Source: Bifidobacterium aesculapii
Lineage (GTDB): Bacteria > Actinomycetota > Actinomycetes > Actinomycetales > Bifidobacteriaceae
Reading direction: 5' to 3'
Length of the DNA: 64,000 nt
Assembly (NCBI RefSeq): GCF_001417815.1
Contig: NZ_BCFK01000067.1
Span: 1 to 64,000 of the forward strand
The position numbers were made by a program, and so were the translations under genes. Numbering within the stretch: the stretch's first letter is position 1; each line of letters starts with the position of its first letter. Positions 1 through 64,000 of the stretch are shown piece after piece. A model generated the notes under the pieces. It was not told the DNA's origin. It searched no databases and saw nothing but the letters and a program-made list of their open reading frames with translations.

Positions 1-128
1 AAAAAGACTTGTGTCCATGTGATTTCGCCCGTATTCGCGCGCGCGATGTCATAGTTGAGAACGAAAGTCAATACCTGTGATAAACATCACATTCCTCATA
101 TTCCCCACAGGCACGTAGGGTGGAGGGC

Positions 129-1406
129 ATGACTGACACGATTGTGGTATCGACCGACGGCTCCGCCCTCGGCAACCCGAACGGACCGATGGGCTGGGCC
201 TGGGCCGATCACGCGAAGGACGCCGGCGCCCCCGGGCACGAGCACGACTCCCGCGGCTACGATGCGGGCGGCGCCACGAACGGCACCAACCAGATCGGCG
301 AACTGTGCGCCGTATTGGAGGTGCTGCGCGCGCATCCCGGCCCGCAGAAGCTCATCATCGAATCGGACTCGCAATACGCGATCAACTGTTCGACGAAATG
401 GGTGAACGGCTGGAAGCGCAACGGCTGGAAGAACTCGCAGAAGAAGCCGGTGAAGAACCGCGAGATCATCCAGGCCATCGACGAGGCGATCTCCACGCGC
501 CCCGGTTCAGTCGAATTCAAGTGGGTGAAGGGGCACGCGGGCAACGCGGGCAACGAGCTCGTCGACGAACTCGCGCGCACGTACGCGGGCGACTGCCGGT
601 CGGGCGCGCGCGACGGCTACCTGCCGATCGAAGGGTGGCGGTCGCTGCTGAACTCGGAGTATTCGCGCGGCACCGACGTGCCGCCCGACGTCCAGCTCGT
701 GCTGGACGGCAAGGCGGACGCGGCGGCGTTGCGCACGGACCGCGGCGATGCGGGACGTGGCGCAGGCGGCGGCGTTGCGCACGACGCAGGTCGTGGCGCG
801 GGCCACGGCACGCGGGCGGGCGGTGCACGCGCGGCGAAAGCAACGCTCACCGAGCTGCTCGCGGAAGAGGAGGGCGTGCCGGACTATCTCGGCACGGCCG
901 GCGGCGACGCCGGACGCGCGGCATCGGGAGTCGGCGGGGCAACCGCCGGAACGATCTCCGACGCCGGAACAGACGGACAGGCCACGCGGCCTCAGACAAC
1001 CGGCACAGTCAGGCAGCCCGCACCCTCTGCGCAACCTGTATCAATTGAACGGCCCGCGCCGTCCGCACAACCCGCATCGGCCGCACAGCCGGTATCGGCC
1101 GCACGACCTGCATCCGCAGCGCAAACCACGCCCGCCGCACGGCCCACATCCGCAGCGCAACCCTCATCCACAGCACAGCCGGTATCGGCCGCACGACCTG
1201 CATCGGCCGCACGACCCGCGCCGGCCGCACGACCCGCGCCGACCGGGTTGAAGGTCTCGGGCGAGGTACGCTTCTCCCCCGCGCCGAAAACCAGCCCGTA
1301 CTACAACGGCGAGCCTATGCACGTGCACGGATACATCGCCGTGGACGGTCTCGTGGACGGCGACGGCAATCTGACAATCGTCAACGCCGATTTCCTGCGC
1401 GCATGA
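129..1406 (+). CDS. rnhA: Ribonuclease HI with long Ala/Pro-rich C-terminal extension
   Basis: This 425-residue protein should cleave the RNA strand of RNA:DNA hybrids. The first ~155 residues are a complete RNase HI domain: D10 in the TDGSALGNP strand, E58, D80 (IIESDS), H136 and D146 (GHAGNAGNELVDELA) supply the DEDD site plus the mobile histidine. Residues ~160-290 are Ala/Gly/Asp-rich. Residues ~300-370 are an imperfect pentapeptide repeat of the type A-R/Q-P-A/V-S. A short ordered-looking tail of ~50 residues follows (SGEVRFSPAP onward). Typical RNase HI is about 150-160 residues, so two thirds of the protein is extension. I chose ATG 129 over GTG 120 because a TAGGGT box at 116-121 sits 7 nt upstream, as in other probable leaderless genes here, and the GGAGGG at 122-127 is too close to act as a ribosome binding site. 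The catalytic call is firm; the role of the tail is unknown. Confidence 0.88.
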   Translation: MTDTIVVSTDGSALGNPNGPMGWAWADHAKDAGAPGHEHDSRGYDAGGATNGTNQIGELCAVLEVLRAHPGPQKLIIESDSQYAINCSTKWVNGWKRNGWKNSQKKPVKNREIIQAIDEAISTRPGSVEFKWVKGHAGNAGNELVDELARTYAGDCRSGARDGYLPIEGWRSLLNSEYSRGTDVPPDVQLVLDGKADAAALRTDRGDAGRGAGGGVAHDAGRGAGHGTRAGGARAAKATLTELLAEEEGVPDYLGTAGGDAGRAASGVGGATAGTISDAGTDGQATRPQTTGTVRQPAPSAQPVSIERPAPSAQPASAAQPVSAARPASAAQTTPAARPTSAAQPSSTAQPVSAARPASAARPAPAARPAPTGLKVSGEVRFSPAPKTSPYYNGEPMHVHGYIAVDGLVDGDGNLTIVNADFLRA

Positions 1407-1492
1407 CTAGTGGGGTATCTCCACGAACAACTCCGCAGACGCCCCCGCGAACGCACGATCGTCCCGCCGTCCGGCGTTCCGACCGGTTGGCC

Positions 1493-1744
1493 ATGCCCAA
1501 CCCACCATGGCCAACCCACCAGGTCCAACCGACCAAGTCCAACCCATCATGCCCAACCCGGGATGCCCAACCCACCAGGTCCAACCCACTAGGTCCGCCC
1601 CACCATGCCCGACCTACCATGCCCGACCTACCATGCCCAACCCAACATGGCGAACCCACCGTGGCCGACCCGCCGTGCCCGGCTTACCATGCCCAACCCA
1701 ACATGGCGAACCCAACATGCCCGACCCAGCATGCCCGACTTACC
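1493..1744. repeat. 14-bp tandem repeat array, 18 units
   Basis: The unit ATGCCCAACCCACC (with variants such as AGGTCCAACCCACT and ATGGCGAACCCAAC) repeats in strict 14-nt register for 18 units. The last unit ends exactly where the 111-bp palindromic element begins. Because 14 is not a multiple of three, ORFs stay open in several frames on both strands, but they have no start context or family resemblance and are not called as genes. The rest of the 1407-2028 gap holds ~85 bp of unremarkable sequence before the array, the palindromic element, and a GC-rich leader (1857-2010) with loose GCGAACACA-like reiterations. Confidence 0.9.
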
Positions 1745-1854
1745 CGTACATTTACACCGTTTTCCGTGATTTACAGCATCAAACGGACGATTGGGACCCC
1801 TTATTTCGTCCACTTGGCGCTGTAAATCGCGGATAGTGGTGGAAACGTACGGGG
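1744..1854. repeat. 111-bp palindromic intergenic element, copy A
   Basis: A long imperfect inverted repeat begins CCGTACA and ends CGTACGGGG. Nested complementary blocks fold inward: CACCGTT with a GGTGG partner, TTTACAGC with GCTGTAAA, and CGGACGA with TTCGTCC. A second copy of identical length lies at 39292-39402, and the two match along their whole length by eye. It has no coding potential. It sits between the RNase HI gene and rpiA, directly against the 14-bp array. It could be a MITE-like non-autonomous element or a structured transcript. Confidence 0.85.
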
Positions 1855-2028
1855 AATGAGCGAAACGACAGGACGGATTCGCGAGGACAGGGCGGGTGCG
1901 GCGACGCGGGGCGGACGGAAGACGCGCGAGCGAACACACGGCGAACACAAGCGCACACGAGCGCGCACAATCTTCCACTCGCGTTAGGATGGGAACGACT
2001 TTTCATATGGAAGGAAAGGATTCGCACC

Positions 2029-2727
2029 ATGGATAAGGCACAGCAGGACGCCCTGAAGAAGGCCGCCGGCATCGAGGCCGCCAAGCTCGTCGAGAACGGC
2101 ATGATCGCCGGCCTCGGCACCGGCTCCACCGTCAAGTTCCTCGTGGACGAGCTCGGCCGCCGCGTGCAGGAGGAAGGCCTCACGTTCACCGGCGTGACCA
2201 CCTCCCGCCGCACGCAGGCCCAGGCCGAGAGCTACGGCATCAAGATCGTGGACATCGACGATGTGGACCACATCGACGTGACCATCGACGGCGCCGACGA
2301 GGTCGACAAGAACTTCAACGGCATCAAGGGCGGCGGCGCGGCCCTCCTGTGGGAGAAGATCGTGGCCACCAACTCGAACAAGATCGTGTGGATCGTCGAC
2401 GAGTCCAAGGTCGTCGACACCATCGGCAAGTTCCCGCTGCCGGTCGAGGTCATCCCGTTCGGCGCCGGCCACGTCGTCAAGAAGTTCGAGGCCAAGGGCT
2501 ACAAGCCGGTGCTGCGCCTCGACGCCGAAGGCAAGGAGGTCCGCACCGACGAGAACAACTTCGTCGTGGACCTGCACCTGGAGAAGATCGAGCACCCGTT
2601 CGAGCTGGCCGAGGACCTCATCAACACGGTGGGCGTCGTCGAGCACGGCCTGTTCCTCAACATGGTCGACAAGGTCATCGTCGGCGACCCGAACGGCCCG
2701 CGCGTCCTCACCAACTCCAACAAGTGA
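2029..2727 (+). CDS. rpiA: Ribose-5-phosphate isomerase A
   Basis: This cytoplasmic enzyme interconverts ribose 5-phosphate and ribulose 5-phosphate, feeding the fructose-6-phosphate phosphoketolase (bifid) shunt and nucleotide synthesis. At 232 residues it has the usual RpiA length. Visible motifs are the phosphate-binding GLGTGST (residues 28-34), DGADE (87-91) and [11 protein letters not shown] (100-110), where E109 aligns with the catalytic glutamate. The ATG at 2029 follows an AAGGAAAGG ribosome binding site. It is a single-gene unit closed by a strong hairpin terminator just downstream. The preceding intergenic region carries the repeat array and palindromic element, which could affect its transcription. 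Confidence 0.97.
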
Positions 2728-2756
2728 GCCGGCAAGCTCATTCATAGCCAACCCGA

Positions 2757-2796
2757 AGAGAGCCGTATCCGCACCTGTGGGGTACGGCTCTCTTTG
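2757..2796 (+). terminator. rpiA rho-independent terminator
   Basis: AGAGAGCCGTA (2757-2767) pairs perfectly with TACGGCTCTCT (2783-2793) and is followed by a short T-rich stretch, 30 bp after the rpiA stop. Confidence 0.85.
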
Positions 2797-2859
2797 TAGG
2801 GTCATCGCCGCCGGCGCCCCGCCCAACGGCGAAAGGCGTCCGGTCGCCTCATCCGCTGC

Positions 2860-2907
2860 GCGCGATTTTGGTGCGCAAATCATCCGATTTGCGCACCAAA
2901 ATCGCGC
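2860..2907. repeat. Dispersed hairpin repeat (GCGCGATTTTGGTGCGC family), copy 1
   Basis: Two 21-bp arms (2860-2880 and 2887-2907) are perfect reverse complements around a 6-nt loop; the arm core is GCGCGATTTTGGTGCGC. The element lies between the rpiA terminator and the bS22 terminator, so it is not needed for ending either transcript. Related hairpins occur at 8082-8135, 16596-16649 and 61861-61913. Confidence 0.85.
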
Positions 2908-2941
2908 AGAGAAGGGACGGACGCTACAGATAAGATAAGCG

Positions 2942-2974
2942 AAAACCCCGCAGCCGTATGGCGTGCGGGGTTTT
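2942..2974. terminator. Terminator of the bS22 gene, symmetric
   Basis: AAAACCCCGCA (2942-2952) pairs with TGCGGGGTTTT (2964-2974). The A-tract and T-tract make it usable on either strand. It lies 25 bp beyond the stop of the minus-strand bS22 gene. Confidence 0.85.
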
Positions 2975-2998
2975 CCATGCCTGAATTGCTCAGTAAGA

Positions 2999-3088
2999 CT
3001 ACCTGCGCTGGTGGCGGGTCTTACGCAGCAGTTTGCGGTGCTTCTTCTTGCTCATCCGCTTGCGGCGCTTCTTGATGACGGAACCCAT
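2999..3088 (-). CDS. Small ribosomal subunit protein bS22 (AURKAIP1/COX24-like)
   Basis: This 29-residue, extremely basic peptide starts [19 protein letters not shown] and ends KTRHQRR. It matches the actinobacterial micro-protein bound to the small ribosomal subunit, which carries the AURKAIP1/COX24 motif. A GGAGG lies about 9 nt upstream of the ATG, and a terminator follows the stop, so it is a complete monocistronic gene. It is easily missed because of its size. The family call rests on the near-invariant sequence; the ribosomal location is known from mycobacteria and inferred here. Confidence 0.9.
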
Positions 3089-3232
3089 CTGAAGCCTCCA
3101 ATCCGATCAATCGTAAAAGTTGCAACTCGCACGAGTATACACGTTCTCGCGGACTATGCCACCTGCGCGTCAACTCGTGGTCAGACCACGGCCATATTCC
3201 GCACGTCGCGCGTCCGCACCGCACCACGTTCG

Positions 3233-3850
3233 TCAGAGCGGGAATTTCTGGTAGAACCGCTGGACCGCGTCCTTCGCGCCGGTGACCTGGAACACGACCG
3301 TGTCGTTGCGCCACAGCGCGGTGGCCTTCTTCGCGTCGTCGGCGTTCGTCTTCACCACGTAGTCGCCGGTGGTGTCGCCCTGCACCTTGACCGCGCCCGA
3401 AGCGACCGACTTGCCGGTCAGCCCCTTGGCGAGCGCATCATACTGTGTCTTCGCCGGGTCGGAGGTGGTCCACTGCGCCACGACGAGCGTGACGTCCGCG
3501 TCCTTCTTGCCGGTGGAATAGGTGAGCGCGTACTCCTCGAGCGGCGAGGCGGAGTTCCACGTGGTGGAGGCGTCCGCCTTGGTGCGTGCGTAGTTGAGCA
3601 CGCTGTCCGGCATGGCCTTGAGCAGCTCCGTCGCGTTGTCCGGCAGGGCCGTCGCCTTGATGCTCGGCGTGGTCGGCTGCGCCGTCTGCTGGGTCTCGCT
3701 CGTCTGCGTGCCGGCCGTGTTCTTGTTGAGCGCCCAGCCGGGCCAGACGAAGGCGGAGAGCAGCGCGAGGATGATGACCAGCGCCGCCGCGATGATGACG
3801 GCGATCAGTTTGCCGTGTCCATGTTGCGAGGAGCTACGAGTATTCGACAT
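3233..3850 (-). CDS. Membrane-anchored extracytoplasmic protein of unknown function
   Basis: This 205-residue protein has a short charged N-terminus rich in Ser/His, then a single hydrophobic segment at about residues 15-36 (LIAVIIAAALVIILALLSAF) that should anchor it. A Thr/Gln-rich linker (TSETQQTAQPTTPS) leads to a ~140-residue outer domain with a regular alpha/beta look and no cysteine or recognised catalytic motif. No family was recognised. It is divergent from radA, with 148 bp between the two starts. The start was chosen just before the Ser/His-rich stretch because upstream sequence in frame has no hydrophobic or conserved character. A weak CACAAT box lies 7 nt before the ATG. Confidence 0.75.
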   Translation of the reverse strand: MSNTRSSSQHGHGKLIAVIIAAALVIILALLSAFVWPGWALNKNTAGTQTSETQQTAQPTTPSIKATALPDNATELLKAMPDSVLNYARTKADASTTWNSASPLEEYALTYSTGKKDADVTLVVAQWTTSDPAKTQYDALAKGLTGKSVASGAVKVQGDTTGDYVVKTNADDAKKATALWRNDTVVFQVTGAKDAVQRFYQKFPL

Positions 3851-3948
3851 GGTTCCGATTGTGGCACAGGCTTGTGACGCATGCGCCGGTCCGGTCGAGG
3901 TGCAGCGCGATTCGCTCACCTGCCGGCGACACACCGGGCGGAGTTGAA

Positions 3949-3972
3949 AAACCGGTATATCTGTACCGGTTT
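3949..3972. promoter_or_regulatory. Palindrome upstream of radA
   Basis: AAACCGGTA (3949-3957) and TACCGGTTT (3964-3972) form a perfect inverted repeat with a 6-nt centre, ending 26 bp before the radA ATG and about 100 bp from the divergent gene. It could be an operator. It does not resemble the LexA box known from actinobacteria (GAAC-N4-GTTC). Confidence 0.5.
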
Positions 3973-3998
3973 GCGACCGGCGTGGATATGGTCGAGGC

Positions 3999-5468
3999 AT
4001 GGCTAAAGCGAATGTGCAGTACCTGTGTTCCGAATGTGGCTGGAGCGGGTCCAAGTGGTACGGGAAGTGCCCCGAGTGCGGGCAGTGGGGCACCGTGGAC
4101 GAGTTCCACGAGTCCCGTCCGGCCGCGGCGCGGCGCAGCGGGGGTGCCGTGGCGGGCGGCGGCGCCGTTCGCGGCGCAGGTCGCGGCGTGCACACGCAGG
4201 CCGCCGCGGTCGCACAGTCCGCGGCCGTGCCGATCACCGAGGTGGGTACGGATGACGTCACGCGCATCCCGACGGGCTTCTGCGAGTTCGACCGCGTGCT
4301 GGGCGGCGGCATCGTGCCGGGTTCCGTGGTGCTCATCGCCGGTGAGCCGGGAATCGGCAAGTCGACGCTGCTGTTGGAGACGGCCGGGAACATCGCGCGT
4401 GCACATGCGGCGGCCGGCGGCAAGGTGCTGTACATGTCCGGCGAGGAATCGCAGGGCCAGGTGCGTCTGCGGGCCACACGCATCGACGCGGTGGAGCCGA
4501 ATCTGCTGCTCGCCGCCACCACCGATCTGGCCACGGTATTGGGACTGATCGAGCGCGAGCGCCCCACGCTGGCGATCGTCGATTCGGCGCAGACGATCGT
4601 CTCGCAGGATGTGGACGGCATCTCCGGCGGCTCCACGCAGGTGCGCGAGGTGGCGAGCGCACTCATCGACGTGGCGAAGACGCTGGATGTGCCTGTACTG
4701 CTCGTCGGTCATGTCACGAAGGACGGTTCGATCGCCGGCCCTCGCACGTTGGAGCATCTGGTGGACGTGGTGTGCCAGTTCGAGGGCGATAGCGAGACGG
4801 CGCTGCGTATGCTGCGCGCGGTGAAGAACCGTTTCGGCCCGACGGACGAGGTCGGGTGCTTCGACATGAGCGGCGAAGGCATCGAGGAGGTGACCGATCC
4901 GGCCGGCCTGTTCCTGTCGAGCGTGGACGGCACGGGTCCGGGCGCGGGCGGCAGTGCCGATGGCATGCCGGCTCCGGTCGAGGGTACCTGCGTGACGTTC
5001 ACGTTGGACGGCCACCGGTCGCTGCCCATCGAGATTCAGTCGCTGGTCACGGATTCGGTGCTGCCCACGCCGCGCAGGGCGGTGAACGGCGTGGATTCCA
5101 ACCGGATTGCCATGCTGGTGGCCGTGCTGTACCGGCATGGGCACGTGAACCTGCTGGGCAACGATCTCTATATTTCGACGATTGCAGGCGGGCTTGCGAA
5201 GGAGCCGGCGTGCGATCTGGCGATTGTGGGCGCGTTGGCGAGCGCGGCGAAGCATGCGTCGATCCCACGCACGGTGTGCGCGATCGGCGAGATCTCCCTG
5301 ACCGGTCAGGTGCGGCCGGTGCCGCGGTTGGAATACCGGCTGCGTGAGGCGGCGCGATTGGGGTTTACGACGGCTGTGGTGCCGCGTCTACGCAAGCGGC
5401 TGGAGATTCCCGGTCTCACCATCGTGCAGGTCTCCACGCTCAAATCCGCATTGGGGGTGATGCTCTAG
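3999..5468 (+). CDS. radA: DNA repair protein RadA (Sms)
   Basis: RadA is a RecA-related ATPase that helps process recombination intermediates and promotes branch migration. The 489-residue protein shows the full architecture. A four-cysteine zinc finger uses C10, C13, C24 and C27. The RecA-like core has Walker A GEPGIGKST (115-123), followed by the RadA-specific KNRFG motif (276-280). A Lon-protease-like C-terminal domain runs from about residue 330 to the end. The linker between zinc finger and ATPase is Ala/Gly/Arg-rich and longer than usual. There is no convincing ribosome binding site, but a TATGGT box ends 6 nt before the ATG, which fits leaderless expression. Confidence 0.96.
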   Translation: MAKANVQYLCSECGWSGSKWYGKCPECGQWGTVDEFHESRPAAARRSGGAVAGGGAVRGAGRGVHTQAAAVAQSAAVPITEVGTDDVTRIPTGFCEFDRVLGGGIVPGSVVLIAGEPGIGKSTLLLETAGNIARAHAAAGGKVLYMSGEESQGQVRLRATRIDAVEPNLLLAATTDLATVLGLIERERPTLAIVDSAQTIVSQDVDGISGGSTQVREVASALIDVAKTLDVPVLLVGHVTKDGSIAGPRTLEHLVDVVCQFEGDSETALRMLRAVKNRFGPTDEVGCFDMSGEGIEEVTDPAGLFLSSVDGTGPGAGGSADGMPAPVEGTCVTFTLDGHRSLPIEIQSLVTDSVLPTPRRAVNGVDSNRIAMLVAVLYRHGHVNLLGNDLYISTIAGGLAKEPACDLAIVGALASAAKHASIPRTVCAIGEISLTGQVRPVPRLEYRLREAARLGFTTAVVPRLRKRLEIPGLTIVQVSTLKSALGVML

Positions 5469-5627
5469 TCTCCGAATACGCATCTTCAGCAACGGTGTTC
5501 GCTTCCGTACAACGTGGTCGTCTCCCAGGCACGGTGGCCGTCGTTCCGCGGAGCCAACAAATCAGACGGCACTCTGCAGCGCACACGCCCGGCGTAGCCG
5601 CGTGCTCGGGTTCCGGATCCGCAAGGT

Positions 5628-6566
5628 TCACAGCATGGCGGCGGAACTGGCCCGGACCGCGGCTTCGCTGATCGTGCAGGACAGACGGAAAATCGGCACA
5701 TGACGCAGCATCACGTCCAGCAATCCCAGCGCGTCCACGGCGGCGAGCGCATCGTCGGGCCGGTACATCTGCCGCATGATGAGCGGCAGCGCCTCGCCGG
5801 CGCCGATGCGCCAGCAGGCGTTCTCCACGCCATGATCATCCGTGACGCGGATCGCATCATCCGGCACCACGCCGTGCGCGCCGCCTGCAGATCCCGTGCC
5901 CGCGGTGCCCGTCACGCCCGCTCCCGTGATCGCCGTGTCCAAGCCCGCGCCCGCCGCGCCATCCGCATCACCGTCCGCTCCGCCCGAAACGACGCGGACG
6001 CCCATGCCGGTCGGATACGAACCGTCGTCCACGGCGCGCGTGACCACGCAGATGCCGGCGAGCGGCGCGCTCACGTTGCGCTGCCAACGCTCCTTGCCCG
6101 CCCACGGTGTGCCGTACGCCCGGACCTCGCCCGAACGCCCGTCGACGCGCAGCAGCGGCTTGTCGCCGTTGATGATGTCGACGTCGTCGCCGAACACCGT
6201 GCGCCACATGCGGATATGCGTGCTTTTGCCGGTGCCGCTGGGAGCGGTGAAGATGTACGCGCGGCCGCCGTATTCGATCGTCGCGCCATGGAACAGGATG
6301 CGCCCCAACGCAGGGCCATGCTCCGCGATAGCGCGCAGCACCACCAGCGTCTCGAGATACGGGTCGCTCCAATCGCCGGGCGCGCCGATCTCGCGCTCAT
6401 GGTCGATGTCGCGCTGCGATACCGCGATCGCGATATCCGCATGATCGCGGTCGTGCTCGAACCCCGCCGACGGCAGCCTGTAGTCGGCGCATTGCCGGAC
6501 GATCTCATCGTGCATCGACCGCACGGCCACCGTCAGATCCGCCACCCGCATCACAAAATCAGTCAC
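5628..6566 (-). CDS. HPr-kinase-like P-loop protein
   Basis: This 312-residue protein resembles the C-terminal domain of HPr kinase/phosphorylase. It has Walker A APSGTGKST at residues 108-116 and a GDKPLLR segment at 134-140, where HprK-type folds place a metal/phosphate-binding acidic residue. Residues ~190-238 are a low-complexity Gly/Ala/Asp stretch that looks like a disordered insertion. Such stand-alone HprK-like proteins often sit in peptide-modification clusters, but no such partner is nearby, so the substrate is unknown. The GTG at 6566 is supported by a TATCAT box 6 nt upstream and the absence of a ribosome binding site. An ATG at 6551 and one at 6644 are alternatives. It converges on radA with no obvious hairpin in the 159-bp gap. 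Confidence 0.72.
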   Translation of the reverse strand: MTDFVMRVADLTVAVRSMHDEIVRQCADYRLPSAGFEHDRDHADIAIAVSQRDIDHEREIGAPGDWSDPYLETLVVLRAIAEHGPALGRILFHGATIEYGGRAYIFTAPSGTGKSTHIRMWRTVFGDDVDIINGDKPLLRVDGRSGEVRAYGTPWAGKERWQRNVSAPLAGICVVTRAVDDGSYPTGMGVRVVSGGADGDADGAAGAGLDTAITGAGVTGTAGTGSAGGAHGVVPDDAIRVTDDHGVENACWRIGAGEALPLIMRQMYRPDDALAAVDALGLLDVMLRHVPIFRLSCTISEAAVRASSAAML

Positions 6567-6711
6567 GCAACCATGATACGGCCCGTGCGGCGGAGTCCGA
6601 GCTCCGGGAAAACCACCGACGGTGCCATCACGCGCCGCGTTCATGGCATGGCGGCAAGGCGCGTCAGGGGCGGAGGCGATGCGCCCGAAGCGCCCCCATG
6701 CGCGGAACCGG

Positions 6712-7920
6712 TCAGGCGGTCAGTCGCTTCGTCTCCTCGACATTGCGGGCGAGTTCGGCCTTGAGGGCGTCCACACCGTCGAACCTGACCTGCGGGCGCA
6801 GGAAGCCCGTGAACTCGACGCGCACGCGGTGGCCGTAGAGCTCCAGCCAATCCTCGGTGATCGCGTACGCTTCGACGACCCGCTCGTTGAGGCCCGTCTT
6901 CTCGCTGAACGTGGGCTTGGTGCCGATGGAGATGGCCGCCGGCCATCGGCGGGGCGTACCGGCTACGGCATCAGCAGCAGCGTCCGTCGAAACGACATCC
7001 GCAGCAGTACCGTCCGCGTTCCCGCCCTGCTGCACGCCCTCGTCCACCAGCCATCCGGCGTACACGCCGTCGACCGGCAGATAGCCGGTCACATTCTCGC
7101 CGAGATTGGCGGTCGGGAATCCGATGGTGCGGCCGCGCTCCTCGCCGTGCACGACCTCGCCGACCACGCTGTGCGGATGCCCGAGAATCGCGTTCGCATC
7201 CTTGATGCGGCCGTGCCCGAGCAGATAGCGCACGTTCGTGGAACTCCACGCGCGCATCGCCTTCGCCTGATGCTTCTTGCTCCACGCGCGACGCTCCGCC
7301 TTGGTCGCGTTCGCGAACGGGTCGGCCGGCTCGCCCCACTCCGCGGGCATCTGAGGCTTCCAGTCACGCGGGATGCGCACCTCGCCGGGGCCGCGGTCGT
7401 CGACCACGTCAAGCTCGAATACGCCGGCGCCGGCCGCAAGATTCGCGATGGCCTTCACGTCGCCCTTACGTCCCGCGCCCATCGCCGCGTCGGAGCCGAG
7501 CACGAGCGTGCGCATGCCGAGTTTGCCGACGAGACGTCCGAGGAAGAAAATGTACGACTTCGACGCGAAAGCGAGCGTGTAGCGCACGACGAGCACATGC
7601 TCGACGCCCGCCGCCTTCATCGCGGCGAGACGATCGTCCACGCCGCTCAACGCGTTCGCGTCGATGACGTCCGCGCCCGGCTCCTCGCCGTCGTGCGCGG
7701 CCGCCCAGCCGTGCACGAACGCGGGACGTGGGTCGAAGAGAATCACGATGGAGAACGCGTCATGCTTGTGCGCGAGCTCGACCACCCGCTCGACCACCGC
7801 CTGATGCCCCCGGTGCATGCCGTCGAACGCGCCGAGCGTCACGACCGCGCGCTTGTCTTTGTCGAAGTCCGGCCACTCCACGTCGCCGTTCTCATCCGGG
7901 GTCAGATAGGTGATGTCCAT
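6712..7920 (-). CDS. ribF: Bifunctional riboflavin kinase / FAD synthetase
   Basis: RibF phosphorylates riboflavin to FMN and then adenylylates FMN to FAD. The N-terminal nucleotidyltransferase part has TLGAFDGMHRGHQ (28-40), and the C-terminal kinase part has GRTIGFPTANL (263-273). At 402 residues it is longer than the ~310-330 typical of the family. The extra length lies in a charged insert at ~190-226 and a low-complexity Ala/Asp/Gly insert at ~300-330 within the kinase domain. GAGGAG lies 5 nt before ATG 7920, which settles the start against an upstream in-frame codon. No FMN riboswitch-like structure is visible in front of it. Confidence 0.96.
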   Translation of the reverse strand: MDITYLTPDENGDVEWPDFDKDKRAVVTLGAFDGMHRGHQAVVERVVELAHKHDAFSIVILFDPRPAFVHGWAAAHDGEEPGADVIDANALSGVDDRLAAMKAAGVEHVLVVRYTLAFASKSYIFFLGRLVGKLGMRTLVLGSDAAMGAGRKGDVKAIANLAAGAGVFELDVVDDRGPGEVRIPRDWKPQMPAEWGEPADPFANATKAERRAWSKKHQAKAMRAWSSTNVRYLLGHGRIKDANAILGHPHSVVGEVVHGEERGRTIGFPTANLGENVTGYLPVDGVYAGWLVDEGVQQGGNADGTAADVVSTDAAADAVAGTPRRWPAAISIGTKPTFSEKTGLNERVVEAYAITEDWLELYGHRVRVEFTGFLRPQVRFDGVDALKAELARNVEETKRLTA

Positions 7921-8081
7921 TGCGCTCCTCATACTCGTCGCCGCGGTGATATCCGCAGATCAAGCCGCTTGTGGCCGCGACCACTCTAGCAAACGGCGAC
8001 GAAGTGGAAGCCACCAGCCCGGCGTCGTCCGCGAGGCATGAACGCAATCCGGCAAGGCGTATCGCAGTCATCGCCACAGGC

Positions 8082-8135
8082 TTCGCGCGATTATGGTGCG
8101 CAACACACCCTCCCAGCGCACCATTCTCGCGCGGA
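8082..8135. repeat. Dispersed hairpin repeat, copy 2
   Basis: The left arm TTCGCGCGATTATGGTGCGC (8082-8101) pairs with a right arm GCGCACCATTCTCGCGCGGAA (8116-8136) apart from a central mismatch and an end bulge. It shares the CGCGCGATT-TGGTGCGC core with copies 1 and 3. It lies between the ribF start and the end of the next gene, so it may also act as a terminator for the 8154-8924 gene. Confidence 0.78.
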
Positions 8136-8153
8136 AGAATGCCAAGCCCGTGA

Positions 8154-8924
8154 CTAGTCGCGATGTGATGCTCCTCGACGAGACACCAACAAAGCCGCGC
8201 CGAGCAATCCCAATGCGGTGACGGCTATCGCCATCACCGCAGGCCATTGGACGGCATTGGAATCGTTCGTTTCCTCTGGGGAAGACGCCCCCTTGGCGGA
8301 GGACCGCCCTCCGACCAGAGCCTGTTCCCCCGCCGAGCGTGTTAACGGTTCTTCCGTGATTTGTGGTAATGGCTGACCTTGGTCAAGATAGCGTCTCGCC
8401 TGATCATTCAATGAACGAAGGCGACCATTATCAGCCAAGTAATACGCTTTCGTCTTCACGTCGAATACGAGAACACTCTCCGATTGCTTCGGCAGAAGCG
8501 TGGCCTCTTCTACATTCTGCCCATAATCCCCGATGGCGGGTTCGCCATCATGGTTGAACAGCCGAACGGTCCCCACTGGAGTGCCATTGACATACACCGC
8601 AGCGACCCATTGGAACTCCGTGACATCGGCGAAATCCTCAACTTTCATACCATTGTCGTAATAATTGATGTAATGCACCTTTGCCGGTCTGCTCAATATG
8701 ATGTCGGAAGCCGCATCAGGAGCAGATGACGTATCATTGGCGAAATCCGATGCCCGGAGCATGGCGAGCGCTTGTTGACGTGCCTCATCGGTATCCACGA
8801 ATTGTGACACCTCATCCGCTGTAAGAGATGAACTCGCATATGCGACAAACGGATACGAACATAACGATATAGTCATTATCGACAGAACAAGAACCACAAT
8901 TCTTCTATAGACCACATTTACCAT
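8154..8924 (-). CDS. Exported, C-terminally anchored protein of unknown function (orphan, low GC)
   Basis: The 256-residue product has a signal peptide (basic VYRR, a hydrophobic core, cleavage likely after AYA near residue 29). A mature domain of ~190 residues follows, then a Ser/Glu/Asn-rich linker and a C-terminal membrane helix (~227-247) ending in a basic RRGASHRD tail. That layout suits a surface protein tethered by its C-terminus, without an LPXTG motif. No family was recognised. Codon use and base composition are visibly more AT-rich than in every flanking gene, suggesting recent acquisition. The ATG at 8924 has only a weak purine-rich region upstream. It is flanked by housekeeping genes with no mobility gene. 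Confidence 0.72.
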   Translation of the reverse strand: MVNVVYRRIVVLVLSIMTISLCSYPFVAYASSSLTADEVSQFVDTDEARQQALAMLRASDFANDTSSAPDAASDIILSRPAKVHYINYYDNGMKVEDFADVTEFQWVAAVYVNGTPVGTVRLFNHDGEPAIGDYGQNVEEATLLPKQSESVLVFDVKTKAYYLADNGRLRSLNDQARRYLDQGQPLPQITEEPLTRSAGEQALVGGRSSAKGASSPEETNDSNAVQWPAVMAIAVTALGLLGAALLVSRRGASHRD

Positions 8925-9048
8925 TGCCGTTCCGCCCCACACACAAAGAAACACAATGTCATACAAAAACGCAGAACTGCGGTGTTCACTACGGTGGACT
9001 CAGCCATCCACCATTTCAGCATAACGGAAAACCAGAACAACAATCAAT

Positions 9049-9099
9049 GGAGTAGGAAGCGCGAGACGCGCAACATAGAACCCGCGCTGCTCCTACTCC
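9049..9099 (-). terminator. truB terminator
   Basis: GGAGTAGGA-AGCGCG (9049-9063) pairs with CGCGCT-GC-TCCTACTCC (9083-9099), starting 13 bp past the truB stop on the minus strand. Confidence 0.75.
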
Positions 9100-9111
9100 A
9101 GTTCATTACCA

Positions 9112-10482
9112 TCACACCGCCGGAAAGACGACGACGGGTTTGGCTTGGGTGCGGTTGGCGCGTTCGATGATGGCGGCCACGTCTTCCCGTGCCGCATCCG
9201 ACGCCGCTCCCCCGCCCACGGCCAATCCCACGTCGACCGAATCGACAGAATCGACCGAATCACCCGCATCGCCCACATCACACGCCGGCACGATGGCGGC
9301 GTAATGAACGCCTTTCTCCAGTTCGCGGTCGATGCGGCGGCCGAATCGCAGTTCACGCGCCTCGTCGACGCTGACGGCGACGACTGGCATCGCACCGCGC
9401 GCCGCGTCGGCCATGCCGACTGCGCGCGCACGCAGCCAGTCGCCGCGCGCCTCGCCGGTCAGTCCGGCGGGCGTGTCGAGCACGCACCGGTTGCGCGTGA
9501 CGGTTTCGCCGTCACGGTTCGTGAACGTCTTCGGTTCGGCGTGCGCGCCGATCGCCTGCATCGCGACGGTACCGGAAACCGTATCGTCGCCGTCGGCATC
9601 CGCCGTGACGGCCGGAAGGACGGTGACGGCGGCGAGACCGGAATGGTCGTCCGCCAGCGCGAACCGGCCGACGCGCGTGCGGCGCAGTCGAGTGAGATAC
9701 CCGCCGATACCGAGCGTCTCGCCTAGGTCGCGGGCGAGCGCGCGGATATACGTGCCTGACGAGCAGCTCACGCGCACGTCCACGTCCACGACGGGAATCA
9801 TGCCGCCGCGCGAGGGCACATCCGATGCAGCGCCCGTCGAGGAAACCGCCGCCTCGGCCAGCGGCGACATCGCGGACGTGACGGACGCGTATCCGAGCCG
9901 CACGTCGAGCACGTCGAACGCGGCGATATGCACGCGCCTCGCCTTGAGCGCCACGTCCTCGCCATTGCGTGCCAGATCGTAGGCGCGTTTGCCGTTGATC
10001 TTGATGGCGGAGAACGTATTGGGGGTCTGTTCGATGGCGCCGAGGAAATCTCGCGCGATGACCGTCTCGATACGTGCCCGCCAGGCCCGCGCGGAGCCAT
10101 AGCCGGAGCCATCGGCGAAACCATCATCGGGGACGGCGCTCATGGAGCCGGCGACGGCATCCGCACCTGCCGACGCGGCGATCGCATCGGAACTGGGCAC
10201 GTCGGCCACGCCCGGCGCATCCACGATCGTCCCTTCCGCGTCGTCGGTGGTGGTGCGGGCACCGAGGCGGATCGTCGCCTCATACGTCTTATCGTGTTCG
10301 ACGATGTATTGCAGAAGGCGCGTGGCGCGGCCGAACCCGATGACCAGCATGCCGGTGGCCATCGGGTCGAGTGTGCCGGCGTGGCCGACCTTCTTCGTGT
10401 GCAGCGCGGCGCGCACGGCCGCGACCGCGTCGAAGCTGGTCACGCCCTGCGGCTTGTCGACGACGAGCAGACCGTCACTCAC
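9112..10482 (-). CDS. truB: tRNA pseudouridine(55) synthase TruB
   Basis: TruB makes pseudouridine 55 in the T-loop of tRNAs. The N-terminus SDGLLVVDKPQGVTSFD and the catalytic VGHAGTLDPMATG block (32-44, with D39 the nucleophile) are diagnostic. The protein is 456 residues, well above the ~300 usual for TruB. Extra low-complexity segments (Ala/Asp/Ser/Gly) fall around residues 90-130 and 215-245, and a further tail lies near the C-terminus. The GTG start at 10482 overlaps the end of rbfA by 8 nt, giving translational coupling in an rbfA-truB operon. This start is preferred to in-frame upstream codons, which lie inside rbfA and encode a meaningless Thr/Arg-rich stretch. Confidence 0.94.
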   Translation of the reverse strand: MSDGLLVVDKPQGVTSFDAVAAVRAALHTKKVGHAGTLDPMATGMLVIGFGRATRLLQYIVEHDKTYEATIRLGARTTTDDAEGTIVDAPGVADVPSSDAIAASAGADAVAGSMSAVPDDGFADGSGYGSARAWRARIETVIARDFLGAIEQTPNTFSAIKINGKRAYDLARNGEDVALKARRVHIAAFDVLDVRLGYASVTSAMSPLAEAAVSSTGAASDVPSRGGMIPVVDVDVRVSCSSGTYIRALARDLGETLGIGGYLTRLRRTRVGRFALADDHSGLAAVTVLPAVTADADGDDTVSGTVAMQAIGAHAEPKTFTNRDGETVTRNRCVLDTPAGLTGEARGDWLRARAVGMADAARGAMPVVAVSVDEARELRFGRRIDRELEKGVHYAAIVPACDVGDAGDSVDSVDSVDVGLAVGGGAASDAAREDVAAIIERANRTQAKPVVVFPAV

Positions 10483-11056
10483 GCGTGTCGTCCGCACCGT
10501 CGGCATCGTCCGAATCGTCCGCATCGTCCGAAACGTTGAAATCGTCCATATCCTCGAAATCGCCGTCGTCATCGCCGAAACCGTCGTCATCGCCGAAACC
10601 GTCCGTATCGGCGTCGTCCGGCTCGTCGTCGTGCTTGTACGGGTCGGCGTCACCGGCGTACTGCGCGGTGGCGCGCGCCTTGGCGAGCTCCTCGTCGCGC
10701 TTGCGTGCGATGGCGAGGATGTCCTCGATCTCGTGCGCCTCGCCGGGCACCTCGTCGAACACGAACTGCAGCTGCGGCGTCAGACGCAGGCCCGCCTTGC
10801 GCCCGACGAGCGTGCGCAGGTGGCCCTTCGCCTGGTTGAGCGCCTGCTGGGCGCGCTTGCGTTCGCCCTGCTCCTTGCCGGCGTGGCCGTACTGCGTCCA
10901 GTAGACCTTGGCGATCTGCAGATCGTTGGTCACGCGCACGTCGGTGATGGTGATGTTCATCAGACGCTTGTCGTGCAGCTCGCGCTCGATGGAGGAGGCG
11001 ATGACGCGCTGGATCAGTGCCGCGATGCGCGCGGCGCGGGGGTTGGTTCCTGCCAT
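10475..11056 (-). CDS. rbfA: Ribosome-binding factor A
   Basis: RbfA is a late 30S maturation factor. Residues 1-~125 form the KH-like RbfA domain (NPRAARIAALIQRVIASSIE, then VTDVRVTNDLQIAKVYWT). The last ~45 residues are an acidic tail made of repeated GFGDDD and DDADD runs. The start has AAAGGAATTCCC upstream. It is co-transcribed with truB, which overlaps its 3' end. A hairpin behind infB separates it from that gene, so it may have its own promoter in the ~160 bp upstream. Confidence 0.95.
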   Translation of the reverse strand: MAGTNPRAARIAALIQRVIASSIERELHDKRLMNITITDVRVTNDLQIAKVYWTQYGHAGKEQGERKRAQQALNQAKGHLRTLVGRKAGLRLTPQLQFVFDEVPGEAHEIEDILAIARKRDEELAKARATAQYAGDADPYKHDDEPDDADTDGFGDDDGFGDDDGDFEDMDDFNVSDDADDSDDADGADDTRE

Positions 11057-11217
11057 GGGAATTCCTTTGCTACGTGTTTCTACATGTCTATTGACGCGTG
11101 TCGCGGCCGCCGCCCGCCCGCTGAGACGGCGGCGGCGGGCCGCAACTACGAACGCTCCCGCTGACGAAGGGCTGCCGGTCGGCAGCTCCCATCAACGGGA
11201 GCGGTTGCGTTCACTGC

Positions 11218-11256
11218 GTCGGCGGTGCGGTGCGATTCGCGCCTCGCACCGCCGAC
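11218..11256 (-). terminator. infB terminator hairpin
   Basis: GTCGGCGGTGCG (11218-11229) pairs perfectly with CGCACCGCCGAC (11245-11256), 13 bp past the infB stop. Further GC-rich inverted repeats follow at ~11102-11142 and ~11154-11208, making this a compound structured spacer before rbfA. Confidence 0.75.
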
Positions 11257-11268
11257 CGTGTGGTGGGA

Positions 11269-14265
11269 CTACTTGCGTTCGACTTCCTGCATCTCGAAGG
11301 TCTCGATGATGTCGCCGATCTCGATGTCGTTGAAGGTGCCGAGGTTGATACCGGCCTCGTAGCCTTCCTTGACGGAGGTGACGTCGTCCTTGAAGCGACG
11401 CAGCGAGGAGATCTCCAAGTCGTTGACCGTGGCGACGCCGTTGCGCAGGATACGGCACTTCGTACCACGCTTGACCTCGCCGTCCTGCACCATGACGCCG
11501 GCGATGTTGCCGAACTTGGAGGAGCGGAAGATCTCGCGGATCTCGGAGTGGGAGGTGACGACCTCCTCGTATTCCGGCTTGAGCATGCCCTTGAGCGCGG
11601 CCTCGATGTCCTCGATGGCGCGGTAGATGATCGAGTAGTACTTGATCTCCACGCCCTCGCGGTCGGCGAGCTCCTGGACCTGACGGTTCGGACGCACGTT
11701 GAAGCCGATGATGACGGCCTTGTCGACCGTGGCGAGGTTGACGTCGTTCTGGGTGATCGCGCCGACGCCGCGGTGAATGACCTGGATGCCGACCTCGTCG
11801 GACACCTCGATCTTCATCAGGGAGTCCTCGAGCGCCTCGACGGAGCCGGAGGAATCGCCCTTGATGACGATGTTGAGCATGTCCACCTCGGACTTGGCGA
11901 ACTGCTCCTTGAGGGACTCGAGGGAGACGATCTTGCGGCGCTTCGCCAGCTGGGCGGCACGCTCGGTGGCCTGACGCTTCTCGGCGATCTGGCGCGCGGT
12001 GCGGTCGTCCGGGGCGACCAGGAACAGGTCGCCTGCGGTCGGCACGGAGGTCAGACCGAGCACCTGCACCGGCGTGGACGGGCCGGCCTCCTTCATGTGG
12101 TTGCCGTTCTCGTCGAGCATGGCGCGCACGCGGCCGTACGAGGTGCCGGCCACGATCGCGTCGCCGATGTGCAGGGTGCCCTGCTGGACGAGCACGGTCG
12201 CCACGGCGCCGCGGCCCTTGTCGAGTCGCGCTTCGATGGTGGCGCCGCGAGCGTCCATATCCGGGTTCGCCCTGAGGTCGAGCTCGGCGTCGGCGGTGAG
12301 CAGCACCGCTTCGAGAAGCTTGTCCACGTTGATGTTCTGCTTGGCGGAGATGTCGACGAACATGGTGTCGCCGCCGTACTCCTCCGGCACCAGACCGAAC
12401 TCGGTGAGCTGGCCGCGCACCTTGTCCGGGTTGGCGCCCGGCTTGTCGATCTTGTTCACGGCCACGACGATCGGCACGTTGGCGGCCTTCGCGTGGTTGA
12501 TGGCCTCGACGGTCTGCGGCATGACGCCGTCATCCGCGGCCACGACGATGATCGCCACGTCGGTGATCTCGGCGCCGCGGGCACGCATGGCGGTGAACGC
12601 CTCATGGCCCGGGGTGTCGAGGAACGTGATCTTGCGCTTCTCGCCCTCCAGCTCGACCGTCACCTGGTAGGCGCCGATGCGCTGGGTGATGCCGCCGGCC
12701 TCGCCCGCGATGACGTTGGTCTTGCGGATCGTGTCGAGCAGTCGGGTCTTACCGTGGTCGACATGGCCCATGACGGTGACGACCGGCGGACGCGGCTTGA
12801 GATCCTCGTCCTCCTGCAGCTCCTCCTCGTCAAGGTTGATGTCGAACTGCTGGAGCAGCTCCTTGTCCTCCTCCTCGGCGGAGACGATCTGGATGTTCCA
12901 GCCGATCTCCTCGCCCAGGATCTGGAAGGTGGACTCGTCGAGCGACTGCGTGGCGGTGGCCATCTCGCCGAGATGGAACATCACGGTCACGAGCGCCGCG
13001 GGATTGACGTTGATCTTCTCCGCGAGATCAGCGAGGGAAGCGCCCTGACGCAGACGGATGGTCTGGCCGTTGCCGCGCGGGATGCGCACGCCGCCGATGG
13101 TCGGCGCTTTGATCTCCTCGTACTCCCTGCGCTTCGCAAGCCTGTTCTTACGCGCCTTGGAGCTCTTGCCTCCCTGACGGCCGAACGCGCCTGCGGCACC
13201 GCCGCGACCACCACGACCGCCACGGGCGGGACCGTTGCTGGGAGCGCCGCCGTTCTGGAAGCCGCCGCCCTGACCGGGGCGGAAGCCGCCACGGGCGCCG
13301 CCGCCCTGCTGACCGCCCTGACCGGGACGGTTGTGGCCCCACTGGCCCGGACGCGGCGCGCCCTGGGCGCCGCCCTGACCGGGGCGACCGCCGCGGAAGC
13401 CGCCACGGGCGCCGCCGCGACCGCGACCGCCGCCGTTGCGGCTGTCGTTCACGGTCGGACGCGCCATCGGGTGCGGACGCGGGATGTCGCCGGGCGTAGG
13501 CGTGTGCATGCCCTGCTTGCGGCTGAACGGATTGTTGCCCGGACGCGGGCCGGGAGCAGCGGAATGCGAACGCTGGTCCTGACCGGGGCGCGGCGCACCC
13601 GGCTGGCCTCCACGACGCTCGCCGCGGGGCTCCTGACCGGGACGCGGGGCGCCGGAACGACCCTGACCGCCGCCGCGACGCTCGCCGCGCTCACCCTGAC
13701 CGGGGCGCGGCGCGCCGGAACGACCCTGACCGGGGCGATGCCCCTGACCACCGCGGTGCTGACCGCCGCGCTCACCGCGCTCGAAACGATCGCCATGTTC
13801 GGAACGCTCGAAACGATCCCCGCGCTCGGAACGCTCGCCACGACCGGCACCCGCCTGGGCGCCCGGGGTCGGACGGTTGTGCTGACCGGGGCGCGGCGCG
13901 GACGGACGCGCGCCCGGAACCGGACGGGCCTCGCTCTCGGCGCCATGCGCCTGCGGAGCCTGCTGACGGTCGCCGCCCTGCGGCCCCGGCACGGGGGCGG
14001 GCGACGGACGATGCGCGCCCGGACGCGGCGCGGACGGAGCCGCCGGACGGGCGGACTTGGGCGCTCCCGCGCCACCCTGACGGCCACCCTGGCCGCCGTT
14101 GCCGCCCTGCTTCGAGAAGGCGGACTTGAGTTTGCGAGCCACCGGAGGCTCAATCGTGGAGGAGGCGGACTTGACGAACTCCCCCATATCCTTCAGCTTC
14201 TCCAGCGCGGTCTTGCTGTCGATGCCGAGTTCCTTGGCAATTTCATAAACGCGTGGTTTCGCCAC
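11269..14265 (-). CDS. infB: Translation initiation factor IF-2
   Basis: IF-2 is the GTPase that brings initiator tRNA to the 30S subunit. The 998-residue protein begins with an IF2-N helical subdomain (1-~50). A ~310-residue Gly/Arg/Pro/Gln-rich disordered linker follows, with repeated GAPRPGQ motifs. Next come a second IF2-N element (~385-440) and the G domain, with GHVDHGKT at 500-507, then DTPGH and NKID. Domains II to IV complete the C-terminus. A GTG start with AGGAG about 8 nt upstream is preferred. It is downstream of nusA with a 181-bp gap; the usual ylxR gene is absent between them. Confidence 0.97.
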
Positions 14266-14366
14266 TACTTGTTCTCCTATCCGTGACCACGCGCCTGCGC
14301 GGTCAAATCTTGAAGACGACGAGCCTGTTCATCGTGCGACCATGATCGTGTAATCCTCGTTCTTTG

Positions 14367-14388
14367 GCCGGGCATGCTTACGCCCGGC
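14367..14388 (-). terminator. Hairpin in the nusA-infB spacer
   Basis: GCCGGGC (14367-14373) pairs with GCCCGGC (14382-14388) around an 8-nt loop, midway between nusA and infB. It could be an attenuator or partial terminator. No long T-tract follows on the minus strand. Confidence 0.45.
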
Positions 14389-14446
14389 ATACCGCATCAA
14401 GCATACTCACGACGCTGGATGTGGGCACGCCGGGCGCAATCGCCGG

Positions 14447-15589
14447 TTACTTCGCCTCTTCGGCCGTCTCGGCGGCGCCAGCCGCAGCATCGGCCGCCGC
14501 CGCGGCATCGGCGTCGGCGACCTGCGCGACGGCCTCCGCCGCGGCCTGTTCGGCGGCCTTCTCGGCCTGAAGCTCGGCGAGCTTCCTCTCGTGGGCCTCG
14601 GACGATTCGATGCCGATCTTCCAGCCGGTGAGCTTGGCGGCCAGACGCGCGTTCTGGCCCTCCTTGCCGATGGCCAGCGACAGCTGGTCGTCGTGGATGA
14701 ACGCGATCGCGGTCTTGTTCTTCTCGCTGACGACCTGCACGCCGGTCGCCACGGCCGGGCTGAGCGCGGACGCCACGAACTTCGCCGGATCGTCGGAATA
14801 GTCGACGATGTCGATCTTCTCCGGGCCGAGGTTCTCCATCACGGCGCGCACGCGGGCGCCGCCGGGGCCGATCAGCGCGCCCTTCGGGTTGACGCCGTCC
14901 GTGTTCGCCTTGACGGCGATCTTCGTGCGGGCACCGGCCTCGCGCGCGATTGCCATGATCGACACGGCGCCGGAGACGAGCTCCGGGACCTCGCGCTCGA
15001 ACAGCTTGCGCACCAGCTCCGGGTGCGAACGGGACACGATGATCTCCGGCCCCTTGAGGCCACGGCCGACATTCACCACGTACACGCGCAGGCGCTGACC
15101 GTGACGGTAGCGCTCGCCCGGCACCTGCTCACGGCGCGGCAGCAGCGCTTCGACGTCACCCACCGCGATATGCACGTTGGAGGAATCCTTGACGTCCTGC
15201 TGGACGACGCCGGTGATGAGCTTGCCCTTCTGGCCGGAGAAGGCGCCGAACACGCGCTCGTCCTCCACACGGCGGAACAGCTGGGTGATGACCTGACGCG
15301 CCGTCGCGGCGGCGAGACGGCCGAAGTCGCGCGGGGTGTCGTCGTATTCCTCACCGAGCGTCGGCGTCGGGTAGGGGTCGTCCTCGGTGGGCGTGCCCGG
15401 AATCTCATCGGCAGCCCAAATGGTGAACGTGCCGGCGCGCTCGTCGAGCTCCACGCGCGCGTGCTTGGCCGGGTGCGAGGTCTTCATGTACGCGAGGCGC
15501 AACGCCTCGGCAAGAGCCGCATCAAGCGCCTCCGGGTCGATTCCCTGCTCGATCGCGAGCTTGTGCATTCCCTGCAGGTCCAGTTCCAT
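14447..15589 (-). CDS. nusA: Transcription termination/antitermination protein NusA
   Basis: NusA binds RNA polymerase and modulates pausing, termination and antitermination. The 380-residue protein has the N-terminal polymerase-binding domain (~1-125), an S1 domain (~130-200) and tandem KH domains (GPGGARVRAVMENLGPEKIDIV, then FIHDDQLSLAIGKEGQNARLAAKLTGW). It ends in an Ala/Glu-rich tail of ~50 residues, without the acidic repeats of the enterobacterial protein. GGGAGG lies 9 nt before ATG 15589. It is transcribed away from a divergent lipoprotein gene across a 78-bp shared promoter region. Confidence 0.96.
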   Translation of the reverse strand: MELDLQGMHKLAIEQGIDPEALDAALAEALRLAYMKTSHPAKHARVELDERAGTFTIWAADEIPGTPTEDDPYPTPTLGEEYDDTPRDFGRLAAATARQVITQLFRRVEDERVFGAFSGQKGKLITGVVQQDVKDSSNVHIAVGDVEALLPRREQVPGERYRHGQRLRVYVVNVGRGLKGPEIIVSRSHPELVRKLFEREVPELVSGAVSIMAIAREAGARTKIAVKANTDGVNPKGALIGPGGARVRAVMENLGPEKIDIVDYSDDPAKFVASALSPAVATGVQVVSEKNKTAIAFIHDDQLSLAIGKEGQNARLAAKLTGWKIGIESSEAHERKLAELQAEKAAEQAAAEAVAQVADADAAAAADAAAGAAETAEEAK

Positions 15590-15667
15590 ATCGGAAGACC
15601 TCCCTTGAGTTCAATTATTACGGCTCTTGGCCCATCTGGTCATAGTCGGTGTTTACTCTACTGTTTT

Positions 15668-16558
15668 ATGCAGACACTCCGGGATTCAGCCATCGGCGCA
15701 CGCGTCGCGTCCATCGTGGCCGCATGCGCGCTGATCGCTCCGCTGGCGGGCTGCTCCGCGCCGCACCTCGAGGCGCGCAACATGGACGCCGCGCGCCTCG
15801 GCACGTGCGAAAGCGCGTATCTGGCCGCCGCGGACGGCACGCCCGGACTGTCCGGCGCGTATGCGGCGCGTCCGGCGCTGATGCGCTACCTGCTGTCGCG
15901 CGCGGCCGGTGAGGCGTGGCTCACCGTCGCCGCCTCCTGCACCGGACGTTTCGCCGAAGGCGCGTTGCGCTCGGCGCAGGTCTCGGCCGTCACGCAACGT
16001 CTCGGCGGCGCGCTCGGCATCGCCTCGACGACGCCGCCGACCGTCGATTACGGCGACGTCGTCGCGCTCGACGCCGCGCCTGCCGCGCTCGACGCGATCT
16101 CGCTCGCGGAGGACCGCGCCGGTTTCAGCATCGAGGTGCTGGCGGCGCGTGGCGCGCGCAACGCCACGCTCGCCGCCTCCGACAACCACAAGACCGCGGC
16201 GCAGCGCCTGTTCTCGCTGTCCGGTTCGACCGACGACCCGCGGCGGAAGGTGTACGCGGTCGACGAGCTGCTCGCGCATCCCGATACGATCGAGGATCCG
16301 GCGACCGGCGTGACGGCGAACACGGTGGCCGTCATCGAGATGAACTGCGCCCGCGCCTACCTTGACGCAATCGGCGGCGCCGATGACGAGGACACGGGCG
16401 ATACGACCGACACGGGCGACGCTACTCGCGACACGACCGGCACTTCCGACACCGCTTCCGAGAAGACGCTGCACCTGATGGCGCGCATGGCAGCCTCCCG
16501 CGCATGGCACGCGATGGAACTCGGCTACCCCACCGGCGACGCCGCCTTGTTCCGCTGA
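15668..16558 (+). CDS. Lipoprotein of unknown function
   Basis: The 296-residue product starts with a lipoprotein signal peptide ending in the lipobox LAGC, so C29 should be lipidated and the protein anchored outside the membrane. The mature part is helical and Ala-rich with no recognised domain. Residues ~230-265 form a Thr/Asp/Gly linker, followed by a short helical C-terminus (LHLMARMAASRAWHAMELG). It has no ribosome binding site; a TACTCT box ends exactly 8 nt before the ATG, in line with leaderless expression. It is divergent from nusA. An acyltransferase or ferritin-like helical fold is conceivable, but nothing in the sequence proves it. Confidence 0.78.
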   Translation: MQTLRDSAIGARVASIVAACALIAPLAGCSAPHLEARNMDAARLGTCESAYLAAADGTPGLSGAYAARPALMRYLLSRAAGEAWLTVAASCTGRFAEGALRSAQVSAVTQRLGGALGIASTTPPTVDYGDVVALDAAPAALDAISLAEDRAGFSIEVLAARGARNATLAASDNHKTAAQRLFSLSGSTDDPRRKVYAVDELLAHPDTIEDPATGVTANTVAVIEMNCARAYLDAIGGADDEDTGDTTDTGDATRDTTGTSDTASEKTLHLMARMAASRAWHAMELGYPTGDAALFR

Positions 16559-16595
16559 CCGTTCCCCCACGAACGCAACCGTTTCCGCAATCGAC

Positions 16596-16649
16596 TCCGC
16601 GCGATTTTGGTGCGCTAAACGCACTTCCAGCGCACCAAAATCGCGCGGA
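16596..16649. repeat. Dispersed hairpin repeat, copy 3
   Basis: Perfect 21-bp arms: TCCGCGCGATTTTGGTGCGC plus T (16596-16616) against the reverse complement at 16629-16649, with a 12-nt loop. It lies 37 bp past the lipoprotein stop and 68 bp from the tRNA-Ser 3' end, that is, between convergent genes. It shares its whole core with copy 1 at 2860-2907. Confidence 0.88.
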
Positions 16650-16717
16650 TAAGGGTCTGAACAACGAAAAAGGGCTCCGGGATTCCCGAAACGGAAATTG
16701 CCGAAACCCTTGATGCG

Positions 16718-16803
16718 CGGATAAGGCGAGATTCGAACTCGCGGAGGGGTTCGCCCTCACACGCTTTCGAGGCGTGCTCCTTAGACCGCTCGGACACTTA
16801 TCC
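16718..16803 (-). tRNA. tRNA-Ser (CGA)
   Basis: The 86-nt gene folds with acceptor stem GGATAAG/CTTATCC, a long variable arm, T-loop GTTCGAATC, and anticodon loop CTCGAAA giving anticodon CGA for UCG codons. G is the discriminator, as expected for serine tRNAs. No CCA is encoded. Confidence 0.95.
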
Positions 16804-16912
16804 AATCGTCACGCAAAAACGCAACTTGTTCATTATATCCTCGTTGCGCCATCGCGCAAGTCATCGAGTATCGGGCGCGTCGCAACGGTGACGCTGTAGC
16901 GCCACGACAGCG

Positions 16913-17713
16913 CTACAGCTCCTGCTCGTGCACGGAGGCGTTCACCCACTGGCTCTGCTTGACGTCGTACCCGGAGAAGATGCCGATGTCGAGCATACAG
17001 TCACGGTAGTCACGACCATGCGCGATGGTGATGTAATTGTCGTCCACCATACGGTTGTGCGTCGGGTCCAATCCGATCCAGCGCCCGTCATGGTAGATCT
17101 CCACCCAGGCGTGCGTGGCGCCCTCGCCGCCCAACAAGCCGGCGATATAGCGCGCGATCAGGCCACAATGGCGCGCCACGGACAGCATCACGTGCGCGTA
17201 GTCCTGACATACGCCCTTGCGCTGCGTCAACGCCTGCTCGGCGGTGGTGCGGATCGTCGTGGAACCGGGCGTGTACACGAACGCCTTGAACACCTCGTCC
17301 ATGATCTCGCGCGCCTTGTCGATCGGCGAGGCGCTGTCCGGCAGGGCGGCGAGCCTGTCGCGGCATATGCGGGTCAACGCCTCGACGGCCGGCCCGGGAA
17401 TCGTCAATGCGGAGTCGAACCGGTAGAGCGGCTTGTAGATCTCCGGTTTGATATGCGCGTTGTCGACGAACGCGATGCCGGTGACCTTGTAGTTGAACAC
17501 GTCGTGAGGTTCGGGAATATACCCCGTCTTCACCACCGAATCGAACGAGTCGATGGTGGTCTCCAACTCCACGTCCGGTTCGATGTCGATCTGCACGTCG
17601 ACGACCTGCTGCCGCGGGCCGGTGGCGGGGATGCAGCGCAACTGGAACCGGTGATCCGTGACCGGAGAGCTGAAGCTGAGCTTCATCTCATAATCGAACA
17701 TCAGTTTTTTCAT
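16913..17713 (-). CDS. Transglutaminase-like cysteine protein, partner of the ATP-grasp/alpha-E fusion
   Basis: The 266-residue protein has the bacterial transglutaminase N-terminal beta domain (~1-100) and a transglutaminase core. Its catalytic triad is visible as C169 in RKGVCQDYAH, H201 in GATHAWVE and D216 in GLDPTHN. It has no signal peptide, so it should act in the cytoplasm, as a peptidase or amide-bond-forming enzyme. GGAG lies 8 nt before the ATG. It follows the ATP-grasp/alpha-E gene by 71 bp on the same strand, forming the conserved trio reduced to two genes by fusion. In comparative studies this gene set is predicted to make or process a peptide tag, but its real substrate is unknown. 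Confidence 0.9.
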   Translation of the reverse strand: MKKLMFDYEMKLSFSSPVTDHRFQLRCIPATGPRQQVVDVQIDIEPDVELETTIDSFDSVVKTGYIPEPHDVFNYKVTGIAFVDNAHIKPEIYKPLYRFDSALTIPGPAVEALTRICRDRLAALPDSASPIDKAREIMDEVFKAFVYTPGSTTIRTTAEQALTQRKGVCQDYAHVMLSVARHCGLIARYIAGLLGGEGATHAWVEIYHDGRWIGLDPTHNRMVDDNYITIAHGRDYRDCMLDIGIFSGYDVKQSQWVNASVHEQEL

Positions 17714-17784
17714 GCATCAAGCTCCGGAAGAATGGACAGGCGTTGTACCGTCCACTGTACCAGCGCGCGCATCGGCGTGACCGT

Positions 17785-19968
17785 TCACGGCCGGCGCGCG
17801 TCCATATTCATCGAGCTCAACGCGCCCGGATCCTTGATGTCGTTACGGATCGACCGCTGCCCGAAATCGTCGAGGAACTCCTGCAGCCGCCCGTTGAGCT
17901 CCGGATACCCGCGCTGCGGCAACTGCCCGAGCAGCCAGCTGACGCCGTCCGCGAAGCACTGCGGCAGAGGCATGCCATCGAGCGCATGGGCGTACGTCTC
18001 CAGTTTGCGCAACGGCGCCTCCATCTCCTCCATCGGCATGCCGAAACGCGTGTACAGGTCGATGCGCTCGATGTACTTGCCGATGAAGATGAACGCCTTC
18101 AACGTCATATCCGCCGCGGAATTCTCGATGCCGCCCCAGAAGGCGAGCATGTCGTCGGCCACGTCACGCTGCGCGTAGATGTCCTCCGCGCTGGCGGAAC
18201 GTTCGGCCGCGTCGGTGATGTTCTTCAACGCAAGCTCCACGTACTGCAGCAGACGCGAGCTCAGTTCGGGGCGCAGGATGACCGCGTTGTTGAACGCGGA
18301 GACGATCGCGGAACGCACCGAATCGGGGTTCGTGCCGTCGTAGAGGAACGAGTGGATGAACGAATCGAAGTCCTCGAAATCCTCCGGCAGGTCGAGCGCG
18401 CGGGCGAACGGGCGGAACGCGTCCGTGTCCTCGTCCATCACACGGTCGTAGAACGGGTAGAACTGCACGAGCGTCGTGAACGCACGCTCCGTGTACCGCC
18501 CTAGCCAGTAGAGGTTGTCCGCCTTGGAGGCGGTGACCAGCTGCAGCGAATGCTTGCGCGCGTGCGGCATGAGGCTCACCGATTCGATCTCCTCGCCGCG
18601 CGTCATGCCCTTGCGCCCGTCCTTCGGGGCGAGCACCCACGTGTCCTTGAAGCCGCCGCCCTGCGAGGAGTTGACGATCATCTGGCCGGGCACCGAGGAG
18701 TAGCGGGTCAGACCGGAATACCACACGTGCGTGTTCTGACCGGTCACGACGAACGCACGCAGGTCGGCCTTGCGCGGGCCCGTCTCGCCGGTGTCCGGAT
18801 CGACCACGTCGATGTCGCGGAACTGGATGACCTCCTGCGCGATGAAGCGGCGCGGGTCGGTCTTGATCTTCTCGGCGAGCTCCTCGCGCTTCGCCTTGTC
18901 GAGGTCACGACCGAAGACCACGCCGTAGCCGCCCGCCTCGGCGACGTCCTTGATGACGAGTTCGCCCATGCGGTCGAGGACCTCCTTGCGGTCCTGCTCG
19001 AACATCGGCATGTAGGTGGGCGCGTTGTGCAGGATCGGCTCCTCGCCCAGGTAGTACTTGATCATGCGCGGCACGAAATAGTAGATGGCCTTGTCGTCCG
19101 CGGCGCCGTTGCCGGGCGCGTTGACGATCGCCACGTTGCCGGCGCGGTATGCGCTCAGCAGGCCGGGCACGCCGATCACCGAATCCGGGTTGAACGCGAA
19201 CGGGTCGAGGAAGTCGTCCGCCAGACGACGGTACACGACGCCCACACGATGCCGGTTGCCGGCGTAGTCGAGGAAGAACAGCTTGTTCTCCACCACCTCG
19301 AGATCCTCGGGGAAGGCGAGCGTCGCTCCGGTCTTCTCCGCGAGATACGCGTGCTCGAAGAACGCGGAATTGTAGCGTCCCGGCGTGAGCACGACGGCGA
19401 TGCCCTCCGTGGAGACGAAGTCCATCGACTTGCGCAGCAGACGCGGGTAGTCACGGTTGTCACGCACATGCACCTCGCGGAACAGGCGCGGATTGGTGCG
19501 GCGTTCGATGTCGCGCGCGAACAGCGGGTAGCTCGCACCGGACGGGATGCGCAGATTGTCCTCGAGCACCCACCAACGGCCGTCCTCGCCCTGCACGAGA
19601 TCCTCGCCGGCGATGTGCGCGAACACGCCGCCGGGAGGCGTCACACCGTTGACCTGCGGGTAGTAGCCCGCCGACGTGTACACGAACTCCTCGGGCACCA
19701 CGCCGTCATGGATGATCCGCTTCTCCGAGTAGATGTCGCGCAGATAGGCGTTGAGCGCGTTGACGCGCTGCTTGAGCCCCGCCTCCAACTCGTCGAATTC
19801 GTCCGATTCGAGGACGCGCGGAATCGGATCGTACGGGAACAGACGATCCTTGTAGACGCCGTTCTTGTACACGCCGAAGCGCACGCCGTTACGGCTCAGT
19901 TCGCGGTTGATCTCCTCACGCCGCGCCACCAGTTCCGCTGCAAGCCTGCTCGCCGCCGATTCAATCAT
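17785..19968 (-). CDS. Circularly permuted ATP-grasp / alpha-E domain fusion protein
   Basis: The 727-residue protein joins two families that are often separate genes. Residues ~1-465 are a circularly permuted ATP-grasp ligase-like domain (GVYKNGVYKDRLFPYDPIPR near 32-51, LEDNLRIPSG at 135-144, and the signature NSSQGGGFKDTWV at 433-445). From ~479 the alpha-E (DUF403) helical domain begins with ASKADNLYWLGRYTERAF. ATP-grasp enzymes form amide bonds between a carboxylate and an amine, so with the adjacent transglutaminase a peptide synthesis/processing pathway is likely. A GAGGAAG ribosome binding site precedes ATG 19968. It diverges from truA across 131 bp. Function is inferred from family context only. 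Confidence 0.93.
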   Translation of the reverse strand: MIESAASRLAAELVARREEINRELSRNGVRFGVYKNGVYKDRLFPYDPIPRVLESDEFDELEAGLKQRVNALNAYLRDIYSEKRIIHDGVVPEEFVYTSAGYYPQVNGVTPPGGVFAHIAGEDLVQGEDGRWWVLEDNLRIPSGASYPLFARDIERRTNPRLFREVHVRDNRDYPRLLRKSMDFVSTEGIAVVLTPGRYNSAFFEHAYLAEKTGATLAFPEDLEVVENKLFFLDYAGNRHRVGVVYRRLADDFLDPFAFNPDSVIGVPGLLSAYRAGNVAIVNAPGNGAADDKAIYYFVPRMIKYYLGEEPILHNAPTYMPMFEQDRKEVLDRMGELVIKDVAEAGGYGVVFGRDLDKAKREELAEKIKTDPRRFIAQEVIQFRDIDVVDPDTGETGPRKADLRAFVVTGQNTHVWYSGLTRYSSVPGQMIVNSSQGGGFKDTWVLAPKDGRKGMTRGEEIESVSLMPHARKHSLQLVTASKADNLYWLGRYTERAFTTLVQFYPFYDRVMDEDTDAFRPFARALDLPEDFEDFDSFIHSFLYDGTNPDSVRSAIVSAFNNAVILRPELSSRLLQYVELALKNITDAAERSASAEDIYAQRDVADDMLAFWGGIENSAADMTLKAFIFIGKYIERIDLYTRFGMPMEEMEAPLRKLETYAHALDGMPLPQCFADGVSWLLGQLPQRGYPELNGRLQEFLDDFGQRSIRNDIKDPGALSSMNMDARRP

Positions 19969-20085
19969 CGTGCCACTTCCTCATCGTGGGTTCGTAGGGG
20001 TGCTTCCCCGTACCGTTGCATACCCGACCACGGTAGGAAAATCCGGTTTCGGCAAACGCGCGACAATGTTACGAGCACGTCACCG

Positions 20086-20091
20086 TATACT
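20086..20091 (+). promoter_or_regulatory. truA -10 box, leaderless arrangement
   Basis: TATACT ends 8 nt before the truA ATG, so transcription should start at or next to the start codon. No ribosome binding site is present and no good -35 is visible. Confidence 0.6.
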
Positions 20092-20099
20092 CATGTCCC

Positions 20100-21092
20100 A
20101 TGACACGACTGCGCATCGATCTGGCATATGACGGCGGCGGATTCTACGGTTGGGCCACGCAGCCCGACATCCGCACGGTCCAAGGCACCATCGAGGCGGC
20201 CCTGCACAAGGTGCTGCGCGTGCCGGCAGACGACCCCGACGAGCCGCTGCGTCTGGTCGTCGCCGGACGCACCGACACCGGCGTCCACGCGAGCCATCAG
20301 GTCTGCCACCTCGATATCGCGGAATCGACGCTCGCACGCGCCGTCGGGCATATGAAGGTGCCGGCCGTCACCGCGCTCGAACACCGGCTGCAGCGTCTGC
20401 TTCCCACGGACATCACGGTTCATCACGTATCCGTCGCGCCGGACGGTTTCGACGCGCGGTTCTCCGCGCTGGAACGCACGTACGTGTACCGTATCGCGGA
20501 CCGGTCGAGCGAGGTCGATCCGCGGTTGCGCGGATGCGTGCTGCACATCGACGACACGCTCGATCTGGAAATGATGAACCGCGCTGCGGCGATGACGATT
20601 GGACTGCATGATTTCGGATCGTTCGCGACGCCGAATCCGGGAGGAACGACGATTCGCGAGGTGAAGCGCGCGTATTGGACGCGCGTGCCGGCGCGTCCGC
20701 TCGTGCCGGAGGCGGTCGAGCGGACGATCGCCGCGGCGGCGCGCGCGGGCGCGGATGGCCCGGAATATGCCGGCACGGGAGTGGCGGACACGGGTGCCGG
20801 CGAAGGCGGATACGTCACGCCGACGCTGGAGTCGGGACTCATCTGCTTCACGATCGTGGCGGATGCGTTCGCGCGCAACATGGTGCGTTCGCTTGTCAAC
20901 GCATGCGTGGCGGTGGGCATCGGTAAACGCGATCTCGACTGGTTCGCCGGCAAAATGGCCGTGCCGAAGCGCGAAGGCTCGACAGGACCGATCGCCCCGC
21001 AGGGACTCACGCTGGAACACGTCGCCTACCCCGCGGACGATGAACTCGCCTCCCGCGCCGAGGCGATCCGCGCCGTCCGCACCCTCCCGTAG
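20100..21092 (+). CDS. truA: tRNA pseudouridine(38-40) synthase TruA
   Basis: TruA isomerises uridines 38-40 in the anticodon arm. The 330-residue protein starts TRLRIDLAYDGGGFYGWATQ and carries catalytic D59 in AGRTDTGVHASHQ. The C-terminal half contains the usual FLYNMVR-equivalent (FARNMVRSLVNACV). An Ala/Gly-rich insertion at ~215-245 (AAAARAGADGPEYAGTG) lengthens it compared with the usual ~250-290 residues. In many bacteria truA follows rplQ; here it is on the opposite strand from rplQ and separated by a repeat-filled gap and a peroxidase gene. Confidence 0.95.
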   Translation: MTRLRIDLAYDGGGFYGWATQPDIRTVQGTIEAALHKVLRVPADDPDEPLRLVVAGRTDTGVHASHQVCHLDIAESTLARAVGHMKVPAVTALEHRLQRLLPTDITVHHVSVAPDGFDARFSALERTYVYRIADRSSEVDPRLRGCVLHIDDTLDLEMMNRAAAMTIGLHDFGSFATPNPGGTTIREVKRAYWTRVPARPLVPEAVERTIAAAARAGADGPEYAGTGVADTGAGEGGYVTPTLESGLICFTIVADAFARNMVRSLVNACVAVGIGKRDLDWFAGKMAVPKREGSTGPIAPQGLTLEHVAYPADDELASRAEAIRAVRTLP

Positions 21093-21176
21093 CTTCCTCC
21101 GCAGCCATCCATTGGCACCTGCAGCCATCCATAACCGTCAGCCATAACCCAACGGATCCGGTAATCAGCTCATTGC

Positions 21177-21313
21177 TCCGTAATATCCGCCGTTTGCTCC
21201 TTCCCAGCGGCGGATATTACGGAAATGAAGCGCTTTCTCCGTAATTCCCGCCGCTGAGTCACGCTCAGTGACCGAAAATACGGAGCAATGGACTTATCTC
21301 CGTAATATCCGCC
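21177..21313. repeat. 61-bp-period palindrome array (TCCGTAATATCCGCC)
   Basis: TCCGTAATATCCGCC begins at 21177, TCCGTAATTCCCGCC at 21238 and TCCGTAATATCCGCC at 21299, that is, exactly 61 bp apart each time. Within the first unit the exact reverse complement GGCGGATATTACGGA lies at 21209-21223, making a 15-bp-armed hairpin. The second unit has its own hairpin, with CTGAGT/CTCAG and TCCGTA/TACGGA stems. The array is the first part of a gene-free 1.2-kb stretch. Confidence 0.82.
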
Positions 21314-21341
21314 TCTGAGAGAGGGGGAAAGAAAGGGACTA

Positions 21342-21439
21342 CCTCGGTAAATGGGGGTGCCTCGGTAGCTCAGTAAATGGAGGTGCCACGGTAAATGGAG
21401 GTGCCACGGTAGACGGGACAGCCTCAGTAAATGGGCATA
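21342..21439. repeat. 18-bp tandem repeat (CCACGGTAAATGGAGGTG)
   Basis: Five units of the type CCTCGGTAAATGGGGGTG or CCACGGTAAATGGAGGTG follow one another at an 18-bp period; the second carries an 8-bp insertion. It is not in a credible reading frame. Confidence 0.8.
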
Positions 21440-21479
21440 GGGCCAACTCCCCCATGCCAAGGGGCCATCTACCCCTTCC

Positions 21480-21565
21480 CCATGGTGCGGTAACACACTT
21501 TCTCCATAACCCCGGAATCATGCGGTTTTGAGCCACCGCACCATGAGTGATTTACCGCACCATGG
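21480..21565. repeat. Inverted repeat CCATGGTGCGGTAA with a third site
   Basis: CCATGGTGCGGTAA (21480-21493) has its exact reverse complement TTACCGCACCATGG at 21552-21565, and a partial copy ACCGCACCAT lies at 21536-21545. The 58-bp middle contains no other structure. Possibly the ends of a small relic element or a multi-site operator. Confidence 0.7.
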
Positions 21566-21621
21566 GAGATGATGCGCGGGACGAGGAGGGCACTCGGCCC
21601 CGCCCAGTGCGGAACTGTCCA

Positions 21622-21685
21622 GATCGCCAAGGGCGATTACTAAGGGGATCGCCAAGGGCGATTACTAAGGGGATCGCTAAGGGCG
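21622..21685. repeat. 25-bp tandem repeat, 2.6 units
   Basis: Units beginning GATCGCCAAGGGCGATTAC start at 21622, 21647 and (partial, GATCGCTAAGGGCG) 21672. Each unit contains a small palindrome ATCGCC-AAG-GGCGAT, so the array is a row of mini-hairpins. Confidence 0.85.
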
Positions 21686-22302
21686 GAACCTTCTGAATTG
21701 AGTAGATCATCGAATGGATGCATCCAGTGCGAGATGCTTGGTCGGAGCGGATTGCTGAGGAGCGGAACCACCGGGGCCGAACAAACCCGTATAGGCTAGA
21801 CGAAACCGCCTAGCATCTCGTGCCGTATATTCGTTGATGAATTGGCTACCCCGAATCACTTCGCGGGCCAACTCCCCTGACAAGGGGAGCCGGGAATGGG
21901 ATAAGCGAATTAACGATGCGGAGCACCAGTCCGCACGGGACAGCCTAGCGTCTCTCGTTGGAAATCCGTTGTCTGGTTGCAACTATACGTATGCGGGTCC
22001 AATTGGCTGGGCTAGGATTGGCCGTGATGGTGATGGCGCAGTAAGTGGTGAAGTGGGGGCAGCAGTTGGGCAACAGCGATTGGGCGAACACAGCCGCTTT
22101 CGGCGCATAATCGAACGCGACACAGACGCGACTGGGCATCCCCCAGCTGAGCCTTGGAACGGGGCGACACAACACATACCCTCTCGTCGTCTCGACTCGT
22201 CACCTCGGTTCACAGCCTCGGCTCACCACGACCGTTCGCCAACACCACGTTCCCACGATCGACCTCGACAACATGCAATGGACCATCATCAAGGAGCACA
22301 CC
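21686..22302. other. Gene-free tail of the repeat region upstream of the peroxidase gene
   Basis: No credible gene is present in these ~620 bases. Minus-strand 21707-21982 is open for 91 codons but shows no start context or family motif; it may be a gene relic. A hairpin CTCCCCT-GACA-AGGGGAG lies at 21872-21889 and has a close relative in the rpsN-rpsH gap at 31174-31191. Composition is lower in GC than neighbouring coding DNA. Confidence 0.55.
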
Positions 22303-22779
22303 ATGACTTCTGTCTATGACTTCACCGTCACCACCATCAACGGCGGCACACAATCGCTCGGCGATTACCGGGGCGAGGTGCTGCTGGTGGTGAACACCGC
22401 CACACGGTGCAGTTTCACGCCTCAGCTTGAAGGACTGGAGTCCCTGCAACGCGCCTATCACGATCAGGGCTTCGAAGTGTTGGGCTTCCCCTGCAACCAG
22501 TTCGCCAACCAGGCTCCCGAGTCCGACGAGGAAATCGGCAACTTCTGTCGGCTGTCGTACGGCGTGGACTTCCCCACGTTCGCCAAAATCGATGTGAACG
22601 GCAAGGACGCCGACCCTCTGTTCGTCTGGCTCAGGCAGCAGAAGGGAGGCGCATTGGGAAACGCCATCAAGTGGAATTTCACCAAGTTCCTCATTGACCG
22701 TAACGGTCAGGTCGTGGCCCGCTATGCGCCGACCACCAAACCGGAAAACCTCGAAAACGACATCAAGGCGTTGCTGTAG
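22303..22779 (+). CDS. Glutathione peroxidase-family thiol peroxidase
   Basis: The 158-residue protein is a cysteine-type member of the GPx family that reduces hydroperoxides. The peroxidatic cysteine is C36 in NTATRCSFTPQ, in place of selenocysteine. The second conserved cysteine lies in GFPCNQFANQ (C64), where bacterial and plant types form the resolving disulfide. KWNFTKFLI supplies the conserved Trp and Asn. AAGGAGC about 7 nt before ATG 22303 settles the start. Bifidobacteria lack glutathione synthesis, so thioredoxin-type reduction is more likely than glutathione. It converges on rplQ. Confidence 0.94.
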   Translation: MTSVYDFTVTTINGGTQSLGDYRGEVLLVVNTATRCSFTPQLEGLESLQRAYHDQGFEVLGFPCNQFANQAPESDEEIGNFCRLSYGVDFPTFAKIDVNGKDADPLFVWLRQQKGGALGNAIKWNFTKFLIDRNGQVVARYAPTTKPENLENDIKALL

Positions 22780-22860
22780 GAGGGACACTAAGCCTGCGGA
22801 GGATACGTGTAGATGATACGACCGCAGTGGAAACAACCACAACACCAAAAACACAAAAAA

Positions 22861-22891
22861 GGGGTCGGGAATCACTAGGATTCCCGACCCC
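22861..22891 (-). terminator. Terminator of the alpha ribosomal operon (after rplQ)
   Basis: GGGGTCGGGAATC (22861-22873) pairs perfectly with GATTCCCGACCCC (22879-22891) around a 5-nt loop. The A-run at 22854-22860 gives a U-tract on the minus strand. It also lies downstream of the convergent peroxidase gene. Confidence 0.92.
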
Positions 22892-22927
22892 TGTACTCGG
22901 CGCTATCGCCGATCAGTCGCTAGCGAC

Positions 22928-23449
22928 TCACTCAGCCTTCTCGGCCTCAGCGGTCTCCTCGGCAGCCGGAGCCTCAGCCGGAGCTTCGGCGGCGGCGGTC
23001 TCCTCGACCGGAGCCTCGGCGACCGGAGCCTCGTCCTCGGCGGACTTGGCGGCGGCTTCGGCTTCCTTGACGACGGCCTGCTTCTTGCTCACCGGCTCGG
23101 TGACGAGCTCGATGATGGCGGCCGGCGTGTTATCGCCCTTGCGCGGCATGATCTTCACGATACGGGTGTAGCCACCCTCACGCTGCTCCATCTGCTCGGC
23201 GATCTGGGTGAACAGCACGTGCACGACGGACTTGTTGCGGATGACGCGCATCACACGACGGCGGGAGTGCAGATCACCGCGCTTGGCGAAGGTGATCAGG
23301 CGCTCGGCCAGCGGACGAAGGCGCTTGGCCTTCGGCAGCGTGGTGACGATGCGGCCGTTCTGGAACAGGCTGGTGGCCATGTTCGCGAGCATCAGGCGCT
23401 CGTGCGCCGGGCTGGAGGCCAGACGCGGGCCCTTCTTAGGTGTGGGCAT
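22928..23449 (-). CDS. rplQ: Large ribosomal subunit protein bL17
   Basis: Last gene of the rpsM-rpsK-rpoA-rplQ cluster. Residues 1-~118 are a normal L17 ([24 protein letters not shown] at the N-terminus, [15 protein letters not shown] near the domain end). A further ~55 residues form an Ala/Glu/Pro-rich acidic tail (repeats of AEAPVEE and EAPAE). The core in E. coli is about 127 residues, so the tail is an addition, of a kind seen in actinobacteria. The strong terminator downstream ends the operon. Confidence 0.97.
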
Positions 23450-23539
23450 AGTAACTCCTTATGTCAGGTCGGCTCAGGTGGGCAGAGGCCCGAACATCCG
23501 GGCCGACCGGACGGTTGGTCGAATACGGCTATCGGGTTC

Positions 23540-24538
23540 TCACTCGTCTTCCGGAGAGAAGAAGGTGCCGCCTTCGAGATTGTTGGCATCGAAGCCACCC
23601 AGCGGGGAGGCCTTGAGAGACATGCCCAGAGACTGGAGCTTCTCCTTGACCTCGTCGATGGACTTCATGCCGAAATTGCGGATATCGAGCAGATCCTGCT
23701 CAGTGTGGGAGACCAGCTCGCCGATGGTGTGGATGCCCTCGCGCTTCAGGCAGTTGTAGCTGCGCTGGGTGAGGTTGAGATCCTCGATCGGCACGGCGAG
23801 TTCGGGGTTGGACTCCTCCGCCACCGGGGCGGGGCCGACCTCGACGCCTTCGGCCTGGGTGTTGAGCTCACGGCACAGGCCGAACAGCTCCACCAAGGTG
23901 GAACCGGCGGAAGCCACCGCGTCGCGCGGGGAGATGGACGGCTTGGTCTCCACGTCCAGGATGAGCTTGTCGAAGTCCGTGCGCTGTTCGACACGGGTGG
24001 CCTCGACCTTGTAGCTCACCTTAAGCACCGGGGAGTAGATGGAATCAACCGGGATACGGCCGATTTCGTCATTGTCCTGCTTGTTCATCGCAGCCGGCAC
24101 GTAGCCACGACCACGCTCGACGGTGAACTCGATCTCGAGCTCCCCGTCCTCGGCGAGGGTGGCGATGTGCATCTCCGGGTTGGCGATGGTCACGCCGGCG
24201 GGCGGCGTGATGTCACCGGCGGTGACTTCACCCTTGCCGCTCTTGCGCAGGTACATCACGACGGGCTCGTCGTACTCGCTGGTGAGCACGATGCCCTTGA
24301 TGTTGAGCAGGATCTCGGTCACGTCCTCCTGGACGCCCGGCAGCGTGGTGAACTCGTGCAGGGCACCGGAGATACGCACCGAAGTCACAGCGGCTCCCGG
24401 AATCGAGCTCAGCAGGGTGCGGCGCAGCGAGTTGCCAAGCGTGTAGCCGAAGCCCGGTTCGAGCGGCTCGATGGTGAAGCGGGAGCGCTGGCTGGTCAGC
24501 GATTCCTCGGTAAGAGTCGGACGCTGTGCAATAAGCAC
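23540..24538 (-). CDS. rpoA: DNA-directed RNA polymerase subunit alpha
   Basis: The alpha subunit nucleates assembly of RNA polymerase; its C-terminal domain contacts DNA and activators. The 332-residue protein has the N-terminal domain ([26 protein letters not shown] near residue 21), a linker rich in Ala/Glu, and the helix-hairpin-helix C-terminal domain ([20 protein letters not shown]). It starts with GTG at 24538, with AAAGGA about 8 nt upstream. It lies between rpsK and rplQ in the standard order. Confidence 0.98.
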
Positions 24539-24617
24539 TGTGGTATCCTTTCAGCTTTTGGCCGGTGGTGCACTCACCGGGCCAACAGCGGGTTGGATGA
24601 ATATTGTCTAGTAGTGC

Positions 24618-25019
24618 TCAGACGCGACGACGCTTCGGGGGACGAACGCCGTTGTGCGCTTGCGGGGTGACGTCGGTGATGGAACCGACTTCCAGTCCGG
24701 CGGACTGCAGAGAACGGATGGCGGTCTCACGACCGGAACCCGGGCCCTTGACGAACACATCGACCTTCTTGACACCGTGCTCCATCGCCTTGCGGGCGGC
24801 GGACTCGGCGGCCATGCCAGCAGCGTACGGCGTGGACTTGCGGGAGCCCTTGAAGCCGACGTCGCCACCGGACGCCCAAGACACCACGGCGCCGGACGGA
24901 TCGGTGATCGAGATGATCGTGTTGTTGAAAGTGGACTTGATGTGAGCCTGACCCACCGGAATCGACTTGCGATCGCGGCGACGAGCGGGCTTACGAGCGG
25001 CTTGCTTAGGCGCTGCCAT
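24618..25019 (-). CDS. rpsK: Small ribosomal subunit protein uS11
   Basis: The 133-residue uS11 is recognised by its basic N-terminus and by [27 protein letters not shown], and ends with the typical [15 protein letters not shown] tail. It lines the 30S platform near the E site. It is preceded by rpsM with a 93-bp spacer and followed by rpoA. Confidence 0.98.
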
Positions 25020-25112
25020 TGACCCTCGTTTCCTAGTAACGAATTGTTTTGTTTGGGGATGCGGTCCGGGCGATGGGTATTACCCCGTGGTCCGAACCAG
25101 GGACGCCACCTA

Positions 25113-25490
25113 TTACTTGGTGGCCTTCTTCTTTCCGGCGACCGTGCGCTTCGGGCCCTTGCGGGTGCGGGCGTTGGTCTTGGTGCGCTGGCCGCGCACA
25201 GGAAGTCCCTTGCGGTGACGCTGGCCTTGGTAGCAGTTGATCTGAATCTTACGACGGATGTCCGCGTCGATTTCACGGCGCAGATCGCCCTCGATCTTGT
25301 AGTTGGCCTCGAGGTAGTCACGCAGCGTGATCAGCTGCTCGTCGGTCAGATCCTTGACGCGGATGTCCGGGTTGATACCGGTCGCGGCAAGCGTTTCCTT
25401 GGCACGAGTGCGGCCCACACCGAAGATGTAGGTGAGGGCGATCTCGATGCGCTTCTCATTGGGGATGTCGACTCCGGCAAGACGTGCCAT
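25113..25490 (-). CDS. rpsM: Small ribosomal subunit protein uS13
   Basis: The 125-residue uS13 begins [21 protein letters not shown], has the helix-two-turn-helix [10 protein letters not shown] equivalent ([20 protein letters not shown]) and ends in a Lys/Arg-rich tail that reaches the P-site tRNA. The usual [15 protein letters not shown] motif is present. It opens the rpsM-rpsK-rpoA-rplQ run after rpmJ. Confidence 0.98.
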
Positions 25491-25566
25491 TGCGATTCCT
25501 TCTTGTTGACGTAGGTCTTACACCCACTCGCCCGGTACTCCGGCACGGGCCTACGTACCCGTGGTT

Positions 25567-25594
25567 CAGTGTCGTTCCCTTGCGGGAAGCACTG
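25567..25594 (-). promoter_or_regulatory. Hairpin in the rpmJ-rpsM spacer
   Basis: CAGTG (25567-25571) pairs with CACTG (25590-25594), enclosing TTCCC/GGGAA around a 4-nt loop. Located upstream of rpsM, it could be a translational control site of the alpha operon or an attenuator. It has no T-tract. Confidence 0.35.
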
Positions 25595-25640
25595 TGAGAG
25601 AGTGTCTGATATTCAATTGATGCCGCTGGGGAATCTGCTC

Positions 25641-25754
25641 TCAGCCCTGACGCTGCTTGTGGCGGGGGTTGGTGCAGATCACCATGACGCGGCCGTGACG
25701 ACGGATCACGCGGCAGTTTTCGCAGATCCTCTTCACACTAGGGCTGACCTTCAT
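25641..25754 (-). CDS. rpmJ: Large ribosomal subunit protein bL36
   Basis: This 37-residue protein starts [20 protein letters not shown] and ends NPRHKQRQG. The zinc ligands of the C+ form are all present (CENC, then C and H in VICTNPRH). It lies between infA and rpsM in the standard order, 20 bp after infA. Confidence 0.97.
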
Positions 25755-25774
25755 GGTTATCCTTTACTTGTACC

Positions 25775-25993
25775 TTACTTGTAACGGTACGTAATGCGAC
25801 CGCGGTTGAGATCGTACGGGCTCATCTCGAGCACGACGCGGTCCTGCGGGAGGATACGAATGTAGTTCTTCCGCATCTTTCCGGAAATGGTGGCCAGCAC
25901 GATGTGCTTGTTCTCGAGTTCAACGCGGAACATCGCGTTGGGCAGCGCTTCGACCACCCGACCTTCGACTTCAATCACACCGTCTTTTGCCAT
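25775..25993 (-). CDS. infA: Translation initiation factor IF-1
   Basis: The 72-residue IF-1 consists of a single OB-fold ([20 protein letters not shown], ending [16 protein letters not shown]-like). It blocks the 30S A site during initiation. GGGAGCT directly precedes the ATG at 25993; upstream in-frame codons were rejected because the family always begins MAK. It is the first gene after the adk terminator, so it probably has its own promoter. Confidence 0.97.
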
Positions 25994-26067
25994 AGCTCCC
26001 GGCTTCCGTTTCGTTGGTTGCATTACATTGACGCATCCGAAGACACACCAATCTACTAGGATAGCGT

Positions 26068-26113
26068 AGAGCCGGACGAAATCGACACTCGGCGTGTCAT
26101 TTCGTCCGGCTCT
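26068..26113 (-). terminator. Terminator between adk and infA
   Basis: AGAGCCGGACGAAAT (26068-26082) is the exact reverse complement of ATTTCGTCCGGCTCT (26099-26113). The loop itself contains GACAC/GTGTC, so the stem extends. It ends the secY-adk unit. Confidence 0.85.
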
Positions 26114-26176
26114 CCGGTGATGTGGTATATGCGCGCGTACGCGATTGTCCGCGGGCGGAACGGTCCGCCGCGCCGG

Positions 26177-26743
26177 TCAGCGGGCGTCGAGCGCGGCGAC
26201 GATGTTCTTCTGGATCTCGTCGATGTCGCCGACGCCGTCGATGGCGACCAGCTGGCCACGGGACTTGTAGGTGTCGAGCAGCGGAGCGGTCTCCTTGGCG
26301 TAGGTGGCGAGTCGCTTGGCGATGGCCTCCGGGTTGTCGTCGGTGCGGCCCTGCTCCTCGGCGCGCTTGGCGATGCGCTGCATGAGCACGTCGTGGTCGG
26401 CGTCGAGGGCGACGACCGCGTCGAGCGGGGTGCCAAGCTCGGCGAGGATCGCGTCCAGTGCCTCGACCTGGGCGGCGTTGCGCGGGTAGCCGTCGAGGAT
26501 CCAGCCGTTCTTGGCGTCATCCTGGGCGAGACGGTCCTTGACGATGGAGTTGGTCAGCTCGTCCGGCACGAGTTCGCCCTTGTCGGTGTACTCGATGACC
26601 TTGAGGCCCAGCTCGGTCCTGCCCTTGATGTTGGCGCGGAAGATGTCGCCAGTGGAGATGGCGGGGATGCCGTAGTGCTCGGCGAGCAGCGCGGCCTGGG
26701 TGCCCTTGCCCACGCCCTGGGGGCCCATGATGAGAAGACGCAT
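26177..26743 (-). CDS. adk: Adenylate kinase
   Basis: Adk equilibrates ATP, ADP and AMP. The 188-residue protein is the short form lacking the large zinc-type lid, as in other actinobacteria. The P-loop is GPQGVGKGT (residues 7-15), with Gln where most have Pro. DGYPRN and the lid arginine region follow. It lies 121 bp after secY on the same strand and ends before a strong terminator. Confidence 0.97.
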
Positions 26744-26863
26744 GGTCAGCTCCTGTTCTCGTTGGTTCTGAATGGTTCTCGTTGGTCGCTGATGTGGTGA
26801 CGATGACGCCTGACGCTCAGCGACCGGCGACGGTCGACGGCCCGTGACGGACCGTGATGACCG

Positions 26864-28198
26864 TCAGTGCTCCTTGTGGTCGATGTCCTCCAGGAGGAAG
26901 CCGGCGTACTGGAACTGTTCGGTCTGGGCCTTGGCCTGACGCAACGTGTCGAGGCCGACGCCCGCGATGATCAGGATGGTGGTGCCACCGAACGGCAGCT
27001 GGGTGTTGAGGCCCAGCGCCATGATGAGGACGGTCGGGATGAGGGCCACGAACAGCAGGTAGACGGCACCCACCGTGTTGAGGCGGTTCATCACGTAGCT
27101 CAGGTAGCGGCTGGTGGCGTTGCCGGCGCGGATGCCGGGGATGAAGCCGCCGTACTGCTTCATGTTGTCGGCGGTCTCGTCCGGGTTGAAGGTGATCTCC
27201 GTGTAGAAGAAGCAGAAGAACACGATCATCAGCGCGTACAGCGCGATGTACCACACGCTGGTGGTGTTCGCGAGGTTGGTGTTGATCCACTGCACCCACG
27301 ACTGGTCGGTCTTGCCGAACTGCGCGATCAGCGTCGGGATGGCGAGGATGGAGGAGGCGAAGATCGGCGGGATGACGCCGGACATGTTGATCTTCAGCGG
27401 CAGGTAGGTGGAGGAGCCGCCGTACATCTTGCGGCCGATCATGCGGCGCGTGTACTGCACCGGGATGCGGCGCTGGCACAGTTCGACAAAGTCGACGAAG
27501 ATCAGGATGACGACAAGCACGGACACGACGATTGCGAATTTGGTCCAGTCACCGTCGGTCCCGTTGGTGCCCCAGCCGATCTCCCACAGCTGCGGCAGGA
27601 AGCCGGAGCAGATGGACATGAAGATGAGGACGGACATGCCCTGGCCGATGCCCTTGTCGGTGATGAGCTCGGCCATCCACATGATGAGGCCGGTGCCGCC
27701 CGTCATGATGAGGACCATCACGACGAGGTTCCATACGGAGCCGTCGGGGATGACCTGGGAGCAGGCGTAGTTGAACAGCGCGCCGGAACGGGCGGTCACG
27801 AGGATCGTCGTGGACTGGAGGACGGCGAGGCCGATGGTGAGGTAACGCGTGTACTGCGTGAGCTTCGCCTCACCGGACTGGCCCTCCTTGTGCAGGGCCT
27901 CGAAGCGCGGGATGACGACGCGCAGCAGCTGGACGACGATGGACGCGGTGATGTACGGCATGACGCCGAGCGCGAAGATCGACAGCTGGAGCATGGCGCC
28001 GCCGGAGAAGAGGTTCACGAGCCCGATGAAGTTCTCCTGGCTGCCCTGCAGGGTGGGGACGCACTTCTGCACGACGGTGTAGTCGACGCCCGGGGTCGGG
28101 ATGAACGAGCCGATGCGATAAATAATGATGATGAAGAGGACGAAGAGAATCTTCTTCCTCAGTTCCTTCGTCTTCAGGGCCTGGATTAACGTCCTCAC
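26864..28198 (-). CDS. secY: Protein translocase subunit SecY
   Basis: SecY is the channel of the Sec translocon. The 444-residue protein shows ten hydrophobic segments, beginning after LIQALKTKELRKKILFVLF, with the plug and the conserved cytoplasmic loops (e.g. PVQYTRRMIGRKMYGG, then IPGIRAGNATSRYL). The GTG at 28198 has GGGAGG 8 nt upstream; longer in-frame readings start in a region without membrane character. A terminator and 222-bp gap separate it from rplO, so it begins a secY-adk unit of its own. Confidence 0.97.
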   Translation of the reverse strand: MRTLIQALKTKELRKKILFVLFIIIIYRIGSFIPTPGVDYTVVQKCVPTLQGSQENFIGLVNLFSGGAMLQLSIFALGVMPYITASIVVQLLRVVIPRFEALHKEGQSGEAKLTQYTRYLTIGLAVLQSTTILVTARSGALFNYACSQVIPDGSVWNLVVMVLIMTGGTGLIMWMAELITDKGIGQGMSVLIFMSICSGFLPQLWEIGWGTNGTDGDWTKFAIVVSVLVVILIFVDFVELCQRRIPVQYTRRMIGRKMYGGSSTYLPLKINMSGVIPPIFASSILAIPTLIAQFGKTDQSWVQWINTNLANTTSVWYIALYALMIVFFCFFYTEITFNPDETADNMKQYGGFIPGIRAGNATSRYLSYVMNRLNTVGAVYLLFVALIPTVLIMALGLNTQLPFGGTTILIIAGVGLDTLRQAKAQTEQFQYAGFLLEDIDHKEH

Positions 28199-28347
28199 CT
28201 GGAATCCTCCCACGCGCCCCAAGGCGCTACTGCGATGCTCATGTGTTCGTACTTGAACGCTAACGCACGAGCATATCGTATCGTGCCTACTTAGCGCCAA
28301 CAGCGGTGCCGATAACGGACCGCGCAATGTGTGTGTGACCATACGAA

Positions 28348-28380
28348 GAACCCTCTCGCTCACGAGGGGCGAGAGGGTTC
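28348..28380 (-). terminator. spc operon terminator (after rplO)
   Basis: GAACCCTCTCGC (28348-28359) pairs exactly with GCGAGAGGGTTC (28369-28380), 40 bp past the rplO stop. It separates the ribosomal run from secY-adk. Confidence 0.85.
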
Positions 28381-28420
28381 TCGTTGGTGTTGTCTCACCG
28401 AAACGGGTCGCTTAGGCGAC

Positions 28421-28873
28421 TCACGCTTCGACGATGCTGCCGCCGGCGGCCTCGATCTTGGACTTGGCGGAAGCGGAGGCCTTCACGCCCTTGAGCGTGA
28501 ACGCCACGTTGACGTCGCCGTCACCGAGGATCTTCACCGGGGCGTTGCCGCGAACGGCGCCCTTGGCGACCAGGTTCTCGACGGACACCTCGCCGCCCTC
28601 CGGGAAGAGCTCGACGAGACGCGCGATGTTGATGACCTGGAACTCGACGCGGAACGGGTTCTTGAAGCCACGGAGCTTCGGCAGGCGCATGTACAGCGGC
28701 AGCTGGCCACCTTCGAAGCCAGGACGCACGTGCGTGCGCTTGGTCTGGCCCTTGGCGCCACGGCCGGCGGTCTTGCCCTTCGAGCCCTCACCACGGCCGA
28801 CGCGGATGCGGTCGCGGTTGGCGCCCGGAGCGGGCTTGAGATCATGCATCTGCAGGATTTCGTTGTCAGCCAT
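28421..28873 (-). CDS. rplO: Large ribosomal subunit protein uL15
   Basis: The 150-residue uL15 has the Gly/Arg-rich N-terminal extension ([20 protein letters not shown]) that threads into 23S rRNA and the globular C-terminal part ([12 protein letters not shown]). It is the last gene of the spc cluster here; its stop is followed by a clear terminator. Two bases separate it from rpmD. Confidence 0.98.
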
Positions 28874-28875
28874 AA

Positions 28876-29058
28876 TCAGTCGACCTCCTCAACGGTGACC
28901 AGGTGGCGAACGACGTTCACCAGACCGCGGTTGGCCGGAGTGTCCGGGCGGACGACGGTCTTGCCGATCTTGTTCAGACCCAGGGTCTGAGCGGTGGCAC
29001 GCTGCTTCGGCGTGCGGTTCACGAGACCGTGGTGGAGCGTGATCTTCAGGTTAGCCAT
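28876..29058 (-). CDS. rpmD: Large ribosomal subunit protein uL30
   Basis: A 60-residue uL30 ([20 protein letters not shown], then [20 protein letters not shown]). It lies tightly between rpsE and rplO with gaps of 3 and 2 bp, as expected for a co-translated run. Confidence 0.97.
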
Positions 29059-29061
29059 GTA

Positions 29062-29808
29062 TCACTCACCATCCTTCGCTTCAGCGGCCTTGGCGGCCTG
29101 GGCTTCTTCACGGGCCTTGCGGGCCTCGGCGATGCCGGCGGCGCGGGCGCGCAGCAGGGCATCGGGAGCGACCTCGTTGAGGGCGAGACCACGACGGGCG
29201 GCGATCTCCTCCGGCTCCTCAAGCTGCTTGAGGGCGGCGACGGTCGCGCGGACCATGTTGATGGCGGTCGCGGAGCCCATGGACTTGGACAGCACGTCGG
29301 TGATGCCGGCGCACTCCATGACGGCGCGGACCGGGCCGCCGGCGATAACGCCGGTGCCGGGAGCGGCCGGGCGGAGCAGCACGGTGCCGGCGGCGTCGTG
29401 GCCGATCACCGGGTGGGTGACGGTGCCACGGACGCGAGGCACGGTGAACATGTGCTTCTTGGCGTCCAGCTGGCCCTTGGCGATGGCGGCAGGAACCTCA
29501 CGGGACTTGCCGTAGCCGACGCCCACGGTGCCGTTGCCGTCGCCGACCACCACGAGGGCGGCGAAGCTGAACGTACGGCCACCCTTGTGGGTCTTGGAGA
29601 CGCGGTTGATGGTCACGACGCGATCGAGGAGCTCATCGCCCTTGTTCTCTTCGCGACGGTTGCGACGCTCGCCACGGCGGCCCTCGCCGCGACGGCCGCC
29701 ACGACGGCCGCCACGACGCTCGTCGTTGGCGTTGTTCTCTTCAGCCGGAGCAGCCTGAGTGTTCTGAGTTTCTTCAGCCACTTGGGTTTCCTTCATTTCT
29801 TCGCTCAC
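29062..29808 (-). CDS. rpsE: Small ribosomal subunit protein uS5
   Basis: uS5 contributes to decoding accuracy and mRNA entry. Residues ~75-230 are the standard protein ([21 protein letters not shown], then [14 protein letters not shown]). The first ~70 residues are an added Glu/Asn/Gln then Arg/Gly-rich extension ([18 protein letters not shown]), giving 248 residues against ~167 in E. coli. The GTG start at 29808 overlaps the rplR stop by 4 nt; an ATG at 29796 is the alternative. Confidence 0.96.
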
Positions 29809-30176
29809 AGTGCCAGACCTCCCTCACGGGCGCCATCGGCGACGGCGGCGACACGGCCGGTGTACTTGTGACCACCACGGTCGAAGACGACGGCCTCGAT
29901 ACCGGCGGCCTTGGCCTTCTCGGCCACGAGCTCACCGACCTTCTTGGCGGCCTCGACCTTGGTGCCCTCGAAACCGGCGAAATCGGCGGTCAGGGTCGAC
30001 GCGGAGACCAGGGTGATGCCCTTGGTGTCGTCGACGATCTGGGCGACCATGTGGCGGTTGGAACGGGTGACCACCAGGCGCGGACGCTCGGGGGTACCGG
30101 AGATACGCTTGCGGATGCGGGCGTGACGACGCTTGAGCGCGACCTTCTTGCCCTTGCCGAAAATAGTGACGCTCAT
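29805..30176 (-). CDS. rplR: Large ribosomal subunit protein uL18
   Basis: The 123-residue uL18 binds 5S rRNA. Motifs [20 protein letters not shown] and the C-terminal [20 protein letters not shown] are standard. The ATG at 30176 is chosen because it starts the conserved region; upstream codons in frame run into the end of rplF. It overlaps rpsE by 4 nt. Confidence 0.97.
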
Positions 30177-30177
30177 A

Positions 30178-30717
30178 TCACTTACCAGCCTTTCCAGCCT
30201 TGCGCAGAATATGCTCGTCGGCATACTTGACGCCCTTGCCCTTGTAGGGTTCCGGCTCGCGCAGCTTGCGGATGTTGGCGGCCACCTGACCGACCATCTG
30301 CTTGTCGATGCCCTCGACGACCACGTGGTTCGCGTCGGTCACCTTGAGCGTGATGCCTTCCGGCGGGTTGATGGTGATCGTGTGGGAGTAGCCAAGGAAG
30401 AACTCGATGCCCTTGCCCTTGGCGACGGCGCGGTAACCGGTGCCGACGATCTCCAGGGTCTTGGAGTAGCCGTCGTGCACGCCCTTGACCATGCCGGCCA
30501 TGATGGAGCGGGCCAGACCGTGCTTGGCACGGGTCGGACGCAGGTCGTCGGCGGGGGTGACGATGATCTCGTTGCCCTCGACGGCCGCGGTGATGCCTTC
30601 CGGAAGCGTGTAGCTGTCGGTGCCCTTCGCGCCCTTGGCTTCGAAGTGGGCGCCGTCGATCTTGACCTCAACGCCAGCGGGGATGGCGATGGGGAGCTTA
30701 CCAATATGCGATGCCAT
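30178..30717 (-). CDS. rplF: Large ribosomal subunit protein uL6
   Basis: The 179-residue uL6 sits near the factor-binding site. It begins [20 protein letters not shown] and contains the second-domain signature [11 protein letters not shown] at the C-terminal end. It lies between rpsH and rplR, with a 1-bp gap to the latter. Confidence 0.98.
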
Positions 30718-30734
30718 GTGTCAGCTCTCCTTTC

Positions 30735-31133
30735 TCACCACACGTAGGCGACGATCTCGCCGCCGATGCCCCGGTCGAGGCATTCCTTCTGGGTCATCAG
30801 TCCCGACGAGGTCGAGATGATCGCGATACCGAGGCCACCGAGCGGCATCGGCAGGGAGTCGGACTTGGCGTAGCGACGCAGGCCCGGCTTGGAGATGCGC
30901 TTGATGCCCTGGATGGAACGCTCGCCGTTCGGGCCGTACTTGAGGGTGACCTCAAGGGTCTGGCCGACCTTCGCGTCCTTGGCGGTGAAGTCCTTGATGA
31001 AGCCTTCACGCTTGAGGATCTCGGCGATGTTCTTCTTGAACTTCGAGTACGGCATATCCACGGTTTCGTGCTTCGCCGCGCTCGCGTTACGCAGACGCGT
31101 GAGCATGTCTGCGATCGGATCTGTCATTGTCAT
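30735..31133 (-). CDS. rpsH: Small ribosomal subunit protein uS8
   Basis: The 132-residue uS8 ([22 protein letters not shown]-terminal [22 protein letters not shown]) binds the central domain of 16S rRNA and in other bacteria represses the spc operon. Two nearby ATGs (31133 and 31127) are possible starts; the first is used here. An 87-bp spacer with a hairpin separates it from rpsN. Confidence 0.97.
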
Positions 31134-31173
31134 GTGGGCTATCGCCCTTTCTCGCCGTGGTTTCCGCCGCCCG

Positions 31174-31191
31174 CTCCCCTGTTCAGGGGAG
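31174..31191. repeat. Short hairpin in the rpsN-rpsH spacer
   Basis: CTCCCCTG (31174-31181) and CAGGGGAG (31184-31191) form a perfect 8-bp stem with a 2-nt centre. The same CTCCCCT/AGGGGAG arms occur at 21872-21889 in the repeat-rich gap. Its presence inside a ribosomal operon makes it a candidate processing or control hairpin. Confidence 0.6.
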
Positions 31192-31220
31192 CTGGGGCCG
31201 CGGACCTTCAGCGTCGATGT

Positions 31221-31406
31221 TTACCAACTGGACTTCGTAACGCCGGGCAGCTCGCCGCGGTGGGCCTTCTCACGAAGGCAGATGCGGCACAGGCCGAACT
31301 TGCGGTACACGGAATGGGGACGACCGCAGACCTGGCAACGCGTGTAGGCGCGCACCTTGAACTTCGGCTTGCCGGCCGCCTTGTTCTTAAGAGCGGTTTT
31401 TGCCAT
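31221..31406 (-). CDS. rpsZ: Small ribosomal subunit protein uS14, zinc-binding type
   Basis: The 61-residue uS14 carries the CxxC...CxxC zinc ribbon ([21 protein letters not shown]) and ends [10 protein letters not shown]. This short zinc form (rpsZ/rpsN type Z) is the one normally located in the spc operon. The ATG at 31406 (MAKTALKNK) matches the family start; upstream residues in frame do not. Confidence 0.97.
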
Positions 31407-31407
31407 A

Positions 31408-31983
31408 TCAGTTCTCCTTGAAGGGGAAGCCAAGGTGCTTGAGCAGCGTGTAGGCTTCCTTGTCGTCCTTGGTGCTGGTCACCACGGTGATGTCCATGCC
31501 ACGCTGGTGGTCGATGGAATCCGGATCGATCTCATGGAACATGGACTGCTCGGTGAGGCCGAAGTTGTAGTTGCCCTGACCATCGAACTGGTGGCCGTTG
31601 ATGCCACGGAAGTCGCGGATGCGCGGCAGGGCGGTGTTCAGCAGACGATCGAGGAACTCCCACATGCGGTCGCCACGCAGGGTGACGTACGCACCGATGG
31701 CCTGGCCTTCGCGCAGGTGGAACTGGGCGACGGACTTCTTAGCCTTGGTGATCTTCGGCTTCTGGCCGGTGATCAGGGTGAGGTCCTTGACGGCGCCTTC
31801 GATGAGCTTGGAGTCGCGAGCGGCGGCACCCACACCCATGGAGACGACGACCTTCTGGACGCGAGCGACCTGCATCGGGTTGGAGTACTTGAACTCCTTC
31901 TCGAGCTCGGGGACGATCTGCTCGTTGTACTGCACCTTCAAGCGCGGGGTGGCCGGCGCTTCGACGGTAGTGGTGTCGGTCAT
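31408..31983 (-). CDS. rplE: Large ribosomal subunit protein uL5
   Basis: The 191-residue uL5 binds 5S rRNA and contacts the P-site tRNA. Motifs [16 protein letters not shown], and [17 protein letters not shown] near the C-terminus, are typical. It starts by overlapping the rplX stop by 4 nt. A single base separates it from rpsZ. Confidence 0.98.
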
Positions 31984-32315
31984 GCCAGCTCCTTTCCGGA
32001 CTTCTTGGCGACGCGCACGCGCACGGTCTTCACCTTGCCGTCACGCGCCTCTTCCTTCACGATGACGCCCACGCGGGTCGGCTTGCCGGTCTCCGGGTCG
32101 ATGACCATCACGTTGGAGCGATGGATCGGAGCCTCGACGGAGACGATGCCGGACTGCTGGCCCTGCTGGGTGGCGCGCACGTGCTTCTTGACGATCTGAA
32201 CGCCTTCGACGATCAGACGGTCGTTCTTGAGGACGCGGAGGACCTTGCCTTCCTTGCCGCGATCCTTGCCGCGGATGACCTTCACCTGGTCGCCGCTCTT
32301 GATCTTGGCTACCAT
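31980..32315 (-). CDS. rplX: Large ribosomal subunit protein uL24
   Basis: The 111-residue uL24 begins with the KOW-type SH3 fold ([21 protein letters not shown]) and continues with [10 protein letters not shown]. It is an early assembly protein of the 50S subunit. It starts one base after the rplN stop and ends in a 4-nt overlap with rplE. Confidence 0.98.
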
Positions 32316-32316
32316 G

Positions 32317-32685
32317 TCAGATCACCTCCGGGGCGAGGGACACGATGCGCATGAAGCGCTTGTCGCGCAGCTCACGAGCGATCGGTCCGAAGATACGAGT
32401 GCCCTTGGGTTCACGGCCGGAGCCGAGAATCACCGCGGCGTTCTCGTCGAACTTGATGTAGGAGCCGTCGACACGACGGTGCTCCTTGACGGTACGGACG
32501 ACGACGGCCTTGACCACATCGCCCTTCTTGACCGATCCGCCAGGGATCGCGTCCTTGACCGAGGCGACGATCACGTCGCCCAGGCCGGCATAGCGTCGCT
32601 TCGAACCGCCGAGCACGCGGATGGCAAGAATCTCCTTGGCACCCGTGTTGTCGGCGACATGAAGCCGCGTTTCCTGCTGAATCAT
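32317..32685 (-). CDS. rplN: Large ribosomal subunit protein uL14
   Basis: The 122-residue uL14 ([20 protein letters not shown]; central [11 protein letters not shown]) sits at the subunit interface and is the binding site of silencing factor RsfS. It is the first gene of the classical spc operon. A strong hairpin lies in the 112-bp gap between it and rpsQ. Confidence 0.98.
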
Positions 32686-32718
32686 TGATTCTCCTTAGCC
32701 GAGCTGGTTCTCCCCGCA

Positions 32719-32771
32719 CACCGGGCGCGGTTGGAAAGACGCACAGAACATCTATCTAACCGCGCCCGGTG
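32719..32771 (-). terminator. Hairpin at the S10/spc operon boundary
   Basis: CACCGGGCGCGGTT (32719-32732) is the exact reverse complement of AACCGCGCCCGGTG (32758-32771). It lies between rpsQ and rplN, precisely where the S10 and spc operons divide in other bacteria. No long T-run follows on the minus strand, so partial termination or RNA processing is more likely than a full stop. Confidence 0.7.
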
Positions 32772-32797
32772 GACGGCGAGCCTTGCCGAACTTGTTT

Positions 32798-33067
32798 TTA
32801 CTTGGCGCGCTCGATGATGGATTCGAGACGCCAACGCTTGGTCTTGCTCAGAGGACGAGTCTCCATGATACTCACGAGGTCGCCAATGTGGGCCTCGTTG
32901 TGTTCGTCATGGGCCTTGACCTTCTTGGTGGTGCGGACGACCTTGCCGTACAGCGGGTGGGTCGAACGCTTCTCGAGCTCGACGGTGATCGTCTTGTCCA
33001 TCTTGTCGGACGTGACGTAACCACGACGAACCTTGCGGAAGTTGCGCTCCTGCTGCTCTTCAGCCAT
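32798..33067 (-). CDS. rpsQ: Small ribosomal subunit protein uS17
   Basis: The 89-residue uS17 has an OB fold ([19 protein letters not shown], then [19 protein letters not shown]). It is the last S10-cluster gene before the boundary hairpin. The ATG at 33067 (MAEEQQERN) is used; a GTG six bases upstream overlaps rpmC. Confidence 0.97.
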
Positions 33068-33069
33068 GA

Positions 33070-33321
33070 TCACTGCTCCTTAGCGGTTTCGTCGGCCGGC
33101 TCAGAGGTGATGCCAAGCTCGCGCTCGCGCAGCACGGTGTACATGCGGGCGATGTCATGCTTGACGGCCTTGAGGCGAGCCGTGTTCTCGAGCTGACCGG
33201 TGGCGGACTGGAAGCGCAGGTTGAACAGCTCTTCCTTCGACTTCTTCAGGAAGCCTTCGATCTCCGCGTTGGTCTTCTCGTTGAGATTCTTGATCGAGTA
33301 TTCTTCGGTTCCGACTGCCAT
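33070..33321 (-). CDS. rpmC: Large ribosomal subunit protein uL29
   Basis: The 83-residue uL29 is a two-helix protein at the tunnel exit ([39 protein letters not shown]). The last ~15 residues are an acidic extension. It lies between rplP and rpsQ with gaps of 1 and 2 bp. Confidence 0.97.
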
Positions 33322-33322
33322 A

Positions 33323-33742
33323 TCAGATGTCACCGCCTTCACGAGCAATCACACGGCACTTCATGGGGAGCTTGTCGATGGCACGACGCAAAGCTTCCTT
33401 GGCGACGTCCTCGGAGACACCACCGATCTCGAACATCACGCGACCGGGGTGGATGTTGGCGATCCAGAACTCCGGAGTACCCTTACCGGAACCCATTCGG
33501 GCGCCGAGCGGGTGCTTGGTCAGCGGACGATCCGGGAAAATCGTGATCCACACGCGGCCACCACGCTTGATGTAGCGGGTCATGGCGATACGCGCGGCCT
33601 CGATCTGGCGGTTGGTCACGTAGGCCGGAGCCAGCGCCTGGATGCCGTAGTCACCGAAGTTGATCTCGTTGCCGCCCTTGGACATGCCAGAGCGCACGGG
33701 ACGGTGCTGCTTGCGGTACTTGGTCCTCTTTGGGATAAGCAT
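33323..33742 (-). CDS. rplP: Large ribosomal subunit protein uL16
   Basis: The 139-residue uL16 ([39 protein letters not shown]) helps shape the A site of the 50S subunit. The tip loop ARMGSGKG is intact. It follows rpsC by 6 bp. Confidence 0.98.
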
Positions 33743-33748
33743 TCTTGC

Positions 33749-34549
33749 TCACTCCTTCGTTTCCGTGGCAGCGGGAGCCTCGGCGGCCTCGGCCTTGGGG
33801 GCCTCGGCGTTGCGGGCGGCACCGGCGTTGCGGTTGCCACGGCGCGGACGGCGATCGCCGCGACGGCCGGGACGGTTGTTCTGCTGGGCCTGCTGCTCTT
33901 CGAACTCACGTTCGGTCATGTCGCCCTTGTAGATCCAGACCTTGACGCCGATGCGGCCGTAGGTCGTCTTGGCCTCGAAGAAGCCGTAGTCGATCAGGGC
34001 GCGGAGGGTCTGCAGCGGGACGCGACCCTCGCGGTAGAACTCGGAACGGCTCATTTCCGCACCGCCGAGGCGGCCGGAGAGCTTGATGCGGATGCCCTTG
34101 GCACCGGCGCGCATGGCGTCCTGCTGGGCCTTGCGCATGGCGCGGCGGAAGGTGACGCGGTTGGTCAGCTGCTCCGCGATGCCCTGAGCGACGAGCTGGG
34201 CGTCCAGCGCGGCGTTCTTGACCTCGAAGATGTTGAGCTGGACCTGCTTGCCGGTCAGCTTCTCGAGCTTGGCGCGGACCTTCTCGGCCTCGGCGCCGCG
34301 GCGGCCGATCACGATGCCCGGACGGGCGGTGTGGATGTCGACGCGGACGCGGTCACGGGTGCGCTCGATGACGATCTTGCTCACGCCGGCGCGCTCGAGG
34401 TCCTTGTTCATCTCCTTGCGGATCTTGTCATCCTCAAGGACGAAGTCGCGGTAGCGCTCGCCGGCCTTGTTGGAATCGGAGAACCACTTGGAACGGTGGT
34501 TTTCGGTGACGCCCAAGCGGTAGCCAAAGGGATTGATCTTCTGACCCAT
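33749..34549 (-). CDS. rpsC: Small ribosomal subunit protein uS3
   Basis: uS3 forms part of the mRNA entry tunnel. The KH domain ([21 protein letters not shown]) and the C-terminal domain ([20 protein letters not shown]) are standard. The last ~55 residues are an Arg/Asn/Gly then Ala/Glu-rich extension, giving 266 residues against ~233 in E. coli. Two bases separate it from rplV. Confidence 0.97.
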
Positions 34550-34551
34550 CT

Positions 34552-34911
34552 TTAGCGGTTTCCTTCCTTGTTGGCGACGACGACCGTGATGTGGGAGGTG
34601 CGCTTGTTGATACGAGCGGCACGGCCCTGGGCACGAGCGCGGAAACGCTTGAGCGTCACACCCTCGTCCACGTAGGTCTCCTTGATGACCAGGTCGTTCT
34701 CACGGAACGGCTCGCCGGCCTTGTCGGCCTTGACGCGCGCGTTGGCGATGGCGCTCTCGAGGACCTTGCGAACCGGGATGGACGCGTCCTGCGGAGCGAA
34801 CTTGAGGATGGTGATGGCTTCAGTCGCCTGCTTGCCTCGGATGAGGTCGACCATGCGGCGAGCCTTGCGCGGCGTCACGCGGACGTGACGGGCGATTGCT
34901 TTAGCTTCCAT
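34552..34911 (-). CDS. rplV: Large ribosomal subunit protein uL22
   Basis: The 119-residue uL22 ([20 protein letters not shown]; tunnel hairpin around [19 protein letters not shown]) lines the peptide exit tunnel, where loop changes affect macrolide sensitivity. The loop here looks ordinary. It lies between rpsS and rpsC. Confidence 0.98.
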
Positions 34912-34926
34912 AAGTCATTCTCTCCT

Positions 34927-35205
34927 TTAGCGGCGGGCCTTCTTGTCGTCCTTCACGTGACCCTTGAAGGTCTTCGTGGGGGCGAACTCACCGAGCTTGT
35001 GACCGACCATGGCCTCGGTGACGAACACCGGGACGTGCTTGCGGCCATCGTGGACAGCGAACGTGTGTCCGATGAAGTCAGGGGTGATCATCGAACGGCG
35101 GGACCACGTCTTGATGACGTTCTTGGTGCCCTTTTCGTTCTGCTCGTCGACCTTCTTCTGCAAGTGGGCGTCGACGAAGGGGCCCTTCTTGATGCTACGA
35201 GTCAT
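34927..35205 (-). CDS. rpsS: Small ribosomal subunit protein uS19
   Basis: The 92-residue uS19 ([40 protein letters not shown]) sits in the 30S head near the A-site tRNA. It follows rplB by 15 bp and precedes rplV by 15 bp in the standard S10 order. Confidence 0.98.
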
Positions 35206-35220
35206 CTCTTCGAATCTTCC

Positions 35221-36051
35221 TTACTTGCGGTTCTTGCCATTCGGACGACGACGAACAATCATCTTGTTCGAAGCCTTCTTCGGACGACGGGTACGAACCT
35301 CGCCCTTGCCCCACGGGGAAACCGGCGGCTTGCCACCGCGGGTACGACCGCCGTGCGGGTGGTCGACCGGGTTCATGGACTCACCACGGGTGATCGGGCG
35401 CTTGCCCATCCAACGGGCGCGGCCTGCCTTGCCGAGCTGGATGTTGGCGTGGTCCTCGTTGCCGACCTCGCCGACGGTCGCGCGGCAGCGGGCGTCGACG
35501 TTGCGGATCTCGCCGGACGGCATACGCAGCTGGGCGTAGGCGCCGTCCTTGGCGACGAGCTGGACGGAGGCACCGGCGGAGCGGGCGATCTTGGCGCCGC
35601 CGAGCGGCTTCAGTTCGATCGCGTGCACGACGGTACCGGTCGGGATGTTGCGCAGCGGCAGGTTGTTGCCCGGCTTGATGTCGGCCTGGGCGCCGGTCTC
35701 GATGACGTCGCCCTGCTTGATGCCCTTCGGCGCGATGATGTAGCGCTTCTCGCCGTCTGCGTAGTGCAGGAGGGCGATGCGGGCGGTGCGGTTCGGGTCG
35801 TACTCGATGTGAGCGACCTTGGCCGGCACGCCGTCCTTGTCCCAGCGACGGAAGTCGATGAGACGGTACTGGCGCTTGTGGCCGCCACCGCGGTGACGGG
35901 AGGTGATGCGACCGTAGGAGTTGCGACCGCCGGTCTTGGGGAGCGGACGGACGAGCGACTTCTCAGGCGTGGAACGCGTGATCTCGGAGAAGTCCGAGAC
36001 GGAGGCGTTGCGGCGGCCGGCGCTCGTCGGCTTGTAAACGCGGATAGCCAT
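35221..36051 (-). CDS. rplB: Large ribosomal subunit protein uL2
   Basis: The 276-residue uL2 is needed for subunit joining and peptidyl transfer. It carries [18 protein letters not shown] near residue 53 and the highly conserved [20 protein letters not shown] block, including the essential histidine, near residue 226. Confidence 0.98.
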
Positions 36052-36087
36052 AATGTAGTTCTTCCTTTAACTTTTCTCGGCTAACCT

Positions 36088-36384
36088 TCAGTTACCGAAG
36101 ATGTCGATGGTCTGGCCCTCGGCGACGGAGACGATCGCGCGCTTCTGGGAGACGCGGCGGCCGTAACCGGTGCGGGTGCGAGTGCGCTTGCCCTCACGGT
36201 TGAGGGTGTTGACCTTCGTCACCTTGACGTTGAAGATCTGCTCGATAGCCTGCTTGATCTGCACCTTGTTCGCGTTCGGGGCCACCACGAAGGTGTACTG
36301 GCCACGATCGGAGGCGGCGTAGCTCTTCTCGGACACGACAGGCTTGATGATGATGTCGTGAGCCGGCTTGTGAATAGCGACCAT
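36088..36384 (-). CDS. rplW: Large ribosomal subunit protein uL23
   Basis: The 98-residue uL23 ([40 protein letters not shown]) lies at the tunnel exit and docks trigger factor and SRP. The ATG at 36384 overlaps no neighbour and is 5 bp after rplD; a long in-frame upstream extension would run into rplD and is rejected. Confidence 0.97.
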
Positions 36385-36389
36385 GAAAA

Positions 36390-37046
36390 TCAGGCCTCCT
36401 TCTTGGTCTTCGCCGCCACGAAGGCCTCGAGGGCCTCCTTGGTGAAGACGACGTACTGCGCGGTGACCACGTCGTACGTGTTGAGCTGATCGACGAAGAT
36501 CGGGTGGACATACGGAAGGTTGCGCACGGACAGCCACTCGTTCACCTGATCGCGGGTCAGCGCGATGGTGGCGAACTTCTCGCCGATGACCGGGTTGAGG
36601 GCGGCGATGGCAGCCTTGGTGGAAGGCTTCTCGGAGACGCCGAACTCGACGACGGCCACGCGACCGGCGTTGGCGCGGTCGGAGAGGATGTACTTGAGGG
36701 CGGCGGCCTTCATCTTCTTGGGGGTGCGCTGGGAGTAGTCGCGCGGCTGCGGGCCGAACACGACACCGCCGTGGTACCACTGCGGGGCGCGGATGGAGCC
36801 CTGGCGGGCACGACCGGTGCCCTTCTGCTTCCACGGCTTCTTGCCGCCGCCGGAGACGCTGGCGCGGGTCTTGGTCGCGTGGGTGCCGGCACGACGGGCG
36901 GCCAGCTGCGCGTTGACGACCTGGTGGATCAGCGGGATGCGGGACTGGACCTCTTCGGCGGAGAAGCCGAAGAGCTCGGCCGGGGCCTCAACGGTGCCGG
37001 CGGCCTGACCCTGGGGATCAGTGACGTTGAACGTGACGTTTGCCAT
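36390..37046 (-). CDS. rplD: Large ribosomal subunit protein uL4
   Basis: The 218-residue uL4 has the tunnel-lining loop ([20 protein letters not shown]) and the globular part. In many bacteria it autoregulates the S10 operon. It lies between rplC (6-bp gap) and rplW in the standard order. Confidence 0.98.
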
Positions 37047-37052
37047 GGTTTA

Positions 37053-37703
37053 TCAGGCTCCCTTCACCGCAGAACGGACGAGAACGATGCCGCCCTTCGG
37101 GCCCGGAATGGCGCCCTTGATGGCGAGGATGCCGTTCTCGACATCCGCGGAAACGACGGTGAGGTTCTGCACGGTGGAGGTCACGTGGCCCATGCGGCCG
37201 GCCATGCGCTTGCCCTTGAGGATGCGACCCGGGGTGGCGCAGGCGCCGACGGAACCGGGGCGACGCTCGTTCTTGTGAGAACCGTGGGTACGGCGGTAGG
37301 ACTTGAAGCCCCAGCGCTTGATGGTGCCGGCAAAGCCCTTGCCCTTGGTGGTGCCGGTCACGTCGACCTCGGTGCCCTCGGCGAACACGTCGGCGTTGAG
37401 CTCCTGGCCCACCTCGTACTCGACGGCGTTGTCCTCGCGCACCTCGACGAGGTGACGACGCGGGGTGACACCGGCCTTGGCGAAGTGGCCGGCGAGCGGC
37501 TTGGTGACCTTCGTCGGGTCGATCTGGCCGTAGCCGAGCTGGACGGCGGTGTAGCCGTCGGTCTCCGGGGTCTTGATGGCGGTGACGACGTTGGTGGAGA
37601 CGTCCACCAGCGTGACGGGCACGAAGAAGCCGTTCTCGTCCCACACCTGCGACATACCGAGCTTCCTGCCCAGCAGCGCCTTGCGATCCTTATGTTGCGA
37701 CAT
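37053..37703 (-). CDS. rplC: Large ribosomal subunit protein uL3
   Basis: The 216-residue uL3 ([20 protein letters not shown]; long loop around [20 protein letters not shown] and GRMGHV) reaches the peptidyl-transferase centre. The glutamine normally methylated in this loop region (VQNLTVV context) is in place. It follows rpsJ by 17 bp. Confidence 0.98.
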
Positions 37704-37720
37704 AGCGGTTCCCTCCTCCC

Positions 37721-38029
37721 TTACAGCTTGATTTCGATGTTGACGTCCGCAGGCAGATCGATGTGCATCAGGGAGTCCACGGCCTTCGGGGTCGGGTCCA
37801 CGATGTCGATGAGGCGCTTGTGGGTGCGCATCTCGAAGTGCTCGCGAGAATCCTTGTACTTATGAGGAGAACGGATAACACAGAAAACGTTCTTCTCGGT
37901 CGGCAGCGGAACGGGGCCAACAACAGTTGCGCCCGCGTTCGTCACCGTTTCGACGATCTTCTTCGCCGATTGGTCGATGACCTCGTGGTCATAGGACTTA
38001 AGCCTGATGCGGATTTTCTGTCCCGCCAT
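37721..38029 (-). CDS. rpsJ: Small ribosomal subunit protein uS10
   Basis: The 102-residue uS10 ([33 protein letters not shown]-type start; C-terminal [14 protein letters not shown]) is the first gene of the S10 operon and, as NusE, also takes part in antitermination. The 276-bp upstream region (38030-38305) has no gene and should carry the main ribosomal promoter. I could not pick a single convincing -35/-10 pair in it. Confidence 0.98.
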
Positions 38030-38305
38030 TGCCGTCCGCCCTTTCTAGCGATTCGTGTACTGGTTTCCAGCCTGCTTCTTGAGGGCACCGGCGCGCATGG
38101 CCTCCCTTGGACATACGTCCTCTGGCGGTCATCCGACATCAGTGCACGGCACCTCGAACCGCTGGGCGATTCGCCGGCCCGTGCTCGCTTTGTTATTTCC
38201 AATGTGCGAGCCCAAATCAGGCAACTTGAGTATCTAATCACCGGGCTTGGACGAGCACGCCCGCGCGACACGCCGGGCGACATGCAGTCCCTTCCGTCCA
38301 CGCCG

Positions 38306-39169
38306 TCACCACATCACGTACGCCACGACGGCGACGAAGACCAGCAGGCTGGAGGCCATCTCCACCAGCCCCACGACCACCGGGCGCACACGGCGCCGGG
38401 CGCCGATCCACGGCAGGGCGACGGCGCGCGCCAGCAGCCAGACGGCCGCGAGCTCCATCCACATGAACTGTATCGGAATCCAACCAGACAACCCCAGCTC
38501 GCCCGTCACGCCGCCGACCCACCAGGTCACGGCCGCGAACAGCACCGCATGCCACACGATCGACGCGGCCAGATATGCGCGACTCCCCCGCTCACGAATC
38601 ATCGTCTTGACGAACAGCACCGAACCGAACTGGAACAGGGCGAACGCGAACGACATCATCACCGCGGTGGCGGGCAGCATGACGTGCAGCGTATTGCGCG
38701 GGCCGTACGAGGCAACGACCGTGGCCATCAGCGTCGAGGCGACGACCGCGACCGCGTTGCCCCACAGCGAGCGCTCCCGCCGCATCCATGCGGCGAGGAA
38801 CGAGAGAGCGGCAAGCACCATATATACGGGCGCCCAGCGCAGCACGTCGAGGTTCATGGCGACGAACGGCACACCGCATACCGCCAACACGACGCCGTAG
38901 CCGGCCATCGGCGGCATGTAGCGGCGAGCGAACCGCGATTTCAGCCAACGCGCGGCGGTGAACTGGAAGCAGTAGCACAGCGCCCACAAGACGAACAGCC
39001 ACACCGAATCCGCGCTCAGTCCACCGACGACGAGCCCGGCCAGCGCGGGTGCGAGCGCCATCACCCATGCGCCCGGCTGGTCGGGAATCCAATCCTTCAC
39101 GACGCGGCCACGCGGCCGTTTCTTCATATCCTCGGAGCCATATGCTCCACTATCCATGCCACTGCCCAT
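38306..39169 (-). CDS. YwiC-like multi-pass membrane protein
   Basis: The 287-residue protein begins with a short charged segment and KDWIPDQPGAWVMALAPALAG, which matches the YwiC-like family (a PNQHGAWxM-type motif at the first helix). About eight to ten hydrophobic helices follow. Members are integral membrane proteins of unknown transport or enzymatic role. The ATG at 39169 is used because TAGGCT lies 6 nt upstream, as in other leaderless-type genes here; ATGs at 39157 and 39127 are alternatives. It reads toward rpsJ without a visible terminator, so read-through into the ribosomal operon is possible. Confidence 0.82.
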   Translation of the reverse strand: MGSGMDSGAYGSEDMKKRPRGRVVKDWIPDQPGAWVMALAPALAGLVVGGLSADSVWLFVLWALCYCFQFTAARWLKSRFARRYMPPMAGYGVVLAVCGVPFVAMNLDVLRWAPVYMVLAALSFLAAWMRRERSLWGNAVAVVASTLMATVVASYGPRNTLHVMLPATAVMMSFAFALFQFGSVLFVKTMIRERGSRAYLAASIVWHAVLFAAVTWWVGGVTGELGLSGWIPIQFMWMELAAVWLLARAVALPWIGARRRVRPVVVGLVEMASSLLVFVAVVAYVMW

Positions 39170-39242
39170 ACAGTCAGCCTACAGGAGTCGCACCGAATCC
39201 CGGGCCGGACGAAATCTCTATACAGGATTCCCGAATCGAATA

Positions 39243-39272
39243 CATCCACGCACATCCACGCACATCCACGTA
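39243..39272. repeat. 10-bp tandem repeat ACATCCACGC, three units
   Basis: Three copies of CATCCACGCA follow each other just left of the second palindromic element. They form part of the short-repeat flank of that element. Nothing else is seen in 39170-39290. Confidence 0.75.
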
Positions 39273-39291
39273 CCCGAATCCCCCGAAATCA

Positions 39292-39402
39292 CCGTACAAT
39301 CACACCGTTTTCCCTGCCTTACAGTGTTAAGTGGACGAAAACAGGGCTCGTTTTCGTCCGCTTGATGCTGTAAAGAGCAGATAACGGTGTATATGTACGG
39401 GG
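39292..39402. repeat. 111-bp palindromic intergenic element, copy B
   Basis: The same element as at 1744-1854: the ends (CCGTACA and GTACGGGG), the CACCGTTTTCC block, the TTACAG/CTGTAA stems, and the central GTGGACGAAAA opposite TTTTCGTCCGC are all retained. Length is identical (111 bp). Here the centre of the stem is better paired than in copy A. It lies between the YwiC-like gene and the end of the exporter gene, both on the minus strand. Confidence 0.85.
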
Positions 39403-39445
39403 ATTGACCGCACCGACGGGGAATCACCGGCCCCACCGAGATCCG

Positions 39446-39519
39446 AACGACATCCACCGAGGTCCGAACGACATCCACCGAGGCCCGACCGAGGCCCACC
39501 GAGGCCGACCGAGGCCACA
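39446..39519. repeat. 10/11-bp alternating repeat (CGACATCCAC / CGAGGTCCGAA)
   Basis: Units CGACATCCAC, CGAGGTCCGAA, CGACATCCAC, CGAGGCCCGAC, CGAGGCCCAC, CGAGGCCGAC follow in a row, ~43 bp right of the palindromic element. The unit differs from the 14-bp array beside copy A but the position relative to the element is alike. Confidence 0.75.
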
Positions 39520-39544
39520 ACGGCAATTCACCATATCGCACAAA

Positions 39545-41161
39545 TCAACGACGCAGACGACGCATGGCGCGGGCGGCGGCCTCACGCGAGGAGCCGGCGC
39601 CGTTGCCGTGCACCCCGAAGAGCACAAGCAGCACCATGATGAAGCACAGTGCGGCGGAGATGCGCAGCGTCCACTGGATGCCGGCGATGTTCGCCATCAC
39701 CGCGTCCATGCCGCCCGCATGGTACATGGCGGTGAACGTCTCCATGAGGATGACGAGGATCGGCGCGCCCATCGCGCCGGCCACCTGCCGCGCCGTGTTC
39801 GTCACGGCCGATCCGGCGGAGATCTCGGCGTGCTCCAAGCAGTTGAGCGACCACGTGGTGATCGGCATCAGCAGCGATCCCATGCCGATCTGGCGCACGA
39901 ACTGGCAGATCGACACCCACCAGATCCACGTGTCGGTGGAGATGAGGCTCATGCCGAGCGTGCCCACGGTAAGCGTGATCGCGCCGAACAGACCGACCGG
40001 ACGCGCGCCGAACCGGTCGAGCGCCTTGCCGCCGTACAGCTGCGACAGGCACATGCCGATGGCGCCGGGCAGCATGATCAGTCCGCTCATCGTGGCGCTG
40101 TAGCCGCGGTCGTTCTGGATATAGAGCGGCATGATCACGAGAATCGAACTGAACGCGAAGAACGCGAGCGACGCGATGAGCGTGCCGACGGTGAACGAAC
40201 GGTTGCGCAGCACGCCGAGGTCGAGCAGCGGCGGTTCGGGGCGCGCCGCGGCCCGCGCGCCATCGCCGCGCGCCACGGCCGCCTCATACTCCTTATATAT
40301 GTGCGCGCGATGCACCTGCCGCGCGACGAACCACGCGATGCCGACGACGCCGATGAGCATCGACGCCCACACCATCGGATTCACGAACGGATAGCTCTCG
40401 ATGTTCGTGAATCCGAACATGAGACCGCCGAATCCGAAGATTGACAGCATCACGGAGAAGAAGTCGGTGCGGGCGGTCGCGTCGTTCTCGCCGAAGTCGT
40501 GCAGCCACAGGCAGGCGGCCGCGAGCGAGACGGCGCCGAGCACCGTCAAGGTGACGAAGATGGACCTCCATCCGTTCGCGTCGGTCTGCATGCCGCCGAG
40601 CGTGGGACCGATGGCCGGCGCGACGCTCATCGCGATGCCGACGGTGCCCATCGCGGCGCCGCGGCGCGACAGCGGATAGATGGAGAACACGGTGATCTGC
40701 AGCACCGGCCACATCACGCCGGAACCGACGGCCTGGAGCACGCGGCCGGCGAGCAGCACGAGGAACGTCGGCGCGAGCCACGAGCATACGGAACCGAGGG
40801 TGAACACGATCATCGAGGTGATGACGATCTGACGCGTCGAGAAGCGGCGCGTCAGGAACGCGGTGAGCGGCACCATCACGCCCATGACGAGCTGGAACAC
40901 GGAGGTGAGCCACTGGCCGGTGGTCACGTTGATGCGGAACTCGTCGACGATCGACGGCAACGCGGCGCTCAACTGCAGCTGCGTGAAGTTGCCGACGAAC
41001 GTGATGAACGTGAGGATGGCGAGCGAGACGAACGCCGTGCGCGTCAGATGCCCGTCGACGTATGTCTCTTCACTCGTGAGCGTGCGCTTGCCGCGATCCG
41101 CATCCACGCTGCTATGCCCGTCTTTACGCGTCGGTCCCTGCCCATTCGTCATATGCCGCAT
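39545..41161 (-). CDS. DHA2-family (14-helix) MFS drug exporter
   Basis: The 538-residue protein has a ~45-residue polar N-terminus and then 14 hydrophobic helices, typical of EmrB/QacA-type proton-driven exporters. Motif C-like GPTLGGMQTDANGWRSIF (helix 5) and motif A-like GKALDRFGARPVGLFG fit the DHA2 family. Substrates cannot be read from sequence. The ATG at 41161 has GGAAGAAG ~6 nt upstream, better spaced than for ATG 41152. It is divergent from the acetolactate decarboxylase gene across 261 bp. Confidence 0.9.
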   Translation of the reverse strand: MRHMTNGQGPTRKDGHSSVDADRGKRTLTSEETYVDGHLTRTAFVSLAILTFITFVGNFTQLQLSAALPSIVDEFRINVTTGQWLTSVFQLVMGVMVPLTAFLTRRFSTRQIVITSMIVFTLGSVCSWLAPTFLVLLAGRVLQAVGSGVMWPVLQITVFSIYPLSRRGAAMGTVGIAMSVAPAIGPTLGGMQTDANGWRSIFVTLTVLGAVSLAAACLWLHDFGENDATARTDFFSVMLSIFGFGGLMFGFTNIESYPFVNPMVWASMLIGVVGIAWFVARQVHRAHIYKEYEAAVARGDGARAAARPEPPLLDLGVLRNRSFTVGTLIASLAFFAFSSILVIMPLYIQNDRGYSATMSGLIMLPGAIGMCLSQLYGGKALDRFGARPVGLFGAITLTVGTLGMSLISTDTWIWWVSICQFVRQIGMGSLLMPITTWSLNCLEHAEISAGSAVTNTARQVAGAMGAPILVILMETFTAMYHAGGMDAVMANIAGIQWTLRISAALCFIMVLLVLFGVHGNGAGSSREAAARAMRRLRR

Positions 41162-41385
41162 TCTTCTTCCCGTGCCCGATCCGTGGGGTGCACCGTTCCC
41201 TCTCCACGAAGCGGCTCCCCGAAAAGCACGCGATTACGCTATACCCGACCGTGCCCAATACGCCTTCAGACGAAACCGCGGCGCGCTCCACAGCGGGTAC
41301 GGGCAACGGAAGGTGAACAACGTGAACGGCGGACGACGTGTGAGCGAGGTCACGCGGCGGGCCGGACGAATCCACGGAACCGCCC

Positions 41386-41414
41386 TTGCCCGGCCCGGAC
41401 GGACACCTTATATT
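41386..41414 (+). promoter_or_regulatory. Promoter of the acetolactate decarboxylase gene
   Basis: TTGCCC (41386-41391), a 17-bp spacer, and TATATT (41409-41414). The GTG start codon begins 8 nt after the -10 box, so the transcript should be leaderless. Confidence 0.7.
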
Positions 41415-41422
41415 ACGGAATC

Positions 41423-42205
41423 GTGAGCGAACTGAAGGGCAAGGCGATCGAACCGATCCACGAGCACCGCGCGAACGTGCTCTACCAGCACGGCACGCTG
41501 GCGTTGCTCGTGCCGGGCCTGTTGGAGGGCACGACCACGATGGGCGAGCTGCTCACCCACGGCGATACCGGCATCGGCACCGGCGAAGGGCTCGACGGCG
41601 AGATCATCATCCTCGACGGGCGCGCCTGGAAGGTCGGACGCACCGGCGAGGTCGAGGCCGTGCCCGACGACCTGACGCTGCCGTTCGCGAACATGCATCA
41701 TGCGGCGTTCCAATACCAGTGCGAGCGCAGCGACATCGGCCTCGAGGAGCTCAACCGGCGCATCGTCGAGGCGAACGGGCGCGCGAACGCGTTCTTCGCG
41801 GTGATCGTGCGCGGCACGTTCAGCTTCATCAAGACGCGCGCGGTCATCAAGCAGCAGGCCCCCTACCCCACGTTGGAGGAGGTCGCGGACCGTCAGGCCG
41901 TCTTCCTCGGGCACGACGTGCGCGGCACGATGCTCGGCTACTTCTCCCCCATCATGTTCCATGGGGCGGCCGTCGCCGGATTCCACGAGCATTTCCTCGC
42001 CGACGACCATTCAATCGGCGGGCACGTGCTCGACGCGGTGCTCGAACGCGGCGAGATACTGAGCCAGGTGTTCGACACGATGACCACGCATCTGCCGGTC
42101 GACAACCCGGACTACCGCAACCACGACTTCACGCGCGACAACATCGCCGAGGCCATCACCAACGCGGAGGGCGACGTGCGGGGCGCGGCGGACCGCGAGG
42201 AATAA
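41423..42205 (+). CDS. budA: Alpha-acetolactate decarboxylase
   Basis: The 260-residue enzyme converts 2-acetolactate to acetoin and CO2, diverting pyruvate-derived carbon to a neutral product or draining excess acetolactate from branched-chain amino acid synthesis. The family pattern is clear: YQHGTLALLVPGLLEGTTTMGELL near residue 20, and the metal-binding FHEHFLADDHSIGGHVLD around 190-207 with its HxH and later His. It has no ribosome binding site; the TATATT box ends 8 nt before the GTG, and no in-frame ATG lies upstream. An amino acid permease follows on the same strand. No acetolactate synthase is next to it. Confidence 0.92.
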   Translation: MSELKGKAIEPIHEHRANVLYQHGTLALLVPGLLEGTTTMGELLTHGDTGIGTGEGLDGEIIILDGRAWKVGRTGEVEAVPDDLTLPFANMHHAAFQYQCERSDIGLEELNRRIVEANGRANAFFAVIVRGTFSFIKTRAVIKQQAPYPTLEEVADRQAVFLGHDVRGTMLGYFSPIMFHGAAVAGFHEHFLADDHSIGGHVLDAVLERGEILSQVFDTMTTHLPVDNPDYRNHDFTRDNIAEAITNAEGDVRGAADREE

Positions 42206-42289
42206 CCGCGCCACGCCCCTCGTGACCGCCCTGCGCGTATACTGTCTGCGATTCGACCGCACGCGCGAGACAGAGGACGAGAACACACG

Positions 42290-43783
42290 ATGAGCCATAG
42301 CGAATCAGGCACGCCGGAACGGACCGGCGCACCGACGGCACAGGCGACGGCACCGACGGCACAGGACGCCGACGGACATACCCGGCACGCACTGCACACG
42401 AACCTCAAACGAGGCATGGAGGCGCGCCACCTGCAGATGATCTCGCTGGGCGGCGTGATCGGCACGGGCCTGTTCCTGAGCTCCGGGTACACGATCCAGC
42501 AGGCCGGCCCGATCGGCACGATTCTCGCCTACGCGATCGGCGCGGTCATCGTGTATCTGGTGATGCTCACGCTCGGCGAACTGTCCGTGGCGATGCCGGT
42601 GACCGGCTCGTTCCACGTGTACGCGGAGAAGTTCATCGGCCCGGGCACCGGATTCGTGATCGCCATCCAATACTGGCTCACCTGGACGGTCGCCCTGGGC
42701 TCCGAGTTCACGGCGGCGGGCCTGCTCATGCAGCGGTGGTTCCCGACCACGCCCACATGGGTGTGGTCGGCCGCGTGCATCGTGCTGATCTTCACGCTCA
42801 ACGCGCTGTCCGTGCGGTTCTTCGCCGAGGCGGAGTTCTGGTTCGCCTCCATCAAGGTGTTCGCGATCTGCGCGTTCATCGCCATCGGCACGCTCACGAT
42901 CTTCGGCGTGATTCCGATGAAGGGGTACACGCATGCGCCGATGTTCGGCAACCTCATCAAGGACGGCGTCTTCCCGAACGGCTTCATGCCGGTGTTCGCG
43001 ACGATCCTGACCGTCAACTTCGCGTTCTCCGGCACCGAGCTCATCGGCGTGACCGCCGGCGAGACGCGCGACCCGGAGACCGCCGTGCCGAAGGCGATCC
43101 ACACGACGCTGTGGCGCCTCGTACTGTTCTTCATCGGCTCCATCGTGGTGATGAGCGCGCTGATCCCGTGGCGACAGGCGGGCGTGGGCGAAAGCCCGTT
43201 CGTGCTCGTGCTCAACTCGGTGGGCATCCCCTACGCGGCGGACATCATGAACTTCGTGGTGCTCACGGCGGTGCTGTCCGCCTCGAACTCCGGCCTGTAC
43301 GCCTCGACGCGCATGGTCTGGTCGATGGGCAACGAGGGCATGATCCCGCGCTGGTTCGCGAAGACGAACCGACGCGGCGTGCCGATGCTCGCCCTGTGCG
43401 CCGCGATGGCCGGCGGCCTGCTGGCGCTGCTCAGCTCCGTCGTGGCCGCCTCGACCGTGTATCTCGTGCTCGTGGCGCTCTCCGGCCTGTCCGCGGTGGT
43501 GGTGTGGATCGCGATCGCGTACTGCCAGATCGTGTTCCGCCGCCGTTGGGTGGCCTCCGGGCATACGGTCGCCGAACTCAAGTACGCGACGCCCGGCTAC
43601 CCGTTCACCTCGTGGGGCGCGTTCATCCTGTGCACCGCCTCCTTCCTGCTGGTGTTCTTCGACAAGGAGCAGCGGTTCGCGCTGGTCGCGGAGCTGCTGT
43701 TCATCGTCGTGTGCTACGGCGCGTACTTCGTACAGAAGTGGTGGCGCGGCCGTCATCCCGCGGCGGATGCGCAGCTGCCGTAG
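42290..43783 (+). CDS. Amino acid permease (APC superfamily, LysP/AAT type)
   Basis: The 497-residue protein has 12 predicted helices. After a ~40-residue polar start comes the AAT-family signature [21 protein letters not shown] (first helix), then [18 protein letters not shown] and the conserved [13 protein letters not shown]. It is a proton-coupled importer of an amino acid; lysine, arginine or aromatic substrates are all possible. GAGGAC lies upstream of the ATG, and a TATACT box at 42238-42243 gives a plausible promoter, so it may be transcribed apart from budA. Confidence 0.92.
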
Positions 43784-43869
43784 CGTCGGGTGAACAGCTC
43801 GATACGGGGCGATGAAATCCATCATCCGGCACGGAAGTGCGCCATTCGCGCTCCCTACACTGGAAAACC

Positions 43870-45237
43870 ATGAATACCAACGCGCCCGCGCCGTCATCGG
43901 CCATCCCGTCATCCCCCGTATCCGCCGCCACGTCGCCTGACGACGGCGCCGCATTCGAGGAACGGCCGCTGCGGGTGCTCATCGTCAGCGAATCGTCATT
44001 GGAACAGACGAACGGCGTGTCGGGCAGCGTGAAGCACATCCTCGACCGGTTCGCCGAACGCGGGTTCGACGCGCGCGTCATCGCCCCCGGCCCCGCGCCG
44101 GAAGGCGGCACATACGCGGGATACCCGGTCGCGGAGGTGCCGTCGCTGCCCATCCAGAAGTTCAACGTGGCGGTCACGACGAAGACGTCGGTGATCCGCG
44201 GCATTCTCGACGGGCCGAAACCGGACGTCATCCACGTGGCCGCACCGATTTCGAAACTCGGCCACGCCGCGCTCCTCGCCGGCGAGGAGCTGCGCGTGCC
44301 GACCGTCGCGATCTACCAGACCGACGTGGCACAGTACGCGCGGCGGTTCGCGCGCGAGGCGGTGACCGGCGAGAAAGGCGTGAACGGCGCCGTATCCGAA
44401 GGCGCCGCGACCGACGACGACTGGCCGCAGCACACGAAATGGCTCCGGCGCATCGGCAAGACCGCAGGCGAACAGGCGGAACGCATCGTCGCGGAACGCA
44501 TCGCACGCATGCACAATCTGTCGACGCTGACGCTCGCCCCCACGGACGACGCGCGGCGGCGTCTGGAAACGTTCGGCGTGGACCCGGACCTCATCCGGCT
44601 GTGGGGCCGCGGCGTCGACACCACGCAATTCGGCCCCTCGCGCGCCGACGACGCGCAGACGCGCGCGTGGCGCCGCGAGTGGAGCGACGACGGCCGACTG
44701 CCGGTCGTCGGGTACGTGGGTCGTCTCGCGCCGGAGAAGCAGGTGGAGCGGCTCGTCGCGCTCGACGGGCTCGGCATGCGGCTCGTCATCGTCGGTGACG
44801 GCGTGAGCGCGCCGGAACTGCGGCGCCGACTGCCGAACGCGGTGTTCACCGGCATGCTGCACGGACGCGACCTCGCCGACGCGTACGCCGCGTTGGACGC
44901 GTTCGTTCACACCGGCGCGGAGGAGACGTTCGGGCAGACCATCCAGGAGGCGATGGCGAGCGGACTGCCGGTCGTCGCGCCGGCAAGCGGCGGACCGCTC
45001 GACCTGGTGGACGAAGGCGGCACCGGACTGCTGTTCGACCCGCACGACGAGGACGACACCGACCTGCGCGAGTGCGTGGCCAAGCTGCTGGGCGACGCAT
45101 CGCTGCGGCGGCGGATGGGCGCGGCCGGGCTCGACGTGGTGCGTGGGCGCACATGGCCCGCGATGGTCGACAAGCTCATCGGATACTATCGTCTCGCGAT
45201 CGAACTGCGCATGGCGCAGGACGCGGGCAAACGCTGA
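43870..45237 (+). CDS. GT4-family glycosyltransferase (mannosyltransferase-like)
   Basis: The 455-residue GT-B fold enzyme has an N-terminal acceptor domain with SSLEQTNGVSGSVKHILDRF (the typical GVS motif) and a C-terminal donor domain with VGYVGRLAPEKQVERLV. The EX7E-type region is AEETFGQTIQEAMASGLPVVAP. It resembles GDP-mannose-dependent transferases of phosphatidylinositol-mannoside or glycolipid synthesis. It lacks membrane helices and should act at the inner membrane face. No ribosome binding site is seen; TACACT ends 8 nt before the ATG. It converges on the tRNA cluster. Confidence 0.9.
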   Translation: MNTNAPAPSSAIPSSPVSAATSPDDGAAFEERPLRVLIVSESSLEQTNGVSGSVKHILDRFAERGFDARVIAPGPAPEGGTYAGYPVAEVPSLPIQKFNVAVTTKTSVIRGILDGPKPDVIHVAAPISKLGHAALLAGEELRVPTVAIYQTDVAQYARRFAREAVTGEKGVNGAVSEGAATDDDWPQHTKWLRRIGKTAGEQAERIVAERIARMHNLSTLTLAPTDDARRRLETFGVDPDLIRLWGRGVDTTQFGPSRADDAQTRAWRREWSDDGRLPVVGYVGRLAPEKQVERLVALDGLGMRLVIVGDGVSAPELRRRLPNAVFTGMLHGRDLADAYAALDAFVHTGAEETFGQTIQEAMASGLPVVAPASGGPLDLVDEGGTGLLFDPHDEDDTDLRECVAKLLGDASLRRRMGAAGLDVVRGRTWPAMVDKLIGYYRLAIELRMAQDAGKR

Positions 45238-45261
45238 ACGCAACCTGTGGCCGATGATACG

Positions 45262-45298
45262 AAAAATCCCGCCGCGATGCGTGGCATCGTGACGGGAT
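45262..45298 (-). terminator. Terminator after tRNA-Val(CAC)
   Basis: ATCCCG-cc-GCGATGC (45266-45280) pairs with GCATCGT-ga-CGGGAT (45284-45298). The A-run at 45262-45266 is a U-tract on the minus strand. It may also serve the convergent glycosyltransferase gene. Confidence 0.85.
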
Positions 45299-45305
45299 AA
45301 GCGGG

Positions 45306-45378
45306 TGGGCGATGTAGGAATCGAACCTACGACCCCTTCGGTGTGAACGAAGTGCGCTAGCCGCTGCGCCAATCGCCC
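45306..45378 (-). tRNA. tRNA-Val (CAC)
   Basis: 73 nt; acceptor GGGCGAT/ATCGCCC, anticodon stem CTTCG/CGAAG with loop TTCACAC, anticodon CAC (GUG codons), T-loop GTTCGAATC, discriminator A. CCA is not encoded. It lies beyond a terminator that follows the tRNA-Ala gene. Confidence 0.95.
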
Positions 45379-45412
45379 ATAGCGCGCCGACGTTGCAATC
45401 GGCGCTCCGACG

Positions 45413-45434
45413 AAAAAACCGGCGGACCGCCGGT
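45413..45434 (-). terminator. Terminator after tRNA-Ala(GGC)
   Basis: ACCGGCGG (45418-45425) pairs with CCGCCGGT (45427-45434), with an A-run at 45413-45418 giving a U-tract on the minus strand. It falls inside the tRNA cluster, so tRNA-Val(CAC) may depend on read-through or its own promoter. Confidence 0.8.
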
Positions 45435-45446
45435 CTTCTCTTCGAG

Positions 45447-45519
45447 TGGAGCTAAGGGGATTCGAACCCCTGACCCTCTCCATGCCATGGAGATGCGCTA
45501 CCAGCTGCGCCATAGCCCC
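45447..45519 (-). tRNA. tRNA-Ala (GGC)
   Basis: 73 nt; acceptor GGGGCTA/TAGCTCC (one G-U pair), anticodon stem TCTCC/GGAGA with loop ATGGCAT, anticodon GGC (GCC/GCU codons), T-loop GTTCGAATC, discriminator A. CCA is not encoded. Confidence 0.95.
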
Positions 45520-45558
45520 GTGTTCTGTTATTGCGCGAATCCTTCGTATCCACGCTCG

Positions 45559-45630
45559 TGGGCGATACAAGATTCGAACTTGTGACCCCTTCCGTGTCAG
45601 GGAAGTGCGCTACCACTGCGCCAACCGCCC
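45559..45630 (-). tRNA. tRNA-Val (GAC)
   Basis: 72 nt; acceptor GGGCGGT/ATCGCCC (one G-U pair), anticodon stem CTTCC/GGAAG with loop CTGACAC, anticodon GAC (GUC/GUU codons), discriminator A. The body closely resembles tRNA-Val(CAC) in the same cluster, suggesting duplication. Confidence 0.95.
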
Positions 45631-45669
45631 GGGCCTGTTCTTCAAGCCGAATCACTCCGGCTTTCCGAG

Positions 45670-45742
45670 AGCGGACAACGGGACTCGAACCCGCGGTCTC
45701 AACCTTGGCAAGGTTGCGCTTTACCAACTAAGCTATGTCCGC
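45670..45742 (-). tRNA. tRNA-Gly (GCC)
   Basis: 73 nt; acceptor GCGGACA/TGTCCGC, anticodon stem CAACC/GGTTG with loop TTGCCAA, anticodon GCC (GGC/GGU codons), T-loop GTTCGAGTC, discriminator T as usual for glycine tRNAs. First gene of the cluster. Confidence 0.95.
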
Positions 45743-45777
45743 AATGTTTGCTGCCTTCCGTGAGGCAACGAGTGATT

Positions 45778-45806
45778 AAGATACGCGACTTTCCCCCATC
45801 ACGCAA
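45778..45806 (-). promoter_or_regulatory. Promoter of the tRNA cluster
   Basis: On the minus strand: TTGCGT (45806-45801), a 17-bp spacer, TATCTT (45783-45778), with the first tRNA beginning 36 bp downstream. The remaining gap to 46047 contains nothing further that I recognise. Confidence 0.6.
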
Positions 45807-46047
45807 ATCGTCGCCGCGCTTCGGCGTGTCGCGTTGATACGAGCCGCCTGCGGCAGGCTGGAGACGCACCATGCCGAACGTTGCCCGAACCGCCCGCATA
45901 TCGCACAATATCGCCGCGATTGCCGCAAAACCGCACGCACCGGCGCGATTAGACTTGGGGGATGACGACAGTGGAGCGCCGGGGCCGCGCGCGTGCGGCG
46001 GCACCGGCCCGATGACGGCACGACAACGGCACTCCGGGGAGGTGCAT

Positions 46048-47661
46048 ATGGGCAACGTGTTCGATTACGTGTGCAGGGAGCGGCGCCCGTTGACCGATCC
46101 GGACGCGCCATTCAACGAGGTGGACGCGTTGGTGTTCTCCTCGCTTTCCTATGAGGATGTCGCGGCGTGCGCCCCCACGCTGGAACTCAGGGAGAACGGC
46201 ACTTCGTTGGCGGCTCGGCTGCGGACGTTCGAGCCGCGCCACCCACGGCTGTGGATCAGGGGGCTGATGCGCGAACCGTTCACGTCGGTCACGCTCGCCG
46301 AAGCCGAGGCCACGATGCATGACGGCGAAGATGCCGGCATCGCGAGCGCGACTGACGGCGCGAGCGCCGGAGGGGCGGTCTCCGCGGACGTCCGAAAGGG
46401 CGGAAGCACGGACTCTGAACGTGGGCGGCGCGGCGACACGACCGAGGAGCGCGGAGGGACTCCCTCCGTTCATGCCGACGACACCGGCCATACCAACGAA
46501 GCCGGAAACGCCGAAAATGCCGATGCCACGACCGACGGGACGACCGCCACGGGCGCGCATCACGTCGCCGAAGCAGACGGTGCCGCCGAAGCCGATTCCG
46601 ACAGCCGCGCCGACGCCGCGACCGGCGGACGCGACGGCGGCGCGGATGCCGCCGAAGCCGGCCCGGATGGCGCGGACGACCACGAAGCCAAGATCGTCGG
46701 CCTGGTCGACCCGAACACGACCCATGACTTCTTCGCCGCGGTGGCGGCGTCCCCCCGATTCCGCGAGGCCCGGCTGGGCGCGGTGGTCGAACACGTCGAC
46801 ACGGTCGAGCAGACGCAGTTCGCCGCGATGACGTTCATACTGCCCGACGGCCGCGATTGGCGGGGCCGGCCCCGCGCGAAGGATCCGACGCGCGGCGGCA
46901 CGATGGTCATCGCGTTCCGCGGCACGGACGATTCGCTCATCGGCTGGAAGGAGGACTTCAACATGGCCTTCCAGTACCCGGTGCCGGCGCAGCGGGCGGC
47001 GAGCGCGTATCTGGGCATGGCGGCGCGCCTGTGGCGTGGCGACATCGTGCTCACCGGTCATTCGAAGGGCGGCAATCTGGCCGTGTACGCGGCGATGAAC
47101 GCGGATCCCGAGGTGCAGCGCCGCATCTGTCACGTGTATTCGTTGGATGGGCCGGGGTTCCCGCCGACCATCGTCACGTCGCGCGAGTATCTCGACATCC
47201 AGCCGAAGGTGACGAAGATCGTGCCGAGCTCGTCGATCGTGGGGCAGATCTTCGAGACGCCGGAGCCGTGCCGCGTGGTCACGTCGGATTCGGACGGCAT
47301 CATGCAGCATTTCACGTTCTCCTGGCAGGTGGAGGGCGATCATTTCGTGACGGAGCCGGATCTTGCGTCGAGTTCGCAGCTGTTCAACGAATCGTTGAAC
47401 GCGTGGATGGCGGGGTTGACGGCGGAGCAGCGCGAGCGCGCGGTGGACGCGCTGTTCGCGGTGCTGCACGCGAACGGCGCGACGACGTTCTCCGAGGTGG
47501 TGGACGGTTTCCCGGGGTCGATTCCGGCGATGATCGGCTCGATGCTGGGATTGTCGGCGCAGGACCGCCGGCATCTGCTGGAGGCGGTGGGGATGCTGAT
47601 CCGCGCGTCGATGGCGCGCAATGGCGGCAGGCCGAAGGAGCGGGAGAAGCCGCGGGAATGA
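46048..47661 (+). CDS. DUF2974 (Mbeg1-like) alpha/beta hydrolase with disordered insertion
   Basis: The 537-residue cytoplasmic protein starts GNVFDYVCRERRPLTDPDAPFNEVDALVFSSLSYEDV-like, the DUF2974 opening. A ~130-residue low-complexity insertion (Ala/Asp/Gly/Thr, ~95-225) follows, then the hydrolase core. The nucleophile elbow is GHSKGGN with S339 and the oxyanion region is FRGTDDSLIGWKEDFNM. Characterised relatives are lipase-like; the substrate here is unknown. GGGGAGG 5 nt before ATG 46048 fixes the start; an upstream in-frame reading is not conserved-looking. The last ~100 residues are helical. Confidence 0.88.
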   Translation: MGNVFDYVCRERRPLTDPDAPFNEVDALVFSSLSYEDVAACAPTLELRENGTSLAARLRTFEPRHPRLWIRGLMREPFTSVTLAEAEATMHDGEDAGIASATDGASAGGAVSADVRKGGSTDSERGRRGDTTEERGGTPSVHADDTGHTNEAGNAENADATTDGTTATGAHHVAEADGAAEADSDSRADAATGGRDGGADAAEAGPDGADDHEAKIVGLVDPNTTHDFFAAVAASPRFREARLGAVVEHVDTVEQTQFAAMTFILPDGRDWRGRPRAKDPTRGGTMVIAFRGTDDSLIGWKEDFNMAFQYPVPAQRAASAYLGMAARLWRGDIVLTGHSKGGNLAVYAAMNADPEVQRRICHVYSLDGPGFPPTIVTSREYLDIQPKVTKIVPSSSIVGQIFETPEPCRVVTSDSDGIMQHFTFSWQVEGDHFVTEPDLASSSQLFNESLNAWMAGLTAEQRERAVDALFAVLHANGATTFSEVVDGFPGSIPAMIGSMLGLSAQDRRHLLEAVGMLIRASMARNGGRPKEREKPRE

Positions 47662-47719
47662 CGGCTGCGGCGGTCCGGCGTGAGCATGCCGGCGTTGTCT
47701 CGTTATTGGCTATACTGTC

Positions 47720-47734
47720 TAGACAAGATGTCTA
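47720..47734. promoter_or_regulatory. Operator-like palindrome TAGACAAGATGTCTA
   Basis: A perfect 15-bp inverted repeat (TAGACA-AGA-TGTCTA) directly after a TATACT box (47711-47716) and 57 bp before the TetR-type gene. An overlapping TGTCTAGACA palindrome sits at 47716-47725. Likely the autoregulatory site of that regulator. Confidence 0.65.
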
Positions 47735-47790
47735 AATACATCCGGCATCCGCCTATCCGGCATCCGATCCGAATCCATCAGGAGTCGCCT

Positions 47791-48420
47791 ATGTCACGCC
47801 CACGAAGGGATTCGGCGGTCCCGCCCGCCCGCGAACGCATGCAGGACGCGTTCTGGAAGCTGCTGGCCGACCGCGAATACCGCAGGATCACCGTCACGGA
47901 CATCGTGCGCAGCGCGCAGGTGAACCGCAACTCGTTCTACTACCATTTCTCCGGACTGCCGGAACTCGCCGACGCGGCGATCCTCGCGGAGGTGCAGTCG
48001 TCGCCGCTCGTCCACGACGCCCCGAATCCGGACGTGGACCCGCAGGAGCATTGGCGCGCGCACATCACGCATTTCATGCGCACGCCGCGCGAACGCGAGC
48101 GCATCGACCGTCTCGCACTCCTCGCCGGACCGCACAGCTCCCCCGAACTCGTCGAGTCACTGCATGATTTCGCGCGTCTGTCGCTCATCGGGACGCTCGA
48201 GCTCGATTCCGACCATCTCGACCTCAAGACGGACCTGCTGCTCGACTTCACCGCAGGCGGACTGCTCTCCATCCTCAAACGGTGGCCGGAACTGCGCGAG
48301 ACCATCTCGATGGACGATCTGCTCAACGACGACGTCGCCATGCTCGCCATGGGCATCTACATGTCGATGTCCAAGGAGAACATGCTCGCCTACTGGAACC
48401 GCATCTTCAACAAAGGGTAG
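47791..48420 (+). CDS. TetR/AcrR-type transcriptional regulator
   Basis: The 209-residue protein has a TetR-like helix-turn-helix in its first ~55 residues (MQDAFWKLLADREYRRITVTDIVRSAQVNRNSFYYHF) and an all-helical C-terminal ligand domain. AGGAG precedes ATG 47791 by about 6 nt. The palindromes at 47716-47734 in its promoter suggest self-repression. aspA follows 110 bp later on the same strand, so it may be a target or read-through partner, but this is only positional. Confidence 0.88.
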   Translation: MSRPRRDSAVPPARERMQDAFWKLLADREYRRITVTDIVRSAQVNRNSFYYHFSGLPELADAAILAEVQSSPLVHDAPNPDVDPQEHWRAHITHFMRTPRERERIDRLALLAGPHSSPELVESLHDFARLSLIGTLELDSDHLDLKTDLLLDFTAGGLLSILKRWPELRETISMDDLLNDDVAMLAMGIYMSMSKENMLAYWNRIFNKG

Positions 48421-48529
48421 ACGGGCGCCGGCGGAACGCCGCGTGCGGACCGTTCCTGTGCGGTTTCTCACAGGGGTGAATCGGGCGGCGATGATGGCGT
48501 TTCGCGCGCGGAACCAGCATGATGGAAGC

Positions 48530-50065
48530 ATGACGAACGAGACGACCCACGAGGTCCACGCAACGTACGATCCGACCGCGACGTCGGCTGCAACGCAGCC
48601 CGCCGCACAGCCGACGGACGGTCCGGCGCGACCGGCCGTGCGCATCGAGCACGACTGCATCGGCGAGATGGCGGTGCCCGCGAACGTGTACTGGGGCATC
48701 CACACGCAGCGCGCGATCGGCAACTTCCCCGTCTCCGGCATCTCGGACTCCGCGCACCCCGAACTCATCCGCGCCTACGCGACCGTCAAGCGGGCGTGCG
48801 CGGGCGCGAACGAGGAGTTGGGACTCCTCGACGCGGACAAGGCGAGGTTCATCCGCGAGGCGTGTCTGGAGATCGAAGGCGGCATGCTCGCCGACCAGTT
48901 CCCGGTGGACGTGATGCAGGGCGGCGCCGGCACGTCATCGAACATGAACATGAACGAGGTGATCGCCAACCGCGCGCTCGAGCTCGCCGGGCGCACGCGC
49001 GGCGACTACGGCTACATCCACCCGAACGACGACGTCAACGAATCTCAGTCCACGAACGACACGTACCCGGCGGCGTGCAAGCTCGCTATCATCGACGCGA
49101 TCCACCCGCTCGCCGAATCGACCAAGCGCCTCGCGCGCGCGTTCCACGATCTGGCCGACAAGCACATCCACGACGTGACGATCGGCCGCACGCAGCTGCA
49201 GGACGCCGTGCCGATGACCTACGGTCAGGAGTTCCACGCGTTCGCCACGCTGCTCAAATCCGATTTGGCGATGTTCGAGCAGCTGGTTCCGCAGCTCGCG
49301 CAACTGAACCTCGGCGCCACGGCCATCGGCACCGGCATCTGCGCGGACCTGCGCTTCCGCCAGGCTGCGACCGAGCATCTGGCGCGCATCACCGGACTGC
49401 CGGTCACGGCAGCGCCGGACCCGGTGGCGGCGATGACCGACATGGGCGCGTACGTGGCGACCTCCGCCGCGTTGAAGAACCTCGCCGTGCACCTGAAGAA
49501 GGCGGCCGACGACCTGCGTCTGCTCAACTCCGGGCCGCGCGCCGGATTCAACGACCTCGACGTGCCGGCCCGGCAGGCGGGCTCCAGCATCATGCCGGCC
49601 AAGGTGAACCCGGTGATTCCCGAATGCGTGAACCAGTGCTGCTTCATGGTGTTCGGCATGGACGTGACCGTGAACTGGGCGGTGGCCGAAGGTCAGCTGC
49701 AGCTCAACGCGTTCGACCCGGTCATGGTGCATGAGATCCTCTCCGGCATGTCGCTGCTCACCAACGCGATGGAGACGTTCCGCGTCAACTGCGTGGAAGG
49801 CATCGTCGTGCACACCGAAGTGGGGCGGGCGCACGCCGAGTCGACGCCGTCGATCGCGGCCGCGCTCAACCACTACATCGGCTACGAGCAGGGTTCCGCA
49901 ATCGCGGCCGAAGCGGTGCGTTCGGGCCGCACGGTGCGCGAGGTGGCCGGCGAGATGACCGACCTGCCGGCGGAACGGCTCGACGAGATCCTCGATCCGA
50001 TCCGCCTGGCGCGCGGGCTCGGGCAGACCTGCCGCGAGCACGCGCAGGACCGTCAGGAGCGGTAG
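48530..50065 (+). CDS. aspA: Aspartate ammonia-lyase
   Basis: AspA reversibly deaminates aspartate to fumarate. It belongs to the fumarase/aspartase superfamily: the signature GSSIMPAKVNP is present, along with GGAGTSSNMNMNEVIANRA (site with TSTNMN-like loop) and the TIGRTQLQDAVPMTYGQEF block. At 511 residues it is ~40 longer than E. coli AspA because of an Ala/Thr/Pro-rich N-terminus. The SSN loop and MPAKVNP context favour aspartase over class II fumarase, but the two cannot be fully separated by eye. GGAAGC sits just before the ATG. A large hairpin terminator follows. Confidence 0.9.
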   Translation: MTNETTHEVHATYDPTATSAATQPAAQPTDGPARPAVRIEHDCIGEMAVPANVYWGIHTQRAIGNFPVSGISDSAHPELIRAYATVKRACAGANEELGLLDADKARFIREACLEIEGGMLADQFPVDVMQGGAGTSSNMNMNEVIANRALELAGRTRGDYGYIHPNDDVNESQSTNDTYPAACKLAIIDAIHPLAESTKRLARAFHDLADKHIHDVTIGRTQLQDAVPMTYGQEFHAFATLLKSDLAMFEQLVPQLAQLNLGATAIGTGICADLRFRQAATEHLARITGLPVTAAPDPVAAMTDMGAYVATSAALKNLAVHLKKAADDLRLLNSGPRAGFNDLDVPARQAGSSIMPAKVNPVIPECVNQCCFMVFGMDVTVNWAVAEGQLQLNAFDPVMVHEILSGMSLLTNAMETFRVNCVEGIVVHTEVGRAHAESTPSIAAALNHYIGYEQGSAIAAEAVRSGRTVREVAGEMTDLPAERLDEILDPIRLARGLGQTCREHAQDRQER

Positions 50066-50090
50066 CGGCGGCATACGGCGTGTTGTGTTG

Positions 50091-50146
50091 TCGTGGCGCC
50101 GGGCCCGTGCTGGTCGATGCGTGCCGGCACGGGCCCGGCACCACGA
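50091..50146 (+). terminator. aspA terminator hairpin
   Basis: TCGTGGCGCCGGGCCCGTGC (50091-50110) pairs with GCACGGGCCCGGCACCACGA (50127-50146) with one two-base mismatch. A very stable stem 25 bp beyond the aspA stop. No T-run follows. Confidence 0.75.
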
Positions 50147-50224
50147 CACGCCGACGACACGTCTCACAGCTGTTTTCCGGCAGACATGCACCGGCTGCCC
50201 ATAACGCTCGTTATGGTTGGTCGC

Positions 50225-51067
50225 ATGAATACTCAAGATTTCACCGGACTGATACTGTCGTGGTTCCGCCTGAACGCCGGCAAGCTGGTATGGCTGCTCA
50301 TCATGTTCGTGGCGGCCGTAATCGCCGATCGGGTGCTGCGGCGCGTGGTGCGCAAGATCATCGACAACTCCCAGGTGCCGATTCCGAGCGCCTCCATCTT
50401 CATCAACCTGATACGCGTGGTGATATGGTGCCTCGCCGTCGGCATGGTTCTGCAGCCGGTGTTCGGCATCAACCCGGCCACGCTGGTCACCGCGCTCGGC
50501 GTCGGCGGCGTCGCGCTCTCCTTCGGCCTGAAGGACACGATCGCGAACGTGGTCGGCGGATTCGGCCTGATGATGGGGCATGTGATCCGGCCCGGCGACC
50601 AGGTCACCATCCAGGGCGTGACCGGCGCGGTGGTGGACATCACGTGGCGGCACACGGTGGTCGAGACGCGAGGCGGCGACCGGATGGTCATCCCGAACTC
50701 GGTGCTCAACACGGCGTCGCTCACCAAGCTCACCGCCGCCAGCGAAAGCACGGTGACCATGCCGTTTACGGTGAAGGGTGGCGCCGACCCGGACGAAGTG
50801 AGCCGCGACATGCTCCGGCGCGTGCAGGAAAGCGCTTCCGGGCTGCTTCTGCCGGACAATCCGCCGCTGGTCAAGTTCACCGGATTCTCGCCATACGGCA
50901 CGGAGGGCGTGGTGATGCTGTTCGTACGCGATGGCGTGTTTCTCTCCACCGCGAAGGACCGTGCGGCACGCGCCATCGCCACGGCCGACTATCTCGTGAG
51001 CGACGGCGGCGCGTCGGAAGCGGTGACCGAAGACGCGCCTCATTCGGCCGCGAACACGGCCGAATAG
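50225..51067 (+). CDS. Small-conductance mechanosensitive channel (MscS family)
   Basis: The 280-residue membrane protein releases solutes upon osmotic downshock. It has three N-terminal helices; the third (pore) helix reads TLVTALGVGGVALSFGLKDTIANVVGG with the Gly/Ala packing pattern of MscS. The beta domain follows (RPGDQVTIQGVTGAVVDITW) with the conserved IPNS loop and an alpha/beta C-terminus. There is no ribosome binding site; TATGGT ends 7 nt before the ATG. It converges on the CPBP protease gene. Confidence 0.95.
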   Translation: MNTQDFTGLILSWFRLNAGKLVWLLIMFVAAVIADRVLRRVVRKIIDNSQVPIPSASIFINLIRVVIWCLAVGMVLQPVFGINPATLVTALGVGGVALSFGLKDTIANVVGGFGLMMGHVIRPGDQVTIQGVTGAVVDITWRHTVVETRGGDRMVIPNSVLNTASLTKLTAASESTVTMPFTVKGGADPDEVSRDMLRRVQESASGLLLPDNPPLVKFTGFSPYGTEGVVMLFVRDGVFLSTAKDRAARAIATADYLVSDGGASEAVTEDAPHSAANTAE

Positions 51068-51094
51068 CGCCTAATGCCTAACAAAAGAACCGCT

Positions 51095-51129
51095 CGGAGG
51101 TCGGGCCGCGGCGTCGCGGCGCACCTCCG
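51095..51129. terminator. Bidirectional hairpin between mscS and the CPBP gene
   Basis: CGGAGGT (51095-51101) pairs with ACCTCCG (51123-51129); the interior is a further GC-rich stem (GCCGCGGCG region). It lies between convergent genes. Confidence 0.65.
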
Positions 51130-51137
51130 ACGGCGTC

Positions 51138-52196
51138 TCAGAACCGAAGCAATCCCATCGTCCACAACGCGAGCACCGCGGTGAGCGCCGTGTAGACGAC
51201 CATGCCGGGGTTGAGGAAGGCAAGACGGGCGCCATACCACTTCGGCAGCTGCTCGGGCGGATCATAGAACTCCAAGCGGCGCACGTTGACGAACAGGAGC
51301 ACGATGCCGGCGATGACGAGACACACCATCAGCACGCCATACAATCCGAGCAGCATGACGCCCGCCATCATGCTCGGATTCGATTCGGCCGCACGCATCA
51401 GCGCCGCCTCGCTCGTGGACCCTTCGAGCAGCCCTTGGATATCGCCGCCGGAGGCGAGACGCAAGGCGCCGGGGCCGATCAGCGAGCCGAACGCGTTGAT
51501 GACCATATGCATGATCACCGGATACCGCAGCCGGCTGGTGCGCATATACGCGTAGGCGAACACGAGTCCAAGGCCGAACGCGTAGAAGAACTGGTACAGG
51601 TTCATGTGGAACATGGCGAACGCGAACGCGGACAGCACGATGGCCGTACGCTCGCCGTAGCGGCGCGTACGGTCGATGAGTTGCTTGCGGAACAGCCATT
51701 CCTCGAACAGCGGCGCGAGCAGCACGACGAACAGCGCGTTCATCCACGGGTCCGACCGGGCGATGATGCCGGAGACGCGGTCCGAGGCCTGACCGCCCGA
51801 AATCACGCCGGACATCCACGAGCCGATGACATTGCCGAACACCATGATTGGGAAGCACACGATCATCATCGTCCAGAACCGTTTCGCGCCGAGCGTGAAC
51901 TCGCGCGCCTGCAGCGCGGGCACACGGTCGATCACCATCATGCCCATCGGCATCGCCACCGCATACAACGGGCCGGACGAGAGCAGCAACGACACCCACA
52001 TGGGCGCGCCTTGGGGGAAGAACGGCTGCAGCAGGCCGGATAGCACGGTGTTCAACCCCACCCAGAACGCGATGGTCACGCACAATCCGATGCCCACCAG
52101 CGTGAACCGCCGGTGCGCCTCCAAGAAGAACGGGCGGTTCTCGCCCTCCATCGACTCCCCCGGCTCCGTCCGCGGCGACTGCTGTTGATCACTCAT
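51138..52196 (-). CDS. CPBP-family intramembrane protease
   Basis: The 352-residue protein has about eight membrane helices and the three CPBP (Abi) motifs: EEWLFR (motif 1), FHMNLYQF (motif 2) and the later HMVIN (motif 3). Such glutamate proteases resemble CAAX prenyl endopeptidases; in Gram-positives some confer bacteriocin immunity or process peptides. No bacteriocin gene is nearby. The ATG at 52196 (MSDQQQSPRTEP) has TATGCT 7 nt upstream and no ribosome binding site; the in-frame upstream region is the hairpin described next and is not coding. Confidence 0.92.
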   Translation of the reverse strand: MSDQQQSPRTEPGESMEGENRPFFLEAHRRFTLVGIGLCVTIAFWVGLNTVLSGLLQPFFPQGAPMWVSLLLSSGPLYAVAMPMGMMVIDRVPALQAREFTLGAKRFWTMMIVCFPIMVFGNVIGSWMSGVISGGQASDRVSGIIARSDPWMNALFVVLLAPLFEEWLFRKQLIDRTRRYGERTAIVLSAFAFAMFHMNLYQFFYAFGLGLVFAYAYMRTSRLRYPVIMHMVINAFGSLIGPGALRLASGGDIQGLLEGSTSEAALMRAAESNPSMMAGVMLLGLYGVLMVCLVIAGIVLLFVNVRRLEFYDPPEQLPKWYGARLAFLNPGMVVYTALTAVLALWTMGLLRF

Positions 52197-52209
52197 ACCG
52201 CCCAGCATA

Positions 52210-52251
52210 CGGCACCCAAGCCCGCATCGAATGAGCGGGGCTTGGGTGCCG
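52210..52251 (-). terminator. Terminator of the 53338-52327 operon
   Basis: CGGCACCCAAGCCCGC (52210-52225) pairs with GCGGGGCTTGGGTGCCG (52235-52251), with one bulged G. It lies 76 bp past the regulator stop on the minus strand and just upstream of the CPBP promoter. Confidence 0.75.
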
Positions 52252-52326
52252 AAGCGCGTGTCATGTATCCGTATGTGTGTCGTGTATGCATGTATGCCGT
52301 TCGTTCGTCTCGACCGAAACGTCATG

Positions 52327-52659
52327 TCATCCGTCGAGCAGGTCTCCGGCGGCGATGGCGCGCAGGGCGGCGAGATGGGCCGCCATGGCCGCGCGGCCTT
52401 CGGGAGTGATGGATGCCCAGGTGACCATGTGCCGGTTCGATTCGCCCCGGCGTTTGGTCAACGTCACATAGCCGCAGTCGGCGAGGGTCTTGAGGTGACG
52501 CGAGCACATCGCGTCGCTCAGTCCGAGTGTTTCGCGAATCGCGGAGAACGGCACCTCCTTCATGCCGGAGAGCAGTCCGCAGATGCGCAGCCGCATCGGT
52601 TCGTGGATGATCTCGTCGAACCGGGGTTCGACGCTTCTATTCGCCTGTTCACGCGTCAT
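52327..52659 (-). CDS. Winged-helix regulator (HTH_27/MarR-like)
   Basis: The 110-residue protein is a small winged-helix DNA-binding domain: HEPMRLRICGLLSGMKEVPF, then the recognition helix region LSDAMCSRHLKTLADCGYV and a basic wing LTKRRGESNRHM. It matches regulators that pair with a four-helix membrane protein. The ATG at 52659 overlaps the membrane protein stop by 11 nt, so the two are co-translated; a GTG at 52668 is the alternative. It probably controls its own operon through the operators near 53390-53440. Confidence 0.88.
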   Translation of the reverse strand: MTREQANRSVEPRFDEIIHEPMRLRICGLLSGMKEVPFSAIRETLGLSDAMCSRHLKTLADCGYVTLTKRRGESNRHMVTWASITPEGRAAMAAHLAALRAIAAGDLLDG

Positions 52660-53338
52660 AGCCGTCACGCTTCATGAGTCGGACGCAGTATCGGTCGTAC
52701 GCGTATTCGCCGAGCCCGCCGACGGCACCCATCGCCAAAGCGATGATCGAAGGCGCGACCTCCGAATCATAAGGCAGCCATGGCAGGCCCAACGGTCCAA
52801 GGATGATGTAGGCGACGCCCAGGGCGGTGAGCGCATAGAACACGATCGCCATCGTCCACATCACGGCGTTGCGCGGTGCGATCAACCCGCCGAACGTGTC
52901 GAAGTCGCCGCCGATCTGCTGCTTGCGCCACGCATTTATCTGCAGCGAGACGTGCGTGGCCATGAGGATGGCGATGAATTCCGTGATTCCGGAAACGGAA
53001 AGCACCGTGTGGGCGCGCCACCAGTCCGCATTCATCTGATACCCGACCCGTGAGAAGAAATCGGCGAGCAGGAGGCACGTGACGATGCCGAGCAGGCAGC
53101 TGAACGTGTAGTACCAGTTGGGCGCCATGATGCGTTCCGCCGAGGCTTCACGGTCCTGCCGCAGTTGCGCGAGCAGGTTCGCCGCGGCATCGCCGTCGAT
53201 CGACGGGGCATTGGCGGACGACGAGGCGATGGACGTGGTCGCGTCGGGCGCCGGTGTGCCGGACGCGGCTTGGACGATGGGGTTGCGGTCGCGCGTGCCG
53301 CTTTGCAGCGGGACGCGGGGCGTGCTGTCGGTGGTCAT
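52649..53338 (-). CDS. Four-helix membrane protein paired with the regulator
   Basis: The 229-residue protein has a polar Ser/Thr/Asp-rich N-terminus (~80 residues), then four hydrophobic helices (WYYTFSCLLGIVTCLLLADF; LSVSGITEFIAILMATHV; VMWTMAIVFYALTALGVAYI; APSIIALAMGAVGGLGEYAY) and a short basic tail. No named family was recognised beyond this common membrane protein/HTH pairing. AAGGAG precedes ATG 53338 by about 6 nt. It is the first gene of a two-gene operon with its own promoter and palindromic operators. Confidence 0.85.
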   Translation of the reverse strand: MTTDSTPRVPLQSGTRDRNPIVQAASGTPAPDATTSIASSSANAPSIDGDAAANLLAQLRQDREASAERIMAPNWYYTFSCLLGIVTCLLLADFFSRVGYQMNADWWRAHTVLSVSGITEFIAILMATHVSLQINAWRKQQIGGDFDTFGGLIAPRNAVMWTMAIVFYALTALGVAYIILGPLGLPWLPYDSEVAPSIIALAMGAVGGLGEYAYDRYCVRLMKRDGYDA

Positions 53339-53389
53339 GATGGTCTCCTTGAGTGCGTGGTTACGGTGTCTCGACGGTGCGACTATCGC

Positions 53390-53440
53390 TTTTAACTTGC
53401 ATGCAAGTAAAGTATAACTCTTTACCGCAAGTAAAGCAAT
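53390..53440 (-). promoter_or_regulatory. Promoter with two operators, membrane protein/regulator operon
   Basis: On the minus strand, TTGCTT (53439-53434), a 17-bp spacer and TATACT (53416-53411) form a good promoter. Two palindromes bracket it: CTTTACCGCAAGTAAAG (53420-53436) over the spacer and -35, and ACTTGCATGCAAGT (53395-53408) just after the -10. Both share the half-site CTTTACTTGC, as expected for a cooperative autorepressor. Confidence 0.75.
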
Positions 53441-53576
53441 CTCGGATTCCCATGACACGCCGGCAACACGGACGTCGCGCCACGGGGGTGTCATCACAAC
53501 AACAGATGGCTTGGGTTCCCATAGGAATCCCAAGCCATCCTCATGCGAGCCGTCAGCGGCCCGCCACATCAGCGAA

Positions 53577-54809
53577 TCAGCAGGCCAACGCCGCCACCGG
53601 GCGCGGCGTGACGACCACTTCGTCGCCGGCGGCAAGACCGGCGGGCAGCTCGTTGGCCGGCAGCTGCACGGTGACCTTGAGCTGTTCGCCCTTGTTCCAA
53701 TGCGGGTATTCGCCGCTGGAGATCTCGCAGTCGACGCGCGCCACGGCACCAAGGAAGTGGATCACCTCGACGCGGGCGTGCTCGCCCGCCGCAGAATCGG
53801 CCTCGCCGGCACGCACGAGCGCGATGTTCTCCGGGCGCACGAGCACGGCCACCGGATCGCCCTGCTTCGAGCCGGGCAGCAGCGGCACGCGCTGGCCGAA
53901 CACCACGGCCTCGGTGCCGTCGGAAGCGCCGGGCAGACGGTTCGTCAGTCCGATGAACGTGGCCACATACTCGGTGGCGGGGCGCTGGTAGAGATCCTGC
54001 GGCGCGGCGATCTGCTCGATGCGGCCGTGGTTCATCACGCCGATGCGGTCGGCCACGGCGAGCGCCTCCTCCTGATCGTGCGTGACGAACACGGTGGTGG
54101 TGCCGGTGTTGAGCTGGATGCGGCGGATCTCGTCGCGCAGCTGGACGCGCACCTTCGCATCCAACGCGGAGAGCGGCTCATCGAGAAGCAGCACGCGCGG
54201 CTTGATGGCGAGCGCGCGGGCGAGGGCGACACGCTGCTGCTGGCCGCCGGACATCTGCTGCGTGTACTTGTTCGCCTGATCGGCGAGCCCGACGAGTTCA
54301 AGCTGCTCCATGGCCACCTTGCGGCGTTCGGCACGGCCCACGCCGCGCACCTCGAGGCCGAATTCGACGTTCTCGACGGCGGTCATGTGCGGGAACAGCG
54401 AGTACGCCTGAAACACCATGGACATGCCGCGCTTGTTGACGGGTACGCCGGTGACGTCCTGCCCGCCGACGACGATGCGCCCGCCCTGGATGTCCTCGAG
54501 GCCCGCGAGGGAGCGCAGCGCGGTGGACTTGCCGCAGCCGGAGCCGCCGAGCAGCACGACCATCTCGCCGGGTTTGATGTCGAGGTTGAAGTCGTCGAGG
54601 GCGTGCACGGTGGAGCCGGGGTAGATCTTGACGACGTCCTGCATCTGGATGCCACCGCCGCGGGTGGTGGAATCCTTGAGCAGGGCCTTGGCGGCCTTGG
54701 TGACGTCCTTGCCGCGCACGCCTTCGAGCGTGGCGGTCGGATCGTTCTTGAACGCGTCCTCGGCCTGCGCGGCGCCGCCGGCGGTGACGTTCTGGTCTGT
54801 GAGAGACAT
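53577..54809 (-). CDS. ABC importer ATP-binding protein (PotA/FbpC type)
   Basis: The 410-residue ATPase energises the importer encoded upstream. Walker A is GGSGCGKST (88-96); the signature MSGGQQQR, Walker B RVLLLDEP and the switch histidine (FVTHDQEEAL) follow, and a TOBE domain makes up the C-terminal third. The first ~50 residues (Ala/Lys/Asp-rich, to DSTTRGGGIQ) are additional to the usual family start. It is 3 bp after the second permease gene and ends the operon. The CUT2/Fe/polyamine group is indicated, not the exact solute. Confidence 0.94.
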   Translation of the reverse strand: MSLTDQNVTAGGAAQAEDAFKNDPTATLEGVRGKDVTKAAKALLKDSTTRGGGIQMQDVVKIYPGSTVHALDDFNLDIKPGEMVVLLGGSGCGKSTALRSLAGLEDIQGGRIVVGGQDVTGVPVNKRGMSMVFQAYSLFPHMTAVENVEFGLEVRGVGRAERRKVAMEQLELVGLADQANKYTQQMSGGQQQRVALARALAIKPRVLLLDEPLSALDAKVRVQLRDEIRRIQLNTGTTTVFVTHDQEEALAVADRIGVMNHGRIEQIAAPQDLYQRPATEYVATFIGLTNRLPGASDGTEAVVFGQRVPLLPGSKQGDPVAVLVRPENIALVRAGEADSAAGEHARVEVIHFLGAVARVDCEISSGEYPHWNKGEQLKVTVQLPANELPAGLAAGDEVVVTPRPVAALAC

Positions 54810-54812
54810 GGG

Positions 54813-55706
54813 TTACTTGCCTTCCTTGGGTTCGCCCGTACGGGATTTGCCGATGCGCTCGGAGATGAGGTCGAGCGCGACGAGCAGCACCACGCCGAAC
54901 AGCAGGGCGAGCAGCGACATGGCGGTGGAGATCTGGGAGTTGGACTGGCCGAGCTGGTAGAGCGCGACCTGCAGGTTCATGCGGCCGAGCAGCGAGGCGA
55001 CGGTGTATTCGCCCAGCACCACGGCGATGGAGATGAAGCTGGCGGACAGGATCGACTGCCACAGGTTCGGGATGATCACGCGGAAGAAGACCTTCGGCCA
55101 GGAGGCGCCGAGCGAGCGGGACGCTTCGACGAGGGTCTTGACGTCGATGGAGTTGAGACCCACGGCGATGGCGCGGAACGCGAACGGCATGACGAGCACG
55201 ACGTACGCGAAGCACAGCCAGATCGGGTTGGTGTCGAGCACCTGGGAGCTCAGCCAGCGGTAAATCGGTCCGAGACCGACGACGAGCACGATGGCGGGGA
55301 TGGTCAGCGGCAGGGTCGCCACCCATTCGATGGCGCGTTCGAGCGCCTTGGAGCGGATGTGCACGATCACCATGGTGGGCACCATGAGCAGCAGCATGAG
55401 CACGACGGTCACGAGGCACAGTCCAAGCGAGGCGCCGAGGCCCTGCCACAGGACGGTCAGGTCGGCGCCGAGCGATTCGCCGTTGCCGGTGAAGATCGCG
55501 ATCCAGGGCGCGGCGGACCAGCGCCCGGACAGCGGGTGGCGCAGCGTGAAGACGAGCATGGCGATGAGCGGCACGAACAGGAACGCCAGCGTGATGAACA
55601 GGATGACGAACTTGATGACGCTTTGCTTGCGCACGCGGGCGGCGCGCAGCTGCGGGGGCATGGCGCCCTTGACGGCGGCGGTCTGATTCTGGTTCACGTT
55701 CTTCAC
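54813..55706 (-). CDS. ABC importer permease 2
   Basis: The 297-residue inner-membrane protein has six helices and the EAA loop VEASRSLGASWPKVFFRVIIP that docks with the ATPase. The GTG at 55706 overlaps the stop of permease 1 by 4 nt (GTGA), which settles the start over longer in-frame readings inside the upstream gene. Confidence 0.93.
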   Translation of the reverse strand: MKNVNQNQTAAVKGAMPPQLRAARVRKQSVIKFVILFITLAFLFVPLIAMLVFTLRHPLSGRWSAAPWIAIFTGNGESLGADLTVLWQGLGASLGLCLVTVVLMLLLMVPTMVIVHIRSKALERAIEWVATLPLTIPAIVLVVGLGPIYRWLSSQVLDTNPIWLCFAYVVLVMPFAFRAIAVGLNSIDVKTLVEASRSLGASWPKVFFRVIIPNLWQSILSASFISIAVVLGEYTVASLLGRMNLQVALYQLGQSNSQISTAMSLLALLFGVVLLVALDLISERIGKSRTGEPKEGK

Positions 55707-56635
55707 TGCCAACGTCCGGCCCTCTTTTCCACGGCGTGGCTCAGCAGCATGACGATGGCCACGACGATGATCATCGCGAATGCCAGCACCTGGGCGAAGC
55801 CCTGCTGGTTGGGGTCCATCTCGTTGCGCATCGCGCCCTGGATCATCAGCGGCACGAGGATCGAACGCTGCGAGAACAGGGCGGCGGCCGTCGCGTACGC
55901 GGAGAACGCGGAGGCGAACAGCAGCAGGAACGCGGAGATGAAGCGGGGCGCGAGAATCGGCAGGGCGATGCGCGTCCAATACTGGACCGTGTTGCCGCCG
56001 AGCGACTCGCAGGCCTCACGCCACTGCGGGCGGATCGAATCGACCGCGGGCAGGAAGATGATGATCATCAGCGGAATCTGGAAGTAGCAGTACACGGTCA
56101 CAAGGCCCGGCAGGGAGCTCAGCCAGTTCGGGTTGACGGTCAGTCCGGTCACGGTCTTGATGAGCATCGTGCCGATGCCGTTGATGCCGATCGTCGCGAT
56201 GAACGCGAAGGCGAGCATGACGCCGCCGAACTGCGCGAGCACGGACGAGATCGCGGAGACCATGCGACGCAGCAGGCCGTTCGGCTTCGAACCGATGACG
56301 AGCGCGTAGGAGGCGAGGCCGCCGACGACCGCGCCGATCACCGAGGACGCGAGCGAGACGAGGATGGAGGTGACGAACGCGGAGACGGTGTTCGGCTCGA
56401 ACAGCTTCGTGAAGTTCTCGATCGTGAAGCCGCCGTCGCGCGTCTGGAACGCGCCGACGATCACGATGACGGTGGGCGCGAGCAGGAAGCACGCGGTGTA
56501 CGCGAAGAACGGGATCGTCACCGCGAAGGTGCCGAGCTCCTTGCGGTGCCGCGCGATCGCGGAGGAGGAAGAAGTAGCGGACGGGCCCGCGGCCTTGCCG
56601 GCGACGGACCCGTTCTGTGCGATTGCCGCAGTCAT
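55703..56635 (-). CDS. ABC importer permease 1
   Basis: The 310-residue protein has six helices after a ~35-residue Ser/Ala-rich N-terminus, and the EAA loop REACESLGGNTVQYWTRIALP. It pairs with permease 2 to form the membrane channel. It starts 32 bp after the binding-protein stop. This two-permease layout with a preceding binding protein is typical of polyamine, iron and phosphonate importers. Confidence 0.93.
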   Translation of the reverse strand: MTAAIAQNGSVAGKAAGPSATSSSSAIARHRKELGTFAVTIPFFAYTACFLLAPTVIVIVGAFQTRDGGFTIENFTKLFEPNTVSAFVTSILVSLASSVIGAVVGGLASYALVIGSKPNGLLRRMVSAISSVLAQFGGVMLAFAFIATIGINGIGTMLIKTVTGLTVNPNWLSSLPGLVTVYCYFQIPLMIIIFLPAVDSIRPQWREACESLGGNTVQYWTRIALPILAPRFISAFLLLFASAFSAYATAAALFSQRSILVPLMIQGAMRNEMDPNQQGFAQVLAFAMIIVVAIVMLLSHAVEKRAGRWQ

Positions 56636-56667
56636 GGGATTGGATTCCCTTGCAGACTCCGATCGGC

Positions 56668-57834
56668 TCAGTTGCCGATCGTCTTGTCCCAGTTGTTCTG
56701 GAGCCACTCGGTGATGCGGGTGGCGTCGTCGTTGGTGTAGGAGACCGGCTTGCCCTCGATGGTGATGGCGTCCTTGAGGGTGTCCTGGTCGACGGTGCCG
56801 TCCTCCTTCATCGAGGAGAGCAGGACCGGGTTGGCGCCGCCCTTGAACCACAGGTTCTGGGCTTCGGCGGAGTACAGGTACTCCTCCCACAGGCGGGCGG
56901 CCGCCGGGTGCGGGGCGTCCTTGTTGATGGCCTGATTGTAGTAGCTCACGACCTGGGCCTTCGGGAAGGTCTTGTACTCCCAGTTCACGCCCTTGGACTT
57001 GAGCTCCTTCTTGTAGGAGGCCTGGTTGTAGGTCCAGTCCATGACGACGCCGGTCTGGCCGGAGTCGATGGTGCCGTTGGTCACGTCCACGGTGGTGAGG
57101 TTGCCGGCGTCCTTGAGCTTCTTGAAGAAGTCGAGGCCGGGCTGCAGGTTCGTGGTGTCACCGCCGGCCAGCTGGTTGATCATCAGGTAGCCGTTGAAGG
57201 CGGCGCCGGCCTCGGCGGGCTTGCCGTTGAGGGCGACGGTGCCGGCGAACTTCGGGTCGAGCAGGTCGTTGATGGACTTGATGTCGCCGTACTTGTCCTT
57301 GTTCCAGCCGATGGACATGATGCCCGTGTAGTCGGCGTAGTAGGCGCCGTTCGCATCCTTGTTCTCATCCGGGATCTTGTCCCACGCCTGCACCTTGTAC
57401 GGGGCGAAGGAGTCGGTGGAGGTGGCGGCGATCTGCTGGCCGACGTCGAAGACGTCCGGCGCGGCGTCGGTGCCCTTGTTGGTCTTGGCGGCGTCGAGCT
57501 CCTCCTTGGAGGAAGCGTTCGGGTTGAGCTCGGTGACCTTGATCTTCGGGTACTTCTTCTTGAAGGTGGAGATGACCTCGCCGTAGTTGGACCAGTCGTG
57601 CGGCAGGGCGATGACGTTCAGGGCGCCTTCCTTCTCGGCGGCGGCGACGAGGTCGTCCATGGTGCCGAAGTCGGCGAGGGAGGTGGCCTTGGCGGACTTC
57701 TCATCGACGGTGACGGCCTTGCCGGCGGAGCCGGAGTCAGTGCCGGAGGATGCGTTCGACGAGCCGCAGGCGGCCATCGAGAACGCGAGCACGGCGGCGA
57801 TGGCGCCGGCCGCAAGCTTACGCAGGTTCTTCAT
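56668..57834 (-). CDS. ABC importer solute-binding lipoprotein
   Basis: The 388-residue protein has a lipoprotein signal peptide ending AFSMAACGSS, so the cysteine near residue 24 is lipidated. A Ser/Gly-rich linker leads to a two-lobed periplasmic-binding-protein fold (LNVIALPHDWSNYGEVISTF; YYADYTGIMSIGWNKDKYGD) of the spermidine/putrescine, iron and aminoethylphosphonate group. The ligand is not readable. It is the promoter-proximal gene of the operon; AAAGGAA lies ~8 nt before the ATG. Confidence 0.93.
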   Translation of the reverse strand: MKNLRKLAAGAIAAVLAFSMAACGSSNASSGTDSGSAGKAVTVDEKSAKATSLADFGTMDDLVAAAEKEGALNVIALPHDWSNYGEVISTFKKKYPKIKVTELNPNASSKEELDAAKTNKGTDAAPDVFDVGQQIAATSTDSFAPYKVQAWDKIPDENKDANGAYYADYTGIMSIGWNKDKYGDIKSINDLLDPKFAGTVALNGKPAEAGAAFNGYLMINQLAGGDTTNLQPGLDFFKKLKDAGNLTTVDVTNGTIDSGQTGVVMDWTYNQASYKKELKSKGVNWEYKTFPKAQVVSYYNQAINKDAPHPAAARLWEEYLYSAEAQNLWFKGGANPVLLSSMKEDGTVDQDTLKDAITIEGKPVSYTNDDATRITEWLQNNWDKTIGN

Positions 57835-58012
57835 GTGTGTTCCTTTACTCAACTTGCCTCTAGGGAGTCGGGGCTTTCCTTCGCGCTGTATTCACGCGGC
57901 CCATAATTCCAATTGAGAAAGGTACGAGCGCTATCTGTCGCGACACCGGATTCGAGGTGAACGCTCCGCGACCTTGCGAAGCGGTTCGGTGAATTCCCGG
58001 AAACTACAAGTA

Positions 58013-58041
58013 AATTGTGACGACTACGTCATTTTCGTCAA
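58013..58041 (-). promoter_or_regulatory. Promoter of the ABC importer operon
   Basis: Minus-strand TTGACG (58041-58036), 17-bp spacer, ACAATT (58018-58013), giving a ~170-nt leader. The surrounding 57985-58080 is AT-rich. No known riboswitch motif, including thiamine or cobalamin boxes, was seen in the leader. Confidence 0.6.
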
Positions 58042-58108
58042 TATTGCACGAATATCTGTTCCACTTCCACTCCCCATGCTACGTTTCGCGACGTCCCCAC
58101 TCAACGGA

Positions 58109-58198
58109 GCGAGGGGCGGCGATATTCTGTTTTGGACCGTAAAGACTTGGCCAGAGCGGCCCGGAGCGTGTCCAGAATAGAATATCGTCGCCCCTCGC
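58109..58198 (-). terminator. Long inverted repeat after ddl
   Basis: A 28-bp arm beginning GCGAGGGGCGGCGATATTC (58109-58136) pairs with one ending GAATATCGTCGCCCCTCGC (58171-58198), with three mismatches and a 34-nt loop. It follows the ddl stop by 43 bp. It is longer than an ordinary terminator and may be a relic element. Confidence 0.65.
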
Positions 58199-58241
58199 GG
58201 TCACCCACTAAAGAGCAGTACGGGCATCGGCGCGCGAAACG

Positions 58242-59369
58242 CTAGCGCAGCACACCTTCGATCAGGCGCGTGATGAGCGCGGTGTAGCCCACGCCGGTCG
58301 CCTCCCACGCCTTCGGATACATGGAGATCGGCGTGAAACCGGGCATCGTGTTGATCTCGTTGACCATCACGGTGCCGTCGGGCGTCACGAACGTGTCCAC
58401 GCGGCTCAGACCGGCGCCGTCGACCGCGACGAACGCGCGGCGGGCCACGTCGCGCACGTCCTCGAGGACGCTGACCGGCAGGTCCGCAGGCACTTCGACA
58501 TGGCTGGCGGACGCGTCCATGTACTTGGAGTCGAAATCGTAGAACTGGTCGTCGTCGTGATGGTCGAGCACGATCTCGCCCGGCCAGCTGGCCTCCGGCT
58601 CCTCGCCGGGTTCCGCGGCGAGCACCGCGCACTCGACCTCACGGCCGTCGATGCCCTGCTCGATGAGCACCTTCCAATCATGTTTGCCGGCCTCGGCGAT
58701 GGCGGCGGCGAGCACCGAAGCCTGCGCCGCACGGTCGCCCGTGGCGTCCTGCTCGACCTTGGTGACGCCGAAGCTGGAACCGGCGCGCGACGGCTTGACG
58801 AACAGCGGGTACTCGAGTCCGGCCTCCTCGACCTTCGCGAGCGCCTCCTCGGGGCGTACGATGCGCGCGTCGACCATCACGCCGGGCGCGGTGGGGATGC
58901 CGGCCGCACCCAGCACCACCTTCGTGTAGTGCTTGTCCATGCACGCGGCGGAGGCGAACACGCCGCAGCCGACGTACGGCACGTCCATCATCTCCAGCAG
59001 GCCCTGCACGGTGCCGTCCTCACCGTACGGGCCGTGCAGCACGGGGAACACGGCGTCGACGTGGCCGAGCGATTCGAGCGTGCCGTCGGCGTTGCGCGCG
59101 AAGAAGCCGTCCTGTCCCTGCGCGATGTCGAGCACGACGTCGCGCGAGCCGGCGGTCTTCTCGACGACCGGCAGCTCGCCGCCGTCGAGGTTCCAGCCGC
59201 GCGGATCGGCGCCGTCGACCAGCCACTTGCCGTCCTTGGTGATGCCTACCGGCACCGCCTCGAACCGGTCGGTGTCGAGCGCGCCCAGCACGCCCGCCGT
59301 CGAGATGCAGGAGATCGAATGTTCGTCGGCGCGGCCGCCATACAACACCACAATGCGCTTCTTGGTCAT
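58242..59369 (-). CDS. ddl: D-alanine--D-alanine ligase
   Basis: Ddl joins two D-alanines for the peptidoglycan stem peptide. The 375-residue protein starts KKRIVVLYGGRADEHSISCIS, has the N-terminal Rossmann-like part and the ATP-grasp region (LFVKPSRAGSSFGVTKV; FDSKYMD; GLSRVDTFVTPDGTVMVNEINTMPGFTP). GAGGAAA ~9 nt before ATG 59369 supports the start. The loop sequence FYDFDSKYMD is consistent with D-Ala-D-Ala rather than D-Ala-D-Lac specificity, though this is judged by eye. It is 72 bp after gpsA on the same strand. Confidence 0.96.
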   Translation of the reverse strand: MTKKRIVVLYGGRADEHSISCISTAGVLGALDTDRFEAVPVGITKDGKWLVDGADPRGWNLDGGELPVVEKTAGSRDVVLDIAQGQDGFFARNADGTLESLGHVDAVFPVLHGPYGEDGTVQGLLEMMDVPYVGCGVFASAACMDKHYTKVVLGAAGIPTAPGVMVDARIVRPEEALAKVEEAGLEYPLFVKPSRAGSSFGVTKVEQDATGDRAAQASVLAAAIAEAGKHDWKVLIEQGIDGREVECAVLAAEPGEEPEASWPGEIVLDHHDDDQFYDFDSKYMDASASHVEVPADLPVSVLEDVRDVARRAFVAVDGAGLSRVDTFVTPDGTVMVNEINTMPGFTPISMYPKAWEATGVGYTALITRLIEGVLR

Positions 59370-59441
59370 ATCGTTCGTTTCCTCGTTCGTTTCCACTGAC
59401 TGAATCGGTTCCGGGTACCGTATCCTACTCCGCGGTGATTC

Positions 59442-60437
59442 CTACTCCGCGGTGATCTCGCGTCCGAACAGCTGGGAGAGCATGTCGGCGCAGGAGATGC
59501 CCTCGTCGAGCACGCGGCTCATCGCGTAGGCGAGCGGCGTGGGCACGCCGAGTTCGTCGCCGAGCGCGACGACGGCGCCGGTGGTGGGCACGCCTTCGGC
59601 GACGCCGTTGCTCACGCGCGTCGCCTCCTCCTTGCTCAATCCCTTGCCGAGATTCGCGCCGAACGTGTAGTTGCGGCTCAGCGGGGAGCCGCACGTGGCG
59701 ATCAGATCGCCCACGCCGGCGAGACCGGCGAACGTCTTCGGATCGGCGCCCGCCGCCTGGCCGAGCGCGGTGAGTTCGGCCAGGCCGCGCGTCTCGATCA
59801 TCGCGGCCGTGTTCTCGCCGTAGCCGGCGCCGCGCGCCATGCCGACGGCGAGCGCGACGACGTTCTTCAGCGAACCGCACATCTCGAGGCCGATCACGTC
59901 GGTGGTGACGAACGCCTTGAAGTAGTCGGTGGTGCACGCCTTGGCGACCTTCGTCGCGTTGTCGAGGTCCGTGCAGCCGACGACCGTGGCGGAGGGCTGG
60001 CGCAGCGCGATCTCCTTCGACAGGTTCGGGCCGGAGATGGCGGCGAAGCGTTCGGCCGGCAGGTCGAGGGATTCGCGCACGACCTCGTCCATGCGCTTGT
60101 TCGTGTTGCGTTCGATGCCCTTCATCAGGCTGACGACGATGGCGTCGTCGGGGATGAGTCCCTTAAATTCCTCGAGTGCGATGCGGGCGAACTGCGCGGC
60201 GATGGCGACGACGACGATCTCGGCATCCCTGACCGCTTCGGCGCGGTCGCCCGTGGCCGTCATGGCGTCCGGCAGACGCTCGATGAACGGCAGACGCACG
60301 TGATTGCGGTGGTTCGTGCGAATGCCTTCGACGATCTCGGGCTCCTTCGCCCACATCGTCACCTCGTTGCCGGCGTCGGCCAGCACCTGGCCGAAGGCGG
60401 TACCCCATGCGCCGGCTCCAAGAACGGTGATCTTCAT
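59442..60437 (-). CDS. gpsA: Glycerol-3-phosphate dehydrogenase [NAD(P)+]
   Basis: GpsA supplies glycerol 3-phosphate for phospholipid synthesis. The 331-residue protein begins KITVLGAGAWGTAFGQVLAD with the dinucleotide-binding GAGAWGTA (7-14). ISGPNLSKEIA and the catalytic Lys region (CGSLKNVVALAVGMARG) are present. AAGGAGC ~7 nt before ATG 60437 fixes the start. Just past its stop, the last 17 bp of the gene (TACTCCGCGGTGATT on the plus strand) are repeated in tandem at 59426-59457. Confidence 0.97.
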   Translation of the reverse strand: MKITVLGAGAWGTAFGQVLADAGNEVTMWAKEPEIVEGIRTNHRNHVRLPFIERLPDAMTATGDRAEAVRDAEIVVVAIAAQFARIALEEFKGLIPDDAIVVSLMKGIERNTNKRMDEVVRESLDLPAERFAAISGPNLSKEIALRQPSATVVGCTDLDNATKVAKACTTDYFKAFVTTDVIGLEMCGSLKNVVALAVGMARGAGYGENTAAMIETRGLAELTALGQAAGADPKTFAGLAGVGDLIATCGSPLSRNYTFGANLGKGLSKEEATRVSNGVAEGVPTTGAVVALGDELGVPTPLAYAMSRVLDEGISCADMLSQLFGREITAE

Positions 60438-60513
60438 TGCGTTGCTCCTTAACTCACCCACGCATGGGGTGCTGTATCCCTGCCTCGCGGCTACCGCCGC
60501 TCAGCGTCGCCTA

Positions 60514-60570
60514 ATGACAGTCCACTGGACTGTCATCTTAACGGCTCCGCCCATGCGCCGGCATGGGCGG
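60514..60570 (-). terminator. Double hairpin after plsC
   Basis: Two perfect stems: ATGACAGTCCA (60514-60524) with TGGACTGTCAT (60526-60536), and CCGCCCATGC (60547-60556) with GCATGGGCGG (60561-60570). They fill the plsC-gpsA gap and should end or attenuate plsC transcription. Confidence 0.7.
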
Positions 60571-60583
60571 CCTGTGCCGCGCG

Positions 60584-61483
60584 TCAGTCCCGCGCGGCGA
60601 TCGGCTTGCGGCTCATCGTGCGGTAATCCCAGTAGCCGTCTTCGGGGAACCGTTCGCCGCGAATCTCCTCGAGAAGCTCGTTGAGGCGGATGAACATGCG
60701 CCATTTGAGCGTTTCGACGGCTTCCACCGGCGGCTCGTCGCCCCACGAATCCATGCCTTCGAGCAGGTCCGCATAGTCGAGCTGATGGTCGTAGCACATG
60801 ACGACGTTCTTGCGTGGCCACGGCCACCAGTGGTTGATGGATGCGGCGCCCCAGGTGGCGGCGCAGAACAGCGGCACCTGCTTGCCGAGACGGCGGGAGG
60901 ATTCGAGCGCGATGTAGGCGGCACCCTCCTTGATGCTCATCACCCATTTCTTCGGATCGCGGGTCACGGTGCCTTCCGGCCAGACGGTGAGCGGACGGCC
61001 GGAGACGAGGATGTCGATGGAGGTCTCCTCGATCTGCTTGGCCTTGCCGGAATGGCGCTGGACCGGCTGCATGCCGACCAGCTGGAACCACTTGCCGATG
61101 AGCGGCCACTTCGCCATCTCGGCCTTGGCCATGTAACGCGGGCGACGGCCCATGTGGAACAGGCTGGCCATCGGCACGAACACGTCGAACATCGTCACAT
61201 GCGAGGCGGCGGTGATGAACGGGCCGCTCTCCGGCACGTTCTCCAGACCCCACGCGCGCGTTTTGCAGCTCGCATGGAAGACCACGTCGACGCCTTTGAG
61301 CAGGCGCGCGGTGCCTTTCGGGTTCTGTGCGTCAATCTCGCGCTGGTTGACGTGCCGGTCCGGTCCGGTCGGCAAGTCGCGCAGCGGGTCGACGAGGCGA
61401 TGCCGCTTCGCGAGTTCGGCGACGCGCTCGTCGCTCAGCGGTGCGACCGCGGATCGCGGCGACGGTTTTCCTTTGGATGCCAT
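60584..61483 (-). CDS. plsC: 1-acyl-sn-glycerol-3-phosphate acyltransferase
   Basis: The enzyme acylates lysophosphatidic acid to phosphatidic acid at the membrane. The 299-residue protein carries the HX4D motif as SHVTMFD (H95, D100), the substrate-binding MAKAEMAKWPLIGKWFQ and WPEGTVTRDP. It lacks the usual N-terminal membrane helix and has a ~70-residue polar leader instead. The plsC-gpsA-ddl order is common in actinobacteria and links phospholipid and wall precursor synthesis. No good ribosome binding site was found; CACAAT lies 7 nt before ATG 61483. Acyltransferases of other lipids cannot be excluded. Confidence 0.92.
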   Translation of the reverse strand: MASKGKPSPRSAVAPLSDERVAELAKRHRLVDPLRDLPTGPDRHVNQREIDAQNPKGTARLLKGVDVVFHASCKTRAWGLENVPESGPFITAASHVTMFDVFVPMASLFHMGRRPRYMAKAEMAKWPLIGKWFQLVGMQPVQRHSGKAKQIEETSIDILVSGRPLTVWPEGTVTRDPKKWVMSIKEGAAYIALESSRRLGKQVPLFCAATWGAASINHWWPWPRKNVVMCYDHQLDYADLLEGMDSWGDEPPVEAVETLKWRMFIRLNELLEEIRGERFPEDGYWDYRTMSRKPIAARD

Positions 61484-61593
61484 GCGCCCTATTGTGCCGC
61501 CAGCCTTGTACCGCACCGTAGTCACACCGCCGGCATCCATCGCGCCATCGCGTCTTCACACCGTCACTGCGCCATACAAGCCCGCGGAAATCG

Positions 61594-61773
61594 TGTGTGG
61601 CACAGTTGTGCTCCACACAAGCGCGCACATGGATAAGTGGGGGGTTGTGTGGAGCATTATCGCTCCACACAAATGTATACGGTTACGCATATGGGTTTGT
61701 GTGGAGCGATATCGCTCCACACTTCGCGTATCTCTCCCATGAATCTCATCATGTGGAGCACGACTGCTCCACA
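61594..61773. repeat. Four palindromes at exact 52-bp spacing (TGTGTGGAGC/GCTCCACACA)
   Basis: Hairpins with arms TGTGTGGAGC and GCTCCACACA lie at 61594-61619, 61645-61672, 61699-61722 and 61752-61773. Their centres are 61606.5, 61658.5, 61710.5 and 61762.5, each 52 bp apart. The third is a perfect 24-bp palindrome. The inner 4-8 bases vary between copies and the intervening ~26-bp segments are unrelated. The array lies in the 546-bp gap between plsC and a TetR gene; nothing else is seen there besides the hairpin and operator listed below. Confidence 0.88.
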
Positions 61774-61860
61774 ACAACTCTCGCACCCCTGATATGGCGC
61801 ACCATTCGACGCATACCTCCCGACGACCACCATTCTCGGCGACCCCATCAATCAATCAAT

Positions 61861-61913
61861 CGGCGCGTTTCTCGTGCGGAAACACGCGTGGCTTCCGCAC
61901 GAGAATCGCGCCG
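61861..61913. repeat. Dispersed hairpin repeat, copy 4 (divergent)
   Basis: CGGCGCGTTTCTCGTGCGGAA (61861-61881) pairs with TTCCGCACGAGAATCGCGCCG (61893-61913) with one mismatch. It has the same arm length and GCGCG-n-T-n-GTGCG layout as copies at 2860, 8082 and 16596, with substitutions matched on both arms. Confidence 0.7.
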
Positions 61914-61928
61914 AGACGACCCATATCT

Positions 61929-61954
61929 ACATACCGACCGACGGTATGTATACT
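61929..61954 (+). promoter_or_regulatory. TetR operator over the regulator/exporter promoter
   Basis: ACATACCG and CGGTATGT form a perfect inverted repeat with a 5-bp centre (61929-61949). It fills the spacer before a TATACT box (61949-61954); TCTACA at 61926-61931 is a weak -35. Typical layout for an autorepressed TetR gene. Confidence 0.8.
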
Positions 61955-62029
61955 GGGTGGAGCAGTATGCAGCAATCGGACGGAATCCCCCGGGAAATCC
62001 GCGGGGCGCACCGCGAAGGGAGACACGAC

Positions 62030-62665
62030 ATGGCACGCAACAGGCATCCGGAACGCACCCACGCACGCATCCTCGACGTCGCGAAGCGGCTGTTCCTTAC
62101 CAAGGGGTACGACGGCACCACGATGCAGGACATCGTCGACAGCCTCGGCGACCTGTCGAAGGGCGCGGTCTACTACCACTTCAAGTCGAAGGAGGCGATC
62201 CTCGACGCACTCGGCGAGGAGGACCAATCCCGCCACGACCCCATGGCGATCGACGACACGGGACTCACCGGATTGGACAAACTACGTGAGGCATTCCGTC
62301 GTTCCGCGGCCGACAACGAACATATGCGGCTGATGAATGCGGCCTATCCCGCGATGCATGATCCGAAGCTCCTGGCCGCCAATCTCAAGGTCTGGCGCAC
62401 CCAGGTCGCCGACATGTTCGATGCGATGATCCGCGAAGGCGTCGCCGACGGCTCCATCGACACCGCATACCCGCGCGAGGCGGCGGAACTGCTCGCCCTG
62501 TTGACCAACTACTGGCTTGCCCCCACGTTCTATCCGGCTACGGCCGACGAACTGCACCACCGCGTCGAGGCGCTGGCCACGGTGTGCACCGGGCTGGGCG
62601 TGCCAATCCTCGACAAGGATCTCATCGAAACCGTCTCCCGTGGATACGCAGCCCTGATCGACTGA
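62030..62665 (+). CDS. TetR/AcrR-family transcriptional regulator
   Basis: The 211-residue protein has the TetR helix-turn-helix at ~10-55 (ARILDVAKRLFLTKGYDGTT, MQDIVDSLGDLSKGAVYYHF) and a helical ligand-binding C-terminal domain. GAAGGGAGA ~6 nt upstream marks ATG 62030. The palindromic operator in its promoter and an exporter gene 49 bp downstream on the same strand indicate an autorepressed efflux operon induced by the exported compound. Confidence 0.93.
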   Translation: MARNRHPERTHARILDVAKRLFLTKGYDGTTMQDIVDSLGDLSKGAVYYHFKSKEAILDALGEEDQSRHDPMAIDDTGLTGLDKLREAFRRSAADNEHMRLMNAAYPAMHDPKLLAANLKVWRTQVADMFDAMIREGVADGSIDTAYPREAAELLALLTNYWLAPTFYPATADELHHRVEALATVCTGLGVPILDKDLIETVSRGYAALID

Positions 62666-62714
62666 CCCACGACTCGAAACCCGCAGGAATCCCCCTGGAG
62701 AAGAAGCAACCATC

Positions 62715-64000
62715 ATGAATCCGAACCCGAACAATCCGTCTCCGGACATCCACCCCCATCCCCGCTCCCCGCTTCTGTCGCGCGATTTCATTCTGCTCGT
62801 CGCGGGGCAGGGCATCTCGCTGTTCGGCAACCTGATGCTGCGGTTCGCGATGTCGATGTGGGTGCTTGACGAGACCGGCTCCGCCACGGTCTTCGCCTCG
62901 ATCCTCGCGGTGTCGATCGTCCCGACGATTCTGCTGTCGCCGTTCGGCGGCGCGCTCGCCGACCGAGTGAACCGCCGCACCATCATGGTGGCGCTCGACG
63001 CGCTCTCCGGCACGCTGGTGCTCGCGTGCGCGCTCGCCTTCGTCGCGATCGGTTTCAACATGGTCGCGATCGCGGCGATGCAGGTGCTGCTCGCCGTGCT
63101 CGGCGCGTTCGAGACGCCGACCGTGCAGGCCGCACTCCCCCAGATGGTCCGCAAGTACGGTCAGGGCGTGATGCGGCAGGCGATGGCGGTCGTCAACCAG
63201 ACGCAGCAGCTCGGTTCCCTGCTGCCGAGTTTCCTCGGCGGCGTCCTGTACGCGATGTTCGGCATCCGTCTGATGATGGCGGTCACCGTCGCATGTTTCG
63301 CCACCGCCGCCCTGCTCGAATGCTTCATCCGACTCGGCGCGCCCGACCGCGGCGGCGAGGAGCCGCCCACGCCGCTCGAGGATTTGAAGGCCGGCATCCA
63401 CTTCCTCACCCATGATCGCCCGAACGTGTTCCGGCTGGCGTTGTGCGCGGCCGGATTGAACTTCATCGTCATCGGGTATTCCGCCGTCGGATTCCCGTAC
63501 ACCATCCGCACCGTGCTCGGATTCGACGCGACCGTCTACGGCGTGGCCGACGGGCTGGTGGGCGTCTCCGGCGTGGCGGGCGCGTTCATCGTCGGCCTGT
63601 TCGCAGCCAAACTCACGATGCGGCACATGCCGATGGCGCTGGCCGTGTTCGTGCTGCTGCTCGTGCCGCAGGGCGTTGCGTTCCTGCTGCCGATCGGCGC
63701 ATGGGCGAAGCTCACTGTGCTGGTGGCGTTCACCTGCGGCACGATGGTCGCCAGCTGCTTCGCGAACCTCATCACGATTCCGACGATCCAATTGAGCACG
63801 CCGGAGACGATGACCGGCAAGGTCATGGCCATGTTCTCCGCGCTGTGCATGTGCGCCCAGCCGCTCGGTCAGATGGTGTACGGCTGGGCCTACGACCGCT
63901 TCCCCGTCGCCATGGTGCTGTTCGCCAGCGCCGCCGCGATGGCCGCGCTCACCGTGGCGATGGTGCCGCTCACCCGCAGATTCGAGGATTGGCGGCTCAT
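62715..64000 (+). CDS. MFS transporter (partial, runs off the window)
   Basis: The 428 visible residues begin with a ~20-residue Asn/Pro/His-rich start, then LLSRDFILLVAGQGISLFGNLM and twelve hydrophobic helices. The motif A-like GGALADRVNRRTIMVALDALSG is clear, and ETPTVQAALPQMV is typical of the MFS_3/enterobactin-exporter-like (EntS/MdfA-type) group. The reading frame has no stop before the window ends. GGAG lies ~14 nt before the ATG. Given the adjacent TetR gene, export of a toxic compound or macrolide-type drug is likely but unproven. Confidence 0.9.
   Translation, partial: MNPNPNNPSPDIHPHPRSPLLSRDFILLVAGQGISLFGNLMLRFAMSMWVLDETGSATVFASILAVSIVPTILLSPFGGALADRVNRRTIMVALDALSGTLVLACALAFVAIGFNMVAIAAMQVLLAVLGAFETPTVQAALPQMVRKYGQGVMRQAMAVVNQTQQLGSLLPSFLGGVLYAMFGIRLMMAVTVACFATAALLECFIRLGAPDRGGEEPPTPLEDLKAGIHFLTHDRPNVFRLALCAAGLNFIVIGYSAVGFPYTIRTVLGFDATVYGVADGLVGVSGVAGAFIVGLFAAKLTMRHMPMALAVFVLLLVPQGVAFLLPIGAWAKLTVLVAFTCGTMVASCFANLITIPTIQLSTPETMTGKVMAMFSALCMCAQPLGQMVYGWAYDRFPVAMVLFASAAAMAALTVAMVPLTRRFEDWRL

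Follow-up and report, generated by a model that had tools for sequence, protein, structure and literature searches.

The window analysed here is a stretch of 64,000 nucleotides from the Bifidobacterium aesculapii genome (2.69 Mb; G000). Towards its end, four palindromes form an array in the intergenic region between two divergently oriented genes, coding for an acyltransferase and a TetR-family regulator. The features of this region are as follows.

60584–61483, minus strand: acyltransferase, PlsC-like (PF01553; Pfam scan), neighbour of the array
61502–61927 (approximate extent), no strand: intergenic DNA including the array, with no BLAST match in G093, G050 and G097
61596–61617, no strand: palindrome 1, TGTGGCACAGTTGTGCTCCACA, left arm with two mismatches
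61648–61669, no strand: palindrome 2, TGTGGAGCATTATCGCTCCACA
61700–61721, no strand: palindrome 3, TGTGGAGCGATATCGCTCCACA, a perfect dyad
61752–61773, no strand: palindrome 4, TGTGGAGCACGACTGCTCCACA
61928–61950, no strand: separate palindrome TACATACCG-N5-CGGTATGTA outside the array, probable TetR operator
62030–62665, plus strand: TetR-family regulator (PF00440; Pfam scan), neighbour of the array
62715–64000, plus strand: transporter, MFS-type judged from sequence alone, neighbour, extending past the window end

The four palindromes measure 22–26 bp, and both the start-to-start and the centre-to-centre distances are 52, 52 and 52 bp. With strict 10-base arms and a gap of 0–20 bases, one match was obtained in the window against a mean of 0.00 in 100 shuffles; the exact 52-bp centre spacing given in a preliminary description of this DNA was confirmed, and the array is far above chance. 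That description had also taken the same arms to recur in all four copies. The arms do recur, but their identity was overstated, as both full arms (TGTGTGGAGC and GCTCCACACA) are present in copy 2 only. Copy 1 carries the left arm TGTGTGGCAC with two changes, copy 3 has the right arm without its last base, and in copy 4 the outer bases are missing. The six inner bases vary among the four palindromes, in agreement with what had been described. No terminator-like site was found within 61594–61773 (an intrinsic terminator being a hairpin followed by a T-run). As RNA, the array region has a strong predicted fold (z −10), which is expected of any palindrome array.

We looked for the arms elsewhere in the genome and in relatives, a check that the preliminary description had proposed. 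The core TGTGGAGC-N(0–12)-GCTCCACA occurs 73 times in G000, compared to 0 in 24 other genomes of the genus and 1 in 14 genomes of the same order. With up to three arm mismatches allowed, the G000 stretches fetched around BLAST and pattern matches contain 149 sites in 30 intergenic arrays (two of these are single-site), so that the option of an unknown repeat system is borne out. The palindromes follow the pattern GTGTGGAGC-R-NNNN-Y-GCTCCACAC, with the consensus G-TGTGGAGC-R-NNNN-Y-GCTCCACA-C. Distances between adjacent centres are 39.5 (1), 40 (1), 41 (19), 42 (11), 51 (32), 52 (53), 52.5 (1) and 104 bp (1). Hence 115 of the 119 spacings fall at 41/42 or 51/52 bp, which with 10.3–10.4 bp per turn amounts to about 4 and 5 turns, although these spacings are not independent because arrays within G000 share ancestry (248-bp composite). 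In the larger arrays the spacings run symmetrically, approximately 41-52-51-51-52-41, and have a superperiod of 248 bp; compared to these, the array of the window is a short form, 52-52-52.

None of the 30 arrays overlaps a gene predicted by the codon-usage gene caller. Eleven of them lie towards contig ends, with one flanking gene called. The remaining 19 comprise 8 between convergent genes, 8 in tandem and 3 in divergent regions, the window array being among the last. In unselected stretches, the intergenic background (regions of 100 bp or longer) comprises 12 convergent, 60 tandem and 18 divergent cases; the arrays are therefore in excess between convergent genes (p=0.007), and divergent regions are not depleted (p=1.0). 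A scan of the proteins coded next to 15 of the 30 arrays covered 28 sequences. Pfam families were assigned to 25 of them, ranging over diverse transporters, enzymes, kinases and housekeeping proteins, and the other 3 had no match; no common function was observed among the 28. An Rfam search of 8 loci returned tRNAs only.

Other repeats were observed in the same genome. Direct repeats AACCTGYGC recur every 21 bp in stretch L063 (88–217 and 332–403; G000:C71) and in many other G000 places, and in at least four places a forward run is followed by a reverse run about 180–220 bp later. Triple matches number 27 forward and 29 reverse in G000 with none in the other 111 genomes of the genus, a count that does not test the 21-bp spacing, as the pattern fixed a spacing seen beforehand. 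Hairpins TCCTCCCTCAAC..GTTGAGGGAGGA adjoin the palindrome array in L038 (3911–4151), a pair of them at a distance of 52 bp, with related blocks in L047, L054, L058 and L063. Another palindromic repeat family of about 60 bp is found in the window (2853–2912 and 16595–16649) as well as at L044 6216, L057 2923 and L058 1303, the copies being about 80–96% identical.

The order of the acyltransferase and TetR genes is kept in the close relatives G093, G050 and G097, with TetR identities of 97, 95 and 73%, respectively. The intergenic region measures 243 bp in G093, 243 bp in G050 and 366 bp in G097 versus 546 bp here, and by BLAST the array is absent from this locus in all three synteny-keeping relatives. 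The palindrome at 61928–61950 overlaps a promoter-like site, is conserved in all four genomes and is probably the TetR operator. We rejected the array itself as a TetR operator, since G093, G050 and G097 lack it and keep this separate palindrome. The preliminary description had held that absence or irregular spacing in related strains, if without effect on the adjacent genes, would speak against it: absence from the locus was found in the three relatives, but spacing is regular genome-wide. In G093 and G050 the orthologous region of 61484–62029 (L116 and L117) has a nested inverted repeat, AGCGA.TCGTTCTCAATAA..TTATTGAGAACGATTCGCT, in place of the array.

We then compared the conservation of arms, loops and linkers within G000. 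At the loop edge, a left purine and a right pyrimidine are present in 146 of 146 sites. The combinations AT (33), GC (30), GT (53) and AC (30) show no covariation, and the presence of all four indicates that base pairing is not what is kept. Changes in the arms were one-sided in 110 cases, two-sided and matched in 15 (11 of these are one subtype, GAGAG..CTCTC) and two-sided and unmatched in 5. Across 119 homologous array pairs, mismatches amounted to 5.6% in the arms, 38.5% in the six-base core and 40.5% in the linkers, in alignments that were anchored by the arms and between arrays that share ancestry. In the same pairs, gaps took up 177 bases compared with 13,555 aligned bases of linker, with one gap base in an arm. 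The arms are thus 7-fold less diverged than the linkers, and indels are rare even at 57% linker difference; single-linkage clustering of the linkers chained and was uninformative. In other words, half-sites and spacing are kept, and loop and linker sequences are free. Conserved arms, drifting linkers, few indels and rare compensation argue for protein-binding sites in double-stranded DNA whose spacing is constrained, and not for RNA hairpins. The anti-terminator RNA that had been offered as one option is accordingly disfavoured, as arm changes are rarely compensated and the purine–pyrimidine pair at the loop edge does not covary.

Among 112 genomes of the genus, G000 included, two adjacent GTGGNGC..GCNCCAC palindromes were found in G000 (51) and G115 (4) only, that is, in one of the 111 others. 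G115 is B. stellenboschense DSM 23968, where one array has distances of 52, 52, 52 and 51 bp; for three of its four linkers, similarity to G000 linkers was no better than that of the best shuffles. A gene pair coding for an AAA_21 ATPase and RloB, resembling a defence gene pair, adjoins the only TGTGGAGC array found in this species (L096 7058–8979). Outside the genus, Pirellulales metagenome bins from a public genome collection (L066–L073 and L075–L085) hold 19 loci with GTGGnGC..GCnCCAC pairs. Their distances fill the allowed range of 40–53 bp, mostly 43–46, and 2 of the 19 are at 41/42/51/52 bp; these unrelated pairs are a contrast case of a similar palindrome without phasing. No GTGG-type palindrome array matched in phage records, plasmids or viral contigs, and an origin from any of these was set aside.

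Palindromes of unrelated sequence show similar geometry in close relatives. CTCTCGC..GCGAGAG forms arrays in G050, G093, G097 and G098. With periods of 45–76 bp allowed, the CTCTCGC pattern matched 118 times, in 6 of the 112 genomes; among the 103 matches listed, 99 are at 50–54 bp and 88 at 52–53 bp, the other four being in G041 (63 bp), G066 (two at 72 bp) and G050 (one at 72 bp). A third palindrome, CGTACGCTGA..TCAGCGTACG, was searched in 7 genomes with periods of 37–77 bp allowed and found at 39 places in G050, G093, G097 and G115, 38 at exactly 62 bp and one at 40 bp; these counts, like those for CTCTCGC, list both strands, so that places overlap. One-sided arm changes also outnumber matched ones under a loose site filter (301 versus 12 for CTCTCGC and 51 versus 3 for a CGTACG palindrome). 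The spacings of 21, 41.4, 51.6, 52.5 and 62 bp correspond to 2, 4, 5, 5 and 6 turns at 10.3–10.5 bp, and no overall p-value is attached to the families of the relatives because these were picked after their spacing had partly been seen. Less good fits to whole turns are a G093 family at 61 bp and B. animalis-type pairs at 53 and 60 bp.

The last of these concern an intergenic palindrome of B. animalis lactis, GGGACAG(N)15TGTCCC, which excerpts of PMC5217627 describe in 21 copies, mostly nearer the 3′ ends of genes. Tried as a prediction, this motif gave two loci (53 and 60 bp) in G044, by our guess perhaps B. animalis, and one in G040 (62 bp), with no clear support for phasing. The linkers between the GGGACA..TGTCCC palindromes of G044 (L240–L242) hold a second dyad, TTACGCA..TGCGTAA.

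Phasing was also assessed without reference to particular motifs. For G093, G050 and G097 together, a generic test on any similar palindromes within one intergenic region yielded R=10.4 at a period of 10.45 bp, where n=17 comprises 12 nominal families, several of which are one array or related and hence not independent. In a held-out test on G050, G097 and G098, with the statistic stated beforehand, R was 0.33 (n=6) with a best period of 9.35 bp, which gives no support at low power; the cross-species phasing claim therefore rests on the CTCTCGC and CGTACGCTGA..TCAGCGTACG pattern counts. Vote-based spectra peaked at 9.8 bp for the unselected G000 sample (G000u, 73 votes), at 10.2 for G093, 10.45 for G050, 10.65 for G097 and 10.2 bp for G115, and elsewhere for five other Bifidobacterium samples. 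No 10.45-bp signal was seen in samples of five other Bifidobacterium species (n=8), and the same-order controls gave one pair (n=1), too few for a judgement.

What occupies the orthologous places was determined from eight arrays of G000. Two were dropped, L059 because it gave no matches and L052 because its flanks lacked synteny, so that 6 arrays with 18 sites in relatives remained; the gap between flanks exceeds 2 kb in L243, L244, L245 and L246, and the flanks are rearranged in L248. The TGTGGAGC palindrome was found at none of the 18 sites, 5 of which have an array of another family, 1 a single site and 12 neither. Where G000 has an array between the aquaporin and ribosomal protein L9 genes (L057), CTCTCGC arrays are present in G093 (53, 53, 53 and 106.5 bp) and G097 (52 and 52 bp), and the site of L038 holds a CGTACG array in G050 (62 and 62 bp). 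After the glutamine amidotransferase gene (L043), G093 has a CTCTCGC array. After the aconitase gene (L053), G093 has GCGCAACAA..TTGTTGCGC palindromes about 60–61 bp apart (L127 18700–18960), and in G050 the interval between these anchors is only about 60 bp. The interval L044 5042–5393 measures about 13 bp in G050 and G093 versus about 350 bp with an array in G000. A both-flank search in stretches from relatives found nothing. The arrays of other families at orthologous sites suggest that motifs are replaced or that the same places between genes are occupied repeatedly, but the numbers are small.

Several known systems resemble this family in part. Cluster A mycobacteriophage stoperators are many dispersed copies of one protein-binding site, asymmetric and single, in a phage genome. 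The G000 sites, likewise many dispersed copies between genes of one putative binding site, are by contrast symmetric, chromosomal and in phased arrays, and they match nothing in phage records or viral contigs. CRISPR arrays also combine palindromic repeats with linkers of near-constant length, but the G000 linkers are homologous between arrays, the repeats vary in the core and the 28 proteins scanned beside 15 of the 30 arrays include no Cas protein, so we rejected this assignment. The motif excerpted from PMC5217627 is an intergenic Bifidobacterium palindrome too, but of different sequence, and its adjacent pairs are few and not clearly phased (G044 53 and 60 bp; G040 62 bp). Among the papers returned by library searches on Bifidobacterium repeats, titles and abstract openings held no report of this array system, and the search on helical phasing found no paper.

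A further likeness is with REP/BIME elements. The G000 family consists of dispersed, intergenic palindromes in the 20–40 bp class at high copy (>100), clustered in composite symmetric units with an excess between convergent genes. Excerpts of PMC3733652 and PMC2817692 describe REP families by tags and RAYTs, the former with a GTAG/CGTC tag at one stem end, and the latter with preserved palindromicity and with regularly spaced REPs in BIMEs, so that regular spacing alone is not new. Unlike these, the G000 arrays come without a RAYT or tag, their stems are rarely compensated and their spacing is in whole turns; the host is an actinobacterium, and neither 'Actinobacteria' nor 'Bifidobacterium' appears in the main texts of PMC3733652 and PMC2817692. 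Y1_Tnp (PF01797, RAYT) was found in 0 of 6 genomes (G000 and five relatives), with a positive E. coli control. The G000 site position table shows no GTAG or CGTC at a stem end, the site being symmetric, and stems are not maintained by complementary changes in the G000, CTCTCGC or CGTACG families.

We considered four other accounts of the data. A REP/BIME system proper, where a RAYT mobilises the palindromes as single-stranded hairpins and regular spacing merely reflects copied composite units, would explain the intergenic, high-copy, clustered arrangement with its symmetric 248-bp units, the convergent excess and the extra DNA with an array where relatives have almost none, and regular REP spacing has the precedent excerpted in PMC2817692. 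It is nevertheless weakened by the missing Y1_Tnp in all six genomes, by the rarity of compensated stem changes compared to the REPs of PMC2817692, by the missing tag known from PMC3733652 (both in excerpt) and by helical periods shared among unrelated palindrome families, and we regard it as unlikely. An equally doubtful account is that the spacing was inherited and not selected, a small number of founder arrays having been amplified in the manner of a satellite: homology can be recognised among many linkers and 248-bp tandem copies exist, but drift of the linkers far beyond the arms with so few indels, and independent palindrome families in relatives also at whole helical turns, argue against it.

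We see little chance for RNA elements, i.e., transcribed hairpin arrays serving termination, mRNA 3′-end stability or protein binding at the RNA level. The strong predicted fold and the convergent excess would fit such elements; however, compensatory changes are few, A-C is tolerated like G-C at the loop edge, the array has no terminator-like site, Rfam found tRNAs only in the 8 loci, and spacing by the turns of B-DNA would make no obvious sense for RNA. Least credible, to the point of being nearly dismissed, is that the array serves as an operator through which the TetR-exporter or acyltransferase genes are regulated locally. The array does sit in a divergent promoter region, but its palindrome recurs genome-wide in 30 arrays, which are enriched between convergent genes and have unrelated genes beside them in the 15 cases scanned, and the three relatives keep TetR, the transporter and the conserved separate promoter palindrome, yet lack the array. 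The tie to the TetR-exporter operon implied in the preliminary description is hence unsupported.

The reading that we prefer, with a probability of roughly 0.6, is that the window palindromes belong, as one array, to a dispersed intergenic family, almost confined to one species, of helically phased dyads, putative protein sites that are BIME-like or selfish and not a TetR operator. A symmetric (dimeric) protein would bind each palindrome as a double-stranded site. Whole-turn spacing would place bound dimers on one DNA face, making cooperative binding or a filament possible, and the dimers on that face may assemble in either way. From spacing and conservation we infer a cooperative array on double-stranded DNA; a cooperative DNA-binding protein array had been among the initial options and is the best supported of them by the 4/5-turn spacing, conserved arms and free loops and linkers. 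The arrays would spread and be lost as units. They are likely to be BIME-like elements at the 3′ ends of genes, with a function in supercoiling, insulation or the nucleoid, or else selfish repeats, and the excess between convergent genes makes a BIME-like topological or insulating role plausible.

Between species, the motif, and hence presumably the specificity of the binder, would be swapped with the geometric rule staying in place. Co-evolution of the binder with its site would be expected to produce such an exchange, and so would competition among selfish elements for shared niches. In our reading, the arrays constitute a new class akin to REP/BIME elements, phased by the helix and with a motif turning over between species. 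More tentatively, and at somewhat less than even odds, a bifidobacterial clade may possess intergenic elements that are defined by geometry instead of sequence, with dyad or direct sites at whole turns (21, 41/42, 51–53 and 62 bp) and species-specific motifs replaced at given sites between close relatives.

The best-known dispersed bacterial palindromes, the REPs, are explained by transposases of single-stranded hairpins (RAYTs). Here, in a large set of palindromes without a RAYT, it is the half-sites of double-stranded DNA that are conserved, the spacing is tied to the helical repeat, and close relatives have parallel families that differ in sequence. The motif-swapped arrays, some of them orthologous, form a natural series that makes the alternatives of a protein scaffold and selfish DNA testable in culturable gut commensals. 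If true, the geometry-defined class would imply a fast-evolving DNA-binding protein, or a selfish element, whose recognition sequence changes but whose one-face lattice is maintained.
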